A stretch of DNA of 64,000 nucleotides, taken from NCBI RefSeq assembly GCF_009827655.1, contig NZ_WTYV01000001.1, forward strand, positions 496,001-560,000, written 5' to 3'. Shown here in pieces: positions 1 to 64,000 of this stretch (its first letter is position 1; each line of letters begins with the position of its first letter). The position numbers and the translations under genes were made by a program. Source of the stretch: Alteraurantiacibacter buctensis (lineage in GTDB: Bacteria > Pseudomonadota > Alphaproteobacteria > Sphingomonadales > Sphingomonadaceae). Below the pieces are notes generated by a model that was not told the origin of the DNA, did no database searches, and saw only the letters and a list, made by a program, of their open reading frames with translations.

Positions 1-2
1 GA

Positions 3-461
3 TCGCGGGCTTTCGCCGCGCTTGTAGCAGGTGGGGCGGTGGCCGGTGCCGGGCTGCTGCTGGCAACGCCCGCCGCCTCCACCGCGGGGTCAACCTCGGT
101 CAGCGTGGCGGTAACGGGCTTGCGCAACACCAATGGCCTGGTGCAGGCCTGCCTCACCTCCGCCCCGCGCCACTTCCCCGATTGCGACCGCGATCCGGCT
201 GCCCAGCGGCTGACCGTCCATGCCGGCAGCAACCTGGTGCTGGAATTCGATGACGTGCCGCCGGGCACCTATGCCGTGGCCGTGCTGCATGATGAAAACG
301 GCAACGGCCGGGTGGACAAGATGCTGATGATTCCGCGCGAAGGCTTCGGCTTCTCGCGCGATGCCCCGGTCCGCATGGGCCCGCCGCACTTCACCGATGC
401 CGCCTTCGACCTGGGCACTGCGCCCAACCGGCAGAGCATCCGCATGCGCTATATGCTCTAA
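3..461 (+). CDS. DUF2141 domain protein, 5' end outside window
   Basis: The reading frame is open from base 3 to the TAA at 459-461, so the true start lies upstream of the window; the GTG at 39 is only an internal codon. The first visible residues are a hydrophobic Ala/Gly/Leu stretch ending in an Ala-rich segment, which fits a Sec signal peptide, so the product is probably periplasmic or outer-membrane facing. The rest matches the DUF2141 family: a compact beta-sandwich of about 130 residues with the typical 'PPGTYAVAVLHDENGNGRVD' stretch. The function of the family is unknown. It stands alone, followed by an 80-bp gap. Confidence 0.8.
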   Translation, partial: SRAFAALVAGGAVAGAGLLLATPAASTAGSTSVSVAVTGLRNTNGLVQACLTSAPRHFPDCDRDPAAQRLTVHAGSNLVLEFDDVPPGTYAVAVLHDENGNGRVDKMLMIPREGFGFSRDAPVRMGPPHFTDAAFDLGTAPNRQSIRMRYML

Positions 462-547
462 GCGGGTAATACCGGGCACAACTTCACCGAATATTTACCA
501 CGTCGCGCCATAGCGGTCCCCGTACAAGATCAAGGGATTGCGTGGCG

Positions 548-1891
548 ATGGACACATTGCGGGGACAGTTCGGCAGCCAGGATGCCGCCGATAACGACAG
601 CTACCTGCCGTCCCACGACGCTTCCGGCGATGCGCCCCCGGCGGTGATCGGCGGGGACGAGCGCCGCATGCAGGTGCGCGCCTACAACTTCTGGGCGGGC
701 CTGCTCGACAACCGCAATTTCCCCGCCGTGGAGGATCTTCACCCAGAAAGCCTGCCCGATTTCGGCCCGCACGGGGTGCTGCTGGATTTCTCCGCGGGAA
801 TCGACGATCCCGCCGTGGTCTTCATCGGTGACCGGCTGGCCGCCGAATGCGATGCCGCCGACGCCAAGGCCAGTGGCACGATCCGCCGCCTGTCCGACGT
901 GCCATCGCGCTCGCTGCTCAGCCGGATTACCGACCATTACATGCAGATCCTGGCCAACCAGGCCCCGATCGGCTTCGAGGCGGAATTCATCACCCCGCGC
1001 GGCACCACGGTGCTCTATCGCGGGATCCTGCTGCCCTTTTCAAGCAACGACGAGACGATCGACTTCATCTTTGGCGTGATTAACTGGAAGGAGCTGGCCG
1101 ACGCCCGCACCGCGGACGAGCTGCTGCTGGAGATCGACCAGGCGCTGGAACTGCCGCGCACCCGCAGCGACACGCCGCTGGCCGACTGGGCCGACGGCCC
1201 CGGTGCGATGGTTGCGCAGGCGCTTCCCGTACCCTCTTTCGGGCTGCTGGACGATGATGCCGCGCCTGGGCCGGCCCCTGCCCCTGCGTCCGGATCCGAC
1301 AGCCTGGCCGATATCCTGGCCGCCGCCCGCGCCTTGGCCGCCGAAGCCCGCACCAGCGAGGACCGGACCCGCCAGGCGCTCTACCAGGCGATTGGCCGGG
1401 CCTACGATTTTGCCCTGGCCGCCGCTGCCGCACCCGACGATTTCGCCGGGCTGGTGGCCGATGCCGGCCTGACCGTGCAGGACCGCGCGCCGATGACCCC
1501 GGTGGTCAAGCTTGTCTTCGGGGCAGATTACGACAAGACGCGGCTGACCGAATATGCCGCCGCCCTGCTGCACGCCCAGCGGCTGGGCCTGCCGCAGGGT
1601 GCGCTGGCCGATTACCTGCGCGCGGCCCCGGGCGGCCTCAAGGGCGTGGTGGCGCAGGAACGCGCCTTGCGCCGGGCCGACGACGAGGCCAGCCCGCTGG
1701 CCCGCCATGTGAACGCCTTCCACGCCCTGCGCCAGCTTGCCCCGCTGGACCTGTCAGCCCTGCCTGCCGATGGCGAGGAGTTTGCCCTGGTGATGGTCCG
1801 TCGCACCGGTGCGGGGCACATGGTGGTGCTGGGCGAGGTTCCGCCCGATGCCGGGCTGGTGGAGCGCGCCGCGCGCAAGCTGGTCGGCTGA
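548..1891 (+). CDS. conserved hypothetical protein with PAS-like N-terminal domain
   Basis: Residues about 35-165 resemble the alphaproteobacterial PAS_5-type sensory fold ('YNFWAGLL' near the start, then 'IFGVINWKEL' at the domain end). A linker rich in Ala, Pro and Asp follows (about 195-250), then a helical C-terminal half with no recognisable motif. There is no signal peptide or membrane segment, so it should be cytoplasmic. I chose ATG 548 because AAGGGA at 532-537 lies 10 nt upstream; an in-frame GTG at 542 is possible but too close to that site. No kinase, GGDEF or DNA-binding domain is visible, so its output is unknown. Confidence 0.75.
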   Translation: MDTLRGQFGSQDAADNDSYLPSHDASGDAPPAVIGGDERRMQVRAYNFWAGLLDNRNFPAVEDLHPESLPDFGPHGVLLDFSAGIDDPAVVFIGDRLAAECDAADAKASGTIRRLSDVPSRSLLSRITDHYMQILANQAPIGFEAEFITPRGTTVLYRGILLPFSSNDETIDFIFGVINWKELADARTADELLLEIDQALELPRTRSDTPLADWADGPGAMVAQALPVPSFGLLDDDAAPGPAPAPASGSDSLADILAAARALAAEARTSEDRTRQALYQAIGRAYDFALAAAAAPDDFAGLVADAGLTVQDRAPMTPVVKLVFGADYDKTRLTEYAAALLHAQRLGLPQGALADYLRAAPGGLKGVVAQERALRRADDEASPLARHVNAFHALRQLAPLDLSALPADGEEFALVMVRRTGAGHMVVLGEVPPDAGLVERAARKLVG

Positions 1892-1962
1892 CCGGCGCAG
1901 GAGCACATCGCGCCAGTCTTCATTTTGCGTTCAGGCGTGGCCACGTTAGACAGGCCCCGCCG

Positions 1963-3318
1963 ATGCGCCCGATCCTTGCCTTCCTGTCCAGCCTGGTGCT
2001 GCTGCTTGCCAGCACCGTGCCCGCTGCGGCCCAGTCCATCCTGCGCGATGCCGAGACCGAGGCGCTGTTCCAGGACATGCTCGACCCGCTGGTGGAAGCC
2101 GCCGGCATGGATGCAGGCTCGGTCAAGGTCTACCTGGTCAACGACAATTCCATCAACGCCTTCGTGGCCACCGGGCAGCGGATGTACATCCACACCGGGC
2201 TGATCGCGGAAAGCGACAATGCGCTGCAGGTGCAGGGCGTGATGGCGCACGAGCTGGGCCATATCGTGGGCGGCCATTCGCTGCGCATCTATGAAGGCGC
2301 GAGCAATGCCATGCGCATTTCGCTGCTGACCACGCTGGCCGGCATTGCCGCAGCGCTGGCCGGCGGGGGCGAGGCGGCGATGGCGGCGATGGCGCTGGGC
2401 CAGCAGGCAGCGATGAGCAATTTCCTCAGTTTCAGCCGCACGCAGGAATCAAGCGCCGATGCCGCCTCGGTCCGCTTCCTCGATGGAGCCGGCATCAGCG
2501 GGCGCGGCTCGCTGGAGTTTTTCGGCAAGCTGCAGAACTACGAATTCATGCGCGGCATCAGCCAGAACCAGAACCAGGAATACGGCCGCACACACCCCCT
2601 GTCGGGCAACCGCATTGCGGCCCTGCGCGGCGATTTCGAGCAGAGCGCGGCATGGGAGCGGCCCGGCGATGCGAGCATCGAGGAGCGGTTCCAGCGGGTG
2701 AAGGCCAAGCTTTATGGCTATCAGGCCACGCCCGAGCGGACGCTGGCGGCCTTCCCCACCTACATGACCAGCATACCGGCGCGCTATGCGCGCGCCTATG
2801 CCTATCACCACGATGCGCAGATGGACCTGGCAACGGCGGAGGCCGATGCCCTGATCGCGGCCGAGCCGGACAACCCCTATTTCCTGGAGCTGAAGGGCCA
2901 GATCCTGCTCGAATCGGGCCATCCCGAAGCCTCGCTGGCACCGCTGCGCCGCGCGGTGGAGCTGACCAATTCGGACCCGCTGATCGCCCCCACACTGGGC
3001 CACGCGCTGGTCGCCACCGAGAACCCGGCCTACCTGGAGGAGGCAGAGCGGGTGCTGCGCGCCGCCGTGGGCAAGGACCGGCAGAACCCCTTCGCCTGGT
3101 ACCAGCTTGGCGTGGTTTACGGGATGCGCGGCGATTTTCCCCGCGCCCAGCTCGCCAGTGCCGAACAGCAGGTGCTCTCGGGCAATTTCCGAGGCGCCTT
3201 TGCCAATGCCGGCGCGGCCGAATCGGCGCTGCCCGCCGGCTCGCCCGACTGGATCCGCGCGCAGGACATCGGCCGCGAGGCGCGCGTGGCGATTGAACGC
3301 GAGGAGGATCGCGACTAG
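1963..3318 (+). CDS. M48 family metalloprotease with TPR repeats (BepA-like)
   Basis: Periplasmic zinc protease. An N-terminal signal peptide ends around AAAQ (residues 21-24). The zinc motif HELGH is at residues 96-100, and the third ligand is the Glu of the ESSAD segment (about 162). The C-terminal half (about 255-420) is tetratricopeptide-like, with repeated Ala/Leu helical pairs. Length (451 aa) and order match BepA/YfgC, which degrades or helps assemble stalled outer-membrane proteins such as LptD. That role is inferred here from family and architecture. A DsbA-like protein follows 9 bp downstream, which suits a role in envelope protein folding. Confidence 0.88.
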   Translation: MRPILAFLSSLVLLLASTVPAAAQSILRDAETEALFQDMLDPLVEAAGMDAGSVKVYLVNDNSINAFVATGQRMYIHTGLIAESDNALQVQGVMAHELGHIVGGHSLRIYEGASNAMRISLLTTLAGIAAALAGGGEAAMAAMALGQQAAMSNFLSFSRTQESSADAASVRFLDGAGISGRGSLEFFGKLQNYEFMRGISQNQNQEYGRTHPLSGNRIAALRGDFEQSAAWERPGDASIEERFQRVKAKLYGYQATPERTLAAFPTYMTSIPARYARAYAYHHDAQMDLATAEADALIAAEPDNPYFLELKGQILLESGHPEASLAPLRRAVELTNSDPLIAPTLGHALVATENPAYLEEAERVLRAAVGKDRQNPFAWYQLGVVYGMRGDFPRAQLASAEQQVLSGNFRGAFANAGAAESALPAGSPDWIRAQDIGREARVAIEREEDRD

Positions 3319-3327
3319 CTGTATCCG

Positions 3328-4026
3328 ATGATGCGCTGGATCGTTACGATTGCCGTTTCGCTGTTTGCCGGGTTTGCTGGTGCGGCGTTGTTTGCCCTGA
3401 CGGGGCTGTCCGACATGCAGACCCGGTCCTACCTGCTGGCCAATCCCGAAGTGCTGCCCGAGGCGATGGAGGTCTTGCAGACCCGCGATACTGCCGCACG
3501 CATCGCCCCGGTGCGGGCGGAACTGGAAACCCCCTTCCCCGGCATGGTGCTGGGCAATCCGGCGGGGACGATCACCCTGGTGGAATTCACCGACTATGCC
3601 TGCACCTATTGCCGGCAGAGCCTGCCCGATGTGACCAGCCTGATCGCCGCCAACCCGGACCTGAAGGTGGTGATCCGCGAATATCCGATCCTGACCGAAC
3701 ACAGCGCCGATGCCGCGCGCATGGCGCTGGCTGCCGCCCAGCAGGGCCGGTTTGCCCAGTTCCACGATGCCATGTTCGCCGCCGGACAGGTAACCCCGGC
3801 CACGATCGAGGCTGCCGCCACCAGCGCCGGGGTCAACCTGGCAATGGCCCGCCAGGCCATCGAATCCGGTCGCTTCGAAAGCCACCTGCAGAACACCATG
3901 TTCCTGGCCCAGAACCTGGGCATCAGCGGCACGCCTGCCTGGATCGTGGGTGACCGGGCGCTTGATGGCGCGGTGGGCCTGGACGCGCTGGGCCGCGCCG
4001 TGGCCGACGCGCGCGAGGCCGGTTGA
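3328..4026 (+). CDS. DsbA family thioredoxin-fold protein
   Basis: A thiol-disulfide oxidoreductase of the DsbA/Com1 type. It has an N-terminal hydrophobic anchor or signal (residues 1-27), a thioredoxin active site CTYC at residues 92-95 and a cis-Pro in 'SGTPAW' (Pro203). The F-T-D-Y-A-C context before the active site is typical of periplasmic DsbA relatives. It lies 9 bp behind the BepA-like protease and its stop abuts the following kinase gene, so the three may be co-transcribed. The substrate is unknown; disulfide formation or isomerisation in outer-membrane proteins is inferred. Confidence 0.88.
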   Translation: MMRWIVTIAVSLFAGFAGAALFALTGLSDMQTRSYLLANPEVLPEAMEVLQTRDTAARIAPVRAELETPFPGMVLGNPAGTITLVEFTDYACTYCRQSLPDVTSLIAANPDLKVVIREYPILTEHSADAARMALAAAQQGRFAQFHDAMFAAGQVTPATIEAAATSAGVNLAMARQAIESGRFESHLQNTMFLAQNLGISGTPAWIVGDRALDGAVGLDALGRAVADAREAG

Positions 4027-4040
4027 GGCCGGGCACGGGC

Positions 4041-5342
4041 ATGGCGCTCACCTTCTCGCGCCGGGGCTCGCGCCGGGACAGCAAGCCGGCCCACAGGCCT
4101 GCAAGCGCGCTGACCGAGCCGGTCGGCATCCTCGAGCTGACCCCCACCCCCTTCTTCGGTGACAAGAACCGTGCCTTCTGGCGGCTGCAGCTACTAGGAT
4201 GGGGCGGGGCCATGCTGCTGCGATCGGCCACGGCGCTGGCCAACGACCTGTCACTGGATTTCCTGGTGCTGGTGCTGATCGCCACGATCACCGGCTTCTC
4301 GCTCAGCCTGATCCTCTCGGTCATCTACGGCCAGCTCATCAACCGCCGTCCTCTGGTGACATGGGGGGTGACCGCGCTGTCCCTGGCCGTGGCGGTGTTC
4401 GTCTCGGCCTTCATCAACGCGTGGACCATCTCGCTGCGGCCCGAAGCGGCGGAAACCAGTTTCACCAGCCTGGTGCTGGGCGTGTTCTACCTCGACATGA
4501 CGCTGCTGGGGGCCTGGTCGGCCCTCTATTACGCGATCAACTATTTCCTGCGGGTGGAGGAGCAGAACGACCGGCTGTTGCGGCTGGAGGCGCAGGCTAC
4601 CGCCGCGCAACTGGCCATGCTGCGCTACCAGTTGAACCCGCACTTCCTGTTCAACACCCTGAATTCGATCAGCACGCTGGTGCTGCTGAAGCAGACCGAA
4701 CCGGCCAACGCCATGCTGATCCGCCTCAGTGGTTTCCTGCGGCACACACTGGTGACCCAGCCGGGCGCACGGGTAACCGTGGCGCAGGAAGTGGAGACGC
4801 TGCACCTCTATCTCGGCATCGAACGCATGCGCTTCGAGGAACGGCTGCGCACCGAGTTCAATATCGATCCCGCCGCGGCGCAGGCGCTGATCCCCTCCAT
4901 GCTGCTGCAACCGCTGATCGAGAATGCGATCAAGTACGGCGTTTCCGCGCAGGAGGAAGGCGCGCGCATCACCCTGTCCGCCCAGGTGCTGGGGCGGCAC
5001 CTGCGGATCACCGTCAGCGATACCGGACCCGGCCTGCAGGGTTCGCGCCGCAGCGACATCATCGACAACGCCCCGCGCGCCGGCGCTCCCGCCTCCACCG
5101 GCGTAGGCCTGGCCAATATCCGCGACCGGCTGGCCCAGGCCTATGGCGAGGATCACCGCTTCGCCATCGAAACCCCGGCCGGTGGTGGCTTCACCGTGTT
5201 CATCGAGATCCCCTACGAGCGGGAGGAACCCACCCAGCCCTTGGCACAAAACCCGGCGCAATCTGCCTTGCCGGGGAAACCTCCTGCCGCCCCGACAGTT
5301 GACGGGGCAACACAGCAAAAGGCAATCGGAACCGGCACATGA
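4041..5342 (+). CDS. LytS/AlgZ-type sensor histidine kinase
   Basis: Membrane sensor kinase of the His_kinase (PF06580) class. Four or more hydrophobic segments lie between about residues 50 and 170, followed by a short coiled coil. The phospho-acceptor motif is 'YQLNPHFLFNTLNS', with His at about 201. A C-terminal HATPase domain has 'PLIENAIKYG' (N-box) and 'DTGPGL' and 'GVGLANI' (G-boxes). The track allows a TTG start at 4023 overlapping the previous stop; ATG 4041, with GAGG upstream, is preferred. The stop overlaps the start of the response regulator (ATGA), so the pair is translationally coupled. The Pro/Ala-rich tail after about 395 is probably disordered. The signal is unknown. Confidence 0.9.
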   Translation: MALTFSRRGSRRDSKPAHRPASALTEPVGILELTPTPFFGDKNRAFWRLQLLGWGGAMLLRSATALANDLSLDFLVLVLIATITGFSLSLILSVIYGQLINRRPLVTWGVTALSLAVAVFVSAFINAWTISLRPEAAETSFTSLVLGVFYLDMTLLGAWSALYYAINYFLRVEEQNDRLLRLEAQATAAQLAMLRYQLNPHFLFNTLNSISTLVLLKQTEPANAMLIRLSGFLRHTLVTQPGARVTVAQEVETLHLYLGIERMRFEERLRTEFNIDPAAAQALIPSMLLQPLIENAIKYGVSAQEEGARITLSAQVLGRHLRITVSDTGPGLQGSRRSDIIDNAPRAGAPASTGVGLANIRDRLAQAYGEDHRFAIETPAGGGFTVFIEIPYEREEPTQPLAQNPAQSALPGKPPAAPTVDGATQQKAIGTGT

Positions 5343-6145
5343 CTATTCGCACCATCCTCGTCGATGACGAGAAGCTGGCGATCCAGGGCCTGCAATTGCG
5401 GCTGGAAGCCTTTCCCGACGTCGAGATCATCGGCACTTGCGCCAACGGGCGCGAGGCGATCCGCGCCATCAAGACCGAAAAGCCCGACCTGGTGTTCCTC
5501 GACATCCAGATGCCGGGCTTCGACGGCTTCAGCGTGGTGAAGGGGGTGATGGACCTTGATCCCCCGCTGTTCGTCTTCGTTACCGCCTACGAGGAACACG
5601 CCATCCGGGCTTTCGAGGCGAATGCGGTCAACTACCTGATGAAGCCGGTGGACGAGGCCAAACTGGCCGACACCGTGGAACGCGTGCGCCAGCGGCTGGC
5701 CGAACGGCGCAGCGCGGAAGAGGCGGGCAAGCTGAAGGGCGTGCTGGCCGAAGTGGCGCCGGATGCCATCGACGCCATGCCGGATGAGGGCGATCCCAAT
5801 GCCAACGTCAGTTCCGGCCGCTATGAAAAGCTCATCAACATCAAGGACAAGGGCCAGATCTTCCGCGTCGATGTCGATTCGATCGAGCGGATCGAGGCGG
5901 CGGGCGACTACATGGTAATCTACACCGCCGACAACAGCCTGATCCTGCGCGAGACGATGAAGGACCTGGAACGCCGGGTCGATCCGCGCAGCTTCCAGCG
6001 CGTCCACCGCTCCACCATCGTCAACCTCGATCAGGTGCGCCAAGTGCGCCCGCACACCAATGGCGAATGCTTCCTGGTGCTGGAATCGGGTGCCGAGGTG
6101 AAGGTTTCACGCTCTTACCGTGACGTGGTCGCCCGCTTTATCTGA
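5339..6145 (+). CDS. LytTR-type response regulator
   Basis: DNA-binding partner of the upstream kinase. The receiver domain (residues 1-120) has acidic residues D9/D10, phospho-acceptor D55, switch T82 and K102. A variable linker follows and then a C-terminal LytTR domain (about 160-268) with 'FQRVHRSTIVNLDQV', which binds direct-repeat DNA sites. It begins inside the kinase stop codon (ATGA at 5339-5342). It belongs to the AlgR/LytR class that often controls envelope or extracellular polymer genes; the targets here are unknown. A second pair of the same type is at 41703-43747. Confidence 0.92.
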   Translation: MTIRTILVDDEKLAIQGLQLRLEAFPDVEIIGTCANGREAIRAIKTEKPDLVFLDIQMPGFDGFSVVKGVMDLDPPLFVFVTAYEEHAIRAFEANAVNYLMKPVDEAKLADTVERVRQRLAERRSAEEAGKLKGVLAEVAPDAIDAMPDEGDPNANVSSGRYEKLINIKDKGQIFRVDVDSIERIEAAGDYMVIYTADNSLILRETMKDLERRVDPRSFQRVHRSTIVNLDQVRQVRPHTNGECFLVLESGAEVKVSRSYRDVVARFI

Positions 6146-6182
6146 CGGTTGCGGTCGTCGCGCCCCGCGTTAAGGGTGGCGC

Positions 6183-7046
6183 ATGAGCGCATTCACCCTG
6201 CCCGGCTTCGACCTCGACCGTTTCGTCCGCGCCACGCTGGATGAGGACCTGGGTACTGGCCTGCCGGGCGGCGGGCATGATGTTACCGCCGAAAGCGTGA
6301 TCCCCGCCGATGCGCGGTTTTCCGGCGTGATGGACAGCCGCGATGCCATAACCGTGGCGGGCCTGCCCATCGCCATCGCCTTCTTCCGCGCGCTCGATCC
6401 GGACATGAAGATCGAATTGCTGGCGGAAGATGGCCAACAGGTGCCCGCCGGGTCCGACCTGATGCGGCTGGAAGGCAATGCCCGCGCCATGCTGACGGGG
6501 GAGCGCAGCGCGCTCAACACCGTGCAGCATCTGAGCGGCATTGCAACGCTCACCCGCACCTATGCCGATGCGATGGGGGCAACCGGCGCCCGCCTGCTCG
6601 ATACCCGCAAGACCATTCCCGGCCTCCGGATGCTGGAGAAATACGCCGTGCGCATGGGCGGCGGCACGAATCACCGCATGGGCCTGTGGGACGCGGCGAT
6701 GATCAAGGACAACCACGTGCTGGTGGCGGGGGACGTGGGCGAGGCGGTACGCCGTGCGCGCGCCGCCGGGGTGAAAGACGTGATCTGCGAGGTCGACCGG
6801 CTGGACCAGATCGAACCGGCCCTGGCCGCGGGGGCCAGTCACATCCTGCTCGACAACATGGATGCGGACACGCTCCGCAAGGCCGTGCAGATCGTGGCCG
6901 GCCGCGCGGTGACCGAGGCGAGCGGCGGCATCACGCTAGACACCATTGCCGCCAAGGCCGCCAGCGGGGTGGATTTCGTCTCGGTCGGCCGCCTGACGCA
7001 GAGCGCGCCCGCCGCCGACATCGGGCTGGATTTCACGCCGCTGTGA
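6183..7046 (+). CDS. nadC: nicotinate-nucleotide pyrophosphorylase (carboxylating)
   Basis: Converts quinolinate and PRPP to nicotinate mononucleotide, CO2 and pyrophosphate in de novo NAD synthesis. The full length of 287 aa matches the family. Typical motifs are present: 'ERSALNTVQHLSGIAT' (about 103-118), 'DTRKTIPGLR' (about 140), 'GGGTNHRMGL' (about 159) and 'IKDNHV', and the TIM-barrel C-terminus ends with 'VDFVSVGRLT'. Its stop overlaps the GTG start of the secreted RNase T2 gene. No nadA or nadB is nearby. Confidence 0.96.
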   Translation: MSAFTLPGFDLDRFVRATLDEDLGTGLPGGGHDVTAESVIPADARFSGVMDSRDAITVAGLPIAIAFFRALDPDMKIELLAEDGQQVPAGSDLMRLEGNARAMLTGERSALNTVQHLSGIATLTRTYADAMGATGARLLDTRKTIPGLRMLEKYAVRMGGGTNHRMGLWDAAMIKDNHVLVAGDVGEAVRRARAAGVKDVICEVDRLDQIEPALAAGASHILLDNMDADTLRKAVQIVAGRAVTEASGGITLDTIAAKAASGVDFVSVGRLTQSAPAADIGLDFTPL

Positions 7047-7747
7047 AGCGCGCGGCACTTGCCCTGCTGCTGGCGCTAATGCCCGGCACGGCCTGGGCCC
7101 AGGCCTACCAGTGCCAGGCCCCCGCCGCGCCGCTCTCGGTCCCGCCGGTCACCATGGACGGGCCGGTGCGCCAGGTGCCGGTGGCCCGCTATACCCTGGC
7201 CCTGAGCTGGAGCCCGGAATTCTGCCGCGGACGCGAGACCTCCGCCCGCAACGCCTTCCAGTGTTCGGGCAGCGGCGGACGCTTCGGCTTCATCCTCCAC
7301 GGCCTGTGGCCCGAGGGGCGGGGCAGCGCCTATCCCCAATGGTGTCCCACGCGGCGCACCGTCTCCCCGGCCCTCGCCCGCCAGCACCTGTGCATGACGC
7401 CCGATACCTGGCTGCTGGCCCACGAATGGGCCAAGCACGGGGCCTGCATGTCCGGCACGCCCGAACGCTATTTCGCCACCGCGCGCGGCCTGTGGAACGC
7501 GCTGCGCTGGCCCGATTACGATCGCATCTCGCGCCAGCAGGGCCTGACGGCGGGCGACGTGCGCCAGGCCTTCGTGGAGGCCAACCCCGGCTTCACCGCC
7601 GACCAGGTGGGCCTGCGCCTCAACCCGCGCGGCTGGCTGACCGAAATGCGCCTGTGCTACGACCGCCGCCTGCGGCCGACACGCTGCAACAACTGGCAGC
7701 TTGGCGTGGCCGATGAAACCGAAGTGCGTATCTGGCGAGGGTTGTGA
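7043..7747 (+). CDS. secreted ribonuclease T2 family protein
   Basis: An acid-type endoribonuclease exported by an N-terminal signal peptide ending 'GTAWA' (residues 15-19). Both catalytic blocks are intact: CAS-I 'FILHGLWPEG' with His86 and CAS-II 'HEWAKHGAC' with His127, Glu128, Lys131 and His132. Several Cys residues could form the disulfides usual in the family. The frame is open much further upstream, but GTG 7043, overlapping the nadC stop (GTGA), is followed directly by the signal peptide and is the sensible start. Periplasmic scavenging of RNA is the likely role. Coupling with nadC is unusual. Confidence 0.88.
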   Translation: MKRAALALLLALMPGTAWAQAYQCQAPAAPLSVPPVTMDGPVRQVPVARYTLALSWSPEFCRGRETSARNAFQCSGSGGRFGFILHGLWPEGRGSAYPQWCPTRRTVSPALARQHLCMTPDTWLLAHEWAKHGACMSGTPERYFATARGLWNALRWPDYDRISRQQGLTAGDVRQAFVEANPGFTADQVGLRLNPRGWLTEMRLCYDRRLRPTRCNNWQLGVADETEVRIWRGL

Positions 7748-7889
7748 CCCATCCGGCCGCCAATTGTTCGGTTCGCGGCCAGCGAACCGCAAGGCCGACC
7801 GGCCGCCCGCAGGTGCCGCGCAGCCCGAAGGGCGGAGCGAACAGCGCCGGAGGATCGCACGCCCGGATGGGCGGGCGGAAATCAGGAGA
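7748..7889. other. structured intergenic region between convergent genes
   Basis: A 142-bp gap between the 3' ends of the RNase T2 gene and tadA. It contains a perfect 8-bp hairpin (CGGTTCGC at 7769-7776, GCGAACCG at 7782-7789, 5-nt loop) and is bracketed by a 9-bp inverted repeat (CCCATCCGG at 7748-7756, CCGGATGGG at 7863-7871). The inner part is very GC-rich. No T-run follows any stem, so it is not a classical terminator. I do not recognise an RNA family. Confidence 0.45.
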
Positions 7890-8348
7890 TCAGGACCTCC
7901 GTTCCTGAAAAAATGTCCGCAAAAGTTCCCCCGCTTCCCCCTCGCCCAGGCCGCTGACCACTTCGGGCCGGTGCAGGCATTGCGGATGGTCGAATACCCG
8001 CGCGCCGTGGTCTACTGCGCCGCCCTTTGGGTCGGCCGCGCCATAGTGGAGGCGGGCGATTCGCGCGTGGGCAATGGCCCCGGCGCACATCGGGCAGGGC
8101 TCCAGCGTGACATAGAGCTCGCAGCCGGTCAGCCGTTCGCTGCCCAGCACCCTGGCGGCCTCGCGAATCGCCACCAGCTCGGCATGGGCCGTGGGATCGC
8201 TGTCGGTCCGCGTGCGGTTGTGGCCGGTGGCGATCACCGCCCCGTCCTTCACCACCACTGCGCCCACGGGCGCTTCGCCCAGCGCGGCGGCGGCTCGGGC
8301 TTGCGCCAGTGCCTGTTGCATGGGAGGGGGCAGGGGCCAGCGTGTCAT
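7890..8348 (-). CDS. tadA: tRNA-specific adenosine deaminase
   Basis: Deaminates A34 to inosine in tRNA-Arg(ACG), allowing wobble decoding. Zinc and catalytic residues are in place: 'HAE' (His55, Glu57) and 'PCPMC' (Cys85, Cys88). The length (152 aa) is normal. The C-terminal 'ELLRTFFQERR' matches TadA rather than guanine or cytosine deaminases. It is transcribed alone and leftward; a small hairpin with loop ATCC lies just past the stop. Confidence 0.94.
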   Translation of the reverse strand: MTRWPLPPPMQQALAQARAAAALGEAPVGAVVVKDGAVIATGHNRTRTDSDPTAHAELVAIREAARVLGSERLTGCELYVTLEPCPMCAGAIAHARIARLHYGAADPKGGAVDHGARVFDHPQCLHRPEVVSGLGEGEAGELLRTFFQERRS

Positions 8349-8390
8349 GCTTCATGCGCTATCGCCCGCGCCCGCAAGGCGCAAGATCGG

Positions 8391-8419
8391 TTGACGAAAC
8401 CGGGTGCCCCCTGTAAGCG
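8391..8419 (+). promoter_or_regulatory. candidate promoter of rpmB
   Basis: TTGACG (8391-8396) followed by a 17-nt spacer and TAAGCG (8414-8419), about 58 bp before the rpmB start. The -35 is strong and the -10 only moderate. The same TTGAC core occurs before rplM and rho. Confidence 0.45.
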
Positions 8420-8476
8420 CGCGCCTTTCCCAGCTTCGGCTGCAACCCGATTCACACTCGCAAGAGAGATTTTGTC

Positions 8477-8764
8477 ATGTCGCGTATTTGCGAACTCACC
8501 GGCAAGGGCCGCCAGATCGGCCACAACGTCAGCCACGCCAACAACAAGACCAAGCGCGTCTTCCTGCCCAACCTGCAGAACGTCACGCTGATCTCGGAGA
8601 AGCTGGACCGCAGCTTCAAGTTCCGCGTGTCGACCCACGGCCTGCGCTCGGTTGAGCACAACGGCGGCCTCGACAACTGGCTGCTGAAGACCAGCGACGA
8701 GAAGCTGTCGACCAGCGCCCAGAAGGTGAAGCGCGAGCTGAAGAAGGCCCTCGCCGCCGCCTGA
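8477..8764 (+). CDS. rpmB: 50S ribosomal protein L28
   Basis: Structural protein of the large ribosomal subunit. It starts with the family signature '[20 protein letters not shown]' (residues 5-24) and has the '[12 protein letters not shown]'-like stretch in the middle. The 95-aa length is the usual alphaproteobacterial form, with a Lys-rich C-terminus. A purine-rich AAGAGAGA precedes the ATG. It is monocistronic, with its own promoter upstream and an intrinsic terminator downstream. Confidence 0.96.
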
Positions 8765-8789
8765 TTGCCCGTTCCGGGCCAATGAACAG

Positions 8790-8820
8790 GGCGCCCCGCC
8801 GCAAGGCCGGGCGCCTTTTT
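8790..8820 (+). terminator. intrinsic terminator of rpmB
   Basis: GGCGCCC (8790-8796) pairs with GGGCGCC (8809-8815), followed directly by TTTTT (8816-8820). The last T is also the first base of the stop codon of the convergent phytase-like gene. Confidence 0.85.
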
Positions 8821-9821
8821 CATGGCTCGCGTCCGGCATTCCGCGGCGGCGGCACGAAGGCGAGCTGCGCCAGCAGGCTGCGCTGGAAGACCGAGCGGTT
8901 GTCGTCCGAAGCCAGCCACAGGCTGACCGGCGCGCCGGGGGCAGGGCTGCCGCCGTGGTCCACGCCGATCGCCTCCCAGTTGTCGCGCGGCAGCAGCGCT
9001 TCCAGTTGCACCAGCGCCTGCGGGTGCCAGGCCTCGCCGGGCACGAACTGCACCGGATCGAGCAGGACCAGGCGGCTTTCGAACACCGGCAGGTGCCAGC
9101 CCACCCGGCGCAACACCACGATCAGCCGCCCGTCCGGCAGTTCGGCCGCGTCGGTGGGGGAATAGCCGGCGGGCCACGACACCCGCGCGTGCTGCGGCAG
9201 CGCCCCTTCCACCGGATCGCCGGCATAGACGTAGGCATCGCCGCCGTATTCGCGCAGCACCACGAAGCGCCCGTCGGCCAGCAGCACCATGGCCTCGATC
9301 CCACCGTTCTCGGTCCACCCGGCGGCATAGTCCGGCTCGACATAGGCTTCCGGATCGCCGGTCATGCCGTAGCGATAAATGGTGTGGTTGAACTCGTAAC
9401 CCACCCAGTACTGCCCGGTAAGCGCCGACTGGGTGACCGATTCGATATCGAACATATCCTCCAGCGGGCGGTTGACCGGGAACAGGCGACGCGTGGTAAA
9501 GTCCAGCGGCGATGGCGGATCGACCCCCGGACGAGGCACGTTGAGCTGGTAGTTGCGATCGGAAAACAGGCGCACCGCATCGCGCCCCAGGATGAGCATC
9601 CCGGAATAGCCGCCGAAGTTCTCGCCCGAGCCGCGCAATTGCCACAGGCCCAGCACCTGCAGCCCGGCTACCGGACGCTGGCTGTACGGCAGGGGGTGGA
9701 TGGAAACCGCCGTGGTGTAGATGTCGGGCACGTGCGAGCGCAGCCAGGTGCCCGGGGCCAGCACCGCGCCCAGCGCCAGCACGGCGGCCAGCCGCAAGGC
9801 GGAATACCGGCGCGGACGCAT
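8820..9821 (-). CDS. esterase-like/phytase-like family protein
   Basis: Matches the 'esterase-like activity of phytase' family (PF13449): 'GGYSGMLIL' near residues 70-78, 'IESVTQSALTGQYWVGYE' in the middle (the start of a strand-rich segment) and 'NWEAIGVD', predicted to form a beta-propeller. An N-terminal hydrophobic segment (residues 8-24) suggests export or anchoring. The substrate is unknown and true phytase activity is not implied. It is the last gene of a leftward run xseA-DUF2093-M23 peptidase-this gene, 7 bp after the peptidase. Its stop overlaps the rpmB terminator. Confidence 0.78.
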   Translation of the reverse strand: MRPRRYSALRLAAVLALGAVLAPGTWLRSHVPDIYTTAVSIHPLPYSQRPVAGLQVLGLWQLRGSGENFGGYSGMLILGRDAVRLFSDRNYQLNVPRPGVDPPSPLDFTTRRLFPVNRPLEDMFDIESVTQSALTGQYWVGYEFNHTIYRYGMTGDPEAYVEPDYAAGWTENGGIEAMVLLADGRFVVLREYGGDAYVYAGDPVEGALPQHARVSWPAGYSPTDAAELPDGRLIVVLRRVGWHLPVFESRLVLLDPVQFVPGEAWHPQALVQLEALLPRDNWEAIGVDHGGSPAPGAPVSLWLASDDNRSVFQRSLLAQLAFVPPPRNAGREP

Positions 9822-9828
9822 GGCCCCG

Positions 9829-10770
9829 TCAGGACCGGGCGGGCAGGAACAGCAGCGGGTCGAGCCGCGCGTCGCGCCACTTGATCGACCAGTGCAGGTG
9901 CGGCCCGGTGGCGCGCCCGGTGGCCCCGATGCGGCCCAGCGGCTGGCCCTGGCGCACCACGTCCCCCTCGCGCACCAGCAGCTCGGAACTGTGCAGGAAG
10001 GCGCTGTTGAGGCCCTGGCCGTGATCGATGATCAGCAGGTAGCCTTCCAGGCTGAACGGCGTGGTGGCCGCCAGCGTCACCACCCCGTCGGCCGGGGCGA
10101 CATAGACCGTGCCCCCGCCCCCGGCGATATCGAGGCCGGAGTGATAGGCCCCCTCCTCGCCCCCGCGATAGATGCGCTGCGATCCGAAGCGGCCGGATAT
10201 GCGCCCCGGGGCTGGCCAGATGAACCGCTGCCGCCAGCCCTCGCTGGGCGCGTCGGCCACGCGCGCGGCGTTGATGCGGGCCAGTTCGGGACGGCGCAGC
10301 TCCATGAAGGCGGCAGTCGAACCGCCGGGGCGGCGGGCCACGTTGACCCGCTCGATCTGCCAGGCGCGGGGCAGGATCGGGAAGCTGCTGATCACCTCGC
10401 GCCCGTCGGCCATCACCGCTACCAGTTGCGCCGAGGGGCCGGCATCGCGGTCGAACGCGGCGAAGAAGCTGCCATCAGGCGCGATGGCCAGGGCCTGGTC
10501 ACCCAGCAGGGCCGAGACCGTGCCGCCGGGGACCTGGCCGCGAATCCAGCCGCCCTGGGTCAGTTGCCCGTCATAGGTGAAGGTGGCCGGGCCGCTGAAG
10601 GTGGGCACGGCTGGCGGGGTAGGCGTGGGGGCGGGCGCCACGGCCACCGGCGGGGGCGGCAGGGCCTCGACTGGACGGGGCACTTCGGGCGGGACCACCG
10701 CGCACGATCCCAGCAACAGGCCAGCGGGCAGGACAACAAGCAGGGCTCTTGGCCGCAGCGCCCCGGTCAC
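9829..10770 (-). CDS. M23 family peptidoglycan endopeptidase, lipoprotein
   Basis: A zinc metallopeptidase of the LytM/peptidase_M23 type that should cut peptide cross-links in peptidoglycan. The lipobox 'LLLGSC' (residues 18-23) is followed by a Pro-rich linker. The C-terminal domain (about 190-310) has 'HSGLDIA' (H-x3-D) and 'GPHLHW' (HxH), so the zinc site looks complete and the enzyme active. The GTG start overlaps the DUF2093 stop (GTGA). A periplasmic, membrane-anchored role in cell-wall remodelling follows from the family. Confidence 0.88.
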   Translation of the reverse strand: MTGALRPRALLVVLPAGLLLGSCAVVPPEVPRPVEALPPPPVAVAPAPTPTPPAVPTFSGPATFTYDGQLTQGGWIRGQVPGGTVSALLGDQALAIAPDGSFFAAFDRDAGPSAQLVAVMADGREVISSFPILPRAWQIERVNVARRPGGSTAAFMELRRPELARINAARVADAPSEGWRQRFIWPAPGRISGRFGSQRIYRGGEEGAYHSGLDIAGGGGTVYVAPADGVVTLAATTPFSLEGYLLIIDHGQGLNSAFLHSSELLVREGDVVRQGQPLGRIGATGRATGPHLHWSIKWRDARLDPLLFLPARS

Positions 10771-10970
10771 ACCAGCCCCAGAGCGCGGCGGGTGGAAATC
10801 TCCGCACTGGCATAGGGCTCCTGCAGGTCCACGCTCCAGTAGCGCAGCTCCTCCAGCGGAATCGGTGCACCCGTCACCGCGCAGGGCACATAATGGCCGG
10901 GGCGGACCACGCGGAACCCGTTGGGGCCATAGATCAGGGTGGCGGGCTTGTCGGACGATGACATCAGCAT
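10767..10970 (-). CDS. DUF2093 domain protein
   Basis: A small (67 aa) cytoplasmic protein matching DUF2093, an alphaproteobacterial family of unknown function: 'YGPNGFRVVRPGHYVPCAVTG' spans residues 14-34 in the usual order, then 'IPLEELRYWSV'. A TTG at 10976 would add two residues; ATG 10970 is preferred. It is commonly found beside xseA in this group and here sits between xseA and the M23 peptidase, overlapping the latter. Confidence 0.82.
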   Translation of the reverse strand: MLMSSSDKPATLIYGPNGFRVVRPGHYVPCAVTGAPIPLEELRYWSVDLQEPYASAEISTRRALGLV

Positions 10971-10994
10971 GGCCAATGCCCTACCAGCGCCCTG

Positions 10995-11030
10995 CCATCA
11001 AAGCAATTTGGGCCATCAAAGCAATTTGGG
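10995..11030. repeat. 18-bp tandem duplication across the xseA stop codon
   Basis: Two exact, adjacent copies of CCATCAAAGCAATTTGGG (10995-11012 and 11013-11030). The xseA stop (TCA on this strand, 11016-11018) is in the right-hand copy; the left-hand copy repeats the last four codons and stop in the same frame. It looks like a recent replication-slippage duplication with no coding effect. Confidence 0.9.
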
Positions 11031-12449
11031 TTGGCTACCCTCTGGCGCAGGCGCGGCGCGGGACGGCGCAGGGCGTCTGGCCCCCAGCGGCGTGACCGCC
11101 AGCTCGCCATCGGCAAAGCGCACCCCCAGTTGCGGCTGGCAGGCAGCAGCGGCGCGGCTGGTAACCGCCTTGCCGTTGCCGTCCACCACCATCGCATAGC
11201 CGCGCGCCAGCGGCTTTTCCGGGTGCAGCTGTTCGGCCAGGCGGGCGAGGCCGGCGAGGGCAGCGCGCCGGTCGGCCAGCGGGCGGGTGACCAGCACCGG
11301 GGAGAGGCGCACGCGGGCAAGCTGCTGGCTGGCCATCCGCACCTCGCGCTCCAGCAGCGCCGGGGTCAGCCGCAGCCGCGCCAGTCGCTCGCGCCCGCTG
11401 GCCGCCCGGTCGAGCAGGGCGCGTTGCAGGCGGCCCGCCAGGTCATCCAGCTTCTGTGCCTGCGGTTGCAGCAGGGCGGCGGGCCTTGGCAGCCGCTCGG
11501 CACGCGCGGCCAGCCGCTCGCGGCCAAGCTGCACCGGGCGCATGACGCCGCGCCGCTTGCGCAGCGCCAGCTCGGCCACGGCGTTGAGCAGTTCGCCCCG
11601 GACCGGCACCGCCATCTCCGCCGCCGCCGTGGGGGTGGGCGCGCGCCGGTCGGCGGCGAAATCGCACAGCGTGGTATCGGTCTCGTGCCCCACGGCGCTG
11701 ATCACGGGGATCGGGCTGGCGGCCACGGCGCGGACCACCTCTTCCTCGTTGAAGGCCCACAGGTCCTCGATCGAGCCGCCGCCGCGGGCCACGATCAGCA
11801 GGTCGGGTCGCTGGCTTTCGGGCATCTGGGCAAAGCCGCGCACAGCGGCCGCTACCTGCCCGGCCGCGCCGTGGCCCTGCACCAGCACCGGCCACACCAG
11901 CACTTGGCTGGGGAAGCGGTCGGCCAGCCGGTGCAGGATATCGCGAATCACCGCGCCGGTGGGCGATGTGACCACGCCGATGCGCTTCGGCAGGAACGGC
12001 AGCGCCCGCTGGTTGCCAAACAGCCCTTCCGCCGCAAAGCGCTGGCGGTTCTTCTCCAGCAGGGCCAGCAGCGCGCCCTCGCCCGCGATCTCCATGCTTT
12101 CGATCACGATCTGGTACTTGGAGCGGCCCGGATAGGTGGTGATCTTGCCGGTGGCGACCACCTCCACCCCGTCCTCCGGGCGGAAGGCCAGGCGCTGCAC
12201 CCCGCCCTTCCACATCACCCCGTCCAGCACCGCGCCCTCATCCTTCAGGCAGCAGTAGAGGTGGCCGGATGCCGCGCGCTTCACGCCCGACAGTTCGCCG
12301 CGCAGGCGCACGAAGCCGAAGCGATCCTCCACCGTCCGCTTCAGCGCGGCAGAAATTGCGGTGATGGAGAGCGGCTCGGAATTGTCCCCGGCGCGCGGTC
12401 GGGCTACCAGCCCGCCAATTCCATCATCATCTTCGGGAAATGCGGGCAT
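11016..12449 (-). CDS. xseA: exodeoxyribonuclease VII large subunit
   Basis: Large subunit of the single-strand DNA exonuclease. The N-terminal OB fold (about 25-120) begins '[19 protein letters not shown]'. The catalytic domain has '[17 protein letters not shown]', the '[15 protein letters not shown]' signature and '[28 protein letters not shown]' (the start of a conserved run). A long Arg/Leu coiled-coil region follows, ending 'PLARGYAMV'. The frame continues upstream, but ATG 12449 has a good AAGAGGA site 5-6 nt before it and gives the usual length (477 aa). That start codon overlaps the purD start on the other strand. No xseB is nearby. Confidence 0.95.
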
Positions 12450-13746
12450 GAACATCCTCTTGATCGGCGCGGGCGGCCGCGAACATGCGCTGGCGTGGAA
12501 GCTGGCGCAATCCCGCGCGATCACCACCGACGGGGGAAAGCTGTTCGCCACCCCCGGCAACCCCGGCATCGCGCAACACGCCGAATGCTTCGAAACGGAC
12601 CTGAGCGACCACGAACTGGTGCTGGCCTTCTGCGAGCAGGAGCATATCGGCCTGGTCGTGATCGGCCCGGAAGCCCCGCTGGTGGATGGCCTGGCCGATT
12701 CGCTGCGGACGGAAGGCTTTGCCGTGTTCGGTCCCTCTGCCGCAGCCGCGCAGCTTGAAGGCAGCAAGGGCTTTACCAAGGACCTGTGCGCGCGGGCGAA
12801 TATCCCCACGGCCGGCTATGTCCGCACCACCAGCCTGGAGCAGGCCAAGGCCGCGCTGGCCGGTTTCAGCGCTCCTTACGTGCTCAAGGCCGACGGGCTG
12901 GCGGCAGGCAAGGGCGTGGTGATTGCCGAGACGCTGGCCGATGCGGAAAGTGCGCTGGCCGACATGTTCGATGGTGCCTTTGGCGATGCGGGGGCGGAAG
13001 TGGTGATCGAGGAGTTCATGGAAGGCGAGGAAGCCAGCTTCTTCGCCATTACCGACGGGGCCACCATCATCCCCTTCGGCACGGCGCAGGATCACAAGCG
13101 GGTGGGCGATGGCGACACCGGCCCCAACACCGGCGGCATGGGGGCCTATAGCCCCGCCCCGATCATCACCCCGGAGATCCGTGCCGAAGTGCTCAGCCGC
13201 ATCCTGGTGCCCACGGTGCAGCAGATGGCGGCGGACGGTCATCCCTATTCCGGCGTGCTCTATGCTGGGCTGATGCTGACCGACGAAGGCCCCAAGCTGG
13301 TGGAATATAACTGTCGCTTCGGCGATCCGGAATGCCAGGTGCTGATGATGCGGCTGGAGGAAGACCTGGCCGATTACCTGCTGGCCTGCGCCACCGGGGC
13401 ACTCGCCACGATGGAGCGCCCGAAGCTCAGCCACGATACTGCGCTGACCGTGGTGATGGCGGCGCAGGGCTATCCCGGAACGCCGCAGAAAGGCGGCGCA
13501 ATCGCGCTGAACGATGCCGAGGCGGACGGCGCAGTGGTGTTCCACGCCGGAACCGTGATCGACGAGGAGGACGGCACCCTGCGCGCCAATGGCGGTCGCG
13601 TGCTCAACGTCACCGCGCGCGGCGCTACCGTGGCCGAGGCCCAGGCCAGGGCTTATGCGGCGGTGGACCGGATCAGCTTCCCCACCGGGTTCTGCCGGCG
13701 GGACATCGGCAACAAGGAAATCGCGCGAGAAAAGGCGCGCGGCTAA
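12448..13746 (+). CDS. purD: phosphoribosylamine--glycine ligase
   Basis: GAR synthetase: joins glycine to 5-phosphoribosylamine with ATP in purine synthesis. It opens with '[19 protein letters not shown]', and the ATP-grasp core carries '[15 protein letters not shown]' (about 146-160), '[12 protein letters not shown]' and '[12 protein letters not shown]'. The '[12 protein letters not shown]' metal/ATP site and C-terminal domain are complete (432 aa). In-frame codons upstream (from 12361) lie inside xseA and are not credible. The ATG shares two bases with the xseA start. Its stop overlaps that of the convergent MFS gene by 4 bp. Confidence 0.97.
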
Positions 13747-14963
13747 GCGGCGGTGACGTGCTGGCGCACCAGCCAGCCGGCGGTGGTGGCCACCAGGGCA
13801 CACAAGGCCAGCACGCCGAACAGCAGCAGCGCCGATCCGCCCGCCCAGTCGAGCAGGTAGCCGCCGGCAAAGCTCATGCCGATGCCGCCAATTCGGCCCA
13901 GCGTCATGCCAAGGCCGATGCCGCCGGCACGGATCGCCGGCGGGTAAAGCAGCGCGGCCATCGCATAGAGCGTGGTCACCGCCACGCTGGCAAAGCCCCC
14001 CACCCCGGCCGCCAATGCATCCAGCGTGGTCCGCAGCGCCAGGTCCGGCACGGCGGGCGCGTGGTCCAGCGTCAGGCCGAAGCCGACCAGGCACAGGCAG
14101 GCGAGCAGGGTGCTGCCCAGCAGGGTCACCCGCGATCCGGCGGCGCGGACCAGCCAGCCGGCCAGCAGCGCCCCGGCGATCGAGCAGGCGTTGAAGGCAA
14201 AGCTGGCCGCCAGCGCCTGTTCCAGCGTGAAGCCCGCATCGGTGAGGAACGATGGCATCCAGGCATTCAGGCCATAGACGATGGCGGTCAGCGCCGCGAA
14301 ACTGGTGCCGATCCCCGCATTCAGTCGCAGGTTGGCGCGGCTGAACAGGGCGACGGGTTCGCCGCCCGCTACCCGTTCAGCCCGCGGGGCCTCGCGCAAT
14401 AGCAGCGCCAGCACCACGGCCAGCGCCACAGCCAGCAGGCCCAGCGCCACGAACACGCCGCGCCAGCCCAGCGGCGGCAGCAGCACGGGCAGCACCAGCG
14501 CCCCCACCATGCCGCCAGCAGGCGTGCCCACGGCCAGCAGGGCCACGGCATAGGTGCGCCACCTCTCGGGCAGCCAGTCGGTAACCAGGGCAATGGCGTT
14601 TGGCCCCGCCGCACCGAAGCCCACGCCACCAATCACCCGCAGCACGGCCAGCGCGGGCACGCCGTCCGCCCTGCTGGCGGCAACGGTAGCGCAGCCGAAC
14701 AGGACCACGGACAGCACCAGCGCCCGCAGCCGCCCGATCCGGTCACCCAGCCAGCCACCGCCGCCGGCACCGATGGCCATGCCGAACAGCGCGGCGGCCA
14801 TCGCCGTGCCGAAGCTGCCCCGATCCACGCCCCATTCCTCAAGAATCACCGGGGCCAGCAGGGCGAGGAGCTGGTAATCCAGCCCGTCGATCACCAGCGC
14901 GGCCATCACCAGCGCGGTGGTGGCAATCAGGAAGGCCCGCGAAGGCGCGGGGCCGCCGGTCAT
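13743..14963 (-). CDS. MFS transporter (aromatic-acid/sugar-acid type)
   Basis: Inner-membrane carrier with about 12 hydrophobic segments. The cytoplasmic loop '[14 protein letters not shown]' after TM2 is the MFS motif A, and '[10 protein letters not shown]' in TM1 has the acidic residue seen in proton-coupled AAHS/aromatic-acid symporters. The substrate cannot be read from sequence. The frame runs far upstream through the SnoaL gene; ATG 14963 was chosen, with GTG 14975 as an alternative. It is the last gene of a leftward group with two SnoaL-like proteins, which hints at uptake of a small organic compound handled by those enzymes (inference). Confidence 0.85.
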
Positions 14964-14979
14964 CGGGGCAGTCACCCGC

Positions 14980-15483
14980 CTATTCGGCAGCCTGCTTCTG
15001 CGGCGGGTTGGACCATGCGCGGTCGTCACCCACCCATGGAACCTGGCCCTTGATCCACAGGTCCACGTCCACGCTGAACAGGCGCCATTCGCCGTCCGCG
15101 CAGCGCACCGCCTGGGTATCCCAGGTGCCCATTCCGAAGACGCGGTTCTCGAATGTGACGACATCGTGCTGCAGGATCGACCAGAAGCACTTGATGCGCA
15201 CGGCCTCGCGGCCCTTGTTCTCGCCATCCGGGCTCATCAGCACGGCGGAAAAGCGGTGCTGGCGGCCAAGGTAGTGGTCGGGCCGGGAATACCACAGCGA
15301 TTCGGTGGCGCGCTTCAGACCCTCCGCCCCCTCGCACATCCCCTGCGGCCAGTGGCGCAGCCAGCCATCCTCGGTAAAGCAGCCCGCGTAGCCATCGTGG
15401 TCGCCGGTATCGAGCGCCCAGCAATAGCGGGCCATCAGTTCCTCGATCTCGACGCGGTCTTCCAGCGCAACCTTCAGTGCCAT
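14980..15483 (-). CDS. SnoaL-like (NTF2-fold) protein
   Basis: A 167-aa protein of the SnoaL_4/NTF2 superfamily, a cone-shaped fold used by small isomerases, dehydratases and ring-hydroxylating dioxygenase small subunits. It shows the N-terminal helix 'IEELMARYCWALDTGDHDGYAGCF' (the first part is the family hallmark), an acidic residue in 'FTEDG' and a Trp-rich C-terminal sheet. Start chosen at 15483 because GGGAGAGAGA precedes it; 11 more codons upstream are open. The substrate is unknown. A second, unequal SnoaL gene lies 70 bp upstream and an MFS transporter follows. Confidence 0.75.
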   Translation of the reverse strand: MALKVALEDRVEIEELMARYCWALDTGDHDGYAGCFTEDGWLRHWPQGMCEGAEGLKRATESLWYSRPDHYLGRQHRFSAVLMSPDGENKGREAVRIKCFWSILQHDVVTFENRVFGMGTWDTQAVRCADGEWRLFSVDVDLWIKGQVPWVGDDRAWSNPPQKQAAE

Positions 15484-15553
15484 GTGTCTCTCTCCCTTTA
15501 TGCGGGGAAGATGCATGGCGGGACCGGTGCTGGCAAGGGCCCGGCGGCGCGGC

Positions 15554-16207
15554 TCAGTCAGCCGGTGACGAAGGGTCGCTCCAGTTCTCGCCGCTGAACG
15601 GGTGCGGATAGTGGAACGGCGGAAACCGCCGGCCCAAGGCTTCGTTGCGCGGTATCGAAGGCCGGTCGGGCGGGAACTCGTCGCTGGGAGGGCCGCTGTC
15701 GAAGACCGCCTGATCGAACCCCGCGATCTGGAAGTAGAAGGTGGGCACCCACCACAGGCGGCGGATCTTCCACGCCCCGGCTTCCTTCACATAATCGTTC
15801 TCGTAGAGCCCCTCGGCCAGCAGGAACTTTCCGCTGCCTGGCGGGGAATTGCCCTGTACCATCGCCCGGGCACGAGCCTTGGCGGTGAGGCCATCGGGGG
15901 CAACGGTGACCAGCGGCTGCATCTGGATATGGTGGATGATCTCATCCTGCAGCAGTCCCCAGCGCCCGCCGCCCAGCAAATCCTCCAGGAACCGGTGGAT
16001 CCGTGCCTTCCCCACATAGGTGCCGCGCTGGCCGATCTCGATCTCGGCACCCTCGTCGGCGAACAGGCCGACCATGGCATCCCACTTCCGGTTGTCGATA
16101 TAATAGCCATACTGGTACTGCAGGCGCGTTATCGCATCCTTGTCCTCCAGTTGCTGGAGGCGCTGCCTGAGGTCGGCCAGCTCGGCGCTGATGGCGGCGG
16201 GGTCCAT
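15554..16207 (-). CDS. SnoaL-like (NTF2-fold) protein
   Basis: A 217-aa SnoaL_4-type protein. A short coiled N-terminus ('LRQRLQQLEDKDAI', about 13-26) leads to the family start 'ITRLQYQYGYYIDNRKWDAM', and the core ends 'WKIRRLWWVPTFY' (about 152-164). The extra C-terminal tail (about 165-217) rich in Pro and Phe is typical of a subgroup found in sphingomonads with no assigned reaction. It starts 3 bp after the PfkB kinase stop, so the two are probably co-transcribed. Confidence 0.75.
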   Translation of the reverse strand: MDPAAISAELADLRQRLQQLEDKDAITRLQYQYGYYIDNRKWDAMVGLFADEGAEIEIGQRGTYVGKARIHRFLEDLLGGGRWGLLQDEIIHHIQMQPLVTVAPDGLTAKARARAMVQGNSPPGSGKFLLAEGLYENDYVKEAGAWKIRRLWWVPTFYFQIAGFDQAVFDSGPPSDEFPPDRPSIPRNEALGRRFPPFHYPHPFSGENWSDPSSPAD

Positions 16208-16210
16208 CGC

Positions 16211-17206
16211 TCAGCCCAGCCTGGCGGCCATCAGTTCGGCCAGGTCGGCCTCGGGCCGGGCGCCATAGTGGCTGATGATCTCGGCCGCGGCGATTGCGCC
16301 CATGGTCAGGCACCTTTCGATCGACTCATCCTTGACGAAGCCGGCCAGGAAGCCGGCGGCAAACAGGTCGCCTGCGCCGGTGGTGTCGACCACCTTGTCG
16401 ATCGGCTGCGCGGCCACCTCGGTCCGCTCGCCATTGTGGATGGCCACGGCCCCCTCCTCGCTGCGGGTGACCACCAGCGTCGGCACGTTGGGGGCCAGCG
16501 CGGCCAGGCCGGCGTCGAAATCGTCGATCCCGGTGATGGCGGCCAGTTCCACCTTGTTGGCAAACAGCACGTCGATCAGCCCGTCGGCGATCAGGGCGCG
16601 GAAATCGTCGCCGTGGCGGCTGATCACGAAGGCGTCGGACAGGGTGAAAGCCACCTTGCGCCCGGCCTTGCGGGCGGTTTCGATGGCCCGGCGCATGGCG
16701 GCACGCGGCTCTTCCGGATCCCACAGGTAGCCTTCAAGGTAGAGGACCGAGGCCCCGCCGATGGCCTCCTCGTCCAGCGCCCTGGCGGGCAGGAACTGGC
16801 TGGCGCCAAGGAAGGTGTTCATCGTGCGCTGGCCATCGGGAGTGACGAAGATCAGGCAGCGCGCCGTACTCGGCTCACCGCTGCGGGCGGGCGTGTCGAA
16901 ATCGATCCCCCCGGCACGGATATCGTGGGCGAAGACCGCACCCAGCTGGTCATCGGCCACCTGCCCCACGAAGGCGCATTGCAGGCCCAGGGCGGAAAGG
17001 CCCGCCAGCGTGTTCGCGGCCGAACCGCCGGAAATCTCCCGCGCCGGGCCCATTGCGGCATAGAGTTCGCGCGCCTGCGCCTCGTCCACCAGGGTCATGC
17101 CGCCCTTGGCCAGCCCCAGTTCCTCGATCAGTTCGTCGGAACAGGGGGCCATCACATCGACAATGGCATTACCGATGGCAATTACGTCATAACGAGGGTC
17201 GGACAT
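16211..17206 (-). CDS. PfkB-family carbohydrate/adenosine kinase
   Basis: Ribokinase-fold kinase of 331 aa that phosphorylates a sugar or nucleoside with ATP. The substrate-binding 'GGSAANTLAGLS' (about 60-71) and PfkB signature 2 'DTTGAGDLFAAGF' (274-286, catalytic base Asp280) are intact. Close relatives in Alphaproteobacteria are usually labelled adenosine kinase, but specificity is not certain. The frame extends upstream to 17536; ATG 17206 is the first codon that gives a normal N-terminus ('YDVIAIGNAIVDV'). It heads the leftward group with two SnoaL genes and an MFS carrier. Confidence 0.9.
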   Translation of the reverse strand: MSDPRYDVIAIGNAIVDVMAPCSDELIEELGLAKGGMTLVDEAQARELYAAMGPAREISGGSAANTLAGLSALGLQCAFVGQVADDQLGAVFAHDIRAGGIDFDTPARSGEPSTARCLIFVTPDGQRTMNTFLGASQFLPARALDEEAIGGASVLYLEGYLWDPEEPRAAMRRAIETARKAGRKVAFTLSDAFVISRHGDDFRALIADGLIDVLFANKVELAAITGIDDFDAGLAALAPNVPTLVVTRSEEGAVAIHNGERTEVAAQPIDKVVDTTGAGDLFAAGFLAGFVKDESIERCLTMGAIAAAEIISHYGARPEADLAELMAARLG

Positions 17207-17279
17207 GTAAAATCCCGTGCGGTGAGAGTGAAATTGGTGCAATTGACCTGCCCGCAACCCGCCGCAACCGCAAGGCCTG

Positions 17280-17987
17280 ATGCCCCCTGTTCTCACCAGT
17301 CTGCTGCTTGCCTTGCGCCAGTTGGGCGATGGCCGGGTGCTGCGCGTGCTGGGCAAGAGCCTGGGCGTAAGCCTGCTGCTGTTCGCCCTGCTGGCCGTGA
17401 CCCTGTGGTGGGGGCTGGATGCCTTGCTGGCGTGGGCCGGGCTGGACGAACAGGTGCTGGCCGGTGGCGGTGCCTTGCGTGGCCTGGCCTCGCTGGCGCT
17501 GACCCTGCTGGGGCTGTGGCTGGGCTGGCGCATCATCGCGATGGCGGTGATCGGCTTCTTTGCCGAGGACGTGGTTCGCGCGGTGGAGCAGCGGCACTAT
17601 CCGCAGGCCGCCAGCGCCGCGCGCGACCTGTCGTTTGTCCAAGGGCTGCGCGCCTCGCTGGTGGCGGCGGGCCGCGCGCTCCTGTTCAACCTGCTGGCCC
17701 TGCCGCTGGCGCTGCTGCTGATGGCCACCGGGATCGGGCCGGCGCTGCTGTTCTGGCTGGTCAACGCCCTGCTGGTTGGGCGCGAGCTGGCCGACATGGT
17801 GTGGCAGCGCCATGCCCATGCCCATCCCCGGTTCCAGCCGGGCCTGCACCCCGTGGGCCAGGGCGAGCGGCTGGTGCTGGGCGGGGCCATTACCCTGCTG
17901 CTGGCCCTGCCCTTCGTGGCGCTGCTGGCCCCCGTGCTGGGCGCGGCGGCTGCGGCCCATCTGGTTCATCGAAAGTCCCTCTCCTGA
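17280..17987 (+). CDS. EI24 domain (CysZ-like) membrane protein
   Basis: A 235-aa inner-membrane protein with about six hydrophobic stretches (near residues 25-50, 65-95, 125-165, 200-225). The spacing and the hydrophilic loop 'HYPQAASAARDLSFVQGLR' fit the EI24/CysZ family. CysZ is a sulfate permease in enterobacteria; for alphaproteobacterial EI24 proteins the substrate is not established. Divergent from the PfkB kinase; a lipoprotein gene follows 15 bp later. Confidence 0.75.
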   Translation: MPPVLTSLLLALRQLGDGRVLRVLGKSLGVSLLLFALLAVTLWWGLDALLAWAGLDEQVLAGGGALRGLASLALTLLGLWLGWRIIAMAVIGFFAEDVVRAVEQRHYPQAASAARDLSFVQGLRASLVAAGRALLFNLLALPLALLLMATGIGPALLFWLVNALLVGRELADMVWQRHAHAHPRFQPGLHPVGQGERLVLGGAITLLLALPFVALLAPVLGAAAAAHLVHRKSLS

Positions 17988-18002
17988 TATGCCTGTCCTG
18001 AT

Positions 18003-18500
18003 ATGCGAGTAATGCTGTTTCGCCTTGGTCCGGCGCTTGCGCTGTCAGCCTTGCTGGCCGGTTGCGCCACCCCGGCACCCGCGCCCGGGCCGCCCCCCGC
18101 GCCGGTCTCCGTCCCGGTGGTGCAGCCGATCCCCGGCCAGCGCCCGGTGGAGGATGCCGCACCCCCCGCACCCGGCTTCATCCCGCCGCAGATCATGCGC
18201 GGCCCCGGCCTTGACGGGGTGATCCGCGAAGGCCCCAACCACCTGATCCGCCAGTTCGGCCAGCCCCGGCTGGACGTGACCGAGAGCGATGCGCGCAAGC
18301 TGCAGTTTGCCGATACGCCCTGCGTGCTGGACGTGTTCCTCTACCCGCTGCAGCCGGGCGGTGAGCCGCGTTCAACCTGGGCAGAAGCCCGCCGCGCCAG
18401 CGACGGGGCGGCGGTGGACCTGCTGGCCTGCATGCAGGCCCTGCGCGAAACGCGCGGGCAACGCCGGGACGGCCCCGCCATCGAGGGCGAGCGGGAGTAA
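18003..18500 (+). CDS. hypothetical lipoprotein
   Basis: A 165-aa protein with a lipobox 'LLAGC' (residues 17-21), then a Pro/Ala-rich linker (about 23-55) and a small domain with 'LIRQFGQPRLDVTESDARKL' and a pair of Cys residues ('TPCVLDVFLY', 'DLLACMQ'). No known domain recognised. Membrane-anchored in the envelope by inference. It follows the EI24 gene closely and probably shares its transcript. Confidence 0.7.
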   Translation: MRVMLFRLGPALALSALLAGCATPAPAPGPPPAPVSVPVVQPIPGQRPVEDAAPPAPGFIPPQIMRGPGLDGVIREGPNHLIRQFGQPRLDVTESDARKLQFADTPCVLDVFLYPLQPGGEPRSTWAEARRASDGAAVDLLACMQALRETRGQRRDGPAIEGERE

Positions 18501-18559
18501 CGCGAATTTAAGGCTGTTGCGGCACACGGTTTCCCAAATCCGACGGGGAACAGCCGACC

Positions 18560-19489
18560 ATGACCGCCCAATTCGCCCACCTTACCCAGCAGGCCGCGCT
18601 TGATGGCGCGATTTCCGATGCCGAAGTGCTGACCCTGCGCCAGTCCGGCTGGGCCGATGGCCACATCGCCCGCGAGGAGGCCGAGGCGATCTTCGCCCTG
18701 CAGCAAGCCACCGCCAACCCGTCGCCGGTGTGGAGCGACTTCTTCGTGGAAGCGCTGCGCAACTTCGTGCTGAACGGCAGCGAGCCGCGCGGCTATGCCA
18801 GTGACGAGGAAGCCGCATGGCTGATCCGCATGGTGGAGGCGGATGGCAAGGTCTGCTCGATGACCGAGCTGGAGCTGCTGGTACAGGTGATCGAGAAGGG
18901 CCTGGGCGTGCCGGACGCACTGAAGGTCTATGTCCTGAAGGTGATCGAGGCGGCCGTGCTGACCGGCACCGGCCCCACGCGCGATGGTGGCGAACTGGCC
19001 GATACGCACGTGACGCCGGCCGAGGCGATCATGCTGCGCCGCGTGGTGTTCGGCTCGGCCAGCGACAAGCCGGGGGCCGTATCCCTGCGCGAGGCGGAGA
19101 TGCTGTTCCGCCTGAAGGATGCCACCCTGCACCAGGCCAACGCGCCGGAATTCAAGGCCATTTTCGTGCAGGGCGTGGGCAATGCGCTGATGGGCTATGC
19201 CAACGAGGCGGCGCATGTCAGCCGCGAGAAGATGCTGCAACTGGAAGCCTTCGTGGCCGACAATAAGCCGCAACTGGGCCGCTTCATGGGGCAAATGGCG
19301 CGCGAGGTGCCCAACGTGTTCGGCGTGGTCTTTGGCAAGCGCACTGCCGCCCCGAGCCGCGAGGAGCAGGTGAGTGCGGCAGAAGCCATCGTACCTTACG
19401 AGCAGGAATGGCTGGACGCGCAGATCGCCGCCAACGGCCAGGTCGATGAATACGACCGCGCGCTGCTGGACTTCATCGAACAGCAGTAA
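18560..19489 (+). CDS. conserved hypothetical helical protein (TerB-like?)
   Basis: 309 aa, soluble, predicted nearly all-helical. It contains repeated segments that look like degenerate TerB/EF-hand pairs: 'DGAISDAEVLTLRQ' (about 15-28), 'VEADGKVCSMTELELL' (about 92-107) and 'NGQVDEYDRALLDFI' at the C-terminus. Each has an acidic loop followed by a helix. This resembles tellurite-resistance TerB-like domains or calcium-binding loops but is not a confident match. No signal peptide. It stands alone, convergent with the suf operon, with only 0 bp between stops. Confidence 0.65.
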   Translation: MTAQFAHLTQQAALDGAISDAEVLTLRQSGWADGHIAREEAEAIFALQQATANPSPVWSDFFVEALRNFVLNGSEPRGYASDEEAAWLIRMVEADGKVCSMTELELLVQVIEKGLGVPDALKVYVLKVIEAAVLTGTGPTRDGGELADTHVTPAEAIMLRRVVFGSASDKPGAVSLREAEMLFRLKDATLHQANAPEFKAIFVQGVGNALMGYANEAAHVSREKMLQLEAFVADNKPQLGRFMGQMAREVPNVFGVVFGKRTAAPSREEQVSAAEAIVPYEQEWLDAQIAANGQVDEYDRALLDFIEQQ

Positions 19490-19960
19490 TCAGGCGAACA
19501 GCCGCCGCCAGTTTGTCTGCCGGTGGCGATAGAGCGTGCGGGCGAAGGCCGCTGCCGCGAAGGTGAGTGCGCCCGCCGCCACCTCCACCCGGTCGGTATA
19601 GCGCGTGCCAGTGCCTTCCGGCTGCACCAGCATCAGGTGGTCCCACCGGGTTATCAGCCCGCCCGGCCCGCCATCGCGCGCGCAGGCGCGGCCGTTGTCG
19701 CGCAGGGCAAAGCCGCTGGCAGGCTGCGGGGGAAATTCGATGCCCACGATCTGGTCATCCAGCGGGATCAGGCCGAACAGTTTCACGCCCATCTGGTATT
19801 CGCCCGCCGTCCAGCGTTCGGGGAAAGCCCCCGCGCGCGGGGCAAAGCGGAGCAACGGGGCCGAGACCTGGGCGAGCGTGGCCGGTTGCAGGACCATGTC
19901 CCACACCCGCTCGGCCGGGGCGGGCAGGAAGGTCGAAACCTCTACCCGCGCCGCAGTCAC
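19490..19960 (-). CDS. SRPBCC family protein
   Basis: A 156-aa START/Bet v 1-like (SRPBCC) domain that forms a hydrophobic pocket. N-terminal 'VEVSTFLPAPAERVWDMVLQ' is the classic first strand and helix, and the long C-terminal helix is 'FAAAAFARTLYRHRQTNWRRL'. The ligand is unknown. The GTG start overlaps the sufA stop (GTGA), making it the tenth and last gene of the suf operon; a link to Fe-S assembly is only contextual. Confidence 0.8.
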   Translation of the reverse strand: MTAARVEVSTFLPAPAERVWDMVLQPATLAQVSAPLLRFAPRAGAFPERWTAGEYQMGVKLFGLIPLDDQIVGIEFPPQPASGFALRDNGRACARDGGPGGLITRWDHLMLVQPEGTGTRYTDRVEVAAGALTFAAAAFARTLYRHRQTNWRRLFA

Positions 19961-20313
19961 ACCATGAAGCTTTCGCCGCAGCCGCAGGCACCCTTGGCGT
20001 TCGGGTTGTCGAACACGAAGCCGGCGGTGAAATCGTCCTCGCGCCAGTCCATCGTGCTGCCGATCAGGTAGAGCACACTGGCACCGTCGATATAGAAGGT
20101 ACCGCCGGGGGTGACGATCTTCTCGTCGAAGGCCTTCTCCTCGGTCACGTAGTCGACCGAATAGGCCAGGCCCGAACAGCCCCGGCGCGGGGTGGACAGG
20201 CGCACGCCGATCGCGTCGGCGGGGGCCTTGGCCATCAGGTCGGCAATGCGCTGTTCGGCGCCCGGGGTCAGCAGCACGGCGGCGGGGCGGGCGCGGCTTT
20301 TCAGTTCGGTCAT
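19957..20313 (-). CDS. sufA: A-type Fe-S carrier protein
   Basis: HesB/IscA/SufA family scaffold or carrier that receives Fe-S clusters from SufBCD. The three conserved Cys are present: 'RGCSGLAY' in the middle and 'CGCGESF' near the C-terminus. 118 aa from ATG 20313; GTG 20316 would add one residue. The start overlaps the sufT stop by one base and the end overlaps the SRPBCC gene. A second A-type protein (ErpA-like) is at 50167. Confidence 0.93.
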   Translation of the reverse strand: MTELKSRARPAAVLLTPGAEQRIADLMAKAPADAIGVRLSTPRRGCSGLAYSVDYVTEEKAFDEKIVTPGGTFYIDGASVLYLIGSTMDWREDDFTAGFVFDNPNAKGACGCGESFMV

Positions 20314-20801
20314 CACAACATTCCTAACTCTAGACGGGCCTCATCGCTCATCTTGGTGGAATCCCACGGCGGATCCCAGGTGATGTTGACCGTGGCATCG
20401 CGCACCCCGTGGATGCCGTTGATGCGCATCTCGATCTCGCCCGGCATGGTCTCTGCCACCGGGCAGTGCGGGGTGGTCAGCGTCATGGTCACGGCCACGT
20501 CGCCATCGGTGGACACGTCCACGCCATAGATCAGGCCCAGGTCATAGATGTTCACCGGGATTTCCGGATCGTAGATATCTTTCAGCGTATCGATCACCGC
20601 TTCGTAGAGGTCGCCGCCCGGTTCGGTGCTGGCCACGTCCGCCGGCTTCTGCGCCAGGAACCCCGCCAGGTAATCGCGCTTGCGCTCCAGCTTCTGGCCG
20701 GCCGATTCCTCGATCGCCTGGTCCACCGTGGCGCGGGGCGGCTTGGGAGCCTCGGCCACCTCTTCCACGCTGAAGCCCTTTTCGGTCTGGTGCTCGCTCA
20801 T
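20313..20801 (-). CDS. sufT: SUF system assembly protein, DUF59/MIP18 family (SufT-like)
   Basis: MIP18/DUF59 family protein that assists Fe-S cluster maturation. The C-terminal domain (about 60-160) has 'LKDIYDPEIPVNIYDLGLIYGV' (conserved DPEIPVN core) and 'TLTTPHCPVAETMPGEIE' with the conserved Cys. The first 55 residues are a charged extension typical of alphaproteobacterial members. The start overlaps the sufS stop (ATGA). Confidence 0.92.
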   Translation of the reverse strand: MSEHQTEKGFSVEEVAEAPKPPRATVDQAIEESAGQKLERKRDYLAGFLAQKPADVASTEPGGDLYEAVIDTLKDIYDPEIPVNIYDLGLIYGVDVSTDGDVAVTMTLTTPHCPVAETMPGEIEMRINGIHGVRDATVNITWDPPWDSTKMSDEARLELGML

Positions 20802-21973
20802 CCGAAGATCCTCTTGGTGCGTTCGATGCCGCGGACCAATGCGGCAAGATCGGTTTCATCGCTGTACAGGCCAAAGCTGGCGCGGGCGGTGGCGGGCACG
20901 CCCAGGTGCTCCATCAGCGGCTGGGCGCAGTGGTGCCCGGCGCGGATGGCCACGCCCTCCTCGTCCAATATGGTGCCCAGGTCATGCGGATGCACGCCAT
21001 CCATCATGAAGCTGACGATGCCGGCGCTGTCCTCCGGGCCATAGAGCGTCACATCGTTGCGCGCGCCCAGCAGCGCGCGGCATTGCGCCACAAGCGCGGT
21101 TTCGTGGGCGTGGATGCGGTCAAGGCCAATGGCGCTGACGTAATCGCAGGCAGCGGCAAAGGCGACCGCCTCGGTGATTGCCGGGGTACCCGCCTCGAAC
21201 CGCTGCGGCGGCGGGGCGAAGGTGGTGCGCTCGAACGTCACCTTGTCGATCATCGCCCCGCCACCCTGGTAGGGCGGCATCGCGTCCAGCAGGTCGGCCC
21301 TGCCCCACAGGGCGCCGATGCCGGTGGGGCCATAGACCTTGTGGGCCGAGAAGGCATAGAAATCGCAATCGAGCGCGGCGACGTCTACCTTTAGGCGCGG
21401 CGCGGCCTGGCAGCCATCAACCAGCAGCTTTGCGCCCACGCGATGCGCCAGTTCCGCCGCGCGGGATACGTCGAGCACGCTGCCAAGCACGTTCGAGACA
21501 TGGGCCAGGGCCACCATCTCGTGCTCGGGGGTCAGCATGGCCTCGGCCGCATCAAGGTCGATCCGGCCATCGGCGGTCAGCGGGCAGACATCGACCTGCC
21601 AGCCGTTCAGTTGCCAGGGGACGATGTTGGAATGGTGTTCCAGCACCGACAGCAGGACGCGGCCCTTTTTGGGCCAGCACCGGGCGATCAGGTTGATCGC
21701 CTCGGTCGCGCCGCGGGTGAAGACCAGCTCCTCCTCGCGCCCGCCGATGAACTGGGCCACGGTGCGCCGCGCGGCCTCGAAGGCGAGGGTCATGTTAGCC
21801 GAACGGGCATAGACGCCGCGGTGGACCGTGGCGTAATCCTTGCCCAGCGCGGCGGACATGGCATCGATCACCGCCTGCGGTTTCTGCGCGGTGGCGGCGG
21901 AATCAAGGTAGTGCCAGCCTCCCGCGAGGCCGGGGAAGTCGGTACGCCGGGTGAGGGTGTCAGTCACGCTCAC
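20798..21973 (-). CDS. sufS: SufS-type cysteine desulfurase
   Basis: PLP enzyme (group II, 391 aa) that releases sulfur from cysteine for Fe-S assembly. PLP lysine K212 in 'FYAFSAHKVYGPTG' and catalytic C349 in 'IRAGHHCAQP' are intact. No sufE or sufU is seen in this operon, so the sulfur acceptor must be encoded elsewhere or be SufB directly. The GTG start overlaps the sufD stop. Confidence 0.96.
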   Translation of the reverse strand: MSVTDTLTRRTDFPGLAGGWHYLDSAATAQKPQAVIDAMSAALGKDYATVHRGVYARSANMTLAFEAARRTVAQFIGGREEELVFTRGATEAINLIARCWPKKGRVLLSVLEHHSNIVPWQLNGWQVDVCPLTADGRIDLDAAEAMLTPEHEMVALAHVSNVLGSVLDVSRAAELAHRVGAKLLVDGCQAAPRLKVDVAALDCDFYAFSAHKVYGPTGIGALWGRADLLDAMPPYQGGGAMIDKVTFERTTFAPPPQRFEAGTPAITEAVAFAAACDYVSAIGLDRIHAHETALVAQCRALLGARNDVTLYGPEDSAGIVSFMMDGVHPHDLGTILDEEGVAIRAGHHCAQPLMEHLGVPATARASFGLYSDETDLAALVRGIERTKRIFG

Positions 21974-22719
21974 AGCGCCGCCCCTTCCAGCGCGGCGAGG
22001 GCGGCATCCAGCAGCGCCTCGCTATCGTCCTTCGCGGCAAGGGCATCGGCGATGAAGGCGCGCACCAGCAGGACCTTTGCGGCCTGCGGGTCAATCCCCC
22101 GGCTCGCCATGTAGAAGGCGGCGTTGGCATCCATCTGGCCGATGGCGGCACCGTGGGCGCACTTTACGTCGTCGGCGTAGATTTCCAGTTCGGGGCGGGC
22201 ATTGGCCGATGCGCCGCGCTCGAGGATCAGGCCCTTGAAGTCCTGCTCGGCATCGGTCTTCTGCGCATGACGCGCCACCTCGATCCGGCCCAGGAAGTTG
22301 CCGGTCGCCTGCCCCCAGTGGACCGCGCGGATCACCTGGTGGCTGGTGGCGCTCGGTTCGGCATGGCGCACGCGCGTCACCGCCTCGCGCACCACGTCGC
22401 CGCCGCCGATGGTCACGGCGCCGAATTCGAAGTGTGCGCCTTCGCCCAGCGTTACCTCGACCTCCAGCCGGGTGTAGCTGCTGGCGGAAATCACCGCGAA
22501 CAGCTCCGCCCGCGCGCCCGCGCCCACGGTGATGCGCACGCGGTGGAGGCCGGGGGCGCTGTCATCCAGCAGCAGGTCTTTCGTCCGCACCTCGCCCGGG
22601 GCCAGCACGGGCACATGCCACGCGTCGAGCGCATCCGCACCCAGCGCCGTAACAGCGGGAATGTCGGCATAGCGCCATTCCTCGTCGCGGTTGGTGGGAA
22701 GGGTGGCGGCCAGCGTCAT
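21970..22719 (-). CDS. sufD: SufD subunit of the SUF scaffold
   Basis: Partner of SufB and SufC in the SufBC2D scaffold complex. The beta-helix segments 'SASSYTRLEVEVTLGEGAHF', 'EQDFKGLILERGASANARPE' and 'GAAIGQMDANAAFYMASRGI' carry the SufB/SufD core signature. At 249 aa it is much shorter than E. coli SufD (about 420), lacking much of the N-terminal helical domain; short SufD forms are common in sphingomonads. ATGA overlap with sufC. Confidence 0.93.
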   Translation of the reverse strand: MTLAATLPTNRDEEWRYADIPAVTALGADALDAWHVPVLAPGEVRTKDLLLDDSAPGLHRVRITVGAGARAELFAVISASSYTRLEVEVTLGEGAHFEFGAVTIGGGDVVREAVTRVRHAEPSATSHQVIRAVHWGQATGNFLGRIEVARHAQKTDAEQDFKGLILERGASANARPELEIYADDVKCAHGAAIGQMDANAAFYMASRGIDPQAAKVLLVRAFIADALAAKDDSEALLDAALAALEGAAL

Positions 22720-23459
22720 GCGGCGACCGCCTCGTAGCCCTCGGTTTCCAGTTGCAGCGCCAGTTCCGGCCCGCCGGTCCTGACGATGCGGCCATTGGCC
22801 AGCACGTGCACGAAGTCTGGCTTCACGTAATCGAGCAGCCGCTGGTAATGGGTGATCAGCAGCACGGCCTTGTCGGGCCTGCGCATGATGGCGTTGATGC
22901 CATCGCCCACGATGCGCAGGGCATCGATGTCGAGGCCGCTGTCCGTCTCGTCCAGGATCGCCAGCCTCGGGTCGAGAATGCCCATCTGCACCATCTCGGC
23001 GCGCTTCTTCTCGCCGCCGGAGAAGCCCACGTTCACCGGGCGCTTCAGCATGTCCATGTCCATCTTCAGCAGGCCCGCCTTTTCGCGCGCCAGCTTAAGG
23101 AATTCGCCGCCGCTGAGCGGAGCCTCGCCCCGCACCTTGCGCTGGGCATTGGCCGCCTCGCGCAGGAACTGGACGAAGGAGACGCCGGGGATTTCCACCG
23201 GGTACTGGAAGCCCAGGAACAGGCCCTTCGCGGCGCGTTCGTGCGGTTCAAGGTCCAGCAGGTCCTCGCCCTGGAAGGTCACAGTTCCGCCGGTTACCTC
23301 GTAACCCGGACGGCCGCCCAGCGTGTAGCCCAGCGTGCTCTTGCCCGCGCCGTTCGGCCCCATGATCGCGTGGACTTCGCCCGCATTGATCTGGAGGGAC
23401 AGGCCCTTGAGAATCGCCTTGTCGGCAACCGTGGCGTGGAGGTCATTTATTGCGAGCAT
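22716..23459 (-). CDS. sufC: Fe-S assembly ATPase SufC
   Basis: ABC-type ATPase of the SufBC2D complex, 247 aa. Walker A 'GPNGAGKST' at 34-42, signature 'FSGGEKKR' near 143-150, Walker B and D-loop 'LAILDETDSGLD' near 160-171. The frame is open far upstream through the DUF559 gene; ATG 23459 starts the normal 'MLAINDLHATV' N-terminus. It overlaps the DUF559 gene end by 17 bp. Confidence 0.96.
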   Translation of the reverse strand: MLAINDLHATVADKAILKGLSLQINAGEVHAIMGPNGAGKSTLGYTLGGRPGYEVTGGTVTFQGEDLLDLEPHERAAKGLFLGFQYPVEIPGVSFVQFLREAANAQRKVRGEAPLSGGEFLKLAREKAGLLKMDMDMLKRPVNVGFSGGEKKRAEMVQMGILDPRLAILDETDSGLDIDALRIVGDGINAIMRRPDKAVLLITHYQRLLDYVKPDFVHVLANGRIVRTGGPELALQLETEGYEAVAA

Positions 23460-24066
23460 AGGGGGTCCTGCCGGATGCGGGCTTGGTGCCGGGCGTGGTG
23501 GAGCGGGGGCCAGACGGGCGCGGGCTGTGCGGGCGCGGCGGGCCGTTGCCGTCGCGGTCATAACGCGGCTTGGTCTGGCGCGGGTTTTCGGCCTCGTGGC
23601 GGCGGCGCGCGGTGCCCTTGTCGGCAATGCGCAGGCGCATCCCGGCGGTGATGCGGGCGAGCACATCGTCCATATTTTCGAGGATGTCCTTCGCCGCCAG
23701 CCGCATCACGCGGATGCCGACCGATTCCAGGCTCTTGTCGCGCCGCTTGGCCAGCGTCTCGTTCTGCCCCTCCTCGTCGATGACGATGGCCATGCCGAGG
23801 TTGTGGCAGTTGAAATCCACGATCGCGCTGCCGACCACGGCAAAGCGCTTGAAGGTATAGCGGCCCAGGTCAGCGCCGGTGAACTTCTCCGCCAGCGCCT
23901 TGTGCGCCTCGCTGGGATGCCGCCGCAGCTCGCGCGCCTGTTCGTGCAGCACGTCGAGCCGCTTTTCGGAAATCTCCCAACCCCGGCCCTTCTTCTTGAG
24001 CGCGGGGGCCTCGGCGGGGGTGTCCTCGCCGGGGGTGGGGAGCTTGAGGGTTTTGCGTTCAGTCAT
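23443..24066 (-). CDS. DUF559 domain protein within the suf operon
   Basis: Very-short-patch-repair/restriction-endonuclease-like fold: 'FKRFAVVGSAIVDFNCHNLGMAIVID' region (conserved 'VDF' and 'IVIDEEGQ') and 'RDKSLESVGIRVMRL' match DUF559. The nuclease-like Asp and Glu residues are visible, so it may bind or cut DNA, but no function is established. The C-terminal 50 residues are basic, Pro/Arg-rich and likely disordered. ATG 24066 gives 207 aa. It lies between sufB and sufC, where similar genes are often found in sphingomonads; its link with Fe-S assembly is unknown. Confidence 0.78.
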   Translation of the reverse strand: MTERKTLKLPTPGEDTPAEAPALKKKGRGWEISEKRLDVLHEQARELRRHPSEAHKALAEKFTGADLGRYTFKRFAVVGSAIVDFNCHNLGMAIVIDEEGQNETLAKRRDKSLESVGIRVMRLAAKDILENMDDVLARITAGMRLRIADKGTARRRHEAENPRQTKPRYDRDGNGPPRPHSPRPSGPRSTTPGTKPASGRTPYARNK

Positions 24067-24067
24067 T

Positions 24068-24445
24068 TCACCAATCTTCGATCTCGCCATGCGACGTAGT
24101 TGGCAGCTCAAGACTAACCGTGATCATCCGCAGTTCGATCCGAGCCATTATTCGCTGCGCGGCCTGTTCGACAAAGTCCGGCTCCCAGTCGGGGTGCCTT
24201 GCGCGAACGATCTCACGGGCCCGCTCCATCGCCGGGGCGCGCAGGGGTTCGCAATACCGGATGGCCGTAGCAAAGCTGGGAATAATTGCGGCCGGCCAGC
24301 GTTCTGGCGAAAACTCACCTGTAGAATCATCGGGCGCTGCCGGTTCGCGACTCTGGGTACGCAGGCAGTGCACATATGGCGCCAAAGTCCCATTGAACTC
24401 GGCGGCGGCTGGTGTGGCGGCGGCCAGGAGAAGCAGCGAGAACAT
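24068..24445 (-). CDS. hypothetical secreted protein within the suf operon
   Basis: 125 aa with a clear signal peptide ('[15 protein letters not shown]', residues 1-15), so the mature part is periplasmic. It has two Cys ('HCLRTQ', 'RYCEPL') that could pair, and an acidic C-terminus. No family recognised. It starts at ATG 24445, overlapping the sufB stop, and ends 1 bp before DUF559. An exported protein inside an Fe-S assembly operon is odd. Confidence 0.65.
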   Translation of the reverse strand: MFSLLLLAAATPAAAEFNGTLAPYVHCLRTQSREPAAPDDSTGEFSPERWPAAIIPSFATAIRYCEPLRAPAMERAREIVRARHPDWEPDFVEQAAQRIMARIELRMITVSLELPTTSHGEIEDW

Positions 24446-25923
24446 CACCCCACGCTCCCCTCAAGCGAAATCGCCAGCAGCTTCTGCGCCTCGACGGCGA
24501 ACTCCATCGGCAGCTCTTTCAGCACCTCTTTCGCAAAGCCGTTGACGATCAGCGCCACCGCCTCCTCGGTCCCCAGCCCGCGCTGCATGGCGTAGAACAG
24601 CTGGTCGTCGCTGATCTTGCTGGTGGTCGCCTCATGCTCGATCTGGGCACTGGGGTTCTTCACCTCGATATAGGGCACGGTGTGCGCGCCGCACTGGTCG
24701 CCCAGCAGCAGGCTGTCACACTGGGTGAAGTTGCGCACCCCGTCCGCATTGGCCGCCACGCGCACCAGTCCGCGATAGGTGTTGTTGCTCTTGCCGGCCG
24801 AAATGCCCTTGGAGATGATAGTGGAGCGGCTGTTCTTGCCGTTGTGGATCATCTTTGTGCCGGTATCGGCCTGCTGGTAATTGTTGGTCACGGCGACCGA
24901 GTAGAACTCGCCCACGCTGTCCTCGCCATTCAGCACGCAGCTGGGATACTTCCACGTAACTGCCGAACCGGTCTCAACCTGCGTCCAGCTGACCTTGCTG
25001 CGCTTGCCCTGGCACAACGCGCGCTTGGTGACGAAGTTGTAGATGCCGCCCACCCCTTCGGCATTGCCGGGGTACCAGTTCTGCACGGTGGAATACTTGA
25101 TCTCGGCATCGTCCAGCGCGACCAGTTCCACAACGGCGGCGTGCAGCTGGTTCTCGTCGCGCATCGGCGCGGTGCAGCCTTCCAGGTAGGAGACGTAGCT
25201 TCCTTTATCCGCCACGATCAGCGTGCGTTCGAACTGGCCGGTGTTCTCGGCATTGATGCGGAAATAGGTGCTCAGCTCCATCGGGCAGCGCACCCCTTCG
25301 GGCACGTAGACGAAGGTGCCGTCCGAAAAGACCGCGCAGTTGAGCGTGGCGAAGTAGTTGTCCTGCATGGGCACCACGCGGCCCAGCCACTTCTTTACGA
25401 GGTCCGGGTATTCGCGGATCGCCTCGCTGATGGAGCGGAAGATCACGCCCGCCGCTTCCAGCTCCTTGCGGAAGGTGGTGGCGACGCTGACGCTGTCGAA
25501 CACCGCGTCCACCGCCACCTTGCGCGCGCCGGTGACGCCGGCCAGCACTTCCTGCTCGGCTACGGGGATGCCAAGCTTGTCGTAGACCGCCTTGATCTCG
25601 GGATCGAGCTCCTCCAGCGAACCCAGCTCGGCCTTCTTCTTCGGCGCGGCGTAGTAATAGGCGTCCTGGTAGTCGATCGGCGGATAGCCCAGCTTGGCCC
25701 AGTTCGGCTCTTCCATCGTCAGCCAGTGGCGGAAGGCCTTCAGGCGCCATTCCAGCATCCATTCCGGCTCGTTCTTCTTGGCGGAGATGAAGCGGACGGT
25801 ATCCTCGCTCAGCCCCTTGGGGGCAAAGTCGGTCTCGATCTCTGCCGACCAGCCGTGTTCATAGTCGGCCACCTTCGCGGCGGCTTCCCGGGCGGCCTGA
25901 TCCTGCAGCACATCTTCGGTCAT
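24445..25923 (-). CDS. sufB: Fe-S assembly scaffold protein SufB
   Basis: Main scaffold of the SUF pathway, 492 aa. Characteristic stretches: '[12 protein letters not shown]', '[20 protein letters not shown]', '[20 protein letters not shown]', '[10 protein letters not shown]' and, near the C-terminus, '[20 protein letters not shown]', which holds the conserved Cys region used for cluster assembly. The frame extends upstream into the regulator gene; ATG 25923 overlaps the regulator stop (ATGA) and gives the usual N-terminus. Confidence 0.97.
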
Positions 25924-26342
25924 GCGGCCACTCCTTCGGGCAGGCGGGCAAGCTGGGACAGCTTCACATCCTCCAGCGCGCTGCGCATGGCGCGGTTGAC
26001 CACACCCCAGTGCGGGCGCACGCCGCAACTGCCCTCCAGCGCGCAATCGTGCTTGCCGGTTTCCACGCAGGCGGTGAGGGCGATGGGGCCCTCGATCGCC
26101 TCAACGATATCGGCCAGGCTGATCGCCGCCGCCGGGCGGGCCAGCTGGATGCCGCCCCCGGCCCCGCGCATCGCCCGCAGCAGGCCGGCGCGGGTGAGGG
26201 CACTCACCAGCTTCTGCACCGTGGGCAGGGGCACGCCGGTCTCTTCCGCCAGCCCGGCGGCGGACACGCGCGAAAAGCCGCAGTGGCGCGCGGCGGCGCA
26301 CATCGTGACGACGGCATAATCGGCCATGGATGAGAGGCGCAT
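25920..26342 (-). CDS. Rrf2-family Fe-S cluster regulator of the suf operon
   Basis: Winged-helix repressor, 140 aa, first gene of the suf operon. The DNA-binding helix region is '[29 protein letters not shown]' (about 28-56, read as the usual HTH). Cys92, Cys100 and Cys106 can ligate an Fe-S cluster; the spacing CX7CX5C is slightly wider than IscR's CX5CX5C. It should sense cluster status and repress suf when clusters are plentiful (family knowledge for IscR/SUF regulators). A 7+7-bp inverted repeat just upstream (26360-26382) is a good candidate for its own operator. Confidence 0.92.
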
Positions 26343-26359
26343 TACGGTGCTTCCCGGTT

Positions 26360-26382
26360 AATCGGAGTGATTCGTTCCGATT
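26360..26382. promoter_or_regulatory. candidate operator for the Rrf2 regulator / suf promoter
   Basis: Perfect inverted repeat AATCGGA (26360-26366), 9-nt spacer, TCCGATT (26376-26382), ending 18 bp upstream of the regulator start codon at 26342. The position and total length (23 bp) suit an Rrf2 dimer and autoregulation. I could not see a clear -10/-35 pair in the same stretch. Confidence 0.5.
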
Positions 26383-26457
26383 TGCCACCTAGGTAGGGGA
26401 GCGAAGCGATTCAACGGCAAATGCTTGTTGCGAGTCGTTAGCATTCTTGCGGGACAA

Positions 26458-26538
26458 GACCACTCGCCCCGCCTCCCCGCCGGCCACCAATGGCACCATC
26501 AGGATATGGTGGCCGGCGGGGAGGCGGGGCGGGTGGTC
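26458..26538. repeat. near-perfect 32-bp inverted repeat (very long hairpin)
   Basis: The left arm (26458-26489) and right arm (26507-26538) are complementary over 32 bp with a single mismatch (T at 26464 against G at 26532, a G-U pair in RNA). The loop is 17 nt (26490-26506). Arms are GC-rich (core GCCCCGCCTCCCC and its complement). No T-run follows on either strand, no transposase is nearby and I see no flanking target duplication. Its role is unknown. Confidence 0.9.
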
Positions 26539-26549
26539 TGCAACGCAGC

Positions 26550-26583
26550 AAAAAAAGAGGGCGGCCCCCGAAGGCGCCGCCCC
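26550..26583 (-). terminator. leftward intrinsic terminator with no annotated gene behind it
   Basis: Read on the minus strand: GGGCGGC (26582-26576) pairs with GCCGCCC (26565-26559) around a 10-nt loop, then TCTTTTTTT (26558-26550). It is a textbook Rho-independent terminator, but the only DNA behind it in that direction is the non-coding stretch up to pyrD, which runs the other way. Confidence 0.8.
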
Positions 26584-26760
26584 TTGAAAGTCGAGAACCC
26601 GTCGCGTCAACGCGCCGAGCCCTTCGGGTCGCAGGGAAGCCACTATCAGAACGGTTTCGGGCGAAATTGTATGGAAGCGACAGGAACCCGCGCCAAATCG
26701 TGAAATAGGGTGTCAGGTTTGTCGCAGATTGTAATGCGTGGCCGATTGGACACAGCGCGC
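26584..26760 (-). ncRNA. candidate small RNA upstream of the leftward terminator
   Basis: The terminator at 26550-26583 implies a leftward transcript starting between here and the pyrD start. The stretch shows further pairing potential: CGCG-TTGA-CGCG (around 26603-26614) enclosed by GACCCG/CGGGTTC arms. TACAAT near 26726-26731 (minus strand) could be a -10, though no good -35 is seen. I do not recognise a known RNA family; it is not SRP RNA, tmRNA or RNase P. Ends are approximate. Confidence 0.35.
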
Positions 26761-26781
26761 GGGCTTTGCCATAGGCCGCCC

Positions 26782-27810
26782 ATGCTGTTCCGCCTGCTCC
26801 GCCCGGCAATCTTCGCCCTCGACCCCGAACGCGCCCACGGCATCAGCCTGGCCGCGCTGAAACTGCTGCCCGAAGGCGCACCCGCTGCCCCGGACGGGCC
26901 TTTGGCGTCGCAGGTGGCCGGCATCGCCTTCGCCAACCCGGTGGGCATGGCCGCCGGGTATGACAAGGATGCCGAGGTACCCGATGCCCTGCTGGGGCTG
27001 GGCTTCGGCTTTGCCGAGGTCGGCTCGATCACTCCGCGTCCGCAGACTGGCAATCCCAAGCCCCGCCTGTTCCGGCTGGCCGAGGACGAGGCGGTGATCA
27101 ACCGCATGGGCTTCAACAACGGCGGCATGGCGGCGGCGCGTGACCGGCTGGCCACCCGCAAGCGCCAGGGCGTGCTGGGCATCAACGTGGGTGCCAACAA
27201 GGACGCGGCGGACCGCGTGGCCGACTATATCACCGGCATCCGCACCTTCGCCCCGCTGGCCGACTACCTCACCGTCAACATCTCCAGCCCCAATACCCCC
27301 GGCTTGCGCGACCTGCAGGGAGACCGGGAACTGGCCAACCTGCTGGGCGCGATTGCGGCCGAGCGGCAGGCGGGCGATCCCCCGGTGTTCCTGAAGGTCG
27401 CTCCCGACCTGGACCCGGACGCACCGGGGCGGATCGTGGAGGCGGTGGTCAAGCACGGGCTGGCCGGGATCATCGTGTCCAACACCACGATCAGCCGCCC
27501 CCCGCTGCACAGCCCCCATGCGGGCGAGGCAGGCGGCCTGTCCGGCGCGCCCTTGCGTGACCTGGCCCTGCAACGGTTGCGCGATTTCAGGGCCGTGGCA
27601 GGCGACGCCGTGCCACTGATCGGCGTGGGCGGCATTGCCACGGCGCAGGATGCCTGGGCCCGCATCCGCGCGGGTGCCAGCCTGATCCAGCTCTATTCCG
27701 CGATGGTCTATCGCGGGCCGGGCATCGCGCGGCAGATCACCGCAGGACTGGAACGCCTGATGAGTCAATACGGCTTCGATAGCATTGCCGCAGCGGTCGG
27801 AACGGAATAG
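26782..27810 (+). CDS. pyrD: dihydroorotate dehydrogenase (quinone)
   Basis: Class 2, membrane-associated FMN enzyme of pyrimidine synthesis; oxidises dihydroorotate to orotate using quinone. 342 aa. Family signatures: 'NPVGMAAGYDKDAEVP' (about 53-68), 'EVGSITPRPQTGNPKPRLFR', 'NRMGFNNGG', 'TVNISSPNTPGLRDLQ' and 'IGVGGI'. The class 2 catalytic Ser is in 'NISSPN'. ATG 26782 is chosen; in-frame codons from 26710 lie in the non-coding region. GGT follows 10 bp after its stop. Confidence 0.96.
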   Translation: MLFRLLRPAIFALDPERAHGISLAALKLLPEGAPAAPDGPLASQVAGIAFANPVGMAAGYDKDAEVPDALLGLGFGFAEVGSITPRPQTGNPKPRLFRLAEDEAVINRMGFNNGGMAAARDRLATRKRQGVLGINVGANKDAADRVADYITGIRTFAPLADYLTVNISSPNTPGLRDLQGDRELANLLGAIAAERQAGDPPVFLKVAPDLDPDAPGRIVEAVVKHGLAGIIVSNTTISRPPLHSPHAGEAGGLSGAPLRDLALQRLRDFRAVAGDAVPLIGVGGIATAQDAWARIRAGASLIQLYSAMVYRGPGIARQITAGLERLMSQYGFDSIAAAVGTE

Positions 27811-27820
27811 CACTTCGCGG

Positions 27821-29629
27821 ATGCACAAAATGCGCCGCTTCTTCCTGTCGCTTGCGCCGCTGGCGTTGGCGGCCTGCGCCACCGTTCCCGCTACCGTTGC
27901 CGAAGCACCCGCGCCCAGTGCGCCCGCCGCCATCCCCGGCGGGGCGGCAGCGGCCAACGATCCGCGCGTGGGGCCGATCGGCGAGGCAATCATGGCGCGC
28001 GGCGGCAGCGCCACCGATGCCGCGCTGGCGATGATGCTGGCCCTGGCCGTGCTGGAGCCGCAGAGCAGCGGCATCGGCGGCGGCGGACTGCTGGTGATCG
28101 GCAGCCCCGATGGCAGCGTGGACAGCTTCGACGGGCGCGAGGTGGCTCCTGCAGCCGCCACCACTGGCTGGTTCCTGGAAGCCGACGGCAGCACGCCCCG
28201 CAACCGCATGGCGGCCACGCTCAGCGGCCTCAGCGTGGGCGTGCCCGGCGCGGTCGCGCTGGTGGCAGAGGCACACCGCCAGCATGGCCGCCTGCCCTGG
28301 GCGGACCTGTTCGCCCCTGCCATTGCCCTGGCGCGTGACGGGTTTGCCGTGACCCCGCGGCTCAGCGCCTCGCTGGCCACGTTTGCCAGTCGCGGCGGGC
28401 GCGATGCCGACGGGCGGGCGATGTTCTACAAGGCCGATGGCAGCGCCCCGCTGCCGGGCGAGGTGATCCGCCTGCCCGCGCTGGCCGAGTCGCTGCAAAT
28501 GATCGCCGCGCAGGGGCCGGACAGCTTCTATCACGGGGCCTTTGCCGAAGGGCTGGCCGCCGAAGTGGCCGCCGATACGCCAATCCCCGGCATGACCGCA
28601 GCGGACCTTGCCGCCTATCGCGTGGCCGAACGCGATGCGCCGTGCGTGCTCTATCGCCTGTACAAGGTGTGCACGATGGGCCCGCCCAGTTCCGGCGGGG
28701 TGGCGCTGCTGGCGATGCTGAAGCAGCTGGAACGGTTCGACCTGGCTGCGCTGGGGCCGCGCAATCCCGTCACCTGGCACCTGTTCATCGAATCGCAGCG
28801 CCTGGCCTATGCCGACCGCGAGTTCTACGTGGGCGATCCGGACCATGTGCCGGTGCCGCTGGCGGGCCTGCTGGATGGCGGATACCTGGCCAGCCGCGCG
28901 GCGCTGATCGATCCCGCCACCACCCTTGCCGATGTCGCCCCCGGCCAGCCGCAGGATGTGGCCGTGGCGCTGGGCGCAGGGCAGGCGTGGCCCGAACAGG
29001 GCACCACCCATTTCGTGGCCGTGGGCGGCGATGGCGAGATGGCCAGCCTGACCGCCACGGTGGAAGGGGCCTTCGGCTCGGGCCTGGTCTATGGCGGGTT
29101 CTACCTCAACAACGAGCTGACCGATTTCGCCTTTGCCCCGCTGGCCAACGACGGGCGGATCGTGGCCAATGCCGTGGCCGGCGGCAAGCGGCCCGCCAGT
29201 TCGATGACGCCCACCGTGGTCTATGACCCCGATGGCCGCCCGTTGTTTGCCGTGGGCGCGGCGGGCGGGGCGCTGATTCCGCCGCAGACCGCGCGGGCGA
29301 TCATCGCGGTGGTCGACTTCGGCCTGCCGCTGGAAGACGCGCTGGGCCTGCCCTTCGTGATGGCCGTGGGCGGCGGCACCGTGCTGGTCGAGAAGGGCAC
29401 CTGGATGGAAGGCCTGACGGCGGACCTGCAGCGGCTGGGCCACGCCCGCGTGCAGCCGTTCGACCAGTTGCTGCGCACCACCGGCGCGCTGCGGCAGGCC
29501 GATGGCACCTGGCGCGCCGCAATGGACCCGCGCCTGGCCGAGCTGGTGCGGATTCCCCCTGCCCCCGCCAGCGGCCCCGCCGGGGAAGGCCAGTCCGAAG
29601 GCCTCGGCCCCGATACCGCCCATCGCTGA
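27821..29629 (+). CDS. gamma-glutamyltransferase, predicted lipoprotein
   Basis: Ntn-hydrolase of 602 aa that self-cleaves and transfers or hydrolyses gamma-glutamyl groups (for example from glutathione). The nucleophile is the first Thr of 'GTTHFVAVGGDG' (residue 395). 'SSGIGGGGLLVI' and 'PPSSGGVALL' are family blocks, and 'GAAGGALIPP' is the oxyanion/substrate loop. The N-terminus has 'LALAAC' (Cys19), so unlike soluble periplasmic GGTs it seems lipid-anchored. ATG 27821 chosen; ATG 27830 is possible. Confidence 0.9.
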   Translation: MHKMRRFFLSLAPLALAACATVPATVAEAPAPSAPAAIPGGAAAANDPRVGPIGEAIMARGGSATDAALAMMLALAVLEPQSSGIGGGGLLVIGSPDGSVDSFDGREVAPAAATTGWFLEADGSTPRNRMAATLSGLSVGVPGAVALVAEAHRQHGRLPWADLFAPAIALARDGFAVTPRLSASLATFASRGGRDADGRAMFYKADGSAPLPGEVIRLPALAESLQMIAAQGPDSFYHGAFAEGLAAEVAADTPIPGMTAADLAAYRVAERDAPCVLYRLYKVCTMGPPSSGGVALLAMLKQLERFDLAALGPRNPVTWHLFIESQRLAYADREFYVGDPDHVPVPLAGLLDGGYLASRAALIDPATTLADVAPGQPQDVAVALGAGQAWPEQGTTHFVAVGGDGEMASLTATVEGAFGSGLVYGGFYLNNELTDFAFAPLANDGRIVANAVAGGKRPASSMTPTVVYDPDGRPLFAVGAAGGALIPPQTARAIIAVVDFGLPLEDALGLPFVMAVGGGTVLVEKGTWMEGLTADLQRLGHARVQPFDQLLRTTGALRQADGTWRAAMDPRLAELVRIPPAPASGPAGEGQSEGLGPDTAHR

Positions 29630-29729
29630 GCCAATTGCCGACCTTGCGGGGAAACCTGCCAGTGCCTAATCAGTTACCCGGGTTACCGGACGGCGTATAA
29701 CCGCTGCCGGCGAAGGGAGGGCGCGAGCC

Positions 29730-31526
29730 TTGCAACTGGAAGACATTGCCCGGGCACAGAGCCTGGTGGGCCTGTTCCTGGCACGCGCCGACGAGCAGGG
29801 TGAAAAGCCATTCCTGACCGCCAAGGTCAACGGCCGGTGGGACGCGATTTCCTATGCCGAGGCCGCGCGGCAGGTGTGCCTGATGGCCGAGCGGCTGGTG
29901 GCGCTGGGCCTGAACCCGGGGGACCGGGTGATCATCGTTGCGGAAAACCGGCCGGAATGGGCGATTGCGGACCTGGCGATCATGGCCGCCGGGTGCATCA
30001 CCACCCCGGCATACACCACCAATACCGAGGGCGATCACTGCCACATCCTGGACAACAGCGGGGCGCGCGCCGTGGTCGTCTCGACCGAGAAGCTGGCCCG
30101 CCCGCTGGTCTCGGCCATGCTGCGCAGCGGCCAGGCCGAGCACCTGGTGGCGATCGAGCCGATGGCGAATGCACAGAGCGGCAGCTTCGCCGTGCACCAG
30201 TGGCCCGATATGCTGAAGGGCGATGCAGATGCGGCGCGCGCGGCGGTGGAGGCGCGACTGGCGGGCGTGACCCGGCGGGACATGGCCTGCATCATCTACA
30301 CCAGCGGCACCAGCGGCAGCCCCCGCGGCGTGATGCTGCCGCACGGCGCGATTCTGGCCAATATCGAAGGCGCGGGCGAGATCCTGAGCCAGGATTTCAG
30401 CTGGGGGGAGGAGCGGTTCCTCTCGTTCCTGCCGCTCAGCCACGCGCTGGAGCACACCGCCGGCCTGTACCTGCCGATCGGGCTGGGCGCGGACATCTGG
30501 TTTGCCGAGGGGCTCGACAAGCTGTCCAGCAACCTCGAGGAAGCGCGCCCGACCTTCATGATCGTGGTCCCGCGCCTGTTCGAGATCCTGCGCGACAAGC
30601 TGATCAAGGCGGTGGAGAAGCAGGGCAGCGCCGCGCAGTTCCTGCTGGCCCGCGCCATCAGGCTGGGCGAGCGGCAGATCGCCCGCAAGTGGTCCCCTGC
30701 CGATACCCTCACCGGCCTGCTGCTTGACCTGACGCTGCGCCCCAAGGTGCGCGCGCGGTTCGGCGGGCGGATCAAGGCGCTGGTATCAGGCGGCGCGCCC
30801 TTGAACCCCGAGGTGGGCGGCTTCTTCCAGGCGATGGGGCTGGTGATGCTGCAGGGCTATGGCCAGACAGAGAGCGCGCCCGTCGCCTCGTGCAACCGGC
30901 CTTCCGCCGGCATCCGCCTCAATACCGTGGGCCCGCCGCTGAAGGGTGTGGAGGTGAAGATCGCGGACGACGGCGAAATCCTGCTGCAGGGCGAACTCGT
31001 CATGCAGGGTTACTGGCGCAATCCGGAAGCGACCGCCGCCGCGCTGGCCGATGGCTGGCTGCATACCGGCGACATCGGCCATATCGACGAGGGCGGCCGC
31101 ATCGTCATCACCGACCGCAAGAAGGACATCATCGTCAACGACAAGGGCGACAACATCGCCCCGCAAAAGCTGGAAGGGATGCTGACCCTGCAGCCCGAAG
31201 TGGCCCAGGCCATGGTCAGCGGCGACAAGCGGCCCTTCATGGTGGCCCTGCTGGTGCCCGATCCGGAATGGGTGAAGCAGTGGGCAAAGGATAACGGCGC
31301 AGCGGCCGACCTGGCCACCCTGAAGGGCAATCCGGACTTCCTGAAAGCGCTCAAGGCCGCCGTCGACCGCACCAATGCCGACCTTTCGGTGATCGAGAAG
31401 ATCCGCAAGTTCGATCTGGCCGATGGCCCGTTCACCGTGGACAACGGGCAGATGACCCCGACGATGAAGATCCGCCGCAATCCGATCCGCGCGGTCTACC
31501 AGCCGCGGCTTGATGCGCTGTACTGA
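29730..31526 (+). CDS. AMP-dependent long-chain acyl-CoA synthetase
   Basis: Adenylate-forming enzyme of 598 aa that activates fatty acids to acyl-CoA through acyl-AMP. Motifs: 'IIYTSGTSGSPRGVMLPHGA' (P-loop-like A3, about 190-209), 'GYGQTESAP' (A5), 'LHTGDIGHIDEGGRIVITDR' (A7) followed by 'KKDIIV' (A8). Resembles FadD15-type ligases (FAA1-like, with the 'FLPLSHALE' block). The start is probably TTG 29730: AAGGGAGG at 29713-29720 lies 9 nt before it and the next in-frame Met is about 50 residues inside the domain. Its exact chain-length preference is unknown. Confidence 0.9.
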   Translation: MQLEDIARAQSLVGLFLARADEQGEKPFLTAKVNGRWDAISYAEAARQVCLMAERLVALGLNPGDRVIIVAENRPEWAIADLAIMAAGCITTPAYTTNTEGDHCHILDNSGARAVVVSTEKLARPLVSAMLRSGQAEHLVAIEPMANAQSGSFAVHQWPDMLKGDADAARAAVEARLAGVTRRDMACIIYTSGTSGSPRGVMLPHGAILANIEGAGEILSQDFSWGEERFLSFLPLSHALEHTAGLYLPIGLGADIWFAEGLDKLSSNLEEARPTFMIVVPRLFEILRDKLIKAVEKQGSAAQFLLARAIRLGERQIARKWSPADTLTGLLLDLTLRPKVRARFGGRIKALVSGGAPLNPEVGGFFQAMGLVMLQGYGQTESAPVASCNRPSAGIRLNTVGPPLKGVEVKIADDGEILLQGELVMQGYWRNPEATAAALADGWLHTGDIGHIDEGGRIVITDRKKDIIVNDKGDNIAPQKLEGMLTLQPEVAQAMVSGDKRPFMVALLVPDPEWVKQWAKDNGAAADLATLKGNPDFLKALKAAVDRTNADLSVIEKIRKFDLADGPFTVDNGQMTPTMKIRRNPIRAVYQPRLDALY

Positions 31527-31535
31527 TCACTGCCC

Positions 31536-32645
31536 TCAGGGGAAGATCGTCAGGAACAGGTAGCTGGCGAAGATCACCAGGTGGATCACCCCCTGGACGA
31601 AGGTAGTGCGGCCCTGGGCAAAGGTCAGCGTAGCCACCAGCAGGGTCAGGGCCAGCAACACGGTGGAGCGCATCGACAGGCCAAGCTCCAGTTCCAGCCC
31701 CATAGCCAGCGATGCCACCGCCACGGCGGGAATGGTCAGGCCGATCGACGCCAGGGCCGAACCGATCGCCAGGTTGATGCTGGTCTGCACTGCGTTCCGG
31801 CGCGCGGCGGCGAGGGCGGCAAAGCCTTCCGGGGCCAGCACCAGGGCGGCAATGATGATGCCCACCAGCGCCTGCGGGGCACCGATGGCGGCCACCCCGC
31901 TCTCGATCACGGGCGAGAGCTTCTTGGCCAGCAGCACGACCACCACGAGCGTGACCACCATCGACAATCCGGCTGCAAGCGCCTGGCTGCGGACAACGGG
32001 TGCGTGAGTGACGGCTTTCTTCACCGCCGGATCGACATGCAGGAAATCTTCGCGGTGGCGGATGGTCTGCGCGACCACGAAGGTGGCGTAGACCGCCAGC
32101 GACACCACCGCGACGAAGATCAGTTGCGCATCGGTGTAGAACGGCCCGCGCTCGCTGACGGTATAGTTGGGCAGGATCAGCGTCAGCACCGACAGCGTCG
32201 CCAGCATGGCCAGCCCCGCGCTGACGCCCGAGCGGGTGAAGTTCTGCTTGTGGTGCCGCCGGCCACCGGCCAGCAGGCACAGGCCCATGATGCCGTTGAC
32301 GGTGATCATGATCGCGGCGATCAGCGTGTCGCGCGCCAGCGCCTGCGCGCCGGCCCCTTCGCTGAGCATGATCGAGACGATCAGCGACACCTCGATCACC
32401 GTTACCGCCAGCGCCAGCACCAGCGTGCCGAAGGGCTCGCCCAGGTAATGCGCCAGCACCTCGGCATGATAGACAGCCGCCATGATGGCCGCGCCCAACA
32501 GCGCCAGCTTGATGGCGGAAAACAGCCCGCCGCTACCCAGGGTCAGGGCCACGAGGCCCAGCAGGGGCACGATTACCGTCCACGCGGGCAGGCCGAAGGG
32601 CCGGCGCAGCGGGTGGGCAAGCGGGGTGCTGGATCCTGGCATCAC
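31536..32645 (-). CDS. Ca2+(Na+,K+)/H+ antiporter, ChaA/CAX family
   Basis: Inner-membrane cation/proton exchanger, 369 aa with about 11 hydrophobic segments. The duplicated alpha repeats carry acidic motifs: 'GEPFGTLVLALAVTVIEVSL' (about 69-88) and 'LVLAPEGFAALAAARRNAVQ' (about 266-285), as in ChaA and CAX exchangers. It exports Ca2+, Na+ or K+ in exchange for protons; selectivity is not readable. Convergent with the acyl-CoA ligase (9-bp gap). Confidence 0.9.
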   Translation of the reverse strand: MMPGSSTPLAHPLRRPFGLPAWTVIVPLLGLVALTLGSGGLFSAIKLALLGAAIMAAVYHAEVLAHYLGEPFGTLVLALAVTVIEVSLIVSIMLSEGAGAQALARDTLIAAIMITVNGIMGLCLLAGGRRHHKQNFTRSGVSAGLAMLATLSVLTLILPNYTVSERGPFYTDAQLIFVAVVSLAVYATFVVAQTIRHREDFLHVDPAVKKAVTHAPVVRSQALAAGLSMVVTLVVVVLLAKKLSPVIESGVAAIGAPQALVGIIIAALVLAPEGFAALAAARRNAVQTSINLAIGSALASIGLTIPAVAVASLAMGLELELGLSMRSTVLLALTLLVATLTFAQGRTTFVQGVIHLVIFASYLFLTIFP

Positions 32646-32693
32646 CGCCTATATTGGCGGCAAAGGCCCCTATTGCAAACGCGGACCCGCCAG

Positions 32694-33221
32694 TCAGGCG
32701 GCTTCATCCTCGATCCTTTCGGGGAAGAAGGCGGGCTCGCGCCCGGACCAGCCGGGGGCGGTGGCGGCGGCTTCGCTAAGCGACTGCAGCAGCATCTTGC
32801 GGCGGCCCGGGCGCACCTGGGGAAGGGCGGCGGCGGCGCAGAACACGGCCGGCAGGAAAGGACGGGCAGCCGCACCCAGTAGCCGTTCGTAGAGGAAGCG
32901 GAAGGCCGAGAAGCTGGCAATCTGGTCCTGCACCAGGTCCTGCGCGGCAATCCGCACCAGCGGCCCCAGCCACGGGGCCAGGCCTTCGAAACCGACCACG
33001 GCCGGCAGGCTTTCCCGCAGGGCGCGCAATTCGCGATAGGCGATATACTGGGCGCGGATGGTGGCGCTGCTGCCGCATTCGCTGGCCCAGGCCTTGAAGG
33101 CATCGCCGCGCGCCATGTAAACATCCAGGCTTCGCGTGATGAAGGCCTGTTCGGCAGCCGTGAAGCCGGCGAACTCGCGCATTTCCGAGATGCTGAGCGA
33201 TGCGGTCTGCGAACGTGCCAT
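32694..33221 (-). CDS. conserved hypothetical protein
   Basis: 175 aa, cytoplasmic, mostly helical, no known domain recognised. The N-terminal segment 'SISEMREFAGFTAAEQAFITRSLDVY' and the Ala-rich middle suggest a small helical bundle. Of interest, its upstream region holds a CtrA-type half-site (TTAACCAT on the minus strand, 33270-33263) and a GANTC at 33251-33255, which may mean cell-cycle regulation. Confidence 0.65.
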   Translation of the reverse strand: MARSQTASLSISEMREFAGFTAAEQAFITRSLDVYMARGDAFKAWASECGSSATIRAQYIAYRELRALRESLPAVVGFEGLAPWLGPLVRIAAQDLVQDQIASFSAFRFLYERLLGAAARPFLPAVFCAAAALPQVRPGRRKMLLQSLSEAAATAPGWSGREPAFFPERIEDEAA

Positions 33222-33250
33222 GCGCGGCCTCCTGCCGGTTACGGACGCAG

Positions 33251-33270
33251 GATTCGCGCAACATGGTTAA
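33251..33270 (-). promoter_or_regulatory. possible CtrA half-site and GANTC upstream of hypothetical gene
   Basis: Minus strand reads TTAACCAT (33270-33263), the CtrA half-site consensus known from Caulobacter, and a GAATC (GANTC, CcrM methylation site) at 33255-33251. Both lie 30-50 bp before the start at 33221. Single half-sites also occur by chance. Confidence 0.3.
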
Positions 33271-33360
33271 GATTTGGTGTTGTGCCTTGCCTGATTGCCC
33301 TGGCCCGGTCGGCGGAGCCGCCCGCAGCGGGGCAGATTGCTGCCCGCATGGCGATGATCA

Positions 33361-33378
33361 CGCGCCCGGATGGGCGCG
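33361..33378 (-). terminator. hairpin just past the thiG stop
   Basis: Perfect 7-bp stem CGCGCCC/GGGCGCG with a 4-nt loop (ATCC on the transcribed strand), starting 5 bp after the thiG stop. No T-run follows, so it may be a 3'-end stabiliser or a Rho-dependent end rather than an intrinsic terminator. A weaker hairpin with the same loop follows tadA (7860-7873). Confidence 0.4.
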
Positions 33379-33383
33379 CGCAA

Positions 33384-34169
33384 TCAGATGAGTCCCGCCA
33401 GCGGACTCGACGGATCGGCATACTTGCGCGTCTTCATCCGGCCAGCGAGATAGGCCTCGCGTCCGGCAATCACCGCGTGGCGCATGGCGCGGGCCATGCG
33501 AACCGGGTCCTGTGCTTCGGCGATGGCGGTGTTCATCAGCACCCCGTCGCAGCCCAGCTCCATCGCCACGGCCGCCTCGCTGGCGGTGCCAACCCCGGCA
33601 TCGACCAGCACCGGCACCTTGGCCCCTTCCACGATCAGGCGGATGGTCACCTTGTTCTGGATGCCCAGGCCGCTGCCGATCGGCGCGCCCAGCGGCATCA
33701 CCGCCACGGCACCGGCTTCCTCAAGCTGCCGGGCGGCGATGGGATCGTCCACGCAGTAGACCATCGGCAGGAAGCCTTCCCTGGCCAGCACTTCGGTGGC
33801 CTTCAGCGTCTCGCGCATGTCGGGATAGAGGGTGCGGGCCTCGCCCAGCACTTCCAGCTTCACCAGGTCCCAGCCGCCCGCCTCGCGCGCCAGGCGCAAG
33901 GTGCGGATCGCATCCTCCGCCGTAAAGCAGCCGGCGGTGTTGGGCAGGTAGGTGATCTTCTTCGGATCGATATAGTCGGTCAGCACCGGCTGGGTGGGGT
34001 CCATCACGTTGACCCGGCGCACGGCCACGGTGACGATCTCGGCCCCGCTGGCTGCCACGGCGGCCGCGTTCTGGGCAAAGTCCTTGTACTTGCCCGTGCC
34101 CACGATCAGGCGGCTGGTGAAGTTGCGTCCGGCGACGGTCCAGGTATCGGTGCTGGCGGTATCAGTCAT
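33384..34169 (-). CDS. thiG: thiazole synthase
   Basis: Builds the thiazole ring of thiamine from DXP, dehydroglycine and ThiS-thiocarboxylate. 261 aa TIM barrel: '[12 protein letters not shown]' near the start, '[22 protein letters not shown]' region, 'VKLEVLGE' with the Schiff-base Lys, 'YCVDDPI', 'GAPIGSG' and '[20 protein letters not shown]'. ATG 34169 chosen; the frame is open upstream across the thiS end. It lies 43 bp downstream of thiS. Confidence 0.95.
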
Positions 34170-34212
34170 GGCAGGGTCGGTATCGGCATGGGGGCCGCAG
34201 GACAAGGGCCAG

Positions 34213-34422
34213 TTACCCCCCGCCGACGAAGTGGACGATCTCCAGCACGTCACCGTCATTGAGCCGCACATCCTCCAGCGTGGAGCGTGGCGCGATCTCG
34301 CCGTTCAACTCCACCGCCACCTTGGCCACCTTCAGCCCCAGTTCGCGCACGAAATCGGCCACGGTGGCGGCACCGGTGCGGCGCGGTTCGCCGTTGACGG
34401 TAAGGTTCAGTTCCGCAGTCAT
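34213..34422 (-). CDS. thiS: sulfur carrier protein ThiS
   Basis: Ubiquitin-like sulfur carrier of thiamine synthesis, 69 aa, ending in Gly-Gly-Gly, where the thiocarboxylate forms. '[11 protein letters not shown]' and '[14 protein letters not shown]' are typical. Upstream of thiG on the same strand; thiF, thiO and thiE are not in the window. Confidence 0.93.
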
Positions 34423-34435
34423 GCCGCGGATGTAG

Positions 34436-34810
34436 CTATCGCGCGGGTTTGCGCAAGTTGAGGATGTGGCCCACGGCCACCAGGACCACGCCGATCACGG
34501 TCAGCACCGCCTCTTCCGTGCCGTGGCCCACGGCAACGGCACCGCCCATGAAAGTGAGGCCGGTCATCGCCACCACGAAGGGGGCCATGCGGCGGTGGCG
34601 CAGCGCGCCCATGCCGATGGCGACGGCGGCCACCAGCACGGCCAGCACCAGGCCCACGCGGTGGATGGCGGGATCGAGCAGCACGCCGGCACCCACCCCC
34701 AGGCCTGCCACCAGCACCAGGCCCAGCACGCAGTGGACCAGGCACAGGCACGACAGCAGCACGCCCAACCGGTCAAGCCGGTCACGAATCCTGCTGATCA
34801 TCGAAGCCAT
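34436..34810 (-). CDS. MerC domain membrane protein
   Basis: 124-aa inner-membrane protein with four hydrophobic helices. The first carries 'CLCLVHC' (about 21-27), the Cys pair typical of MerC-like proteins, which were first known for mercury uptake; chromosomal MerC-domain proteins in Alphaproteobacteria are often tied to zinc homeostasis. Three closely spaced ATGs (34819, 34810, 34801) make the start uncertain. A palindromic site resembling a Zur box lies directly upstream. Confidence 0.85.
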   Translation of the reverse strand: MASMISRIRDRLDRLGVLLSCLCLVHCVLGLVLVAGLGVGAGVLLDPAIHRVGLVLAVLVAAVAIGMGALRHRRMAPFVVAMTGLTFMGGAVAVGHGTEEAVLTVIGVVLVAVGHILNLRKPAR

Positions 34811-34821
34811 GTGGCGCATGT

Positions 34822-34838
34822 ATGTAACGCTATAACAT
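34822..34838 (-). promoter_or_regulatory. possible Zur operator before the MerC-domain gene
   Basis: Minus strand ATGTTATAGCGTTACAT: two outward-facing ATGT half-sites around an AT-rich centre, close in form to proteobacterial Zur boxes (TGTTATA-type). It sits 12 bp from the likely MerC start and within the divergent gap to ctaA. The match is imperfect and no zur gene is in the window. Confidence 0.4.
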
Positions 34839-34949
34839 TGCGCAAGCGGATTGTGCCGGATTCGACCTGACCAATCGCCCGCTTCGTCCCGCACCCCTGA
34901 TACAAAAGCCGTCTTGCGATTCGCGCCCCCCAGGCGCAGATGCCCGGCC

Positions 34950-35990
34950 ATGTCGCACAGTTCCAATCCGCAACCGCGCGCCCTGGCCACGTGGCTGCTT
35001 GCCGTTGCCCTGCTGGTGGGCGTGATCGTGGGTATCGGCGGGATCACCCGCCTGACCGAAAGCGGCCTTTCGATCACCGAATGGAAGCCGGTCACCGGCA
35101 CGCTGCCGCCACTGAACGAGGCGCAATGGCAGGTCGAGTTCGAGGCCTACCAGCAGATCGGCGAGTTCCAGCAGGTGGCCGGCCCGCAGGGCATGACGCT
35201 GGCGGATTACAAGTTCATCTATTTCTGGGAGTGGTTCCACCGCCTGCTGGGCCGGGTGATCGGCTTGGCCTTTGCCCTGCCGCTGGCCTGGTTCTGGCTG
35301 CGCGGGGCGATTCCCGCCGGCTACAAGCCGCGCCTGCTGGCCCTGCTGGCGCTGGGCGGGTTGCAGGGCGCGCTGGGCTGGCTGATGGTCCGCTCCGGCC
35401 TCAACACGCAGATGACCGACGTGTCGCATTTCTGGCTCTCGGCCCACCTGGTGACCGCGCTGTTCACCCTGGGCGGATTGATCTGGACCGCGCGCGACCT
35501 GCTGCACCTGCACGCCGAGTCATCGGCCGCCGCGGCGCGGCTGAGCCCGCTGGCGCTGGTGACGCTGGTGATCCTGTTCATCCAGTTGCTGCTGGGGGCC
35601 TGGGTGGCGGGCCTCAATGCCGGCCATGCCAGCGACACCTGGCCGTTGATGAGCGGGCAGTTGCTGCCGCAGGCGGGATGGGACCGGGGCGTGCTCCATG
35701 CCTTTACCCACGATCCCTTCCTGCTCCACTGGCTGCACCGCTGGTGGGCCTGGGTGGCGGTGGCCGCGCTGGTGGTGCTGGCGCGGCATTCGAAAGCGGC
35801 GGGGGACCGGCCCGCATCGGTCATGGTCCACAGCGCCTTCGGGATCCAGATCATCCTGGGCATCGCCACGGTAATGACCGGGGTGGCCCTGTGGCTGGCC
35901 GTGGCCCACCAGGTGGTGGGCGCGCTGCTGGTGGCGGCAACGGCCTGGGCCGCCAACCGGCTGGGCTGGCGGCAACGGGCGGGCAGCTAG
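34950..35990 (+). CDS. ctaA: heme A synthase (COX15/CtaA)
   Basis: Inner-membrane protein, 346 aa with eight hydrophobic helices, that oxidises the C8 methyl of heme O to make heme A for cytochrome oxidase. Typical blocks: 'GGITRLTESGLSITEWKPVTG' near residues 30-50, 'EWFHRLLGR' with a conserved His, 'HFWLSAHL' and 'HWLHRWWAW'. ATG 34950 gives the normal N-terminus. cutA starts at the very next base after its stop. Confidence 0.95.
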   Translation: MSHSSNPQPRALATWLLAVALLVGVIVGIGGITRLTESGLSITEWKPVTGTLPPLNEAQWQVEFEAYQQIGEFQQVAGPQGMTLADYKFIYFWEWFHRLLGRVIGLAFALPLAWFWLRGAIPAGYKPRLLALLALGGLQGALGWLMVRSGLNTQMTDVSHFWLSAHLVTALFTLGGLIWTARDLLHLHAESSAAAARLSPLALVTLVILFIQLLLGAWVAGLNAGHASDTWPLMSGQLLPQAGWDRGVLHAFTHDPFLLHWLHRWWAWVAVAALVVLARHSKAAGDRPASVMVHSAFGIQIILGIATVMTGVALWLAVAHQVVGALLVAATAWAANRLGWRQRAGS

Positions 35991-36320
35991 GTGGCCCCGG
36001 GGTTCCTGGTCTGGTGCCCCTTTCCCGATGAGGAGGAGGCGCGCCGGGTGGCCGGGGTTCTGCTGGACGAAGGGCTGATCGCCTGCGCCAACATCCTGCC
36101 GGGCATCATCTCGCTCTATGTCTGGAACGGCGAGCGGGGCGAGGCGCGCGAGGTAGGCCTGCTCGCCAAGACGAACGAATCGCTGGGCCAGCAAACGATC
36201 ACCCGACTCGGGCAATTGCATTCGTACCAATCCCCTGCGATTATCGGCTGGAAGGCAGACGAGGTAGGCCCGGCCACGCGCGACTGGCTGGGCAGCCTGA
36301 CGGGAACAGGATTGGCATGA
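35991..36320 (+). CDS. cutA: divalent cation tolerance protein CutA
   Basis: Small trimeric protein (109 aa). Family blocks are 'LIACANILPGIISLYVWNGE' (residues 29-48), 'EVGLLAKTN' and 'HSYQSPAIIG'. It was linked to copper tolerance in E. coli, but its true role is unclear. The GTG start follows the ctaA stop with no gap, and the stop overlaps the next ATG (ATGA 36317-36320), so ctaA, cutA and the next gene form one translationally tight unit. Confidence 0.92.
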   Translation: MAPGFLVWCPFPDEEEARRVAGVLLDEGLIACANILPGIISLYVWNGERGEAREVGLLAKTNESLGQQTITRLGQLHSYQSPAIIGWKADEVGPATRDWLGSLTGTGLA

Positions 36321-37033
36321 ACCCTCCGACGGCAAGGCGTACGGTGTTGCGGACGGCGGCGGGGTTGTCGCTGTTGCCGCTGTTCGCCTCGCGCCAGGCG
36401 CTGGCCGCAGGGGAGGCTGCGACAATCGCCCCGCCTTCGGGCGACATGATCTATCGCCGGACGGTGGTCCGCCCCCTGCCGGGCGCTATCGTGCTGACCG
36501 CGACGCGGGATTTCCGGGTGCGCTTCAGCGCCAGGGAGGGCGGTTTTCTGGTCGACGGGGAGCAGGTTGCCGCACGGGTGCAGGCACCCGCCAGCCTGTC
36601 CACGATCGCCCGGATGGAAGAGCAGCGGGTGGAGCGGGGGCTGTTTCCGCTGGCGCTCGATCGCGCCGGCCGCATTGTCGACGGCGAAGCGGCAGCGCCC
36701 GATGTGACGCTGGGCCAGGCCCTGGACGAGGCACGCCGACAGCTCCCCGACCAGGGAGCGGAGATCGGCCAGTTGCTCGATGCGCTGAGCGCCGGCAGCG
36801 CGGGCATCATGGCCTACCTGCCGCTGGACCTTTTCGCCCCCGTCGAGGAACATCAGGAGCAGCGCCAGGCAATCGAACTGCCCTGGGGCCAGACCGGCGA
36901 GGTTGTGGTGCGCTTTGCTGCCACGCGCAGCGCCGAGACCGGCCTTATGCGGCTGGCTACGCGGGACGTGGTGACCAAGCTGGAAGGCGAGGAACGGCGC
37001 AGCGCCGAACGCTGGGAACTGTTCGCCGCCTGA
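36317..37033 (+). CDS. hypothetical exported protein
   Basis: 238 aa. The N-terminus 'ARRTVLRTAAGLSLLPLFAS' (residues 6-25) combines two Arg with a hydrophobic core and 'ALAA' cleavage-like end, so export by Sec or Tat is likely. The mature part is a mixed alpha/beta domain with no recognised family. It shares a transcript with ctaA and cutA, which could hint at a role in respiration or metal handling (weak inference). Confidence 0.65.
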   Translation: MNPPTARRTVLRTAAGLSLLPLFASRQALAAGEAATIAPPSGDMIYRRTVVRPLPGAIVLTATRDFRVRFSAREGGFLVDGEQVAARVQAPASLSTIARMEEQRVERGLFPLALDRAGRIVDGEAAAPDVTLGQALDEARRQLPDQGAEIGQLLDALSAGSAGIMAYLPLDLFAPVEEHQEQRQAIELPWGQTGEVVVRFAATRSAETGLMRLATRDVVTKLEGEERRSAERWELFAA

Positions 37034-37097
37034 CCGCAATGTGGACCGGGTGGTCCGACCGGTATTATTTTACCTCTCCGCAAACCGGCAGGAAAGC

Positions 37098-37126
37098 TTG
37101 ACTTTGCGGACCCGGCAGGACATTGG
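37098..37126 (+). promoter_or_regulatory. candidate promoter of rplM-rpsI
   Basis: TTGACT (37098-37103), a 17-nt spacer and CATTGG (37121-37126), about 70 bp before rplM. The -35 is near consensus and the -10 is poor, as often seen before ribosomal genes in this group. Confidence 0.35.
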
Positions 37127-37195
37127 GCCGCCTGCGCTCGTACCGGATCCGGTGCGGGAACGGATTCGCATAAACACGCTAAGGAACCATCAGCC

Positions 37196-37675
37196 ATGAA
37201 GGCGCTCTCCAGGCAGACCCGGTCGATCAAGCCGGCCGAGGTCGAGAAGAAGTGGCACGTGATCGATGCCGAAGGGCTGGTCGTCGGCCGCCTCGCCACG
37301 ATCATCGCCAACATCCTGCGCGGCAAGCACAAGCCGAGCTACACCCCGCACGTCGACTGCGGTGACCATGTCATCGTGCTCAACGCCGGCAAGGTGAAGT
37401 TCACCGGCAACAAGCTGGGCGACAAGGTCTATTACCGTCACACCGGCTATGCCGGCGGCATCAAGGGCGTGACCGCCCAGAAGGTGCTGGGCAGCGCCTA
37501 TCCCGAGCGCGTGCTGGAAAAGGCGGTTGAGCGCATGATCCCGCGCGGTCCCCTGGGCCGCGACCAGATGCGCGCGCTGCACCTGTACAACGGCACCGAG
37601 CATCCCCACGGCGGGCAGCAGCCCGAAGTGCTCGACGTTGCCTCGATGAACCGCAAGAACAAGGTTGCCAAGTGA
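37196..37675 (+). CDS. rplM: 50S ribosomal protein L13
   Basis: Large-subunit ribosomal protein of 159 aa. Signatures: '[20 protein letters not shown]' (about 20-39), '[18 protein letters not shown]' and '[16 protein letters not shown]'. AAGGA precedes the ATG. Its stop overlaps the rpsI start by one base (TGATG), the standard rplM-rpsI pair. Confidence 0.97.
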
Positions 37676-38199
37676 TGGCCGACGAAAACAACACCGTGTC
37701 CGACCTGTCGGACCTGAATTCGCTGACCACGGGTGCCCCGGCCGCAGCGGACGATGCTGCCCCCGTGCGCACCGGCCCCGCCGCCGTCCTGCGCGAGCAG
37801 GAACTGGACAAGCAGGGCCGCGCCTATGCCACCGGCCGCCGCAAGGACGCCGTGGCCCGCGTGTGGCTGAAGCCGGGCACCGGCAAGATCACCGTCAACG
37901 GTCGTGACCAGGAAGTCTACTTCGCTCGTCCGACGCTGCGCCTGGTGATCAACCAGACCTTCTCGATCACGGATCGCGAAGGCCAGTACGACGTGGTTGC
38001 CACCGTCAAGGGCGGCGGCCTGTCGGGCCAGGCCGGTGCCGTGAAGCACGGCATCGCCCAGGCGCTCAGCAAGTACGAACCGGCCCTGCGCAGCACGGTC
38101 AAGGCCGCCGGCTTCCTCACCCGCGACCCCCGCGTGGTGGAACGCAAGAAGTACGGCCGCGCCAAGGCCCGCCGCAGCTTCCAGTTCTCGAAGCGCTAA
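37675..38199 (+). CDS. rpsI: 30S ribosomal protein S9
   Basis: Small-subunit protein of 174 aa. The C-terminal 130 residues are the S9 core: '[20 protein letters not shown]' (about 47-66), '[19 protein letters not shown]' and the Lys/Arg-rich tail ending 'FSKR', which reaches the P site. The first 45 residues are an acidic extension usual in sphingomonads. ATG 37675 preferred over GTG 37672. Confidence 0.97.
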
Positions 38200-38227
38200 G
38201 CGTTTCGGGCACTGTGCCGAACGAAAC

Positions 38228-38255
38228 GGGGCGGTCCTTCAGGGCCGCCCTTTTT
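38228..38255 (+). terminator. intrinsic terminator of rplM-rpsI
   Basis: GGGCGG (38229-38234) pairs with CCGCCC (38245-38250) and is followed by TTTTT (38251-38255). Confidence 0.85.
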
Positions 38256-38262
38256 CGTTGGT

Positions 38263-38631
38263 TCAGCCGCCCAGCGCGGCGTCCACCGCGTTCTTCAGCC
38301 GGTCCATCGTCACCGGCTTGGCCAGGTAGTTGCTGGCCCCGGCGGCGCGGCACCTGGCTTCCTCCTCACGACCCGCGAAGGCGGTGATGGCAATGATCGG
38401 GATGTCGCGCGTCTCGTGGCGGCGGCGCAGGGTGTCGATCAGCGTCAGGCCCGAGACGTGGGGCAGCTGGATGTCCATCGTGATGAGGTCGGGCTTGAAC
38501 CGCTCCACCTCGCGCATCACCCCTGCGCCGTCGGCCACCATCGCAACCTCGTGCCCGCACGCGCCGAGCACCTCGTTGTAGAACATGCGGTTGAGGAGAT
38601 CGTCTTCAACGACCAGAATGCGAGCGGCCAT
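38263..38631 (-). CDS. single-domain response regulator (DivK/CheY-like)
   Basis: 122-aa receiver domain with no output domain. Acidic pocket 'VVEDD' (about 7-11), phospho-acceptor Asp in 'DLITMDIQLP' (about 53), switch Thr in 'AITAFAG' and Lys in 'LAKPV'. 'MDIQLPHVSGL' and 'NRMFYNEVL' resemble DivK, the Caulobacter cell-cycle regulator, more than chemotaxis CheY. DivK identity is probable, not proven; pleD is not adjacent. ATG 38631 chosen over the upstream codon. Confidence 0.82.
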   Translation of the reverse strand: MAARILVVEDDLLNRMFYNEVLGACGHEVAMVADGAGVMREVERFKPDLITMDIQLPHVSGLTLIDTLRRRHETRDIPIIAITAFAGREEEARCRAAGASNYLAKPVTMDRLKNAVDAALGG

Positions 38632-38667
38632 AGGGCGGCAGTCCCCCAACACGGGATCGGTTCCCGC

Positions 38668-39486
38668 TCACGCACTCGTCTCGTCGGGAGCAAAGGGCGG
38701 CTGGGCGTCTTCCGGCACTTCCTCGATCTGCATGGCGGGCGTGGGCAGCCCTTCCATGTTGCGGACCCGGACCGTCAGCGCCTCACCGTCCCAGGTCAAT
38801 TCGTTGAAGCTGGCGGGCGTGGTGCGCAGGCGCTGCGACAGGGTGCCCGCGCCGATCATCCGCACCGGCCCGTGCGCCGTCGGCTCCATGATGTCGAATG
38901 CATCGTGGACATGGCCTGACAGCACCGCCACCACGCCGCGCCGCGCCAGTTCGGCCAACGCCCGCCGCCCGCCGCTGGTCAGCGCCGTACCGTGGGTGCC
39001 GGCTTCGCGCAGCGGGTGGTGCGCGGTCACGATGGCGCGGGTGCCGGCGGGCAGGGCATCGATCTGCGCCAGGCAGTGCCGCAACGCCTTGCGGCTGACC
39101 CGCCCCTTCGACCAGTTGAGCCGCCATTGGGCGGGCACATTGGTGTTGAGCCCGACTATGGCCAGATCGGGGAATACCAGTTCCTTCTCCACCAGGTCGC
39201 GGAAAGCGGCGAAACGGCGGAACGGGTCGAGATAGCGCGAGGGCAGGTGATAGCCCGGCAGGTCATGGTTGCCCGGCTCCACCGTCACCGGCACCCCGAT
39301 CCGACCGATCCATTCGGTAGCGGCGGCAAATTCACGCGCGCGGGCACGCATCGTCAGGTCACCCGTGATGGCCACGGCATCGGGGCGGCGGGTGGCGATC
39401 TCGTGGGCCACCCAGTCCAGCGCATGGGGATCCTCCAAGCCGAAGTGCAGGTCGGACAGGTGGAACAGGAGCAGCGGATCAGCCAT
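38668..39486 (-). CDS. calcineurin-like metallophosphoesterase
   Basis: 272-aa enzyme with a dinuclear metal centre: 'HLSDLHFG' (D-x-H, about 9-16), 'ITGDLT' (GD), 'EPGNHD' (GNHD), 'VTAHHPL' and 'LSGHVHDAF' (GHxH). This is the class III cyclic-nucleotide phosphodiesterase pattern (CpdA-like), so cAMP hydrolysis is plausible, but other phosphodiester substrates cannot be excluded. It overlaps the next gene leftward-upstream (lipid-kinase-like) by 8 bp. Confidence 0.85.
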   Translation of the reverse strand: MADPLLLFHLSDLHFGLEDPHALDWVAHEIATRRPDAVAITGDLTMRARAREFAAATEWIGRIGVPVTVEPGNHDLPGYHLPSRYLDPFRRFAAFRDLVEKELVFPDLAIVGLNTNVPAQWRLNWSKGRVSRKALRHCLAQIDALPAGTRAIVTAHHPLREAGTHGTALTSGGRRALAELARRGVVAVLSGHVHDAFDIMEPTAHGPVRMIGAGTLSQRLRTTPASFNELTWDGEALTVRVRNMEGLPTPAMQIEEVPEDAQPPFAPDETSA

Positions 39487-40333
39487 GCGGCCGGGTGGCT
39501 AGCAGATCGACACCGCACGGGGCCAGTTCGAATGTGCAGGCAGGGCCGGGTTCGGCCGCCTCGCCATCCAGCATCAGGCCGAAGGGCTCCCCGTCAAGCG
39601 AGGCGATGGTGACGCGCAGCACCAGCCCCAGGACATCATGCGGCCCTTCGCGGAAGTTGCGCGCCAGCAGGGCGGCGGCCTGGGCCAGGAAATCGCCCGC
39701 CTGCCGCGCGTGATAGGCCGCCACGCGGATCCCCTCGTCCTGCGCGGTCAGCAGCAACAGCGGGTAGCCCTCCGGCTCACCCAGCTCCGGGTCGCGCACC
39801 GCTACACCGGGAGCGGCCAGCGTCTCGGCGGCGGCGGCGATGCCTTCCTGCGCCAGTTCCAGGACCGAACCTTCGCGCATCGCCTCGCGCACGGCGTGCC
39901 AGGCGGTGCCGGGCCCTGCCTGCAGTTCGGCATAGGCATTGCCCACCGGGCATTGGATCACCCCCGGCCTGACCGGCGTGGCGGAACCGGCAGCAAAAGC
40001 GGCCAGCACTGCCGCGGCATCGGCATCGCCGTGCAGGCGCCGGGCCAGCAGGTTCTGCGTGCCGCCGGGCAGCACCAGCACCTGCCCGCCCCAGCCGGCC
40101 AGCGCATCGAGCGCGGCGTTGAGCGTGCCATCGCCGGTGAAGATCACCACCAGCGCGATACCCGCCCGGTCCAGTTCTGCGGGAGTTGGCAGCGGCTGCT
40201 GCGGAAAGGCAAGGTGCCGGGCAATCTCCAGCCCGCCAGCGGTACAGTGCTGCAGCAGCGCGGCAATTGCCGCTTCGTCATTGCTGCCGCTCTTGTCGTT
40301 GGTGATCAGGCAGCAGGGGTGCAGGCGGTTCAT
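39479..40333 (-). CDS. diacylglycerol kinase-like catalytic domain protein
   Basis: 284 aa. The nucleotide-binding motif 'VVIFTGDGTLNAALDALAG' (about 62-80) and 'LPGGTQNLLARRL' (variant of GTxN-x-ALA) place it in the DAGK/YegS/LCB5 family of lipid kinases. The substrate may be diacylglycerol, a sphingoid base or another lipid; since sphingomonads make sphingolipids, a long-chain-base kinase is possible (inference). GTQN instead of the usual GTAN/GTxND is a small variation. Stop overlaps the phosphodiesterase gene. Confidence 0.8.
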   Translation of the reverse strand: MNRLHPCCLITNDKSGSNDEAAIAALLQHCTAGGLEIARHLAFPQQPLPTPAELDRAGIALVVIFTGDGTLNAALDALAGWGGQVLVLPGGTQNLLARRLHGDADAAAVLAAFAAGSATPVRPGVIQCPVGNAYAELQAGPGTAWHAVREAMREGSVLELAQEGIAAAAETLAAPGVAVRDPELGEPEGYPLLLLTAQDEGIRVAAYHARQAGDFLAQAAALLARNFREGPHDVLGLVLRVTIASLDGEPFGLMLDGEAAEPGPACTFELAPCGVDLLATRPHG

Positions 40334-40382
40334 CCCGCCCGAACGCCCCGCCGGTGCCCCAGTTCCTGTCACCGGGTTCCCC

Positions 40383-40649
40383 TCACATCCGCCCCGCCAT
40401 GATCGCCCACGCGGTCCAGCCGCTGCCCAGGGTGTAGAGGGCATAGGCCCAGGCCCAGCCCGGGCTGCCGCCGCTCACCAGCAGCAAGGCCACCAGCAGG
40501 GCCAGGAATTCCACTCCCAGCGTCACCGGCGGGCGCAGCCACGGCGCGGCGCGGCGCATCTGCGCCACCAGCGGATGGCCGCTTTCCAGCACCGCGCGAT
40601 GGGCGGCAAAGTTGGCGATCCCGCACAGGAACACGACGATCAGGGCCAT
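40383..40649 (-). CDS. hypothetical small membrane protein
   Basis: 88 aa with three hydrophobic segments (about 1-15, 41-60, 64-84) and a short basic loop 'MRRAAPWLRPP' between the first two. No family recognised; similar small proteins are common in Sphingomonadales. 49 bp upstream of the lipid-kinase-like gene on the same strand. Confidence 0.65.
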   Translation of the reverse strand: MALIVVFLCGIANFAAHRAVLESGHPLVAQMRRAAPWLRPPVTLGVEFLALLVALLLVSGGSPGWAWAYALYTLGSGWTAWAIMAGRM

Positions 40650-40804
40650 GCCGCCACCATGCGCCGCCCCGGAGCGCCCTGCAATCGGTCATTGGTGGAG
40701 CAGGCTTGGCGGTTGGTCGGACGCAGGCGCAGCCGGTCGAGTCCCCATCGCGGCAGGTCGAGCCCGGCGCGCCGCCAGCCGCCGAATCGCCTATTCCTCA
40801 ACTC

Positions 40805-40873
40805 GCGCCGCAGCCAACCGAGTCCCAATGGCTGCGGCGCAACTGCCCCCGATGCCACTCTCCCCGGCATCGG
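40805..40873 (+). promoter_or_regulatory. two strong hairpins in the urcA leader
   Basis: First hairpin: perfect 11-bp stem GCGCCGCAGCC (40805-40815) / GGCTGCGGCGC (40830-40840), 14-nt loop. Second: perfect 8-bp stem CCGATGCC (40849-40856) / GGCATCGG (40866-40873), 9-nt loop. They lie 47-115 bp before the urcA start in a 270-bp gap with no ORF. This could be an RNA regulatory leader; no known riboswitch motif is recognised. The rest of the gap (40650-40804) shows nothing clear. Confidence 0.55.
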
Positions 40874-40919
40874 CGGGCACCTTTCCCGGGACAGCCATTT
40901 GTTGAGGAGTTTGAGGGAA

Positions 40920-41234
40920 ATGGCCCACAAGATCATTCTGGCGCTGGTAACCGCCACGCTTTCGCTGGCCCCCGTTGCCGCTAGTGCCGCCACCGTCGAA
41001 CAGCGCACCACGGGCGTTGCCTTCCGCGACCTGGACCTGACCACCGAGCAGGGTCGCGCCGAGCTGGATCGTCGGATCGATGCTGCCGCCCGCCAGGTCT
41101 GTGCGATTGGCGAGACCGATGTCGGCACCCGCATCGTGACCCGCGAAAAGCGCCAGTGCTATCGCGAAGCCCGCGCCCAGCTTGACCAGCGCTTTGCCCG
41201 GGTAATTTCCGAAGGCCGCCGCGGCGAAGGCTGA
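40920..41234 (+). CDS. UrcA family protein
   Basis: 104-aa exported protein of the UrcA family (unknown function, found in sphingomonads and Caulobacterales). Signal peptide to about residue 23 ('VAASAA'), then the family core 'VAFRDLDLTTEQGRAELDRRI' (read across about 33-53), and two Cys ('QVCAIG', 'QCYREA') that may pair. GAGGGA precedes ATG 40920. Transcribed alone with a structured leader and a strong terminator. Confidence 0.85.
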   Translation: MAHKIILALVTATLSLAPVAASAATVEQRTTGVAFRDLDLTTEQGRAELDRRIDAAARQVCAIGETDVGTRIVTREKRQCYREARAQLDQRFARVISEGRRGEG

Positions 41235-41283
41235 GCGGTCCCGACCCCGATACCGGCCCGTATCCCCATTCGGGCCCGGCACT

Positions 41284-41341
41284 GCAGCGGGGCAGCCCTT
41301 CCCGGGCGAAACGGGGGAGGGCTTCTCCGCTGCCTTCTTTT
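41284..41341 (+). terminator. long hairpin terminator of urcA
   Basis: GCAGCGG (41284-41290) pairs with CCGCTGC (41327-41333); inside it AGCCCTTCCC pairs with GGGGAGGGCT with one wobble. A T-rich run (TTCTTTT, 41335-41341) follows. Confidence 0.75.
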
Positions 41342-41346
41342 GCGTT

Positions 41347-41706
41347 CTAGCCTGGCAGGCCGCGCCGTCGCCAATGGGCCAGCACCGCCCACAGGACCAG
41401 CGGCCAGGCCAGCGTGCAGCCCACGTCGCGCGCGCTTTCTGCCAGCGAGACTGGCGACTTGACCGACAGCAGGAAGATCACGTCGAACACCTCGGCCACC
41501 AGGCTCATCGCCACCAGCATCAGCAGCGGCAGCCACAGGCCGCCGCGCCCGCGGAAAAGCAGCAGCATCCCCAGGTAGAGCGCCAGCCCCACGTTGATGT
41601 GCATGGCATCGTTGGACAGGCCCACGCTGCCCAGCAGCCATTCCTTCAGTTCCACGAACTGCAGGATCAGCGGATCGAACGGAGTGTATTGGGCAGGGGC
41701 GCTCAC
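41347..41706 (-). CDS. hypothetical membrane protein
   Basis: 119 aa with about three hydrophobic segments (near 34-50, 55-75, 90-110). 'SNDAMHINVGLALYLGMLLLF' resembles VanZ-like proteins in layout, but this is not a firm match. The GTG start overlaps the response regulator stop (GTGA), so it is the third gene of the LytS/LytTR operon. ORF extension upstream lies inside the regulator gene and is rejected. Confidence 0.65.
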   Translation of the reverse strand: MSAPAQYTPFDPLILQFVELKEWLLGSVGLSNDAMHINVGLALYLGMLLLFRGRGGLWLPLLMLVAMSLVAEVFDVIFLLSVKSPVSLAESARDVGCTLAWPLVLWAVLAHWRRRGLPG

Positions 41707-42467
41707 CGGCCGGCCATCGCCTTCACCTTGCGCAGGTAGGTGCGGCCGATGCGCAGCTCCTCGCCCCCGTCCTCGCCATTGCTGCCGGCCAGCTCCACGC
41801 ACCACACGCCCAGCCCTTCGTGGCGCAGGCCCCGGATCATGTCGCGCCGCAGGATGGTGGAGCGGTGGATGCGGATGAACATCTCCGGGTCCAGCTTGGC
41901 CTCCAGCCCGGCGATAGTCTGCAACAGCAGGTAGCTGCCGCCACGCACATGCAGGCGCACATAGTCGCGCTCGGCATCGATGCGGCTGACCTCGCGCGCG
42001 TCGATCCGCAGCAGCTCACTGCGGGTGGGCACCCAGAACTCGGTGAGCCAAGCGGTGCTGTCGCCCCGCACCTGGCGGGTTTCCCGCCGGGCCAGCGCGC
42101 GGGCGATGGCCCGTTCCAGCCGCTCGGCCCCCACGGGTTTGAGCACATAGTCGACCGCGTCGAGATCGAAGGCTTCCACGGCAAAGTTCTCGTGCGCGGT
42201 GACGAAGATCACCGCCGGCACCGGATTCATTTTCGCCACCTCGCGGGCTACGGCCAGGCCGTCCATGCCGGGCATGGTCATGTCCAGCAGCAGCAGGTCG
42301 GGCTTCAGCTTCTCGGCCAGGCGCAGCGCGGCGGCCCCGTCGCTGGCCGTACCGGCGACCGACAGGCCGGCCAGTTCCGCGCACAGCACCTGCATGCGCT
42401 CGATCGCCAGCGGCTCGTCATCGACGATCAGGGTGCGCAGCGGCCCAGTTCCCTCCGTAGAGCTCAT
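41703..42467 (-). CDS. LytTR-type response regulator (second pair)
   Basis: 254 aa. Receiver domain with 'IVDDEPLAIER', phospho-acceptor Asp in 'LLLLDMTMPGMDG' (about 57), Thr in 'FVTAHENF' and Lys in 'VLKPVG'; C-terminal LytTR domain with 'FIRIHRSTILRRDMI'. Starts inside the kinase stop (ATGA). Same architecture as 5339-6145 but clearly divergent, so an old duplication or independent acquisition. Confidence 0.92.
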   Translation of the reverse strand: MSSTEGTGPLRTLIVDDEPLAIERMQVLCAELAGLSVAGTASDGAAALRLAEKLKPDLLLLDMTMPGMDGLAVAREVAKMNPVPAVIFVTAHENFAVEAFDLDAVDYVLKPVGAERLERAIARALARRETRQVRGDSTAWLTEFWVPTRSELLRIDAREVSRIDAERDYVRLHVRGGSYLLLQTIAGLEAKLDPEMFIRIHRSTILRRDMIRGLRHEGLGVWCVELAGSNGEDGGEELRIGRTYLRKVKAMAGR

Positions 42468-43747
42468 TCGGCAGCCTCGCGATGCCCATTCCGGTAACGG
42501 TGGCCGTGCAGCAGCGGCAGGCGCAGTTCGGTGGCGTAACCGCCTTCGGGCCGGATGCCGGCGGTGATCGTCGCCTCGTTACCGAAGCGGGCCTCCAGCC
42601 GTTCGCGCACATTGGCCAGGCCAATGCCATAGCCGGGGCGCGGTTCGGCGGCGGCGTGGGGGGCAGGGGTGCCATCATCGGCCACGGTCAGCACCAGGCG
42701 CCCGTATTCCTCGCGCGCGGCCAGGGTAATGGTCACCTGCCCGCTGCTGGTGGCGACCGCGTGCTTGACCGAATTTTCCACCAGCGGCTGCAGGATCATG
42801 CCCGGCACCTGGCAATCGGCAAGGGTCTCGGGAATCTCGTAGCGGGCCACCAGCCGCAGCGGGAAGCGCACCCCTTCGATATCGAGGTAGAGCTTCTGCA
42901 GGGCGATTTCCTCGGCCAGGGACACGTCGCTGGTGGGATCGTCGGCCAGGCTGCGGCGGTAGAAGGTGCTGATGGTCTGGATCATCCGCTCGGCCGCGGC
43001 GGTCTTGTTGGTCAGGACTAGCGCGGAGAGCGAATTGAGCGTGTTGAACAGGAAGTGCGGATTGACCTGGTAGCGTAGGGACCGCAGTTCGGACGCCTTG
43101 GCCGCGCTCAGCGCCTGCTGCTCGCGCCGCTCGGCCCGGCGTGCCTTCTCGCCGGTCAGCAGTGCCAGGTACAGCGCGCACCAGGCCAGCAGCATGAAAT
43201 AGCGGCCATAGGCGACCTCGACGATCTGGTTCCAGTAGCTCTCCTGCAACCGTTCGGCCGCCACGGTGACCACCTCCCGCGACGAGCTGCTCGTGGTGGT
43301 CGTGGTTTGACCCTCAGGCAGGCCGGGCATGGCCGCGGCCGGAATATCGACCAGCAGGTCACCCGACGGGTCCTTGCGGACCGAGAAGCCGCGCTGTTCC
43401 ACCGTGCGGGCGAAGACCCGCTCCTCCATGCTGGCGAAGACAAGCTGGTTGGCCTGCGCGATCAGCAGGGCCACGGGCAGCGAGATGGTGAGGGCGGCGA
43501 CGATCTTGACCCACATCGCGCGGGCATCGAACAGCCGCAGGATCGACCACAGCCCCAGCGTGATCGCCGCCCCCGCCAGCGTGGCGAGGGCGCGGCGCCA
43601 GAAGGCCTCGGTCGAAAAACCCAGGTCCACCAGCTCGCCGCGCAGGGTGGTGAGCAGGAAATAGGTCAGCCACAGCCCCACGATCGACAGCAGCACGGTG
43701 CGGAAAGGCACGCGCGCAGGGCTATCATCGAGGGACAGGCTCGTCAT
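42464..43747 (-). CDS. LytS/AlgZ-type sensor histidine kinase (second pair)
   Basis: 427 aa. Hydrophobic segments near 18-35, 50-65, 80-100 and about 190-205 flank an external loop of about 80 residues with a run of Thr/Ser ('TTTTTSSSS'). Phospho-acceptor 'YQVNPHFLFNTLNSLSAL', then HATPase with 'PLVENSVKHA', 'VADDGTPAP' and 'YGIGLANV'. ATG 43747 or 43756. Coupled to its regulator downstream. The signal is unknown; the external loop suggests periplasmic sensing. Confidence 0.9.
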   Translation of the reverse strand: MTSLSLDDSPARVPFRTVLLSIVGLWLTYFLLTTLRGELVDLGFSTEAFWRRALATLAGAAITLGLWSILRLFDARAMWVKIVAALTISLPVALLIAQANQLVFASMEERVFARTVEQRGFSVRKDPSGDLLVDIPAAAMPGLPEGQTTTTTSSSSREVVTVAAERLQESYWNQIVEVAYGRYFMLLAWCALYLALLTGEKARRAERREQQALSAAKASELRSLRYQVNPHFLFNTLNSLSALVLTNKTAAAERMIQTISTFYRRSLADDPTSDVSLAEEIALQKLYLDIEGVRFPLRLVARYEIPETLADCQVPGMILQPLVENSVKHAVATSSGQVTITLAAREEYGRLVLTVADDGTPAPHAAAEPRPGYGIGLANVRERLEARFGNEATITAGIRPEGGYATELRLPLLHGHRYRNGHREAAE

Positions 43748-43812
43748 GACGGGCATCTATCCCGGAAAATGCCTGCCTGACCAGCCCCGTGCCGTCATCC
43801 GGTCGGGCCGGG

Positions 43813-44496
43813 TCAATCGTTGGTCGATATCAGCAGGCCCGCTTGCCCCAAGGCTGCGGCGGCCTCGGCATCCAGCCATTCCCAGCCGGTGGGCGCGGAT
43901 TCGATGGCATTGAGCGCGTCCACCGCGCCATCGACCAGCAGGGCCACGATCACCGTTTCGTCCTCCCACAGCAGGGCCCAGCGCCGACCCTGCGGAGGGC
44001 TGTCCCAGCCATCGGGCAGGCGGGAGAACAGGATGGTGTCCAGCCATTGCGCCGGCTCGGCGGTGTCCAGGTAGTAGTCGGCCCCGGCATAGGCATCGAG
44101 CAGGGCGATCCAGCTCACCGGCTGGCGATCCACTGCAAAGGCCGGGAAGGCCGCCTCGACCGGCGGCACCTGCGGTGCAAAGGCCCCGACCTGCGCCAGC
44201 GCGGCGTGCATCCGGCGCACCCTGGCCTGCTTGGCCTTCGCCAGCGGCGGGATCGGGCCGGAATGGCGCGGCCTGGAGGCCGGACCCGCGGGAACGAAGC
44301 TGAGCGCCAGACCGAGGAACTGGTCAATGGCATAGGCGAAGGCAAGCACCACCACCACCAGCATGGCCACCAGGAACAGGTGGCCACCGCCATCCCAGGC
44401 CATGCCGAGGGCCTGCGTTGCCACCACCCAGCCCCCGGCAAGCCCGAGGATGCGGACGGTCCAGCGCCCAGCCGTGCTGCGCAGGAAAGCGGTCAC
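43813..44496 (-). CDS. hypothetical membrane-anchored protein
   Basis: 227 aa. Two N-terminal hydrophobic segments (about 14-32 and 38-62) are followed by a soluble domain containing 'HAALAQVGAFAPQVPPVEAA' and 'GRRWALLWEDETVIVALLVDGAV'. No family recognised. The start overlaps the fumarase stop (44493-44496), so it is likely translated with fumarase. Confidence 0.65.
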   Translation of the reverse strand: MTAFLRSTAGRWTVRILGLAGGWVVATQALGMAWDGGGHLFLVAMLVVVVLAFAYAIDQFLGLALSFVPAGPASRPRHSGPIPPLAKAKQARVRRMHAALAQVGAFAPQVPPVEAAFPAFAVDRQPVSWIALLDAYAGADYYLDTAEPAQWLDTILFSRLPDGWDSPPQGRRWALLWEDETVIVALLVDGAVDALNAIESAPTGWEWLDAEAAAALGQAGLLISTND

Positions 44497-46016
44497 CCGG
44501 CCAGCAGCCCTTCCTCGGCGATCTTGCGCTGCCAGTGGAGCGGGGCGAGGGTGTGGACGTTGTTGCCCTCGCTATCCACGGCCACGGTTACCGGCATGTC
44601 CTGCACGGTGAACTCGTAGATCGCCTCCATCCCCAGGTCCTCGAAGCCGACCACCTTCGATTCGCGAATGGCGCGGGCCACCAGGTAGGCCGCGCCGCCG
44701 GTGGCCATCAGGTAAGCGACCTTGTGCCTGGCGATGCAGGCCACCGCGCCCTGGCCGCGCTCGGCCTTGCCGATCATGGCGATCAGGCCCAGGTCCAGCA
44801 TCATGTCGGTGAACTTGTCCATCCGCGTGGCGGTGGTGGGGCCGGCCGGGCCGACCACTTCGCCCATCACCGGGTCGACGGGCCCCACGTAGTAGATCGC
44901 CCGGTTGCGGAAATCGACCGGCAGCTCCTCGCCCCGGCTCAGCATGTCCTGGATGCGCTTGTGTGCCGCGTCGCGCCCGGTCAGCATCTTGCCGTTCAGC
45001 AGCAGCCGGTCGCCGTGCTTCCAGCTTGCCACTTCCTCGCGCGTCAGGTTGTCGAGATCGACCTTCTTCGCCGCCGCGTCGGGCTGCCAGTGGACATCGG
45101 GCCATTCATCCAGGTTGGGCACCGGCAGGAAGGCCGGGCCGGAACCGTCCAGGGTGACATGGGCGTGGCGGGTGGCGGCGCAGTTGGGGATCATCGCCAC
45201 CGGCTTGCCCGCCGCGTGGCACGGCCAGTCGAGGATCTTCACGTCGAGCACAGTGCTGAGGCCCCCCAGCCCCTGCGCGCCCACGCCCAGGGCATTGACC
45301 CTGTCATAGATCTCGATCCGCATCGCCTCGATATCGTTCTGGGGCCCGCGCGCCTTCAGCTGGCCCATGTCGATCGGCTCCATCAGCGACAGCTTGGCCA
45401 GCTTCATGCAATGTTCCGCCGTGCCGCCGATGCCGATGCCCAGCATGCCCGGCGGGCACCAGCCCGCGCCCATCAGCGGGATCTGCTCGATCACCCAGTC
45501 AACGATGTTGTCGCTGGGGTTCATCATCTTGAACTTGCTCTTGTTCTCGCTGCCGCCGCCCTTGGCCGCCACGTCGATCGACACGGTATTGCCGGGCACC
45601 ATGTCCACGCTCAGCACGCAGGGGGTGTTGTCGCGGGTGTTGCGGCGGGTGAAGGCGGGATCGGCCAGCACGCTGGCGCGCAGCTTGTTTTCCGGCAGGT
45701 TATAGGCGCGGCGCACCCCTTCATCGACCACGTCCTGCAGGCTCATCCGCGATTCCAGCCGGCAATTCTGGCCCCACTTGATGAACACGTTGACGATGCC
45801 GGTATCCTGGCAGATCGGCCGGTGCCCTTCGGCGCACATGCGGCTGTTGGTCAGGATCTGGGCGATGGCATCCTTGGCTGCCGGGCCCTGTTCCGCCTTG
45901 TAGGCTTCGCCCAGCGCCTTGATGTAGTCCATCGGGTGGTAATAGCTGATGTACTGCAGCGCATCGGCCACGCTGGCGATGATGTCTTCCTCGCGAATGG
46001 TGGTCATCTGGGTCAT
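44493..46016 (-). CDS. fumarate hydratase, class I
   Basis: Oxygen-sensitive 4Fe-4S enzyme of the TCA cycle (507 aa) interconverting fumarate and malate. Single-chain alpha+beta form: N-terminal part with 'PICQDTGIVNVFIKWG' (Cys ligand), 'MVPGNTVSIDVAAKGGGSENKS', 'GIGIGGTAEHCMKLAK' and C-terminal 'VGPAGPTTATRMDKF' and 'KVVGFEDLGMEAI'. AGGAG precedes ATG 46016. A class II fumarase is not seen in the window. Confidence 0.95.
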   Translation of the reverse strand: MTQMTTIREEDIIASVADALQYISYYHPMDYIKALGEAYKAEQGPAAKDAIAQILTNSRMCAEGHRPICQDTGIVNVFIKWGQNCRLESRMSLQDVVDEGVRRAYNLPENKLRASVLADPAFTRRNTRDNTPCVLSVDMVPGNTVSIDVAAKGGGSENKSKFKMMNPSDNIVDWVIEQIPLMGAGWCPPGMLGIGIGGTAEHCMKLAKLSLMEPIDMGQLKARGPQNDIEAMRIEIYDRVNALGVGAQGLGGLSTVLDVKILDWPCHAAGKPVAMIPNCAATRHAHVTLDGSGPAFLPVPNLDEWPDVHWQPDAAAKKVDLDNLTREEVASWKHGDRLLLNGKMLTGRDAAHKRIQDMLSRGEELPVDFRNRAIYYVGPVDPVMGEVVGPAGPTTATRMDKFTDMMLDLGLIAMIGKAERGQGAVACIARHKVAYLMATGGAAYLVARAIRESKVVGFEDLGMEAIYEFTVQDMPVTVAVDSEGNNVHTLAPLHWQRKIAEEGLLAG

Positions 46017-46079
46017 GGCGGACGCTCCTGGCTGATACAAAAACGGACACGAATTTTGGCGCATCGCGGACTTTGCGGC

Positions 46080-46125
46080 CTTATGACTACGCCGAAAAGC
46101 CCCCTTGGCCTGCGGCCCTCATAAG
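46080..46125. repeat. short inverted repeat between fumarase and PCMT-like gene
   Basis: CTTATGA (46080-46086) and TCATAAG (46119-46125) form a perfect 7-bp inverted repeat 32 bp apart, in the 151-bp divergent promoter gap. It could be a split operator or chance. Confidence 0.35.
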
Positions 46126-46167
46126 CCTAAGGCCCGCATCGGCAAGAGTGACGAGAGTACCCGGATT

Positions 46168-46773
46168 GTGACGCTGCTCGATTCCCCCGTGAAGACCGAC
46201 AACCATGCCGCCGCCCGCAAGGCCATGGTGGACAGCCAGCTGCGCACCAGCGGCGTTACCGCCCTGTGGGCCGTGGGGCCGATGGGCCGGGTGCCGCGCG
46301 AATCCTATGTGCCCGAAAGCGCCCGTGCCGTGGCCTACATGGACCGCGCCGTGCCGCTGGGCGATGGCAAGTGGCTGGCCGCCCCGCTGGTTCACGGCCT
46401 GCTGCTGCAGGAAGCCGCCCCGCAGGCGGATGACGTGGCGATCGTGGTGGATGGCGGCAGCGGCTACCTGGCGGAACTGCTGCGCGGCCAGGTGGCCAGC
46501 GTGGAAGTGCTTTCGCCGGAACAGGCGCTGACAACCAAGGGCAAGGCGAAAGCCAGCCTGATCGTGATCGACGGCGCGGTGGAGCAGGTGCCCGCCGCCC
46601 TGGCTGCCCGCCTGGCCGATGATGGCCGCCTGGTCACGGGCCTTGCCGACAAGGGTGTGACCAGCGTGGCGCGTGGCCGCAAGGCTGGCGGCAACGTCGC
46701 GCTGTTGAAGCTGATCGAGGTGGGCATGCCGCGCCTTGCCCAATTCGACGTGCCGAAGGGCTGGACCTTCTGA
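46168..46773 (+). CDS. divergent protein-L-isoaspartate methyltransferase-like protein
   Basis: About 201 aa from GTG 46168 (GTG 46189 possible). N-terminal 'ARKAMVDSQLRTSGV' and 'VPRESYVPESARAVAYMD' match the PCMT family start, and 'VVDGGSGYLAELL' is the SAM-binding motif I. Between motif I and 'LIVIDGAVEQVPAAL' the chain is about 40 residues shorter than true PCMT, lacking the usual 'GDG' motif, so catalytic activity is doubtful. In this group the gene regularly precedes tolC, as here (2-bp gap). Confidence 0.78.
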   Translation: MTLLDSPVKTDNHAAARKAMVDSQLRTSGVTALWAVGPMGRVPRESYVPESARAVAYMDRAVPLGDGKWLAAPLVHGLLLQEAAPQADDVAIVVDGGSGYLAELLRGQVASVEVLSPEQALTTKGKAKASLIVIDGAVEQVPAALAARLADDGRLVTGLADKGVTSVARGRKAGGNVALLKLIEVGMPRLAQFDVPKGWTF

Positions 46774-46775
46774 TC

Positions 46776-48242
46776 ATGCCCGGGAAGTCGCGCGTTATGG
46801 CCCTGGCGGCCGTGTTGCTGGCCGGCACCGGCCTGGCAGGAACCGCGGCACGGGCCGATACGCTGCGCGAGGCGCTGGCCAGCGCCTACCAGACCAACCC
46901 CACGCTGCAGGCCGCCCGCGCCAACCTGCGCGCCACCGACGAGACGGTGTACATCCAGCAGGCCAGCGGCCTGCCCAGCAGCAACCTCAGCAGCACCTAT
47001 ACCGAATACCTGAAGCAGAGCTCCGCCAGCTTCATCTCGCCCGAGCGGCAGATCTCGGCCAGCGTGGACCTGGCCGTACCGCTCTATTCCGGCGGGGCGG
47101 TGCGCAACGGCGTGGCGGCCGCGGAAACCCGCGTGGCTGCGGGGCGCGCGTCCTTGCGCGGAACCGAAAGCCAGCTCTTCAGCCAGGTGACTGCGGCCTA
47201 CATGGACGTGATCCAGAACGAGGCGATCGTGGGCCTCACCCGCAGCAACCTGAACGTGCTGGAAGTCAACCTGCAGGCCACCAACGACCGCTTCGAGATC
47301 GGTGACCTGACGCGGACCGACGTGGCCCAGTCCGCCAGCCGCCGGGCCATTGCGCTGAGCGACGTGCAGACTGCCGAGGCCAACCTGATCCGGGCCCGGG
47401 AAAACTACATCCAGCTAGTGGGCATGGCGCCCGACAACCTGCAGCCCCCGCCGCCGCTGCCCGGCCTGCCCTCCAGCGTGGAGGAAGCGGAAGACGTGGC
47501 GCTGGAAAACAACCCGGACCTGATCGCCGCCAAGGAACGCGCGGTGGCTGCCGGGTTCGACGTGGAAGTGGCCGGGGCCGCCCGCCTGCCGCGCGTGGAA
47601 GGCTTCGCCAACTCCGGCTACCAGAACTACCTCGGCACGCTCGGCTCGGTGCCCGGCACGGGCGCGGCCAACCAGTCCAGCAGCAGCGCCCAGGCGGGCG
47701 TGCGGCTGTCGGTGCCGATCTTCAACGGTGGCCGCGTCTCGGCCAGCCAGCGGCAGAGCCAGCAGACCGAACTGGCGGCGATGGAAAACGTGATCGCCAC
47801 CGAACGGCTGGTGGTGGCCCAGGTGCGCGGTGCCTATGCCAGTTGGCAGGCTTCGCGCGCGATCATCGAATCGACCCAGGCCGCCGTGGCTGCGGCGGAA
47901 CTGAGCCTGGAAGGCGTGCGGGCGGAAAACACCGTGGGCAACCGCACCATTCTCAACATCCTCGATGCCCAGCAGGAACTGCTGCGCGCGCAGGTCCAGC
48001 TCGTCACCGCGCGGCGCAACGAATATGTCGCCGGATTCACCCTGCTGGCCGCGATGGGCCGCGCCGAGGCGCGCGACCTGGGCCTGGCCGAGGAAGGGCT
48101 GCCGCTGTACGATCCGGTGGTGAACTTCGAGCGCGACCGGCCGATCTTCTTCGACTGGGGGGCTGACCCCGAGCCGGTGGCCCAGGCAACCCGCACGGTT
48201 GACATCCCCGCGCAGGATGGCGCAATTTCCGCCGGTCAATAA
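46776..48242 (+). CDS. tolC: TolC family outer-membrane efflux protein
   Basis: 488-aa outer-membrane channel for type I secretion and drug efflux. Signal peptide to about residue 27 ('TAARA'). Two repeated OEP halves (about 28-225 and 245-445) each with long helices: 'LREALASAYQTNPTLQAARANL' region in the first and 'NNPDLIAAKERAVAAGFDV' in the second; 'YSGGAVRNGVAAAE' and 'FNGGRVSASQRQS' are the matching strand-helix turns. No inner-membrane partner genes adjoin. Confidence 0.93.
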   Translation: MPGKSRVMALAAVLLAGTGLAGTAARADTLREALASAYQTNPTLQAARANLRATDETVYIQQASGLPSSNLSSTYTEYLKQSSASFISPERQISASVDLAVPLYSGGAVRNGVAAAETRVAAGRASLRGTESQLFSQVTAAYMDVIQNEAIVGLTRSNLNVLEVNLQATNDRFEIGDLTRTDVAQSASRRAIALSDVQTAEANLIRARENYIQLVGMAPDNLQPPPPLPGLPSSVEEAEDVALENNPDLIAAKERAVAAGFDVEVAGAARLPRVEGFANSGYQNYLGTLGSVPGTGAANQSSSSAQAGVRLSVPIFNGGRVSASQRQSQQTELAAMENVIATERLVVAQVRGAYASWQASRAIIESTQAAVAAAELSLEGVRAENTVGNRTILNILDAQQELLRAQVQLVTARRNEYVAGFTLLAAMGRAEARDLGLAEEGLPLYDPVVNFERDRPIFFDWGADPEPVAQATRTVDIPAQDGAISAGQ

Positions 48243-48265
48243 TTTCACGGGGTTTTGGGGTGGCG

Positions 48266-48772
48266 ATGCGGCACGAAGGCGAACCTTCCGTCGAGGAAAT
48301 CCTCGAATCGATCAAGAAGGTGATCGCGCGCGACAACCGTGACCAGGCCGATGCCCTGCGGCGACAGCGCGCACCCGATGCAGCCGCGCCGCCTGCCAAA
48401 CCCGGCTTCCATTCGCTGTCGCCGCTCTCCGCGCCCGTTCCCGAGGAGGACGAGGGCGAGGACGAAGACGTGCTGGACCTGTCCGCCATGCCCTTCGCCG
48501 GGGGCGAGAGCGCCGATCCGGTGGACGCGGGCGCCGGCCTCACCAACGACCAGGCGGCCGATGCCATGCGCCAGTCGCTTGCCGCCCTTGCCATGCTGGC
48601 CGAACCGCCGGCCGCGCCGCGCATCGTGCGATCGGGAGAAACCTCGCTTGAAGGCATGGTGCGCGAGATGCTGCGGCCGATGATGGCCCAGTGGCTTGAT
48701 GCCCACCTGCCCGAGATCGTCGAGCGGCTGGTGAAGGCCGAGATCGCCCGCATCGCCGGGAAAAAGCGCTGA
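48266..48772 (+). CDS. PopZ-like DUF2497 polar organising protein
   Basis: 168 aa. The N-terminal helix 'EPSVEEILESIKKVIARD' (about 5-22) and the C-terminal helices 'LEGMVREMLRPMMAQWLDAH' with 'LPEIVERLVKAEIARIA' are the two conserved ends of PopZ; the acidic Pro-rich middle is short. In Caulobacter PopZ forms polar condensates that hold ParB/parS. This fits a window carrying oriC and parS. GTG 48260 is an alternative start. The following ferredoxin-like frame begins over its stop codon. Confidence 0.82.
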   Translation: MRHEGEPSVEEILESIKKVIARDNRDQADALRRQRAPDAAAPPAKPGFHSLSPLSAPVPEEDEGEDEDVLDLSAMPFAGGESADPVDAGAGLTNDQAADAMRQSLAALAMLAEPPAAPRIVRSGETSLEGMVREMLRPMMAQWLDAHLPEIVERLVKAEIARIAGKKR

Positions 48773-49167
48773 CCGCTTCGGCCGCAGAGCTGCAACAGGC
48801 CCGCCGCGCGCTGGGCAAGATCAAGGGGGCCAGTGTGGCCCGCCAGATCTTCCTGTGCGGCATTTCCGAAAAGCAGGAATGCTGCCGGCGAGAGGACGGC
48901 GCGGAGAGCTGGAAGTTCCTCAAGAAGCGGCTGAAGGAGCTGGGGCTGATTTCCCCCGATGCTCCCGGCGGCGGGGTCCAGCGCAGCAAGGCCGATTGCC
49001 TGCAGATCTGCGCCGCAGGGCCGATCGCCGTCGTCTGGCCGGACCGGGTGTGGTACCATTCGTGCAGCCCCGAGGTGCTGGAGCGGATCATCCAGCAGCA
49101 CCTGATCGGCGGCGAGCCGGTGGAGGAATACCGGCTGCGGCCCGCAGGCGACGAGGCGCACGATTAG
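48769..49167 (+). CDS. (2Fe-2S) ferredoxin domain protein, possible CTG start
   Basis: Thioredoxin-like 2Fe-2S protein: 'IFLCGISEKQECC' and 'DCLQIC' give the four Cys (C-x7/8-C and C-x3-C). From GTG 48835 the protein has 110 aa, but it would lack the N-terminal helix usual in relatives. The codons upstream to CTG 48769 read AELQQARRALGKIKGASVA, which looks like that helix, and no ATG, GTG or TTG lies in frame there. CTG 48769 overlaps the popZ stop (CTGA), mimicking the ATGA couplings elsewhere, so it may be the true start (132 aa). Confidence 0.7.
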   Translation: MTASAAELQQARRALGKIKGASVARQIFLCGISEKQECCRREDGAESWKFLKKRLKELGLISPDAPGGGVQRSKADCLQICAAGPIAVVWPDRVWYHSCSPEVLERIIQQHLIGGEPVEEYRLRPAGDEAHD

Positions 49168-49295
49168 GGCTTTCCTACAGGGCCTTGTACAGGGCAGGCC
49201 ATGATCGGCTCTTTGCTACCGTCGAATCTCGCGCCGCCTTTCAGGGGCGCATTTCCCGGCTCCCGCGTCTGTACTTCATCAACAAGCGCAGCGGA

Positions 49296-49583
49296 TCAGG
49301 GATCCAGCGAATCGAGGTTGTTGTCCACCGCAGCATCGTGGCCGGTGCCGTTGCTGAGGAACACCAGGCCCATCAACGCGCTCATCAGCAGCATGGCAAA
49401 GCCGATACCCAGCGCCGTGGCGATAAACAGGTGGACCGAAACCAGCCCGAATTCGGCATAAAGCGCGCCCAGGGCGATGATCACCACCAGCACGGTGAAG
49501 GCAAACATGCCGCGCATCAGGCGCCGGTAGCGCGCCCAGGCATAGGCAGCCTTGGCCGGATCATCGAGGGGGGAGCTCTGCAT
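49296..49583 (-). CDS. hypothetical small membrane protein
   Basis: 95 aa with two hydrophobic helices (about 27-48 and 52-78), cytosolic N-terminus 'DDPAKAAYAWARYRRLMRGM' and an acidic C-terminus. No family assigned. GAAGGGG precedes ATG 49583. Divergent from the CBS gene; convergent with the ferredoxin gene across a 128-bp gap (49168-49295) in which I see nothing clear. Confidence 0.7.
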   Translation of the reverse strand: MQSSPLDDPAKAAYAWARYRRLMRGMFAFTVLVVIIALGALYAEFGLVSVHLFIATALGIGFAMLLMSALMGLVFLSNGTGHDAAVDNNLDSLDP

Positions 49584-49694
49584 GGCCCCTTCAATGGGCC
49601 TTCCCCCGCCCCGATGCAACCGTATGCCGCGCCCGATTTGGCAAGACTCGGCAAAGCGTGCGATAAGGTGTGTCGGAGTGAGAGGAGGACGCCC

Positions 49695-50123
49695 ATGTCG
49701 ATCAGGCGTATCATCGAAGGCCGCCAGCAGGAGATCGTTTCCTGCTCCCCCCAACACAGCGTGCGCCACGCCGCCGGGCTGCTGGCCGAACGCCGGATCG
49801 GCGCCATGCCGGTGTTGGATGGCGGCCAAGTGGCTGGCATCTTTTCCGAGCGTGACCTGCTCTATTGCGTGGCCAAGGAAGGCGAGGCCGCGCTGGCCCG
49901 GCCGGTGGCCGAGGTGATGACCGCGCCGGCCATTACCATCGAGCCGCAGGTGGAGGTGATGACCGCGCTCTCGCTGATGACCAGGCGGCGCATCCGGCAC
50001 CTGCCGGTGGTGGAAGCCGGTCGCCTGCTCGGCTTCGTCTCGATCGGCGACCTGGTGAAGTACCGCATCGAGAGCATCGAGGCCGAAGCGCAGCAGATGC
50101 GCGAGTATATCACGCTGGCGTGA
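49695..50123 (+). CDS. CBS-domain pair protein
   Basis: 142 aa made only of two CBS domains (about 10-65 and 75-130), with 'HAAGLLAERRIGAMPVLDGG' and 'ALSLMTRRRIRHLPVVEAGRL' as the matching repeats. Such proteins bind AMP, ATP or similar nucleotides and modulate other proteins. AGAGGAGGA at 49681-49689 fixes ATG 49695; the long upstream frame is not coding. The partner is unknown. Confidence 0.88.
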   Translation: MSIRRIIEGRQQEIVSCSPQHSVRHAAGLLAERRIGAMPVLDGGQVAGIFSERDLLYCVAKEGEAALARPVAEVMTAPAITIEPQVEVMTALSLMTRRRIRHLPVVEAGRLLGFVSIGDLVKYRIESIEAEAQQMREYITLA

Positions 50124-50166
50124 GTGATACCTTGAGCGCGCGGCCCGGCAGCCCTACATCTCCCGC

Positions 50167-50499
50167 ATGGCCCATGCACTCACCCTCACTCCCGCCGCCG
50201 CCCAGCGCGTACGCCTGATCGCCCAGCGCCAGGGCAAGGCAAACCCCGTGCTGCGGCTGGCCGTGGATGGCGGCGGTTGTTCGGGTTTCCAGTACAAGTT
50301 CGACCTGGCCGACGGGCCGGACGCGGAAGACCTGGTGAGCGAGACCGACGGGGTGCTGCTGGTGGTCGATCCGGTCAGCCTGGACCTGGTGGCAGGCGCC
50401 CAGGTGGACTACGTCGAATCGCTGGGCGGCGCGGCCTTCCGGGTGGACAACCCGCAGGCCGCCAGCGGCTGCGGCTGCGGTTCCAGCTTCGGCATCTGA
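50167..50499 (+). CDS. erpA: A-type Fe-S insertion protein (ErpA-like)
   Basis: 110 aa, HesB/IscA family with three Cys: 'GGGCSGFQY' and 'SGCGCGSSF'. Its separation from suf and the 'GFQYKFDLAD' stretch favour ErpA over SufA; it would deliver clusters to apo-enzymes (for example class I fumarase or IspG). The xth gene follows 8 bp later. Confidence 0.88.
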   Translation: MAHALTLTPAAAQRVRLIAQRQGKANPVLRLAVDGGGCSGFQYKFDLADGPDAEDLVSETDGVLLVVDPVSLDLVAGAQVDYVESLGGAAFRVDNPQAASGCGCGSSFGI

Positions 50500-50507
50500 C
50501 CGTTTCC

Positions 50508-51281
50508 GTGCGGATCGCCAGCTTCAACATCAACGGCATCAAGGCCCGCCTGCCGCGCCTGCTCGAATGGCTGGAGGAAACCCGCCCCGCCGTCGCCTGC
50601 CTGCAGGAGATCAAGACGCAGGACGAGGGCTTCCCGGCAGAGGAATTCGCGAAGATCGGCTACCAGGCTATCTGGCATGGCCAGAAGGGCTTCAACGGCG
50701 TGGCCATCCTGGCCGACGGTGTGGCCCCGGTGGAAATGCAGCGCGGCCTGCCCGGGGATGAGCTGGACGAGCAGGCCCGGTATCTCGAAGCAGACGTGAG
50801 CGGGGTGCGGATCTGCAACCTCTACCTGCCCAACGGCAATCCGCAGCCCGGCCCGAAATTCGATTACAAGCTGGCCTGGATGGACCGCCTGCGCCGCCGC
50901 TGCGCGCTACACCTGGCTGCCGAGATTCCGACCGTGGTGCTGGGCGATTTCAACGTCATCCCGGAAGACAGGGACGTGTGGTCCGTTTCGGCCATGGCCA
51001 GCGATGCCCTGATGCAGCCCGCATCGCGCGATGCCTATGCGCGCCTGCTGGCCGACGGCTGGACCGATGCCATCGCCACGCTCAACCCGCGCGGCGGCGT
51101 GTGGACCTTCTGGGACTATCAGGCCGGTGCCTGGCAACGGGACCATGGCTTCCGCATCGATCACTTGCTGCTGTCACCCGACTGCGCGGACCGCATGGTT
51201 GCCGCCGGGGTCGACAAGGCCCACCGCGGGCGCGAGAAGGCCAGCGATCACGCGCCCGTGTGGGTGGAACTGAGAATCTAG
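50508..51281 (+). CDS. xth: exodeoxyribonuclease III
   Basis: AP endonuclease/3'-5' exonuclease of base-excision repair, 257 aa. Catalytic blocks: 'FNINGIKARL' (Asn), 'CLQEIKTQD' (Glu), 'LYLPNGNP', 'VVLGDFNV' (Asp, Asn), 'WTFWDYQAGAWQRDHGFRIDH' (Asp/His region, end of block) and 'KASDHAPVWVEL' (Asp-His). GTG 50508 gives the standard N-terminus 'RIASFNING'. Co-directional with erpA. Confidence 0.95.
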   Translation: MRIASFNINGIKARLPRLLEWLEETRPAVACLQEIKTQDEGFPAEEFAKIGYQAIWHGQKGFNGVAILADGVAPVEMQRGLPGDELDEQARYLEADVSGVRICNLYLPNGNPQPGPKFDYKLAWMDRLRRRCALHLAAEIPTVVLGDFNVIPEDRDVWSVSAMASDALMQPASRDAYARLLADGWTDAIATLNPRGGVWTFWDYQAGAWQRDHGFRIDHLLLSPDCADRMVAAGVDKAHRGREKASDHAPVWVELRI

Positions 51282-51305
51282 GGGCACCAGCCGGCGCCCC
51301 TTCAC

Positions 51306-51914
51306 TCACTCGTAAAACAGATGACTATCGATGCGGGCGACGCTGGCCTTGCGGCGCGACCACGAAGGGCGGACGCCCGAATTGTGAAAGTAGAGCGATT
51401 CGCCAACGCCGCTGTCCCACAGGCCCTGCTCGGCAATGCGGGCAATGGCGCGGGCGCGGACCCAAGCGGGAGAAGCTGAGGGCGCGGAGGGAATGGCACC
51501 GCCCCGCACGAAGGAGAACTGTCCCGGCTGGCGCACCACGGCGCAATAGTCGCGCGGGAAGCGACCGCTCTCGGCGCGATTGATCACCACCTGGGCGACG
51601 GCAAGCTGGCCGGTCAGCGCTTCGCCACGGGCTTCGAAATAGACCGCCTGGGCAAGACAGGTGAGAGCGGGCGAGAGATCGCCGTGCTGGCCCATCTCGG
51701 CCACCAGTGCGGGCAGCGAGTGTGCTGCGACAGGGGCAGCGGGCACTTCGGCGGAAGGTTGGGGAACGGGCTGGACCACGGGCTCGGCCACGAAGGTCAG
51801 ATCCTGAAGGTTTTGTTCCTGCGCCAAAGCGCCGGAAAGGCCGGTGGCGGCAGTGGCTGCAATCAGCAGCGCAGCCGAGGTGAAAACCCCGGCACGGCGG
51901 GTGAAAGAGATCAT
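51306..51914 (-). CDS. SleB-like cell-wall hydrolase
   Basis: 202 aa, exported (signal peptide to about residue 32, 'SGALAQ'). After a Pro/Val linker, the Hydrolase_2 domain (about 85-202) has 'CLAQAVYFEARGE' with the catalytic Glu, 'VAQVVINR' and 'QFSFV', as in spore-cortex SleB-type lytic transglycosylases that act on peptidoglycan. 194 bp upstream (51918-52111) hold only its presumed promoter; I see no clear consensus. Confidence 0.88.
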   Translation of the reverse strand: MISFTRRAGVFTSAALLIAATAATGLSGALAQEQNLQDLTFVAEPVVQPVPQPSAEVPAAPVAAHSLPALVAEMGQHGDLSPALTCLAQAVYFEARGEALTGQLAVAQVVINRAESGRFPRDYCAVVRQPGQFSFVRGGAIPSAPSASPAWVRARAIARIAEQGLWDSGVGESLYFHNSGVRPSWSRRKASVARIDSHLFYE

Positions 51915-52111
51915 CAATGAGAATGCTCAGGGCGGTGAGCGGGCCTGACGCAGGGTGGCGGCTCCGGCGGACCCGGGAGGATCCAGTGGAACCGGCGCGT
52001 TACCTGCCGGTCGCTCCCCGTCTACGTGCCCCGATTGCGGCTGCATTGCCGCGGGTCGAAGGGCCTACGCATGGGTAAGTGCGCGGCCCTTTACTGCTGC
52101 ACCGCAGCATG

Positions 52112-52453
52112 TCAACCGTTGTGCGACCCGTTTCCGATGAAACGTTCCGCCTCGGCGATGTCCAGTTCGACCACCCACAGATCCGGGTCCTGGTCGTGGC
52201 GGCGCTGGTACCATTCGGTGAGGGCCGCAGCATTTTCAGGGTCTTGCTGGCGGCTGAGAGCCCATTTCCGGCTCCCGTCGGGCTGCGGCATCCGCTCCCA
52301 GGCACGGGCCGGTGTATCCCGATGGCAACAGATTACCAGGATCGTACCGGCATCCCGCTCGCCTTTGGCCAGCACCGTGGCAAAGCCACCGGCGGCATCA
52401 ACCGCGCGGATCAGGCCGGAAACCTCGATGTGCGCTGGCAGGCGCTCATCCAT
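52112..52453 (-). CDS. DUF1491 family protein
   Basis: 113 aa, cytoplasmic, matching DUF1491: 'RLPAHIEVSGLIRAVDAAGGFATVLAKG' start (Ile/Ala-rich helix, then strand), 'ILVICCHRD' and 'DLWVVELDIAEAERFI' at the C-terminus. Function unknown; restricted to Alphaproteobacteria. ATG 52453 preferred over 52471. Downstream of ptsN on the same strand, 23 bp apart. Confidence 0.82.
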   Translation of the reverse strand: MDERLPAHIEVSGLIRAVDAAGGFATVLAKGERDAGTILVICCHRDTPARAWERMPQPDGSRKWALSRQQDPENAAALTEWYQRRHDQDPDLWVVELDIAEAERFIGNGSHNG

Positions 52454-52476
52454 GGCGCCGCTCGGATCCATGGCCC

Positions 52477-52938
52477 TCAGGCAACATCCCGGTCGGTGGC
52501 ATTGGTGAGCAGGCCGTACATGGCCTCTTCACTGGGCGCATCGGCCAAGGCGTCGCGCACGGCCTCGTCGCGCAGCAGGCGCGAGATGGCGGCGAGGGCA
52601 TGGAGATGCGCCGCGCCGCTGTTCTCGGGCGAGAGCAGGCCGAAGACCAGTTCCACCGGCAGGCCATCGGCGGCGTTGAACTGCGCGGGCTGGTTCAACT
52701 TCAGCAATGCCGCCACCGGGCGCTGGATACCCGGAATGCGGGCGTGCGGAATCGCCACACCCCGGCCAAAGCCGGTGCTACCCAGCTTCTCGCGCTCTTC
52801 CAGGTATTCCAGCACCAGCCCGGCATCCAGGTCGTAGGACCTGGCGAAAAGCCCGCTCAGGCGATCGAGGATGGCCTGCTTGTCGGCCGCATCGACAATG
52901 GCGACCGAATCGGGCTTCAGGAGATAGAGGGGGTCCAT
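52477..52938 (-). CDS. ptsN: PTS IIA-like nitrogen regulatory protein
   Basis: EIIA-Ntr of the nitrogen phosphotransferase system, 153 aa. The phosphorylated His is in 'GVAIPHARIPG' (about 65-75). It regulates potassium transport, stress and carbon/nitrogen balance through protein contacts in other proteobacteria. It lies downstream of hpf, the same neighbourhood as the rpoN-hpf-ptsN clusters, although rpoN is not here. ATG 52938 chosen; the frame upstream overlaps the gap to hpf. Confidence 0.92.
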   Translation of the reverse strand: MDPLYLLKPDSVAIVDAADKQAILDRLSGLFARSYDLDAGLVLEYLEEREKLGSTGFGRGVAIPHARIPGIQRPVAALLKLNQPAQFNAADGLPVELVFGLLSPENSGAAHLHALAAISRLLRDEAVRDALADAPSEEAMYGLLTNATDRDVA

Positions 52939-53047
52939 CGGCAATTGCTTCGCGTGTGTCACAGTCCTGCCCGGCGTCCGGACAGACAGGGGAGAGAACT
53001 GTTTTTGTTGGCTAAACGACCGGGTCCCCGAAAAGGAAACAGCCCGA

Positions 53048-53620
53048 TCAAGACGGTTCGACCCAGCCGATCGACCCATCGTTGCGGCGATAGACCATAT
53101 TATGCCTGCCTGTGCCAGCATTTTTGAAGAACAGCGCGTTGGTGTGCCGCAGGTCCAGCATCATCACGGCATCCGACACACTGCATTCGGGGATGTCCAC
53201 GCGAGTTTCGGCGATCACCGGTGGGGCATCGACCACCACCTCTTCCGTTTCCGGCTCGGGTTCGGGCATGGCGAAGATGGTGTAGGCGGCTTCTTCCTCG
53301 CGGGCGGCGTGGGCGGCCTGTTCGTGCCGGTCCTTCAGGCGGCGCTTGTAGCGGCGGAGCTGCTTTTCGATCTTCTCGGCCGCCGCGTCGAAGGCCACGT
53401 GGGCATCGTGTGCCTGCCCGTGGCTTTTCAGGATCAGGCCGTGGTTCACGTGCAGCACGATATCGCAGTCAAAGGCGTTGCTGGGCGCCTTGCCGAAGGT
53501 GACGGTGGAGGAAAGCGCCCGGCTGAAATACTTCTCAATAATGACTTCCAGGCGATCCGCCGCATGTTCCTGCAGGGCTGCACCGGTAGCCATCTGGTGG
53601 CCGGAAACGCGAATATCCAT
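53048..53620 (-). CDS. hpf: long-form ribosome hibernation promoting factor
   Basis: 190 aa: N-terminal S30AE domain (1-105, 'DIRVSGHQMATGAALQEHA' start and a basic helix 'IEKQLRRYKRRLKDRHE') and a C-terminal dimerisation domain ('DAVMMLDLRHTNALFFKNAG') that joins two 70S particles into 100S. The acidic linker is about 105-135. Likely upregulated in stationary phase. Separated from dnaQ by 54 bp. Confidence 0.95.
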   Translation of the reverse strand: MDIRVSGHQMATGAALQEHAADRLEVIIEKYFSRALSSTVTFGKAPSNAFDCDIVLHVNHGLILKSHGQAHDAHVAFDAAAEKIEKQLRRYKRRLKDRHEQAAHAAREEEAAYTIFAMPEPEPETEEVVVDAPPVIAETRVDIPECSVSDAVMMLDLRHTNALFFKNAGTGRHNMVYRRNDGSIGWVEPS

Positions 53621-53674
53621 ACATCACTCTCCTTCTGCGAACCCGAGTCTGTATCTCTAGATCCTGATTTGGAC

Positions 53675-54358
53675 TTAATTATGCCAAAGCGGAGATTCCA
53701 GTGTTGCCAGAAAAGCAGCGTGGCGTTGCAGCTCTTCGACAGTCGCGGCGTGCGGGCGCGGCGGGCGCGGCGTGCCCAGCCGGGGACGGAAGGTGACCAC
53801 CTCCACCACTTCCACCACGGTTTCGGTCGCCAGCGAGAGGCCGATCTGCCGTCCGCCGGTCAATTCCACATAAACTTGCGCCAGCAGTTCCGCGTCCAGC
53901 AGCGCGCCGTGCTTCACGCGGTGGCTGCGATCGATGCCATAGCGGGTGCACAGCGCGTCGAGCGAATGCTTGGCCCCGGGGTGCCGGCGGCGGGCAATGC
54001 CCAGGGTATCGACCATGCGATCGAGCGAGACCGGCTCCAGCCCGACAGCCGCCAGCTCGGCGTTGAGGAAGCCGAAATCGAACTGGGCGTTGTGCGCCAC
54101 CAGCGGGGCATCCCCGATAAATGCGAGCAACTCGTCCGCCCGTTCGGCAAACAGGGGCTTGTCGGCCAGGAAAGCGGCGGAAAGGCCATGCACCCGCTCG
54201 GCTTCCAGCGGCATGTCGCGCTGCGGGTTGAAATAGGCGTGGAAGCTGTTGCCGGTGACCACGCGGTTGACCATTTCCACACAGCCGATCTCCACCAGCC
54301 GGTCGCCGGTCAGCGGATCGAGGCCGGTGGTTTCGGTATCGAAGACAATTTCGCGCAT
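53675..54358 (-). CDS. dnaQ: DNA polymerase III epsilon subunit
   Basis: Proofreading 3'-5' exonuclease, 227 aa. DEDDh motifs: Exo I 'VFDTETTGL' (Asp, Glu at 7 and 9), Exo II 'LVAHNAQFDFGFL', Exo IIIe 'HGALLDAELLAQVY' (His, Asp). C-terminal region binds the alpha subunit. Lies next to coaE-aroE-maf-ppsR, the standard order left of the alphaproteobacterial origin. Confidence 0.95.
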   Translation of the reverse strand: MREIVFDTETTGLDPLTGDRLVEIGCVEMVNRVVTGNSFHAYFNPQRDMPLEAERVHGLSAAFLADKPLFAERADELLAFIGDAPLVAHNAQFDFGFLNAELAAVGLEPVSLDRMVDTLGIARRRHPGAKHSLDALCTRYGIDRSHRVKHGALLDAELLAQVYVELTGGRQIGLSLATETVVEVVEVVTFRPRLGTPRPPRPHAATVEELQRHAAFLATLESPLWHN

Positions 54359-54405
54359 CGGCCTTCTATCGGCCCGTGCCGGCCAGTGCGCAACCGGGCG
54401 CGCAA

Positions 54406-54996
54406 CTAGGGGCGCAGCTTGTCCACCAGCTGTTTGACTGCGGTGCGGGCGGCGGCGAGCGAGGTGCCGGTATCGATCACATGATCGGCGCGCGCGCGCT
54501 TCTCTGCATCGGGCATCTGCCGGGAAAGGATGGCCGCGAACTTGTCCGGCGTCATGCCTTCCCGCGCCAGAACCCGCGCGCGTTGCACTCCTGCCGGAGC
54601 AGAGACGACCACCACCGCATCCACCTCGTCCGCGCCCCCCTTCTCGAACAGCAGCGGCACGTCGAACACCACCAGTGGGGCCTGCCAGTGCTCGATCAGG
54701 AAGGCTTCTCGCAAGGCGCGCACGGCGGGATGAACGATGGCTTCAAGGCGGGCGAGGGCGGTATCGTCACTGAAAACCCTTGCGCCCAGTTCGGACCGTT
54801 TGACGCCTTCAGGGCCGGTAGTGCCGGGAAAGGCCGCCTCGATCGCCGGCAGCAGTTCCCCGCCCGGCCGCTGCATCCGGTGCACTTCGGCATCGGCATC
54901 GAACACTGGCACGCCCAGCTCGCGGAACATCTCCGCCACCGTGCTCTTGCCCATGCCGATCGAGCCGGTGAGGCCGAGGATCTTCGGCCGCGTCAT
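54406..54996 (-). CDS. coaE: dephospho-CoA kinase
   Basis: Last step of coenzyme A synthesis. 196 aa with P-loop 'LTGSIGMGKSTVAEMF' (residues 8-23), 'FDADAEVHRM' and 'VFDVPLLFEKGG'. The start overlaps the aroE stop (ATGA 54993-54996). Confidence 0.95.
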   Translation of the reverse strand: MTRPKILGLTGSIGMGKSTVAEMFRELGVPVFDADAEVHRMQRPGGELLPAIEAAFPGTTGPEGVKRSELGARVFSDDTALARLEAIVHPAVRALREAFLIEHWQAPLVVFDVPLLFEKGGADEVDAVVVVSAPAGVQRARVLAREGMTPDKFAAILSRQMPDAEKRARADHVIDTGTSLAAARTAVKQLVDKLRP

Positions 54997-55865
54997 CGGG
55001 TGAGCAGCGCGCGCAGTTCGGCATCGCCATCATCACGGGGCGGAGGCACGCCGAAGAATCGCTCGAAGGCCACCGCCGCCTGGCCGATCAGCATGGCCAG
55101 GCCGTCTATGGTGGCAAACCCGCGCGCCCTGGCCTCGGCCAGCAACGGAGTTTCCGGCGGCGCAGTGACGATATCGTAGAATACCGCGCCAGGCGGGGTG
55201 TGGCTGAAATCATAGGCCAGCGGCGGCTGGCCGACCATGCCGAGCGGGCTGGCATTGACCACCAGGTCCAGGCAGCCCTGCCGGTCATCGAAGGCGAAAT
55301 CGGTGGGATCGGCAAAGTGTGCCAGGTCCACCGCATGATGCTCGCCCTCAGGGTCGATTTCTTCCAGCAGGGCGCTGGCCTTGGCCGGATCGCGCCCCGC
55401 CAGAACGATCGTCAGGCCGTGTTCGGCCAGCCCGGCGATGATCGCCCGCGCTGCGCCGCCTGTGCCCAGCACGCGGGCCATGCGGAACAGGTGCGGCCGG
55501 GCCAGCAGCGGCTGCAAGGGCTCGATGAAACCGGCGACATCGGTGTTGCTGCCGATCAGCATGGTAGGCTTGCCGGCACGGCGGCGGGGAACGATGGTAT
55601 TGACCGCGCCGACCATCTCCGCGCCGATCTCCAGCCGGTCGAGCAGCGGAATCACGGCCTGCTTGTGGGGCATGGTGACATTGCAGCCGCGCCAGTCCGG
55701 GTCTTCACGCCGGGAGGCCAGGTAATCGGCCAGCCCGCCGGCGGTGACATGGGCCGCGCGGTAGTCTGCCTCCATCCCCAGCTTGCCCAGCCAGTAGCCA
55801 TGGATGGCAGGCGACTTCGACTGCGCGATGGGATCGCCGATCACCTCTGCGTAAGGCTGGCTCAT
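54993..55865 (-). CDS. aroE: shikimate dehydrogenase
   Basis: NADPH-dependent reduction of 3-dehydroshikimate in aromatic amino-acid synthesis. 290 aa. Substrate site '[11 protein letters not shown]' and '[15 protein letters not shown]' (catalytic Lys), 'GAVNTIV', the nucleotide loop '[15 protein letters not shown]', 'NASPLGM' and C-terminal '[19 protein letters not shown]'. ATG 55865 overlaps the maf stop; the longer frame upstream is rejected. Confidence 0.95.
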
Positions 55866-56437
55866 GCGGCAAGGGCCCCGAACTGGCGCAAGGCACCAAG
55901 GACTGGCAGCAGCGGCAGGCCGAGCACGGTGAAATGGTCTCCCTCGATCGCCGAGAACAGGTGCACCCCGCGTGCTTCGATGCGGAACACGCCCACACAA
56001 TGGCTGACTTCGGGCCACTCGGCGGCGAGGTAGTCGGCAATGAAGCTATCCGACAGCTCGCGCACATGCAGGCGGGCAAGGGCCGCGTGGTCCCACACCA
56101 CTTCGCCATCGCGCGCCAATGCGGCGGCAGAATGCAGTTCCATCACCTGGCCCGAGAAGAACCGCAGGTGCGCGGCGGCTTCCTCAAGGTTGCGCGGCTT
56201 GTCGAACCGCCGGCCCTGGACCGAAACCAGGGAATCGCTGCCCAGCACCAGGCCATCGGCCGGCACAGCCAGCGCCTTGGCCCGGGCCAGGGCCAGCGCC
56301 ACGTCTGCCGGTGCGGCATCGCCCAGCGCGGCTTCCACCGCGCGCTCGTCCACCGCGCCGGGCCGGGCCTGAAACGGCACGCCCGCCGCCGCCAGCATGG
56401 CCTGGCGCGATTGGCTCTTGGAGGCGAGGGTAATCAT
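55862..56437 (-). CDS. maf: Maf-like nucleoside triphosphate pyrophosphatase
   Basis: House-cleaning pyrophosphatase for non-canonical NTPs, 191 aa. Family start '[21 protein letters not shown]', '[18 protein letters not shown]' and the C-terminal Asp/Glu region ('[15 protein letters not shown]'). Overlaps ppsR upstream and aroE downstream (ATGA both sides). Confidence 0.94.
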
Positions 56438-57279
56438 ATCGGCTTGATTCCGTGCGGCTCGTCGTTCCCGCGCGCCTCTCGCTCCTGGTACAGCTTGATC
56501 ACGGCGGCGGCTGTTTCCTCGATCGAGCGACGGGTGACGTCAATCACCGGCCAGCCGTTATCGGCAAACATGCGGCGGGCAAAGGCCACTTCCTTCTCCA
56601 CCCGCTCCTCGTCGATGTAGGCGGTCTCGGTCCGCTCGTTCAATGAGAGCAGGCGGTTGCGGCGGATTTCGATCAGCCGCTTGGGGGCCGTTGTCAGCCC
56701 TACGACCATCGGGTGCTTGAGCGAAAACAGGCTGGGCGGTGGCGGGCTTTCCACCACCAGCGGGATATTGGCCACCTTGAACCCGCGGTTGGCCAGGTAG
56801 ATGGAGGTGGGCGTCTTCGAGGTGCGCGAAACGCCGGCCAGCACGATCTGCGCCTCCTCCCAGTTCTCCCAGCCGATCCCGTCATCATGGGCGATGGTGA
56901 ACTGGATGGCGTCGACCCGGTCGAAATAGGCCTTGTCGAGCACGTGGCGCGCGCCGGTGCGGCCGTGGGCGGTCTGGCCCAGGTGGTCCTCCAGCGCGTG
57001 GGTTACCGCATCCAGCGCCGCGATGTGGGGCAGGCCCAAGGCGGAACAGCGCTCTTCCAGCCGGGCGCGGGTTTCCGGATTGGCCAGGGTGTAGAGCACC
57101 AGGCCGGGATGGGCCTTGAACTCCTCCATGATCCGGTCAAGGTGCTGGCGGCTGCGGACCATCGGCCAGAAATGGCGCGCCACCTCCGGCCCGTCGAACT
57201 GGGCGATTGCCGCCTTGGCAATCATTTCGAGCGTTTCGCCGGTGGAATCCGACAGCAGGTGAAGGTTGAGGCGGGGCAT
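56434..57279 (-). CDS. ppsR: bifunctional kinase/pyrophosphorylase PpsR
   Basis: DUF299 regulator of PEP synthase or pyruvate phosphate dikinase, 281 aa. Starts '[20 protein letters not shown]', with P-loop-like '[19 protein letters not shown]' (about 148-166) and C-terminal '[16 protein letters not shown]'. ATG 57279 chosen; the frame continues upstream across the origin region and is not credible. In Caulobacter the homologous gene flanks the replication origin opposite hemE, exactly as here. Confidence 0.93.
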
Positions 57280-57583
57280 GTGGACAAACCCACGCATAAA
57301 CCACGGGAGGGGCCTATGGACAAGCACGGCATGGGTTTTCACCCCCGCTGACCGGGATTCCGCCAGCGGCTTTGTGGACAGGGCGGCAGGGTTATGGACA
57401 GCCTGTTGATAGCGGGGAGAGATTCTGTTTGACCACGCAGGGCTGCAGAGTCGCATGGCCTTTCGCCCCCTGTTCACCACGGGAGAAATCGGGCAAGGGC
57501 GCACAATCCCCGCAATCCACAGGGCCAACAGACTCCTAAATTCTTATAAGAATCTATTATTTTATTGTTTGGACTCTTTCACG
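57280..57583. other. candidate chromosomal replication origin (oriC)
   Basis: A 304-bp gap between divergent ppsR and hemE, the position of Cori in Caulobacter. It contains DnaA-box-like 9-mers: TGTGGACAA at 57279-57287 (1 mismatch to TGTGGATAA), and 2-mismatch copies at 57315, 57373, 57392, 57404 and 57513. GANTC methylation sites lie at 57356, 57421, 57448, 57531, 57550 and 57572, plus one at 57245. An AT-rich tract (57537-57571, with palindrome TTCTTATAAGAA at 57541-57552) would serve as the unwinding element. Gene direction switches here. No single strong consensus DnaA box is present, as in Caulobacter. Confidence 0.75.
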
Positions 57584-58606
57584 ATGCCCGGAATTCTCCT
57601 TGATACGCTGCGTGGCCAGGTGACCGACAGGCGGCCCGTGTGGCTGATGCGCCAGGCCGGACGCTACCTGCCCGAATACCGGGCCCTGCGCGCGGAGAAG
57701 GGCGGGTTCCTGGCCCTTGTCTATGACAGCGAGGCGGCAGCCGAGATCACCCTGCAACCGATCCGCCGCTTCGGTTTTGACGGGGCGATCCTGTTTTCCG
57801 ACATCCTGATCGTGCCCCACGCCCTGGGCCAGGACCTGCAGTTCCTCGCGGGCGAGGGGCCGCACCTGTCGCCCCGGCTGGTCGATACCGCGCTGTCGGC
57901 GCTCACCCCCGCGCCGCACCATTTCCAGCCGGTGTGGGACACCGTGCGGCTAACCAGGGCGCAACTGGGCCCGGACAAGACCATGCTGGGCTTTATCGGC
58001 AGCCCGTGGACCGTGGCGACCTACATGGTGGCGGGCGAAGGGTCGAAGGACCATCACCTGGCGCGGGCCATGGCCTATCGCGATCCGGCAGCCTTCGGGG
58101 CGATCATCGATGCCATCGTGGACAGCTCGCTGGTCTATCTCTCCGGGCAGATCGAGGCCGGCGCGGAAGCCGTGCAACTGTTCGATTCCTGGTCGGGCAG
58201 CCTTTCCCCCCAGCAGTTCGAGCGCTGGGTTGTGGCCCCCACCGCGCGGATCGTAAGTACCATTCGCGCAAGGCACCCCGAGGTGCCGATCATCGGCTTT
58301 CCCAAGGGAGCAGGGGCCAAGCTGCCGGCCTATGCGCGGGAAACGGGCGTTGACGCCGTGGGCGTGGACGAGACGCAGGATCCGCGCTGGGTGCACGCCC
58401 AGTTGCCGCCGGAAATGCCGGTGCAGGGCAATCTCGACCCGCTGCTGCTGATATCCGGCGGAGCGGAGCTTGAAGAGGCTGCGCGCGCCGTGCTGGCTGC
58501 CTTTGCCGACCGGCCCCACGTGTTCAACCTGGGCCACGGGATCGACAAGTCCACACCTATCGCCCACGTTGAACGGCTGCTGGAAATTGTCCGCTCATCC
58601 GCCTAA
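57584..58606 (+). CDS. hemE: uroporphyrinogen decarboxylase
   Basis: Heme pathway enzyme converting uroporphyrinogen III to coproporphyrinogen III. 340 aa with signatures 'PVWLMRQAGRYLPEYR' (about 19-34), 'ILFSDILIVPHALG' and 'GFIGSPWTVATYM'. ATG 57584 gives the standard start; longer frame upstream is inside the origin. First gene to the right of the origin. Confidence 0.97.
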   Translation: MPGILLDTLRGQVTDRRPVWLMRQAGRYLPEYRALRAEKGGFLALVYDSEAAAEITLQPIRRFGFDGAILFSDILIVPHALGQDLQFLAGEGPHLSPRLVDTALSALTPAPHHFQPVWDTVRLTRAQLGPDKTMLGFIGSPWTVATYMVAGEGSKDHHLARAMAYRDPAAFGAIIDAIVDSSLVYLSGQIEAGAEAVQLFDSWSGSLSPQQFERWVVAPTARIVSTIRARHPEVPIIGFPKGAGAKLPAYARETGVDAVGVDETQDPRWVHAQLPPEMPVQGNLDPLLLISGGAELEEAARAVLAAFADRPHVFNLGHGIDKSTPIAHVERLLEIVRSSA

Positions 58607-58615
58607 ATCGGCCCC

Positions 58616-59059
58616 ATGCAGCAGGTGCTTCCCATGATCTACCTCTGGCTGAAGGCCGGCCACATCATCTTCGTGATCTTCTGGATGGCGGGCCTGTTCG
58701 CCCTGCCGCGCTATTTCGTCTATCATCAGGAAGCAGCAGCAGGATCGGCCGAAGAAACCGTGTGGCTGGATCGGGAGCGCAAGCTGCTCAAGATCATTCT
58801 CACGCCCTCGATCGTGGTCGTCTGGGTACTGGGGCTGGCCCTGGCGCAGACCCTGAACGTCTGGGGCGCCGGGTGGCTGCACGTGAAGCTGCTGCTGGTG
58901 CTGGGCCTTTCGGGGTATCACGGCTACCTGGCGGCCTATCACAAGAAGCTGGTACGCGGCGAGCGGACGCTGACCGGCAAACAATTGCGCCTGCTGAACG
59001 AGGTGCCCGGCGTGGCTGCGGCGATCATCGTCATTATGGTTGTCCTGCGCCCGTTCTGA
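58616..59059 (+). CDS. hemJ: protoporphyrinogen oxidase HemJ
   Basis: Inner-membrane heme-pathway enzyme (penultimate step), 147 aa with four hydrophobic helices. 'WLKAGHIIFVIFWMAGLFALPR' start (His and the 'WMAGLFYLPR'-like motif), 'LHVKLLLVLGLSGYHGYL' with conserved Lys/His, and 'LRLLNEVPGVAAAIIVI'. 9 bp after hemE, so the two heme genes are coupled. Confidence 0.93.
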   Translation: MQQVLPMIYLWLKAGHIIFVIFWMAGLFALPRYFVYHQEAAAGSAEETVWLDRERKLLKIILTPSIVVVWVLGLALAQTLNVWGAGWLHVKLLLVLGLSGYHGYLAAYHKKLVRGERTLTGKQLRLLNEVPGVAAAIIVIMVVLRPF

Positions 59060-59085
59060 GCCGCTCTCGGTTCACCGAAAGCGAA

Positions 59086-59114
59086 TTGACGGGCTGGCCC
59101 CAAAGGCATATCCC
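59086..59114 (+). promoter_or_regulatory. candidate promoter of rho
   Basis: TTGACG (59086-59091), 17-nt spacer, TATCCC (59109-59114); leaves a leader of about 95 nt before rho. Such leaders often carry Rho autoregulation, but no specific site is seen. Confidence 0.45.
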
Positions 59115-59216
59115 GCACCTGATTTTCCGGCACGGGTGACGATCACGTAACCCAAGTCCTGCGTTCTCCACGCCCCTCGGACCGGCCGGCCTCCACGCGT
59201 ACACGGAAATACCACT

Positions 59217-60473
59217 ATGCATCTGAAAGATTTGAAAAAGCGCACCCCGGCCGAGCTGGTGGCCATGGCCGAGGAATACGAGGTTGAAGGCGCCAGCACG
59301 CTGCGCCGGCAGGACCTGATGTTTGCCATCCTGAAAGAGGTGGCCGAGGACGGCGAGGAAATCCTCGGCATCGGCACGATCGAGGTGCTGCAGGATGGCT
59401 TCGGTTTCCTGCGCAGCCCGGAAGCGAACTATCTCGCCGGCCCGGACGATATCTATGTCTCGCCCAACCAGGTCCGCAAATGGGGTCTGCGCACGGGTGA
59501 CACGGTGGAAGGCGAGATCCGCGCGCCCAAGGATGGCGAGCGCTATTTCGCGCTGACGAAGCTCCTGAAGGTGAATTTCGACGATCCGGAGGCCGTGCGC
59601 CACCGCACAAACTTCGACAACCTCACGCCGCTCTATCCCGATGAACGGCTGGTGCTGGATACCGTGGACCCCACGGTGAAGGACAAGAGCGCCCGCGTGA
59701 TTGACCTGATCAGCCCGCAGGGCAAGGGCCAGCGCGCCCTGATCGTGGCCCCGCCGCGCACCGGCAAGACCGTGCTGCTGCAGAACATGGCCAAGGCCAT
59801 CACCGACAACCATCCGGAAGTGTTCCTGATCGTGCTGCTGGTGGACGAGCGGCCCGAGGAAGTGACCGACATGCAGCGCAGCGTGAAGGGCGAGGTGATC
59901 TCCTCCACCTTCGACGAGCCTGCCAGCCGCCACGTGCAGGTGGCCGAAATGGTCATCGAGAAGGCCAAGCGCCTGGTGGAACACAAGCGCGACGTGGTCA
60001 TCCTGCTGGATTCGATCACCCGCCTTGGCCGCGCCTACAACACCGTCGTCCCGTCATCGGGCAAGGTGCTGACCGGCGGTGTGGATGCCAACGCCCTGCA
60101 ACGTCCCAAGCGCTTCTTCGGTGCGGCCCGCAACATCGAGGAAGGCGGCAGCCTCTCCATCATCGCCACGGCACTGATCGATACCGGCAGCCGCATGGAC
60201 GAGGTGATTTTCGAAGAGTTCAAGGGCACCGGCAACAGCGAAATCGTGCTGGACCGCAAGGTGGCTGATAAGCGCATCTTCCCGGCGCTGGACGTGGGCA
60301 AGAGCGGCACCCGCAAGGAAGAACTGCTGGTACCTAAGGACCAGCTTTCCAAGATGTGGGTGCTGCGCCGGATCCTGATGCAGATGGGCACGGTGGACTC
60401 GATGGAATTCCTGCTCGACAAGATGAAGGATTCCAAGTCGAATGCGGACTTCTTCGCCACCATGAACCAGTAG
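59217..60473 (+). CDS. rho: transcription termination factor Rho
   Basis: Hexameric RNA helicase that ends transcription, 418 aa. N-terminal domain, RNA-binding 'DGFGFLRS' (60-67), P-loop 'APPRTGKT' (178-185), Walker B '[16 protein letters not shown]' and Q-loop/R-loop '[20 protein letters not shown]'. Complete. Followed by its own intrinsic terminator. Confidence 0.97.
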
Positions 60474-60498
60474 GCGATTTGTACAAGCGAAAGGGAAG

Positions 60499-60521
60499 AG
60501 GGGGGCTGCGGCCCCCTTTTT
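60499..60521 (+). terminator. intrinsic terminator after rho
   Basis: GGGGGC (60501-60506) pairs with GCCCCC (60511-60516) around TGCG, followed by TTTTT (60517-60521). Confidence 0.88.
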
Positions 60522-60613
60522 CACGAGGATCGAACAGCACTGGAAATCATCCACCGTCTTGCTCATATATGACACTTGGGACCCGGGACCTTGGCGGTGA
60601 AAGGCGTGTTGCC

Positions 60614-60895
60614 ATGAAAGTGAATATCGAGATCGACTGCTCCCCCGAGGAGGCTCGCCGTTTCATGGGCTTGCCCGATGTCGAGAAGGCCAACTCGGTT
60701 TATGTCGACGCTATCGCCAAGGCCATGCAGGGCGTCTCGAACACCGAGCAACTGCATGAATATGCCCGGCAACTCGCTCCGATGGGGCAGATGGGCCTGA
60801 AGCTGTTCCAGTCCTTCGTGGAGGGTGCGGCCAAGTCCGCCACGGCCGGAACCTCGTCACGGCCGGGCAAGAGCCGCAGTTCCAGCGACGATTGA
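60614..60895 (+). CDS. DUF6489-type conserved small protein
   Basis: 93 aa: 'MKVNIEIDCSPEEARRFMGLPD' start, a helical middle and a Ser/Lys-rich disordered tail. This family occurs between rho and mnmE in sphingomonads; its function is unknown. 'PEEARRFMGLPDV' is the conserved core. ATG 60614 chosen; the upstream frame runs back into rho and is not coding. mnmE starts 13 bp after its stop. Confidence 0.8.
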   Translation: MKVNIEIDCSPEEARRFMGLPDVEKANSVYVDAIAKAMQGVSNTEQLHEYARQLAPMGQMGLKLFQSFVEGAAKSATAGTSSRPGKSRSSSDD

Positions 60896-60908
60896 ACTCC
60901 GGCGCCGC

Positions 60909-62186
60909 ATGGACACGATTTTTGCGCTTTCCAGCGGCGCGCCGCCTGCCGGTATAGCGGTTATCAGGATCAGCGGGCCGCAGTCTTCGTCGGCCCTGCA
61001 GGCCCTGGCCGGACGGGTGCCGCCGCCGCGTCGAGCGTCGCGTGCCTGGTTGAAGGACGCTGACGGGACAGCGCTGGATGATGGATTGATCCTGTTCTTT
61101 CCCGGTCCGGCAACGGCGACCGGCGAGGATCTGGCAGAATTGCACCTGCACGGCGGACGTGCCGTGGTGCAGGCAGTGGAGCAGGCGCTGGGCACGCTGC
61201 CGGGCTTGCGCCGCGCGCAAGCGGGCGAGTTCACCCGTCGCGCCTTTGCCAATGGCCGTATCGACCTGGCTGAAGCTGAGGGGCTGGCCGACCTGTTGTC
61301 GGCAGAGACCGAGCTCCAGCGTCGCTTGGCCCTGGCCAACGCGGGCGGCGTGTTATCGCGCAAGGTCGAAGCCTGGCGCGAGCGCCTGCTGGGCCTTTCG
61401 GCGTGGGTTGAGGCCCTGCTCGATTTCGACGACGAGGACGATGTCGATTCCGCTGATGCAGCCAAGCTGGCTGGCGAGGTGTCCGGCCTGAGCGATGATT
61501 TGCGCGCGGCCCTGGCTGCGCCCGCTGCGGAGCCGATGCGCGAGGGGTTCCGGGTTGCCTTGGCTGGTCCGCCAAACGCAGGTAAATCTACTCTTTTCAA
61601 TGCCTTGTTGGAGAGCGAGGCGGCCATCGTGGCGCCCCAGGCGGGAACCACGCGTGATGTCTTGTTGCGCCCGGTTGCCATCGGTGGCGTGCCCTTCTCG
61701 CTGGTTGATATGGCCGGGCTGCATGACCGGGCCGACGACGCGATTGAGACAGCCGGGATTGTCCGCGCCGGGGACGAGATTGCCCGTGCGGACCTGGTTC
61801 TGTGGCTGGGGCCGGAAGGTCAGGGCCCCGACGGTGTCTGGGAGATTGCTGCCCAGATCGACCGGCCCGATCATCCGGGAAAAACCAACGCACGTCATCG
61901 CATATCGGCTATGACCGGTGCCGGGATGGATGAATTGCGGCGGGATTTGGTCGACCATGCCCGAGCACTTCTCCCCAAGCCCGGCGACCTGGCGCTTAAC
62001 CGACGGCAACGCGATCTGCTGACCTTGGCAATGCGCGACCTTGAGGCAGCATCCAAACAGACCGACTTGCTGATGCTCGCCGAACATTTGCGCCAGGCAC
62101 GGGTGGCATTCGACGCCCTGCTTGGCCGGACCAGTACGGAAGATGTGCTTGATACCCTTTTCGGCCGCTTCTGCATCGGCAAGTAA
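60909..62186 (+). CDS. mnmE: tRNA modification GTPase MnmE
   Basis: Works with MnmG to make cmnm5U/nm5U at wobble U34. 425 aa: N-terminal folate-binding domain, helical domain, G domain (about 215-370) with G1 'GPPNAGKST' (220-228), G2 'GTTRD' (246-250), G3 'DMAG' (267-270), and C-terminal 'FCIGK' with the catalytic Cys. The canonical G4 'NKxD' is not seen; 'AQID' stands at that place. Slightly shorter than E. coli MnmE (454). Confidence 0.95.
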   Translation: MDTIFALSSGAPPAGIAVIRISGPQSSSALQALAGRVPPPRRASRAWLKDADGTALDDGLILFFPGPATATGEDLAELHLHGGRAVVQAVEQALGTLPGLRRAQAGEFTRRAFANGRIDLAEAEGLADLLSAETELQRRLALANAGGVLSRKVEAWRERLLGLSAWVEALLDFDDEDDVDSADAAKLAGEVSGLSDDLRAALAAPAAEPMREGFRVALAGPPNAGKSTLFNALLESEAAIVAPQAGTTRDVLLRPVAIGGVPFSLVDMAGLHDRADDAIETAGIVRAGDEIARADLVLWLGPEGQGPDGVWEIAAQIDRPDHPGKTNARHRISAMTGAGMDELRRDLVDHARALLPKPGDLALNRRQRDLLTLAMRDLEAASKQTDLLMLAEHLRQARVAFDALLGRTSTEDVLDTLFGRFCIGK

Positions 62187-62202
62187 TGTTCCACGTGGAA
62201 CA
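62187..62202. promoter_or_regulatory. parS centromere site
   Basis: Perfect 16-bp palindrome TGTTCCACGTGGAACA directly after the mnmE stop. It matches the universal ParB-binding parS consensus (TGTTNCACGTGNAACA). It lies about 4.6 kb from the candidate oriC and just before mnmG; parA/parB usually follow mnmG-rsmG in this group and would be just outside the window. Confidence 0.92.
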
Positions 62203-62258
62203 CATAATGACTACCAGGGCCTTTGACCTCTTCTGGCGGGCACACTATCGGCAAGGGC

Positions 62259-64000
62259 ATGACCGCGTTTGATGTCATAGTGATCGGGGGAGGCCATGCG
62301 GGCTGCGAGGCTGCGGCCGTGGCTGCGCGTATGGGCGCACGTACTGCGCTGGTCAGCTTCGATCCGGCGGCCATCGGGGCGATGAGTTGCAACCCGGCGA
62401 TCGGGGGTCTGGGCAAGGGCCATCTGGTGCGCGAGGTCGATGCATTCGATGGGCTGATTGCCCGCGCTGCCGATGCCGCGGCGATCCACTATCGGATGCT
62501 CAACCGGTCAAAGGGAAGCGCGGTGCAAGGGCCGCGAATTCAGGCTGACCGCAAGCTGTTTAAGGCCGCCGTCCAGCAAATGCTTGGCGCCCAGGAGAAC
62601 CTGACCGTGATTGGCGGGGAAGCCGCGGGCTTGCTGATGAATGCCGGCCGGGTGGCTGGCGTGAGACTCGCGGATGAAAGCCACCTCTGCGCCCAAGCCG
62701 TGGTGCTTGCCAGCGGCACCTTCCTTGGTGGCACCCTGTTCCGCGGCGAGGAGCGGATGACTGGCGGCCGGATCGGCGAGGCATCGGCGCAGGAACTCGC
62801 CCGCCAGTTGCGAGATGAGGCTGCGCTGCCGATGGCGCGGCTGAAGACCGGAACTCCACCCCGGCTTGATGGCCGTACTATAGATTGGGCGCGCCTGGAG
62901 GAGCAGCCGTCCGACCCGGATGGCTGGACCATGTCGCCGCTGACAAAGGCGCGTCTGAGCCCGCAGGTGTTTTGCGCCATCACCCGCACCAACCCCGCCA
63001 GCCACGCGATTATTGCCGACAATCTCCACCGGTCGCCCCTGTTCACCGGCGCGATTGGTGCTGCAGGGCCGCGCTATTGTCCATCGATCGAGGACAAGAT
63101 TCACCGTTTTGCCGATCGCGACGGGCACCAGGTGTTCCTGGAACCGGAGGGCCTGGATACAACGCTCGTCTATCCCAACGGCATCAGCACTTCGCTGCCG
63201 GCAGATGTGCAACTTGCCATGTTGCGCACGATGGAGGGCCTCGAACAGGTCGACATGGTCGTGCCCGGATATGCCGTGGAGTACGATCACATCGATCCCC
63301 GGGCGCTTGGCCAGGACCTTCAGGTCAGGGCTATCCCGGGCCTCTACTGTGCCGGCCAGATCAACGGCACCACCGGTTACGAGGAAGCCGCCGCCCAAGG
63401 CCTTGTGGCGGGCCTGAACGCTGCCGCCTCCGTCCTTGAGCGCGACCCTCTGCAAATCGATCGGGCCAACAGCTACATGGCCGTAATGGTCGACGACCTC
63501 ACCCTTCACGGGGTTAACGAGCCCTACCGGATGCTGACCGCCCGGGCCGAGTACCGCTTGCGGTTGCGCGCCAACAACGCCGCCACTCGCTTGACACCCC
63601 TGGCTCTGTCGGTCGGTTGTGTCAGACCCGAACGGCGCCGCTGGTTTGAGGAGCGAAGCGCCATGAGTGAAGCTCGCAAGGAAGCCCTGGCCCGCCCGGT
63701 ATCGGCCGCCGAACTGCAGCAGGCCGGCCTCGACGTGCGCAGTGATCCAGGGCGGATTCCCTTGTCAGACTGGTTGCGTTTTCCCGAGGTGACCCTCAGC
63801 GGAATGTCGCCCCTGCTTCCCGCTGATTTCGATCCTGCCGATGACCTGTCGGACGAAATCGCCGAAGACTTCGCCTATGCGCCCTATCTTGCGCGCCAGG
63901 ACAGCGAGCTGCGCGACCTGCGCGCCAGCGAAGGGTTGAGCCTTGGTGACGGGTTTCCGTACGCTGACGTACCCGGCCTGTCGCGCGAGATGGTCGAGCG
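62259..64000 (+). CDS. mnmG: tRNA uridine 5-carboxymethylaminomethyl modification enzyme MnmG, 3' end outside window
   Basis: FAD partner of MnmE; open to the last base of the window (580 codons visible of about 615 usual). Starts '[21 protein letters not shown]' (dinucleotide-binding Gly motif), then '[20 protein letters not shown]', '[13 protein letters not shown]', GidA signature 1 '[11 protein letters not shown]' and '[16 protein letters not shown]'. All expected blocks are in order without frameshift. AAGGG precedes ATG 62259. Confidence 0.96.

Follow-up and report, generated by a model that had tools for sequence, protein, structure and literature searches.

The stretch analysed here (the window) comprises 64 kb of Alteraurantiacibacter buctensis, namely positions 496001–560000 of contig C10 in a 3.77-Mb draft assembly of 22 contigs. 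It contains a 304-bp intergenic gap flanked by the divergent genes ppsR and hemE, neighbours which we take to be those of the Caulobacter origin Cori as well. Both genes had been named in the original prediction, which placed a chromosome replication origin between them, and both are borne out by domain matches (Table 1). A PpsR match was present in 136 of 147 genomes of the order, and ppsR and hemE are divergent in all 143 distinct loci with both genes (150 loci used, minus six duplicates and one without a hemE match). Among the class genomes examined, 66 of 95 have a PpsR match; 20 further class loci were hand-picked from 64 further genomes with such a match, and 18 of these show the divergent pair, while the other two have no hemE match. 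The gap between a divergent ppsR-like gene and hemE that characterizes alphaproteobacterial origins of the hemE type is, hence, found here. In one genus (g12), all five sampled genomes (G094, G103, G112, G120, G141) lack a PpsR match, and the neighbour of the origin may differ there.

Table 1. Features in and around the ppsR–hemE gap (window coordinates; strand given where assigned).
Feature	Position	Strand	Remark
ppsR (kinase/pyrophosphorylase, PF03618), left neighbour of gap	56434..57279	-	start codon ends at 57279
DnaA-box-like TGTGGACAA	57279..57287	-	1 mismatch; GTGGAnA conserved
Probable oriC, gap between divergent ppsR and hemE	57280..57583		gene order; polarity in relatives
E2 block GCATAAACCACGGGAG	57294..57309		family only; single copy in 9/12 genomes searched
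Weak DnaA-box-like TATGGACAA	57315..57323	-	GACAAG conserved
Span of six GANTC sites	57356..57576		kept in 6, 7, 108, 67, 7 and 37 of 121 gaps, respectively
Weak DnaA-box-like TGTGGACAG	57373..57381	-	mismatch scan, family alignment
Tandem weak boxes (57392 +, 57404 -)	57392..57421		family consensus CCACAGGCTGGGGATAGCGGGGATAA at 57396-57421
GANTC (CcrM) site, family context GAKTCG	57448..57452		kept in 108/121 gaps
E7 block GGAGAAATCGGGCAAG	57482..57497		conserved in family
DnaA box beside AT-rich element, CAATCCACA	57513..57521	+	family consensus ATATCCACA
Place of DnaA-trios, degenerate here	57522..57539	+	contains GANTC 57531
AT-rich tract, putative unwinding element	57536..57571		window maximum
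hemE (uroporphyrinogen decarboxylase, PF01208), right neighbour of gap	57584..58606	+	start at 57584
parS consensus TGTTCCACGTGGAACA	62187..62202		C10:558187; palindrome search

Six 9-mers with at most two mismatches to TTATCCACA begin at 57279, 57315, 57373, 57392, 57404 and 57513, in agreement with the predicted number and with 57279 as the best of them. Only this one has a single mismatch, and it overlaps the start codon of ppsR by one base. When the window was scanned in 300-bp windows (step 20), the gap held the densest box cluster, with six boxes compared to four in the runner-up listed (near 15.9 kb). The boxes are weak, which counts against reading the gap as an origin. As expected of a hemE-type origin, DnaA boxes are clustered next to an AT-rich element.

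Conservation was assessed in an alignment of 121 ppsR–hemE gaps of the family (effective number 79). A second genome of the genus, G019, has a gap identical to that of the window. The sample over-represents Erythrobacter-like genera, since its named loci are the best 80 PpsR matches among those listed; family membership of loci L077–L156 was taken from database titles and PpsR identity. A 976-bp gap, about three times the family norm (L030, genome G074), was excluded, and one locus of the same family (L056, G053) was counted in the order group for block scoring, the strict trio test and motif counts. Besides E2, E7 and GANTC 57448, the conserved blocks are GTGGAnA at 57280, GACAAG at 57319–57324, the weak-box block at 57396–57421, TTGAC at 57429 and ATCCCCGnnATCCACAGGGCCAACAnACTCCA at 57506–57537, the last adjoining the AT-rich tract. 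GGAYAR half-boxes are mostly on one strand (3.08 per family gap on the plus strand vs. 0.58 on the minus strand). A perfect TTATCCACA occurs in 10 of 121 family gaps compared to 16 of 21 gaps of the order and 8 of 18 of the class. Scored against shuffled sequences, the weak-box block stands out in 19 of 21 order and 11 of 18 class gaps, and the block beside the AT tract in 12 of 21 and 14 of 18, respectively.

No 35-mer of the window is richer in AT than the one at 57536/57537 (30 of 35 positions), which bears out the tract predicted at 57537–57571. A 12-bp palindrome had also been proposed; a palindrome is indeed there, but it is 14 bp long as read from the sequence (57540–57553) and absent from the family consensus. 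As a functional element it was rejected, being unconserved in the family.

DnaA-trios, as defined in passages of PMC8235120 and PMC8287927, have a central T on the strand reading towards hemE. Canonical trios, i.e., three consecutive ones with a central T on the plus strand after the box, were found in none of 116 family gaps. Since this strict test is passed by only one of 21 order and one of 18 class gaps, it separates little. A looser test does separate; gaps without a box scoring at least 6 were dropped, which left 108 of 121 in the family, 16 of 21 in the order and 8 of 18 in the class. Of the 108 family gaps so retained, 7 have at least two in-frame YTR and 51 at least one CTA, compared to 13 and 22, respectively, of the 24 others. 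In the family, G makes up only 6% of the stretch that follows the box vs. 28% of whole gaps. Compared to the basal unwinding system, as passages of PMC8287927 and PMC8235120 present it, the gap is alike in its DnaA box, short GC-rich spacer and AT-rich DNA on the hemE side, but unlike in the degenerate trios of the sphingomonad family. Deviant trios are suspected in the 15% of genomes without a match, according to a passage of PMC8287927, and E. coli likewise has few trios in the part of PMC8235120 concerned; degenerate trios, therefore, need not be functionally strange.

The E2 block is confined to the family. Its core word ATAAACCACGG occurs in 99 of 121 family gaps (99 of 122 including L056) and in none of 38 gaps outside the family. 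Scored against shuffles, the block stands out in one of 21 order and two of 18 class gaps, none of them with the core word. CATAAACCACGGNA was found once per genome, in the ppsR–hemE gap, in nine of 12 genomes and had no exact match in the other three. The consensus patterns tried for CtrA, IHF and DnaA sites fail to account for E2, and these identities were rejected. Two exact matches to E2 in viral contigs were read as chance, as tblastn with PpsR, HemE, HemJ and Rho printed no match on these contigs; plasmid records searched with the gap gave no match.

The Caulobacter-type CtrA double site TTAA-N7-TTAA was found in none of the 121 family gaps, including that of the window, and the same holds for the half site TTAACCAT. 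TGATCCACA, presumably the Caulobacter G-box, occurs in three of 121. In both the double site and the G-box the family gaps are unlike Cori. In Sphingomonas melonis, growth is unharmed by the loss of CtrA, as stated in a passage of PMC8116508.

Six GANTC sites lie within 221 bp of the gap (57356, 57421, 57448, 57531, 57550, 57572). There are 90 GANTC in the 64 kb, and the maximum of five per 220-bp window is reached at this place only. The prediction of six sites in about 220 bp, where chance would give about one, holds in its count, and the excess extends to the family: the mean is 4.91 per gap vs. 1.21 after shuffling, and 118 of 121 gaps exceed their own expected number. For the other families of the order (20 gaps, L056 removed), the mean is 1.95 vs. 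1.45 (10 of 20 above). High GANTC counts also occur in several other alphaproteobacterial gaps (up to eight in the class), and the family is thus not alone in its enrichment. The largest number in all gaps examined, 13 GANTC in 457 bp, was seen in the ppsR–hemE gap L076 (G004) of another family of the order. A GANTC within 30 bases after the box is found in 85 of 108 family gaps (10.3 expected), 5 of 16 order gaps (0.9) and 3 of 8 class gaps (0.8).

Of the individual sites, 57448 is the one best kept. When mapped onto a HemE tree (FastTree), its presence changes three times while its free base changes 19 times (G/T only), and the next base is G in 106 of 108 cases. Retention of the site while its free base varies marks the methylation site itself as a target of selection, which does not by that fact establish a role. 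YGAKTCG, which we take to be the GcrA motif, fits 60 of the 108 sites. A less secure site is 57531, which lies nine bases into the post-box stretch: 67 of 121 gaps retain it, with 20 presence vs. 12 free-base changes, and as a key site it was downgraded on these numbers. A CcrM-type RAMA domain is present in 135 of 147 genomes of the order. The source genome has matches for DnaA, CcrM-type RAMA and GcrA; the GcrA match consists of N- and C-terminal parts at contig ends (C16:120-353 and C19:256472-256648), perhaps one gene cut by an assembly break.

What the GANTC cluster does can be read in two ways. It might reflect a general intergenic bias or serve the transcription of hemE or ppsR, with no part in origin control. 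Passages of PMC8067484 report GANTC as over-represented between genes and methylated in a Sphingomonas strain, and say nothing on the origin. In the parts of PMC3973325 that bear on this, GANTC motifs are described in the origin of Caulobacter and relatives, and CcrM is not required for the control of initiation; for Agrobacterium, a passage of PMC11514494 reports an effect on ori2, that on ori1 being not significant. In view of these reports, and of the absent CtrA double site, we would put forward control of the sphingomonad origin by CcrM methylation and GcrA/DnaA, which the prediction had modelled on Caulobacter, only as a hypothesis. On the other hand, a mere intergenic bias is at odds with 4.58 GANTC per 300 bp in the ppsR–hemE gap vs. 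0.70 in the hemJ–rho gap of the same 63 genomes, and with the persistence of 57448 through so many changes of its free base. Because selection on 57448 does not show origin control, we consider the odds for and against a cluster with no role at the origin to be even.

A second parS follows the one in Table 1 at C10:560309, just beyond the window, and the two lie 4.6 and 6.7 kb from the gap. parS was present in 11 of 13 genomes examined, and all 11 have two or more copies no farther than about 13 kb from ppsR. The single-contig Sphingomonadaceae chromosome G143:C1 has 25 parS-consensus palindromes chromosome-wide; each of the other 10 parS-bearing genomes has two to three, close to the origin.

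Strand polarity was examined with GGGNAGGG, presumably the motif that orients FtsK in E. coli, which was picked before its distribution was viewed. The sample was limited to three genomes hand-picked among those in a single contig, G025 (same genus), G077 and G110 (same family), with 20 stretches of 20 kb from each. If replication is taken to start at the gap and to end halfway round the chromosome, co- and anti-oriented copies number 86:16 in G025, 76:10 in G077 and 86:8 in G110; a reversed control motif leans the same way, though less (52:29, 37:22 and 54:30, respectively). When all origin positions were scored, the gap gave the maximum in G025 and G077, and 78 vs. a maximum of 80 in G110; positions scoring as well as the gap make up 4.5% (G025), 10% (G077) and 5.1% (G110). 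For G077 and G110 the gap also gives the maximum of a GC-skew model; for G025 it scores 2045 vs. a maximum of 2081. Permuting the stretches of G025 with origin and terminus both free gave p = 0.003, and 20 extra stretches placed its terminus switch between 2.90 and 2.92 Mb (expected, 2.917). The polarity of G025 is weak for about 200 kb on each side of the gap, and in G077 the raw sign changes only after 305 kb, with the gap at 171 kb. Polarity and GC skew in the three complete relatives thus fit an origin at or near the gap, within the resolution of the sampling.

The draft contig itself gives a mixed picture. Of the GC-skew check proposed with the prediction, the relatives supplied the supporting half, but C10 shows no switch: plain skew is −0.008 to the left and −0.005 to the right of the gap (p = 0.98). 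By eye, plain skew gave a weak signal on C10 and the G025 stretches, and fourfold skew corrected for the coding strand was noisy. GGGNAGGG is oriented as expected at 0–390 kb (15+/42−) and 553–690 kb (21+/8−) of C10, mildly wrongly at 400–553 kb (23+/14−) and strongly wrongly at 700–940 kb (9+/51−). In the source strain, this last mismatch is what speaks most strongly against a simple reading. In synteny, C10 at 800–905 kb has, for the most part, the orientation of G025 at 967–1056 kb, while the block around the gap is opposite, which suggests an inversion or an assembly misjoin in C10 beyond 690 kb.

Could the gap be merely a two-way promoter of ppsR and hemE, with the boxes and GANTC sites regulating these genes and the origin elsewhere? 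TTGAC is conserved upstream of GANTC 57448, and the own-contig skew would fit as well. Furthermore, the hemJ–rho gap, which is no origin, is nearly as conserved in 63 of the same genomes (mean 0.81 vs. 1.00 bits per column; 23% vs. 27% of columns with at least 1.5 bits; best 10-column windows 1.94 vs. 1.98), so the strength of a footprint alone proves no origin. Nevertheless, the polarity of the relatives points to this place, parS lies nearby, the gap combines the box cluster with the AT tract, and the box beside that tract is recognizable across the class; a promoter without an origin is, thus, very improbable. Still less credible is an origin at dnaA, as in many bacteria: dnaA sits away from the gap, on contig C22, but the 3.6 kb around it hold just three scattered boxes with at most two mismatches against six in the gap. 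A 179-aa open frame with a DnaA DNA-binding domain was noted at G000:C19:196444-196632 (L033).

On the basis of gene order, the box cluster, parS and the strand polarity of complete relatives, we regard the gap at 57280–57583 as very probably the chromosomal oriC, with a probability of roughly 93%. The original prediction is, in this central point, well supported, the mixed signal of its own draft contig notwithstanding.

From what can be read in the sequence itself, i.e., gene order, box array, AT-rich tract, GANTC conservation and the polarity of the relatives, initiation at this oriC may be pictured as follows. DnaA-ATP would be anchored at the conserved box 57513–57521 beside the AT-rich element and would spread over the mostly one-directional array of weak, GGAYAR-type boxes (57279–57421). 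The tract at 57536–57571 would then melt, followed by helicase loading, and the two parS sites would serve the segregation of the new origins. The CcrM site 57448 may report or modulate the hemimethylated state of the newly replicated origin, by way of either DnaA assembly or GcrA-dependent transcription of hemE.

An origin next to hemE is already known for this group. Passages of PMC4741004 locate the Sphingopyxis origin close to hemE, describe conserved DnaA boxes and a DUE in it, and mention that DoriC predicts the same location for most Sphingomonadaceae; a passage of PMC4059872 reports such a location for Novosphingobium PP1Y and N. aromaticivorans. The gap studied here is like these in its place beside hemE and its DnaA boxes, and like Sphingopyxis in a putative DUE. 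The claim of a little-described origin type, accordingly, fails for the location, which is in print for the family, but stands for its parts: neither E2 nor the selected GAKTCG, and likewise neither the missing CtrA sites nor the degenerate trios, are described in the passages of PMC4741004 and PMC4059872 concerned. Among the titles listed in searches of open-licence PubMed Central, none told of a sphingomonad oriC mapped by experiment; this does not prove that such work is absent. With Cori, as covered in parts of PMC4468827, PMC10225481 and PMC3973325, the gap shares weak DnaA boxes and GANTC in the origin, yet the make-up of its parts differs from the Caulobacter origin. A bolder proposal would make the Sphingomonadaceae a distinct origin type, in which CtrA control is gone, the trios have decayed, the single-copy, family-specific ATAAACCACGG element is possibly read by an initiation factor, and the selected GAKTCG makes firing sensitive to hemimethylation in a manner like Dam/SeqA, via CcrM and perhaps GcrA. 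This we consider speculative and rather unlikely as a whole.

The origin make-up specific to the family merits a test at the bench. For a large, cultivable alphaproteobacterial family, the parts of an oriC are now named and open to testing. Even where an origin sits as in Caulobacter, CtrA double sites and canonical DnaA-trios can apparently be lacking while a CcrM site is still kept by selection, and with a selected CcrM site in such an origin, the old question of CcrM in initiation becomes testable in a lineage other than Caulobacter.
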